Positions 1 to 8,943 of a DNA stretch of 8,943 nt are shown in pieces. A program made the translations under genes and the position numbers. Position 1 is the stretch's first letter. Each line of letters starts with the position of its first letter. Origin of the DNA: Chloroflexota bacterium (GTDB lineage Bacteria; Chloroflexota; Dehalococcoidia; UBA3495); contig JACZXN010000044.1 in assembly GCA_022571575.1 (NCBI GenBank), positions 1 through 8,943 on the forward strand, given 5' to 3'. The notes beneath the pieces were generated by a model. The model had not been told where the DNA came from, searched no databases, and saw only the letters and a list, made by a program, of their open reading frames with translations.

Positions 1-11
1 CGACCGGCGCT

Positions 12-56
12 GGAGAGATCCGCCAGGGGGACGACGGACCCCCTGGCGGTCTCTCC
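12..56. repeat. Strong inverted repeat (18-bp hairpin) downstream of amt
   Basis: The left arm is GGAGAGA (12-18), one bulged T (19), then CCGCCAGGGGG (20-30). The loop is ACGACGGA (31-38). The right arm is CCCCCTGGCGG (39-49) followed by TCTCTCC (50-56). All 18 pairs are Watson-Crick, and the stem can extend two or three pairs further at its base. Neither strand has a T-run after the stem, so it does not fit a standard intrinsic terminator. It lies about 117 nt past the amt stop codon on the minus strand. It could be a Rho-assisted or U-tract-less terminator, an mRNA 3'-end stabiliser, or one copy of a dispersed palindromic repeat. The rest of 1-172 shows no gene I can support. Confidence 0.75.
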
Positions 57-172
57 GGCCGATATATGCGCCGTGCCCTCGCCGGCCCAACCCTCTTCCC
101 GAGAGGAACGGACGCCGCAAGTCCCAATGACCGGCGAGCCCCATCGACCGGTTAGCTGGGCGGACCGGCGGA

Positions 173-1525
173 TCAGTCGTCGCCGTAGGCCGGCAGGGCG
201 TGCTCCGAGATGTCCAGCCCTTCTAACTCTTCCTCTAGAGTTGCGCGGACACCCATGGTGACCTTGAGGAACAGGAACAGCGCGAAGCCGGTCAACAGAC
301 CCCAGGCCAGGACCACTCCCATACTGATCAGTTGGGACAAGATCTGTTTGACGTCGCCGGCCACCAGACCCTCCACGCCGTTATTCCCATTGGCGAAGAT
401 ACCCACCGCCAGCAGACCCCAGAGTCCGGTCACCCCGTGCACCGAGATGGCGCCCACCGGATCGTCGATCTTCAGGACCCGTTCCATCAAGATCAAAGAG
501 CACATCATCACCGGCGCCGCTATGGCCCCGATGGCCACGGCGGACCACGGCTCCACGAAGGCCGCCCCAGCGGTGATGCCCACCAGTCCGGCCAACGCGC
601 CGTTACAGGCGATCAGGATGTCGGTCTTGCCGGTGCGCACCAGCCGGATATACAGGGCGACCACCGAGCCGGTTGCGCCGGCCAGCAGGGTGTTGACGGC
701 GTTCAGGCCGATGGAGTCGCCGGTGTTGATGTTGAACCCGAACCAGCCAAAGAACAGGATGAAGGTCCCGATGACCACGAAGGGCACGTTATGCCCCGAC
801 AGTACGTTGGCGGTGCCGTCCCGGTTGAACTTGCCGGTGCGCGGCCCGACCACAACCGCGCCGGCCAGGGCGACGAAGCCGCCCACCGCGTGCACCACTC
901 CGGAACCGGCGTAGTCCGCCGCCGCCGGCAGGTCGATCTTGTCCAACGCTCCCAGCCATCCTCCGCCCCATACCCAGTGGCCGTAAAGCGGATAGATGAT
1001 TGCGCCGATGATAAAGCTATAGGCCAGATAGGCCTGAGTCTTGGTGCGCTCCGCCACCGCTCCGGCCACGATGGTGGCCGCGGTGGCCGCGAAGACCATC
1101 TGGAAGACAAAATCGACGTAGGTCTGGCCGTCGGCCGCGTCGGTCAGGAAGTAATTGGTGTTGCCGGCGATACCGGCGGCCGACGTTCCCCACATCAGGG
1201 CGAAACCGAAGGCCCAGAAGGACAACGACGCGATGGCGAAGTCCATGAAACTCTTGGTCATGTAATTGGTGGTGTTCTTGGCGCGGATCAGCCCGGCGCC
1301 AAGGAATGCGAACCCGGCCTGCATGAAGAAGACCAGGAACGCGGCGAACATCCAGATCACGTTGGCCCCCTGATCCAGTTTGTCCGCATCCGACGTTATG
1401 TCCTGGGCGAAAACCACGCTGTACCCGGTCATGATCGCAACTGCCACCAGCCCGGCCATGGCGAAGGGCAGTGTCCTCCGCAGCAACCGGGCGCCGTTGG
1501 ATCGTGGCGCTGTCTCGACTAGCAT
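173..1525 (-). CDS. amt: Ammonium transporter Amt
   Basis: An Amt/MEP/Rh-family channel that conducts ammonium across the cytoplasmic membrane. The 450-aa length is normal for the family. Residues 12-40 form a basic-then-hydrophobic signal peptide with a likely cleavage site after VFA40, as in E. coli AmtB. About eleven membrane segments follow. The twin pore histidines are H212 (GSGVVHAVGG) and H363 (ISVHGVTGLWG). The conserved Asp at the recruitment site is D204 (ADYAGSG). The phenylalanine gate fits F145 (QMVFAATAA) and F264 (GWFGFN). The cytoplasmic tail EEELEGLDISEHALPAYG (431-448) is the conserved PII/GlnK-contacting end. The ATG at 1525 is supported by AAGGAGG (1537-1531) five bases upstream. 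No glnK follows in the 172 bp before the window edge, unlike many amtB-glnK operons, so its PII partner is probably encoded elsewhere. Upstream lies a GlnR-like operator array, which suggests induction under nitrogen limitation. Confidence 0.97.
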   Translation of the reverse strand: MLVETAPRSNGARLLRRTLPFAMAGLVAVAIMTGYSVVFAQDITSDADKLDQGANVIWMFAAFLVFFMQAGFAFLGAGLIRAKNTTNYMTKSFMDFAIASLSFWAFGFALMWGTSAAGIAGNTNYFLTDAADGQTYVDFVFQMVFAATAATIVAGAVAERTKTQAYLAYSFIIGAIIYPLYGHWVWGGGWLGALDKIDLPAAADYAGSGVVHAVGGFVALAGAVVVGPRTGKFNRDGTANVLSGHNVPFVVIGTFILFFGWFGFNINTGDSIGLNAVNTLLAGATGSVVALYIRLVRTGKTDILIACNGALAGLVGITAGAAFVEPWSAVAIGAIAAPVMMCSLILMERVLKIDDPVGAISVHGVTGLWGLLAVGIFANGNNGVEGLVAGDVKQILSQLISMGVVLAWGLLTGFALFLFLKVTMGVRATLEEELEGLDISEHALPAYGDD

Positions 1526-1539
1526 CTATGCCTCCTTGT

Positions 1540-1567
1540 CCCCAAAGGGGTTTCGGATGCTAGTCTA
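1540..1567 (-). promoter_or_regulatory. Candidate amt core promoter (-10) and leader hairpin
   Basis: On the minus strand TAGACT (1567-1562) is the best -10 candidate. It would start transcription near 1555 and give a leader of about 30 nt. No recognisable -35 hexamer lies 17 bp upstream, where the sequence is C-rich and overlaps the operator array. This is typical of promoters that need an activator. A small hairpin CCCC-TTT-GGGG (1550-1540) lies just before the Shine-Dalgarno sequence and could affect its accessibility. The promoter call is inference. Confidence 0.4.
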
Positions 1568-1577
1568 GGGGCCGGAT

Positions 1578-1637
1578 ATTTCCAGGGGGTTACGTAACTG
1601 TTACACGGTTGTTTCCAGTTTGTTAACCCTTTGTTAC
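1578..1637 (-). promoter_or_regulatory. GlnR-like operator: six 5-mers at exact 11-bp spacing
   Basis: Read on the minus strand, the units are GTAAC (1637-1633), TTAAC (1626-1622), GAAAC (1615-1611), GTAAC (1604-1600), GTAAC (1593-1589) and GAAAT (1582-1578). Each is separated by exactly six bases. The established actinobacterial GlnR consensus (OmpR/PhoB family) is GTnAC-n6-GAAAC repeated with the same 11-bp period, and amtB is a classic GlnR target. The array ends about 11 bp upstream of the proposed -10, which is the right place for an activator that replaces the -35 contact. The periodicity is seen directly; the identity of the regulator is inferred from the consensus. Another OmpR-family regulator, such as a PhoP-type protein, would also use 11-bp direct repeats. 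Confidence 0.8.
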
Positions 1638-1743
1638 GAACGCTACGAAAACCGGCCCAACCCGGCCCCCGGCGGTCGCATATGTCCATCAGGAAACTGT
1701 GGCTCACTCCGGGTTTTGACCGGCGGCCAGCGTTGGCGGTAAA

Positions 1744-1761
1744 GTTCATTCCGTTATGAAC
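1744..1761. promoter_or_regulatory. Hyphenated dyad GTTCAT-N6-ATGAAC
   Basis: Two perfect 6-bp arms (1744-1749 and 1756-1761) surround a 6-bp spacer, a geometry typical of dimeric repressor sites. It lies between amt and the terminator of the sulfurtransferase gene, about 110 bp beyond the GlnR-like array, so it could belong to the amt control region. No known consensus is recognised. The remainder of 1638-1842 shows no gene or promoter that I can support. Confidence 0.3.
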
Positions 1762-1842
1762 GGGCCGGGTGACCTGAGGTGATTGGTTTCAAGGCGATGG
1801 CGTTTGGGATCACTGGAACCCGGGTCCCAGAATTACTCCAGA

Positions 1843-1875
1843 CAAAAAAGAAGGGCTGCAGAAATGCAGCCCTTC
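1843..1875 (-). terminator. Rho-independent terminator of the sulfurtransferase gene
   Basis: A perfect 11-bp stem, GAAGGGCTGCA / TGCAGCCCTTC (1850-1860 and 1865-1875), has a 4-nt loop. On the minus strand it is followed by TTTTTTG (1849-1843). It lies 42 nt past the sulfurtransferase stop codon, in the correct orientation. A G/C-rich stem followed by a U-tract is the standard intrinsic terminator form. Confidence 0.93.
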
Positions 1876-1917
1876 CGAATCGTTCCAAGACCCCGGCCGT
1901 CGAGGCCGGACCTGAAG

Positions 1918-2760
1918 TTACTTCTCGATCGGCGCGCCCACGATGCTGCCCCATTCGGTCCAGGAGCCGTCATAGTTGCGCACGTTCTGGTGACCCAGCA
2001 ACTGGGTCAGAACGAACCAGGTGTGGGACGAGCGCTCGCCGATCCGGCAGTAGGCGATGGTCTCCTTGCTGCCGTCGATTCCCTTGCCGCCGTAGAGGGC
2101 CTGCAGTTCGTCGGCCGACTTGAAAGAGCCGTCCTCGGCCACGGCCTGTCCCCAGGGGATGTTGGCCGCGCCCGGGATGTGGCCGCCGCGCTGGGCGCCT
2201 TCCTGGGGCAGGTTCTCGGGGGCCAGAAGCTCGCCGCTGTACTCGGCGGGAGCCCGGACATCGACCAGAGAGATGCCTCCGGCGTTGACCTTGCTCAGCA
2301 CCTGGTCGCGGTAGGCCCTGATATTCTCGTTGGGGGCCTTGGCCTGGTAGGACTTGGCGCCGGGGTTGGCCGCGTCGGTGGTGAGGGGCTTGCCCTCGGC
2401 CTCCCACTTGGCCCGCCCGCCGTTCATCAGCTTGATCTGATCGTGACCGTAGTACTTGAGCTGCCAGAAGGCCCAGGCGGCGAACCAGTTGTTGTTGTCG
2501 CCGTAGAGGATCACCGTGGTGGTGTTGTCGATCCCCGCGGAGCCCAGCAGCTTCTCCAGGTCTTCCTTGCTGACCAGGTCGCGCCGTAGCGTCTGCTGGA
2601 GTTGGGACTGCCAGTTCCAGCCCACCGCGCCGGCGATATGCCCCTTGTCGTAGGAAGAAGTGTCGACATCGACTTCCACCAGTCTGACATTGGCATCGGT
2701 GCCGTGCTCGGCCACCCAATCGGTGGTCACCAGCGATTCCGGATGTGCGTACTCTGCCAT
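1918..2760 (-). CDS. Thiosulfate sulfurtransferase (tandem rhodanese, CysA type)
   Basis: A two-domain rhodanese that transfers sulfane sulfur from thiosulfate (or a related donor) to an acceptor such as cyanide or a thiol, probably in the cytoplasm since no signal peptide is visible. The 280-aa length is typical. The N-terminal rhodanese domain (about 9-125) is catalytically dead: the active-site loop reads LYGDNNNWFAAW, with D88 where Cys would be. The C-terminal domain (about 150-278) carries the nucleophile C238 in the loop CRIGERSSHTWF. This is the loop style of mycobacterial CysA2/CysA3 rather than the CRKGVTA loop of mitochondrial rhodanese. HIPGAANIPW (194-203) is the conserved structural motif of the family. 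The ATG at 2760 is preceded by AGGAG (2773-2769) eight bases upstream. It is a single gene with its own terminator, divergent from ftsH. Acceptor and donor cannot be told from sequence, and the name cysA is shared with sulfate permease, so no symbol is given. Confidence 0.95.
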   Translation of the reverse strand: MAEYAHPESLVTTDWVAEHGTDANVRLVEVDVDTSSYDKGHIAGAVGWNWQSQLQQTLRRDLVSKEDLEKLLGSAGIDNTTTVILYGDNNNWFAAWAFWQLKYYGHDQIKLMNGGRAKWEAEGKPLTTDAANPGAKSYQAKAPNENIRAYRDQVLSKVNAGGISLVDVRAPAEYSGELLAPENLPQEGAQRGGHIPGAANIPWGQAVAEDGSFKSADELQALYGGKGIDGSKETIAYCRIGERSSHTWFVLTQLLGHQNVRNYDGSWTEWGSIVGAPIEK

Positions 2761-2964
2761 GGTTTCCTCTCCTCTTGCATTTTTTTGCCGATCCAGCCAG
2801 CAGCGCCCAAGACGCCGATGTGCGGACGTACAGCCACCGATCCGTATCGCTCTATAATGCGTATCAGTGAACGTAGATTATGTCATAGCCCGCGCCGATT
2901 AGATTCTACAATAAGACCGGCTCATCCGCATCCCCCGGCGCCGCGGAGCATCCATATTGGTGAT

Positions 2965-2987
2965 AGGTTGATTTAGACCGTCAACCT
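2965..2987. promoter_or_regulatory. Dyad AGGTTGA-N9-TCAACCT upstream of ftsH
   Basis: Two perfect 7-bp arms (2965-2971 and 2981-2987) are separated by 9 bases. The dyad is centred about 83 bp upstream of the predicted ftsH transcription start, a plausible position for an activator or for shared control of the divergent genes. It does not match the CIRCE heat-shock operator. A second small hairpin CGGCG-N5-CGCCG follows at 2990-3004. The function is unknown. Confidence 0.35.
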
Positions 2988-3023
2988 CCCGGCGGGATTC
3001 GCCGCTAAATGGGCGTGACAACT

Positions 3024-3052
3024 TTGCATTTTCAAGCTCACTCCGATAGTAT
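3024..3052 (+). promoter_or_regulatory. Sigma-70-type promoter for ftsH
   Basis: TTGCAT (3024-3029) and TAGTAT (3047-3052) are spaced by exactly 17 bp, close to the TTGACA/TATAAT consensus. They predict a start near 3059 and a leader of about 38 nt to the GTG start codon. No heat-shock-specific element is seen. Confidence 0.62.
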
Positions 3053-3080
3053 TAAGTATGGTGGACCTGTAGGGTTGGGA

Positions 3081-3099
3081 AGGAGGAGCATCAGGGGTG
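3081..3099 (+). promoter_or_regulatory. Shine-Dalgarno supporting a GTG start for ftsH
   Basis: AGGAGG (3081-3086) lies 10 bases before the GTG at 3097 but 16 bases before the next in-frame ATG at 3103. The spacing favours the GTG start. The two alternatives differ by only two residues, so the protein is essentially unaffected. Confidence 0.7.
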
Positions 3100-5313
3100 A
3101 ATATGGGTAATAACCGGTGGCTTCGGAACAGTTTCGTGTACCTGATGATCATAATCGGGGTGATTGTGATTTTCTACACGCTGTTGCCCAGCTTCGGGGC
3201 CCGCAGTGAAGAGCCGCTGACCACCGTGGTGGCCATGGCCAAGAACAACGACATCCGGGAGATCATCATAGACGGCCGGAAGCTTACCGTCTTCCCCAGG
3301 GGCGGCAGTTCGGCCGGGACCGACCGGTTCACCAGCCGTATCGGCGCCGACACAGACGTGCTGGGCCTGCTGGTGGAGAGCGGTGTGGCGATAGGGCCGC
3401 CCACCGGCGTGCAGGTGACTTTCAAAGGCTCCAGCGGCCTTAGCAGCCTCTTTGGGCTGATGCTGAACTTCCTGCCCCTGATCTTCTTCGGCGGCCTGAT
3501 CCTATTCATGATGCGCCAGGCTCAGGGCAGCAACAACCAGACCATGAGTTTCGGGCGCAGCCGCGCCAAGATGATGACCTACAACAAGCCCACGGTGTCG
3601 TTCGACGATGTGGCGGGGGTCGATGAGGCGAAAGAAGAACTCCAGGAAGTGGTCGAGTTCCTCAAATTCCCCGAACGGTTCACTGCCTTGGGCGCCCGCA
3701 TCCCCAAGGGCGTCCTGTTGGTCGGCCAGCCCGGCACCGGCAAGACCCTGATGGCCAGGGCCGTGGCCGGAGAAGCCGGGGTGCCCTTCTTCCACATCAG
3801 CGGCTCCGAGTTTGTGGAGATGTTCGTGGGCGTTGGTGCGGCGCGGGTCCGGGACCTGTTCGAGCAAGCCAAGCGCAATGCCCCTTGTATCGTGTTCGTG
3901 GACGAGATCGACGCGGTGGGCCGCCACCGTGGCGCCGGTCTTGGCGGCGGACATGACGAGCGGGAGCAGACCCTGAACCAGATACTGGTTGAGATGGACG
4001 GCTTCGAGACCAACACCAACATCATCGTGTTAGCCGCCACCAACCGGCCGGACATCTTGGACCCGGCCCTGCTGAGGCCCGGACGCTTTGACCGCCGGGT
4101 CACCCTGGACCTGCCCGACATCAGAGGGCGCATGGACATTTTGAAGGTCCATGCCGCGGGGAAACCCCTGGCCCCGGAAGTCACCTTTGATGCACTGGCC
4201 AAAGAGACGCCCGGATTCAGCGGCGCCGACCTCTCCAACCTGATAAACGAAGCGGCCATCATGGCGGCGAGACGCAACAAGAAGTCCATCTTCATGGAAG
4301 ATTTCGAAGAGGCCGTAGACCGGATCATCGCCGGCCCTCAACGCAAGAACCGGGTGATCAACCCCCGGGAAAAGGAGATGACGGCCTACCACGAAGCCGG
4401 CCATGCCCTGGTGGCTTGGGCCCTGCCCCACGCCGACTCGGTGCATAAGATTTCGATCGTCGCCCGGGGCAACATGGGCGGCCATACCTCTCTGATCCCG
4501 GAGGAGGAACGTTACCTGTGGACCAAGAATCAGTTCGGCGACAGAATGGCGGTCACCATGGGCGGCCGGGTCGCGGAGCAGATCATCTTCGACGAGGTGA
4601 CCACCGGCGCGAGCAATGACCTGGAGCAGGCCACCAAGCTGGCGCTGGGCATGATCAAGCGATACGGGATGTTCAGCGCGAAAGCCTACCCGGAAATGTC
4701 CTTCAGCACCGTCATCGAGAAAGCCCGAAGCGGCAGCATCGCCTCGATCGAGATGTTCGGCAACGACCTGCTCGTACACTTGGCCGACGGCTCAGAGTTC
4801 AAATCCCGGAAGGAGGATCGGTTCCTGCTTGCCAAGTTCAACGAGGACCTGATCGCGGAAGGCCTGCAACCGGTCACGATCGTGGTCAAGGATTCTCATA
4901 GTCTCGATGGACTGGGCGCACCTCGAACTTTCGGAAAAATCCAGGAAATGGTGTTCCTCGGCCGCGATATGGGTACTGAGGAAAAGGACTACGGCGATAA
5001 GCTGGCGGAAGAGATCGATCACGCGGTCACGGGCTTGATGAACAGCGCTTACGAGCAGGCGGTTGAAGTCATTAAAGCTCATCAGTCCAAGCTGGTCAGA
5101 CTCGCCGAATTCCTGATCGAACATGAGACGGTGTCCGGCGAGGTGATGAACCGCCTATTCAACGCCGATGACGAAGCCAGCGGCGAGCCGGCCAACCCAG
5201 TTACGCCGCCGGAACCGGACACACCGCCCTCCTTCAATCCGTCCCAACCCCAGCCGGCGTCGCCCCAGCCGGTGCCCACCCTGTCGTCGACCTCAGGCAA
5301 AGGGGAAAGCTAG
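3097..5313 (+). CDS. ftsH: ATP-dependent zinc metalloprotease FtsH with an unusual insertion
   Basis: A membrane-anchored AAA+ protease that degrades misfolded membrane and selected soluble proteins as a hexamer. Domain order: TM1 (about 12-31), extracytoplasmic FtsH_ext domain (about 36-112), TM2 (about 118-139), AAA+ module (about 165-410), M41 zinc peptidase (about 420-690) and a Pro-rich tail (691-738). Walker A is GQPGTGKT (210-217), Walker B ends in VFVDE (266-270), the pore-loop aromatic is F243 (EMFVG), and the arginine fingers are R327 and R330. The zinc site is HEAGH (H432, E433, H436) with D508 as third ligand. All catalytic residues are present, so the enzyme should be active. At 738 aa it is longer than the usual 600-660. 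About 76 residues (530-605) are inserted inside the peptidase domain and resemble a second FtsH_ext domain. The gene has its own promoter and terminator. hflKC lies downstream on the same strand, separated by an antisense gene. Confidence 0.97.
4684..4911 (+). other. FtsH_ext-like domain inserted in the FtsH peptidase domain
   Basis: In ordinary FtsH the segment after the third zinc ligand runs straight from GMS-x-LG to the FG..EE.VFLG motif. Here GMFSAK (524-529) and LGAPRTFG (606-613) are separated by about 76 residues. The inserted part starts [19 protein letters not shown] (534-552) and continues [14 protein letters not shown] (555-568). This is the pattern of the FtsH extracytoplasmic domain (typically YSEFL..V..G.V..V...G..I...L.DG..F). 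It can also be aligned with this protein's own N-terminal domain ([19 protein letters not shown], 42-60). Both flanks remain in frame and conserved, so this is an insertion and not a frameshift. The resemblance is judged by eye. Confidence 0.7.
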
Positions 5314-5356
5314 CGGGCCGCGGCGCAGGTACATCCGGAACCCCGGAAATCATGAA

Positions 5357-5388
5357 GGGGCTGGTCTAAGACCAGCCCCTCGTTTCTT
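5357..5388 (+). terminator. Rho-independent terminator of ftsH
   Basis: A perfect 10-bp stem GGGGCTGGTC / GACCAGCCCC (5357-5366 and 5370-5379) has a TAA loop. It is followed on the plus strand by TCGTTTCTT, a moderate U-tract, 43 nt past the ftsH stop. The gene on the other side is convergent, so the hairpin may also slow transcription from that direction, though its minus-strand U-tract is weaker. Confidence 0.85.
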
Positions 5389-5414
5389 GAGGTCCGATGC
5401 CCCCGGCGATCGGG

Positions 5415-5693
5415 TTAGGGCTTCGCGTCCTCTGCTTCGGCGTCATCTTGATCCCTGGGCAGTTCACGGAAATAGATGCCCCACTGCTGCATCAACCCCC
5501 GGACCTCCGGGCTTTTCAGGGCGCTGAGATCTCTGAAGAACCCGGCCAGGGCGTGGGCGGGCAGGTGGTCTTGGTCACAGACCCAACTGCGCTCCGCGGG
5601 CACCACGTAGATCAGACCGCGCTGGTGTTGGCACACGGCCCTGATCCGAACCATATCGTTCCCTGGGATTATCTCCAGGCCGGCTGTAGTCAT
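5415..5693 (-). CDS. Small protein of unknown function (92 aa), antisense between ftsH and hflK
   Basis: I do not recognise this protein. The start chosen is the ATG at 5693, because AGAAGG lies nine bases upstream. A longer reading from a GTG at 5720 would add nine residues and bury that site. The product begins MTTAGLEIIPGNDMVRIR and has no signal peptide or membrane segment. A compact mixed alpha/beta pattern (RGLIYVVPAERSW, then a helix-like HALAGFFRDL..VRGLMQQWGIYFREL) precedes an acidic tail DQDDAEAEDA (81-90). Cys and His residues are grouped as C21-x-H23 and C39-x3-H43-x3-H47, which might bind metal but might be chance. It has its own TATAAT box and a separate Shine-Dalgarno, and it fills the only gap between ftsH and hflKC. 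Overlapping open frames on the plus strand look less protein-like. That it is a real gene is likely but not certain. Confidence 0.65.
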   Translation of the reverse strand: MTTAGLEIIPGNDMVRIRAVCQHQRGLIYVVPAERSWVCDQDHLPAHALAGFFRDLSALKSPEVRGLMQQWGIYFRELPRDQDDAEAEDAKP

Positions 5694-5706
5694 GTGCTCG
5701 ATCCTT
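5685..5706 (-). promoter_or_regulatory. Shine-Dalgarno that sets the start of the 92-aa gene
   Basis: On the minus strand AGAAGG followed by nine bases and ATG (5693-5691) gives near-ideal spacing. This favours the 92-aa form over the GTG start at 5720, which has no comparable site at the right distance. Confidence 0.55.
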
Positions 5707-5750
5707 CTTCGGTCCTTCACGGAACATATTTGCCTGGCTTAGCGGTCTGC

Positions 5751-5767
5751 CCGGCGCCGGTATTATA
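5751..5767 (-). promoter_or_regulatory. Candidate promoter of the 92-aa gene: TATAAT next to a perfect palindrome
   Basis: A perfect TATAAT lies on the minus strand (5767-5762), about 70 bp before the ATG at 5693. No good -35 is visible 16-18 bp upstream (GCCTAT at 17). Immediately downstream, where transcription would start, lies the perfect 10-bp palindrome CCGGCGCCGG (5751-5760). It could be a repressor site or simply a GC-rich coincidence, since GGCGCC is common in this DNA. Confidence 0.45.
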
Positions 5768-5807
5768 CCCCGCGCCGTACCCGCATAGGCCACCCGTTCA
5801 GGGCTAA

Positions 5808-6053
5808 AGGGGGTAGACAACCAGGTCCGGGCAGTCCAAAGACCGCCGGAAAACGTAATGTTGGTGTGGCGCGCCATGGCAGGAGCCGGCCTGGGACCCA
5901 GAGCGGCAGTCCTTGGAACGGCCACGGCGCCTGTGGTTCGGAGAACGGCTAAGATGATAGAATCTACAGAGCTTCGAAGATAATGGGCTGTCCGGCCCTT
6001 ATGAGCCCGGCCGGCGCCGTACAAAACAGGATAGGAGTAAGGAAAAGACAAAC
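5808..6053 (+). promoter_or_regulatory. Upstream region of hflKC with a candidate extended -10 promoter
   Basis: This stretch holds no supported gene. The best promoter candidate is an extended -10, TGA-TAGAAT (5955-5963), with only a weak -35. It predicts a start near 5970 and an 85-nt leader. Immediately before hflK the purine-rich AAGGAAAA (6039-6046) gives a Shine-Dalgarno about 10 bases from the ATG at 6054; AGGAG at 6033 is too far away. A 35-codon open frame at 5876-5983 has no ribosome site and was not called. Confidence 0.4.
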
Positions 6054-7751
6054 ATGTATCAACCCGGAGGCGGACCCAGGACACCCGAATTAGACTTTGA
6101 CCAGATCATGACCAAGATACGCGACGGCGTCGGCCGTATCTCCCAGCGTTTGGGGGGCGGCGGAATGGGGTTGGCGGCGGTCCTGATCGTGGGCCTGATA
6201 TTCGTTATCTGGCTGGCCACCGGAATCTACACCACCAGCCCCGGCGAGCAGGCCGTGCTCCGCCTGTTCGGAAAAGCCGAGCCGGCTCCCGTGATTCAAA
6301 ACGGCCTTCACTGGTGGTGGCCCGGTCCCATCGGCAATAGAGACGTCGTGAGGACCGACTTGGTGCGCCGCCTGGAACTCGGCTTCCGGAGCGGCGAAGG
6401 CGTGGCCGACACGCCGGTGCCCGTGGAAGCCCAGATGATCAGCGGCGACCTGAACATCATCGACGTGCAGATGGTGGTCCAATACGACATCAAGGACCTG
6501 ACCAGTTTCCTCTTCCGGGTGGACGACCCCGGAGAGGAAGCCGGGTCGCAACGCAGTATCGAGCCCGGACGGCCGGACGGCCGGACCTTGAAGGACGCCA
6601 CTGAAGCGGCCCTCCGCCTGGTGGTGGGGCAGCGTTCCCTGGCCGAGGTCCTGGCCGAAGAGCGCGTTAACTTGGAGATAGACACCAGGATAAAACTGCA
6701 GGAGATCATTGACGGCTACAACACCGGCATAAATATCGTCAGCGTGGAGCTGCAGAGGGTGGAGGCGCCGTCGGAGGTCCAAGCCGCCTTCAACGACGTG
6801 CTCCAAGCCCGCCAGGACAAGGTGACGGCCACCAACCAGGCCCAGGCCTACGAGAACCAGGTGCTCCCTGAAGCCAGGGGCCGGGCCGAACAGATAATCC
6901 AGCCGGCAGAGGCGTTCAAACGGGCCAGGATCGCAAGGGCCCAGGGTGAAGCCGACCAGTTCCTGTCCATCTTGGCCCAGTTCAACGACCGGTCCATCAC
7001 ACTGGCCAACGTGCTTCAGGACACGGACAACGCCGACGGCGACGACGACCCAACCACCGGCATCGGGCTTTTGGACGTGGCCATGATCGCGGCGCCCGAC
7101 CTGGACGGAAACGGGTTCGACATACTGGTCGCCAGCATAACGGTATTGGGAGGGTCCGATTGCGCGTTCACCGCCCAGGAGGTCCTCACCACCGCGGCGA
7201 CCCAGACCTGCGATTTCTCAGCGGCTTTCGCCGCGCAATCCGGCGACCTGACCATCGGCGAAGCCTTCTCCATCGCCTACTTGGGCAATGAAGACCTACT
7301 GATCCCCCAGTTCGTGGGCGCCGGGCCCTTCAGCGTCCGGCTGGGCAACCGGGCCCTGGACACTGACAACGCCGACCGCGACAACGACCCGGCCACCGGG
7401 ATCTCCGCCGCCGATATCACCGTGGTGGACGGCCCCGATGGCGGAGCAGTCCCCGGAGTGGACATCTCGGTGTCGGGTTTCGACCCGGCCAACAACATCG
7501 TGACCTTCCGCGTCCAGCCTGGAGAGACCCTCCGGGCCGGCGACCTGTTCACCGTCCAGTACCTGAACCAGGAAGACCTGGCCGTTCCGGCCACCAGCCT
7601 GGTCACCCAGGAAAGGCTGTTCCTGGAGGCCATGGAGGAAATACTGCCGGTGATCAACAAGATCATCGTTTCGCCCGACGCGGAAACGGTCTTGATACTC
7701 GGCGGCCAGGGCGGGATCGTTCCGGTCCCGGTGGGACCGGCTGCCCCGTAG
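6054..7751 (+). CDS. hflK: HflK, SPFH-family FtsH modulator, with a large tandem-repeat insertion
   Basis: The membrane SPFH protein that with HflC forms a cage around FtsH and limits its attack on membrane proteins. Layout: Gly-rich cytoplasmic N-terminus (1-38), one TM (about 38-57), SPFH domain starting YTTSPGEQAVLRLFGK (59-74) with GLHWWWPGPI (84-93), and a charged coiled coil (about 248-310, including ARQDKVTATNQAQAYENQVLP). The family's C-terminal helix is TQERLFLEAMEEILPVINKIIV (518-539), ending in a hydrophobic tail (545-561). In normal HflK the segment GEADQFLSILAQF joins directly to T-x-ERL-x-LEAMEE. Here about 204 residues (313-516) intervene. Without them the length would be about 361, normal for the family. 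A shorter extra loop (about 158-179) interrupts the SPFH domain after FRVDDP. The only two cysteines (C370, C386) lie in the insertion. hflC follows after 81 nt with no terminator between, so the two are probably co-transcribed. Confidence 0.95.
   Translation: MYQPGGGPRTPELDFDQIMTKIRDGVGRISQRLGGGGMGLAAVLIVGLIFVIWLATGIYTTSPGEQAVLRLFGKAEPAPVIQNGLHWWWPGPIGNRDVVRTDLVRRLELGFRSGEGVADTPVPVEAQMISGDLNIIDVQMVVQYDIKDLTSFLFRVDDPGEEAGSQRSIEPGRPDGRTLKDATEAALRLVVGQRSLAEVLAEERVNLEIDTRIKLQEIIDGYNTGINIVSVELQRVEAPSEVQAAFNDVLQARQDKVTATNQAQAYENQVLPEARGRAEQIIQPAEAFKRARIARAQGEADQFLSILAQFNDRSITLANVLQDTDNADGDDDPTTGIGLLDVAMIAAPDLDGNGFDILVASITVLGGSDCAFTAQEVLTTAATQTCDFSAAFAAQSGDLTIGEAFSIAYLGNEDLLIPQFVGAGPFSVRLGNRALDTDNADRDNDPATGISAADITVVDGPDGGAVPGVDISVSGFDPANNIVTFRVQPGETLRAGDLFTVQYLNQEDLAVPATSLVTQERLFLEAMEEILPVINKIIVSPDAETVLILGGQGGIVPVPVGPAAP
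6990..7601 (+). other. Insertion of two Asp-rich tandem repeats in HflK
   Basis: Repeat A begins DTDNADGDDDPTTGI (323-337) and ends GEAFSIAYLGNEDLLIP (402-418). Repeat B begins DTDNADRDNDPATGI (436-450) and ends GDLFTVQYLNQEDLAVP (496-512). Each contains an N-terminal Asp-rich loop like calcium-binding D-x-D-x-D loops (thrombospondin type-3 or dockerin style), then alternating hydrophobic residues that suggest beta strands, then the shared motif F-x-x-x-YL-x-x-EDL-x-x-P. The lengths are about 96 and 77 residues. Flanking HflK sequence is intact and in frame. By analogy with E. coli HflK topology the insertion sits outside the cytoplasm, at the turn between the two coiled-coil segments. Calcium binding and adhesin-like fold are inferences. 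Confidence 0.8.
7020..7403 (+). repeat. DNA-level direct repeat encoding the DTDNAD motif
   Basis: The 45-nt segments 7020-7064 and 7359-7403 match at 39 positions by eye, and most differences are synonymous or conservative. They encode the Asp-rich starts of repeats A and B of the HflK insertion. The spacing of 339 nt is a multiple of three. The similarity fits an internal duplication that has been partly preserved. Confidence 0.75.
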
Positions 7752-7832
7752 CCTAGCCTGTAAGTCAGCCGGGATTCAGATCAAAAAACTCCAACGGCAA
7801 CCCGATAGTTACTAAGATAAAAAGGGGTCTCC

Positions 7833-8816
7833 ATGAGGAACCTAGTCATCGCCGGGGTAGTGGTTATCCTGGTCATAATAGTCGTATCACAGAGCCTGTT
7901 CGTGGTGCAGGAAACCGAGCAGGTGGTGGTCACCCGCTTCGGTGACGTGCAGAGCATTCACACTGCGCCCGGCCTCTTCCTGAAAGCCCCATTCGTGGAC
8001 ACCGTCATCTCCTACGACAGACGGTTGCTGCGTATCGACGCCCCGCCCGACCGGTTCTTGGACAAGGACATCAACATCTTGGAGATCGATGTTTACGGCC
8101 GGTTCCTGATCAGCAACCCGCGTGAGTTCCTGCAGACGCTGACCACCGAAGACAACGCCCGCCGGATCCTGGCCCAACGGATCAACTCGTCCCTTCGCGC
8201 CGAGGTCGCCAAGCGCAGCCGTGAAGAGATCATCGGCGGCAACGTCGAATTGGACGAATCCGGCGCACCGGTGACCGACGACGAGGGCAACACCCGCGTC
8301 CAGCCCACCAACTCCCGGACGGATTTGTTGAACGACGTGATCGCGGCAGTCCAGATCAACCTGGCCCAGGAAGACCCGCCCTTCGGCGTCGTCATGGTGG
8401 ACATCCGCATCAAGCGCGCCGATTTCCCGGTGGAGGTGGCCGGCCGGATCTTCGAGCGGATGCGGTCGGACCGTGAGAAGATATCCCGCCGGTTGCGCGC
8501 CGAGGGTGAGGAAGAAGCCCGCACCAGGAGGGCCGCCGCCGACCGGGAGGTTGAGGTCATCCTGGCCGAGGCCGACAGAGACGCCTCCCGGCTCCGTGGT
8601 GACGGCGAGGCCCAGGCCATCTCGATACTGTCCGAGTCCCTGAACCAGGACCCCGAATTCTTCTCGTTCCAGAGGAGTCTGCAAGCCTATAAGACCTTCT
8701 TGAACCAGCGGACCACGGTCATTCTGTCCTCAGAGGCCGACATCTTCAAGTTCTTACAGAGTCCCGGAATCGGCACCAGCGCCACCTTTGGCGACAGCGC
8801 CGCCGGCACCCAGTAA
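7833..8816 (+). CDS. hflC: HflC, SPFH-family FtsH modulator
   Basis: Partner of HflK in the membrane complex that surrounds FtsH. The 327-aa length is close to the usual size (E. coli about 334). Layout: short N-terminus, one TM or signal anchor (about 4-22), SPFH domain starting FVVQETEQVVVTRFGDV (23-39) with APGLFLKAPFVDTV (45-58), and the conserved VDIRIKRADFP (189-199). A charged coiled coil (about 204-262, rich in R/E/A, ending RLRGDGEAQAI) follows. The family-typical end PEFFSFQRSLQAYKTFL (274-290) is followed by VILSSEADIFKFL (296-308). A polar, acidic loop of about 25 residues (137-162, with DESGAPVTDDEGNTR) interrupts the SPFH region where most HflC proteins are shorter. The ATG at 7833 follows AAAGGGG (7821-7827) by five bases. 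It is the second gene of the hflKC operon and is followed by a terminator-like hairpin. Confidence 0.96.
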   Translation: MRNLVIAGVVVILVIIVVSQSLFVVQETEQVVVTRFGDVQSIHTAPGLFLKAPFVDTVISYDRRLLRIDAPPDRFLDKDINILEIDVYGRFLISNPREFLQTLTTEDNARRILAQRINSSLRAEVAKRSREEIIGGNVELDESGAPVTDDEGNTRVQPTNSRTDLLNDVIAAVQINLAQEDPPFGVVMVDIRIKRADFPVEVAGRIFERMRSDREKISRRLRAEGEEEARTRRAAADREVEVILAEADRDASRLRGDGEAQAISILSESLNQDPEFFSFQRSLQAYKTFLNQRTTVILSSEADIFKFLQSPGIGTSATFGDSAAGTQ

Positions 8817-8824
8817 CCGGTACT

Positions 8825-8854
8825 AACGCCCGGCACTCGATATCAACGCCCGGC
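8825..8854. repeat. Direct repeat AACGCCCGGC, two copies 20 bp apart
   Basis: Identical 10-mers occur at 8825-8834 and 8845-8854, just after the hflC stop codon, each followed by a similar tail ending in TCGA. The 20-bp period is about two helical turns. It may be a local duplication or a protein-binding pair. No function is assigned. Confidence 0.55.
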
Positions 8855-8860
8855 GATTCG

Positions 8861-8909
8861 ACGTCCCTCGTCCAGACCCCTGGTGGTCTTCTCGGGGGAC
8901 GTTATTATT
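8861..8909 (+). terminator. Probable terminator after hflC
   Basis: The outer arms ACGTCCC (8861-8867) and GGGACGT (8896-8902) pair perfectly and enclose an inner stem AGACC / GGTCT (8874-8878 and 8885-8889). The hairpin is followed by TATTATTA, a U-rich but interrupted tail. It lies 44 nt past the hflC stop. The form is less clean than the other two terminators in the window. The last 34 bases to the window edge show no supported gene. Confidence 0.55.
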
Positions 8910-8943
8910 ATGCGAAAACCCTGTTCCAGCCGCATGGAAACCT

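Follow-up and report, generated by a model that had tools for sequence, protein, structure and literature searches.

In E. coli, FtsH is the protease served by the HflK/C cage. What HflK/C does in FtsH proteolysis is not settled, with an open and a closed cage set against each other (excerpts of PMC12048511 and PMC13220708). Insertions into SPFH proteins have a precedent in the SPFH1a proteins, which carry 22-residue insertions at one site in a patchy set of species; the excerpted text of PMC2636767 attributes them to lateral transfer and describes them as lying just before the SPFH domain, short and almost unconserved. How does the present locus compare? In place of a short and variable stretch, it carries a conserved tandem module of 203 residues, predicted to be folded, in HflK, and some relatives carry one such module in HflC.

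The window (the whole stretch of 8,943 nucleotides that was analysed) has hflK beside hflC, as in E. coli, with ftsH nearby (Table 1); an ammonium transporter gene and a sulfurtransferase-like gene lie on its minus strand. The 740 bases between ftsH and hflK (5314-6053) contain no tRNA and no Rfam match. HflK scores 207.6 bits against TIGR01933 (curated cut-off 159.4), the best stretch of this match stopping at residue 312, and its SPFH/Band 7 domain is preceded by an N-terminal membrane helix, placed at residues 38-55 by an AlphaFold2 model of modest confidence. HflK and HflC resemble those of the E. coli FtsH-HflK/C cage (7VHP, 7WI3, 9CZ2) in sequence across the SPFH domains, the long coiled-coil helix and the C-terminal helix. 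The difference is that E. coli HflK is continuous at 317/318, whereas here 203 residues in two modules intervene. Judged by sequence, the locus encodes a variant of the known FtsH-HflK/C complex that is new in its module decoration, with putative metal binding and a putative function. The first-pass annotation knew of no such HflK, and none is described in the literature searched on HflK and Chloroflexi, SAR202 and SPFH/HflK insertions, which was available in part and included few subscription papers; PMC10153343 is among these sources, and the excerpts of PMC8889253 draw no link between HflK and Chloroflexi.

The insertion at the turn of HflK

Table 1. Features of the window, in window coordinates
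Feature	Position	Strand	Basis and remarks
ftsH	3097..5313	+	TIGR01241; same neighbourhood as hflK/hflC
hflK	6054..7751	+	565 aa, carries the insertion; TIGR01933 above cut-off, PF01145 at residues 60-265
HflK long coiled-coil helix	6780..6986	+	residues 243-311, runs into the insertion; AlphaFold2 helix, partly low-confidence; E. coli HflK profile match to 317
Insertion, 203 residues (314-516)	6993..7601	+	empty site in L013-L024
Repeat 1 (R1), residues 314-425	6993..7328	+	repeat alignment
R1 Asp-rich loop, residues 323-341	7020..7076	+	133-sequence alignment
Cys370	7161..7163	+	133/133; probable disulfide partner
Cys386	7209..7211	+	133/133; probable disulfide partner
Repeat 2 (R2), residues 426-516	7329..7601	+	repeat alignment; copy resembling the HflC module
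R2 Asp-rich loop, residues 436-454	7359..7415	+	missing from about half of homologues
HflK C-terminal helix resuming after the insertion, VTQERLFLEAMEEILPV	7602..7652	+	alignment, AlphaFold2, E. coli HflK match
hflC	7833..8816	+	327 aa, module-free here; TIGR01932 219.8 bits and alignment

Where exactly does the insertion sit? At this point of the alignment the site is empty in ten further HflKs of Chloroflexota (L013-L022) and in two Acidobacteriota HflKs (L023, L024), and in all of them the coiled coil continues directly into the C-terminal helix. When the family profile is matched to E. coli HflK, the part before the insert ends at 317 and the part after it restarts at 317, so the insert falls exactly in the turn between the two helices. 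The first-pass annotation had described about 200 residues, made of two Asp-rich repeats, that split the long coiled coil from the C-terminal helix; both statements are borne out, with residues 314-516 lying within three bases of the coordinates it gave and the split at E. coli HflK residue 317/318. The similarity of the repeats also holds: R1 and R2 align locally with a score of 128, whereas 1000 shuffles reach 59 at most, and at the DNA level a 63-nt stretch recurs with 79% identity at a spacing of 339. Each repeat opens with an Asp-rich loop, DTDNADGDDDPTTGIG in R1 and DTDNADRDNDPATGIS in R2, and R1 has an extra segment bearing two cysteines.

How well are these elements conserved? The alignment used for this holds 133 sequences, namely the window, the 120 homologues listed and 12 loci, with L009 cut by a contig end. 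In the R1 loop, D323, D328, D330, T335-G336-I337-G338 and D341 are present in 133/133 and D332 in 132/133, while position 325 is D in 129 sequences and N in 4. Cys370 and Cys386 are the sole cysteines in 130/133 (the exceptions are P0015, L007 and L008) and form a probable disulfide in R1. As the 133 sequences are mostly close relatives, the contrast between regions outweighs raw counts of invariance. Near-invariant columns number 11 of 20 in the R1 loop (322-341) and 17 of 84 in the remainder of R1, 0 of 19 in the R2 loop and 24 of 62 in the remainder of R2, and 121 of 254 in HflK core residues 60-313; by this contrast, the R1 loop is conserved like the HflK core. The R2 loop segment is of full length in 64/133, absent in 64/133 (including L009) and intermediate in 5/133. 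Its 16 residues are cleanly gone in L002, L010 and L011, lineages that are not sisters: L002 and L010 are nearest to the loop-bearing L003 (support 88) and L004 (support 100), and L011 stands apart. Loop-less copies beside loop-bearing neighbours imply that the R2 loop was lost repeatedly or exchanged. The earlier description of calcium-binding-like loops in both repeats thus stands in part: both repeats have the Asp loop and that of R1 is near-invariant, but that of R2 is dispensable among homologues, so any calcium role rests on R1.

EF-hand and dockerin loops have alternating Asp, then Gly-Ile and a later Asp. The loops of the insert share this pattern, with a spacing that we take not to be canonical for either, and the R1 loop is possibly metal-binding. 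Unlike those loops, the insert has no profile match to the known calcium-binding families searched (EF-hand, dockerin, SdrD_B and others in Pfam) and no significant PDB match by sequence. Pfam as a whole returns no family at E <= 1 for the insert of the window, its filters dropping most matches above about 0.1, and Big_8 comes up at E 0.046 in one of 16 members; NCBIfam gives no convincing match. The first-pass annotation had weighed a disordered segment, and this is not what is predicted: the insert alone folds in AlphaFold2 with pLDDT 88.2 and pTM 0.84 in the best of five models, one of which is poor (pLDDT 50.5). The model of full-length HflK has a mean pLDDT of 58.7, is poor outside the insert and yields no usable cage geometry. 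Foldseek finds no match at E <= 0.001, the β domains of S-layer, MSCRAMM and phage capsid proteins included (Sap, SbsC, SdrD, ClfA; P23-77 VP16/VP17), and its best values, 0.0089 in the PDB and 0.0098 among viral models, fall within the range given for common arrangements. The lack of a fold match does not in itself establish a new fold. On these models, the insert is predicted to be a folded β-module without a clear match to a known fold or family, and as such is an additional domain family, unmatched in the libraries searched.

Distribution and history of the module

Of 7997 proteins scored in a search with HflK, 1286 reached E <= 0.001, and the 120 of these that were listed are 547-588 aa long, 80-91% identical and all of insert length. 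The HflK insert occurs in 12 of 250 genomes of the order to which G001, the nearest relative among the genomes analysed, belongs. Against the same 250 genomes, a profile of the module gave 30 matches in 17 genomes, every one in HflK or HflC and none in a third protein. Twelve genomes (G001-G012) have it in HflK, two copies each (in pieces in G009), and five (G016, G017, G569, G571 and G572) have it in HflC, one copy each. All 17 fall in one family of 50 genomes; the other 33 of the 50 have no module match, some being incomplete there. In a phylum sample of 400 genomes the module appears in G001 only. In a phylum sample of 301 genomes, 18 exceed the hflK cut-off, and of these only G001 was judged to carry an internal insert: within its 588-aa frame the match ends at profile position 221, and in the other 17 it extends to 248-260. 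The insert-bearing bacteria, a lineage of SAR202-type Chloroflexota, are mostly uncultured and known from metagenome assemblies. Two weak matches were discarded as chance, G086 (E 0.004), which by eye sits in a protease-like ORF, and G163 (E 0.010), whose frame lies opposite an ATPase-like gene. A viral, phage or plasmid origin was set aside, as plasmids, phages and viral contigs gave no module match at the sensitivity used (none of 8 pattern matches was confirmed).

How did the module come to be on HflC? Run on 22 genomes, the insert profile found the HflKs and also, in G016 and G017, an ORF next to hflK that proved to be HflC. These HflCs are 403 aa long, with the extra segment just before FGIEI(I/V)DVRIKRADF; the site is in the SPFH2 region, near E. 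coli HflC residues 190-201, and not at the roof turn. The L016 HflC module aligns to R2 with a score of 126 (shuffle maximum 58) and to R1 with 39, below the best of 1000 shuffles (55). Of 14 aligned HflC modules, 8 lack the Asp loop. With HflC modules as queries, two protein searches returned 7 and 6 proteins, all with a Band 7 domain and 304-421 aa long. At roughly this loop the HflCs of two other Chloroflexota, L019 and L020, carry a long insertion of another kind, so the loop tolerates insertions. In all five HflC-module genomes the neighbouring HflK has an empty site. HflC is module-free in the 12 HflK-insert genomes, by locus alignment in 10 and, in G006 (split over contigs) and G009, by an HflC profile match uninterrupted across the site. 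None of the 17 genomes thus has the module on both subunits. Zero overlap of 12 and 5 in 50 genomes has a chance probability of 0.24 and the events are few, so mutual exclusivity is suggestive and was not taken as established.

The core tree was built from HflK and HflC cores (48 rows, with L005, L009, L019 and L020 left out; L018 and L078 are one genome). It joins the window and eight other insert-bearing HflKs with support 100; next to this clade come the empty-site L015 (100) and then L013/L014 (45), while the insert-bearing L007/L008 are placed away from it. The HflC-module proteins L016, L017, L057 and L059 group together (99), and L055 is poorly placed (36). In the module tree, which holds 9 of 13 HflC proteins from the searches (the other 4 did not match the extraction pattern), the HflC modules form one group (100) and so do the R1 copies (88), in the same order as the cores; the R2 copies do not come out as one group (support 26). 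This pattern fits a single duplication within an ancestral HflK array, with the HflC copy separate and with later losses or transfers. R2 of eight window-clade sequences is 0.61-0.74 identical to that of L007/L008 (core 0.61-0.62) and 0.60-0.70 to that of L006/L012 (core 0.71-0.76). There are hints here of lateral transfer of the HflK insert; vertical descent with losses would also be viable, because the R1 tree follows the core tree.

Simple pairwise counts give dN/dS values of 0.06-0.42 for R1 and 0.08-0.73 for R2 (ten pairs) and of 0.05-0.22 for the core (eleven pairs), the R2 maximum coming from L007-L008, a pair with few synonymous changes. All pairs compared lie below 1, and the value exceeds that of the core in nine of the ten R1 pairs and in eight of the ten R2 pairs. 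By these values the insert is under purifying selection, with weaker constraint than on the core. The higher values of the module, together with the module-free genomes of the family, indicate that it is not essential to the cage.

What the module may do for the cage

What could two β-modules do at this position? Our best explanation, which we hold with even confidence for and against, is a lineage-specific array of folded extracytoplasmic modules with which the FtsH-HflK/C cage is decorated, docking or anchoring being the most likely purpose. Two tandem copies stand at the HflK turn, where the coiled coil gives way to the C-terminal helix, and R1 would be held by a Cys370-Cys386 disulfide and a metal-binding Asp loop; given these two features, R1 would mature outside the cytoplasm. 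If the cage is built as in E. coli, from 24 subunits with HflK and HflC alternating, its upper rim would bear a ring of about twelve double modules. They probably point outward, because the roof helix bends inward and the simplest course for an insertion at that point would be to project from the outer rim, an orientation taken from the geometry of relatives and not from a model of this cage. In the human SPFH cages described in the excerpts of PMC12624060, the CC2 helices of Erlin1/2 turn by about 80 degrees relative to CC1, into the middle of the cage, and the CC1-CC2 transition of PHB1/2 is a sharp bend of about 55 degrees. A docking surface would link the cage with a partner or substrate, or with an outer envelope layer; that the modules do serve as such a docking or anchoring surface is plausible, at somewhat less than even confidence. 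Some sister genomes may meet the same need with one HflC module and, as the HflC site is away from the roof turn, this would require a module that works from two places. The wider proposal, an undescribed β-module family that serves the FtsH-HflKC cage solely, is swappable between subunits (double on HflK, single on HflC) and brings a new recognition or anchoring function, is a more tentative one. Nature offers the comparisons, with and without the module, and on HflK or on HflC. Should the module act in docking, its partner would reveal what a bacterial SPFH cage can tether to.

The main rival to docking is a clamp on the curvature or opening of the cage, in which the modules would act as structural wedges, touch neighbouring subunits at the roof edge and fix the curvature or close the lateral opening, a possible route of substrates to FtsH, and would bind no partner outside the cage. 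An E. coli cage locked closed by engineered cross-links impairs growth under tobramycin (excerpts of PMC13220708), and a mutation at the CC1-CC2 transition destabilises PHB1 (excerpts of PMC12624060), so an insertion there could affect assembly. We consider a clamp unlikely, however, since the module on HflC, which sits in another loop within the SPFH2 region, would be badly placed to clamp the roof, and sister HflKs manage without any insert. Could the insert instead be a near-neutral passenger that entered in frame, is tolerated at two variable loops and was perhaps spread by a mobile in-frame element or recombination? Its patchy distribution would agree with this, as would the patchy insertion of unconserved sequence in SPFH1a proteins (excerpts of PMC2636767) and the observation that, next to the HflC site, residues 161-190 of E. 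coli HflC are unmodelled in most subunits (excerpts of PMC12048511). A dN/dS below 1, the invariant R1 loop and cysteines and the confident predicted fold speak against it and make it quite improbable. A mobile in-frame element in particular was rejected, as no copies turned up in unrelated genes (30/30 matches in HflK or HflC, 250 genomes).

Docking also has to be weighed against a calcium-gated switch, in which the Asp loops would bind calcium, the module would change shape and the cage would respond to calcium. The R1 loop, near-invariant in 133 sequences and predicted to be ordered, is what one would expect of such a switch. The loop is missing from R2 in about half of the sequences and from most of the aligned HflC modules, and there is no match to a known calcium family; we regard a switch as a long shot. 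As sea-water calcium is roughly constant, a structural metal is likelier. Finally, that the insert is a chimera of assembly or binning, an outcome the first-pass annotation had allowed for, is hardly credible: one further fragment, a thirteenth case in HflK (L040 in G027, from a class sample of 393 genomes, nearest to L007/L008), does come from a genome outside the order's matches, with an HflC frame that breaks into other sequence on a contig that looks joined, and is possibly misbinned, but the window's insert recurs at an identical junction in 12 genomes and in the 120 listed homologues, of several sources, and this rules a chimera out for the window.

An insertion in FtsH

FtsH of the window has an insertion of its own, 80 residues in the M41 peptidase domain after KRYGM (window 4672-4911). 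It is present in 9 of the 17 FtsHs seen in the loci (window, L001, L003, L004, L009, L010, L011, L016 and L017), all with an HflK or HflC module, and 9 of the 250 order genomes match it at E < 1e-40. A one-to-one link with the β-module was rejected, being broken by L002, L006, L007, L008 and L012, which have the module without the FtsH insertion, and by G577, which has the FtsH insertion without a module match and whose HflC is a fragment only. In G444, G525, G526, G527 and G528, two matches lie in one frame of FtsH size or longer. The insertion resembles the extracellular domain of FtsH itself (compared with the N-terminal domain of this group's FtsHs, hhalign gives a probability of 95.5% and E 1.3e-8), and it would be an odd arrangement, a copy of a periplasmic-type domain in the cytoplasmic part of the protease.
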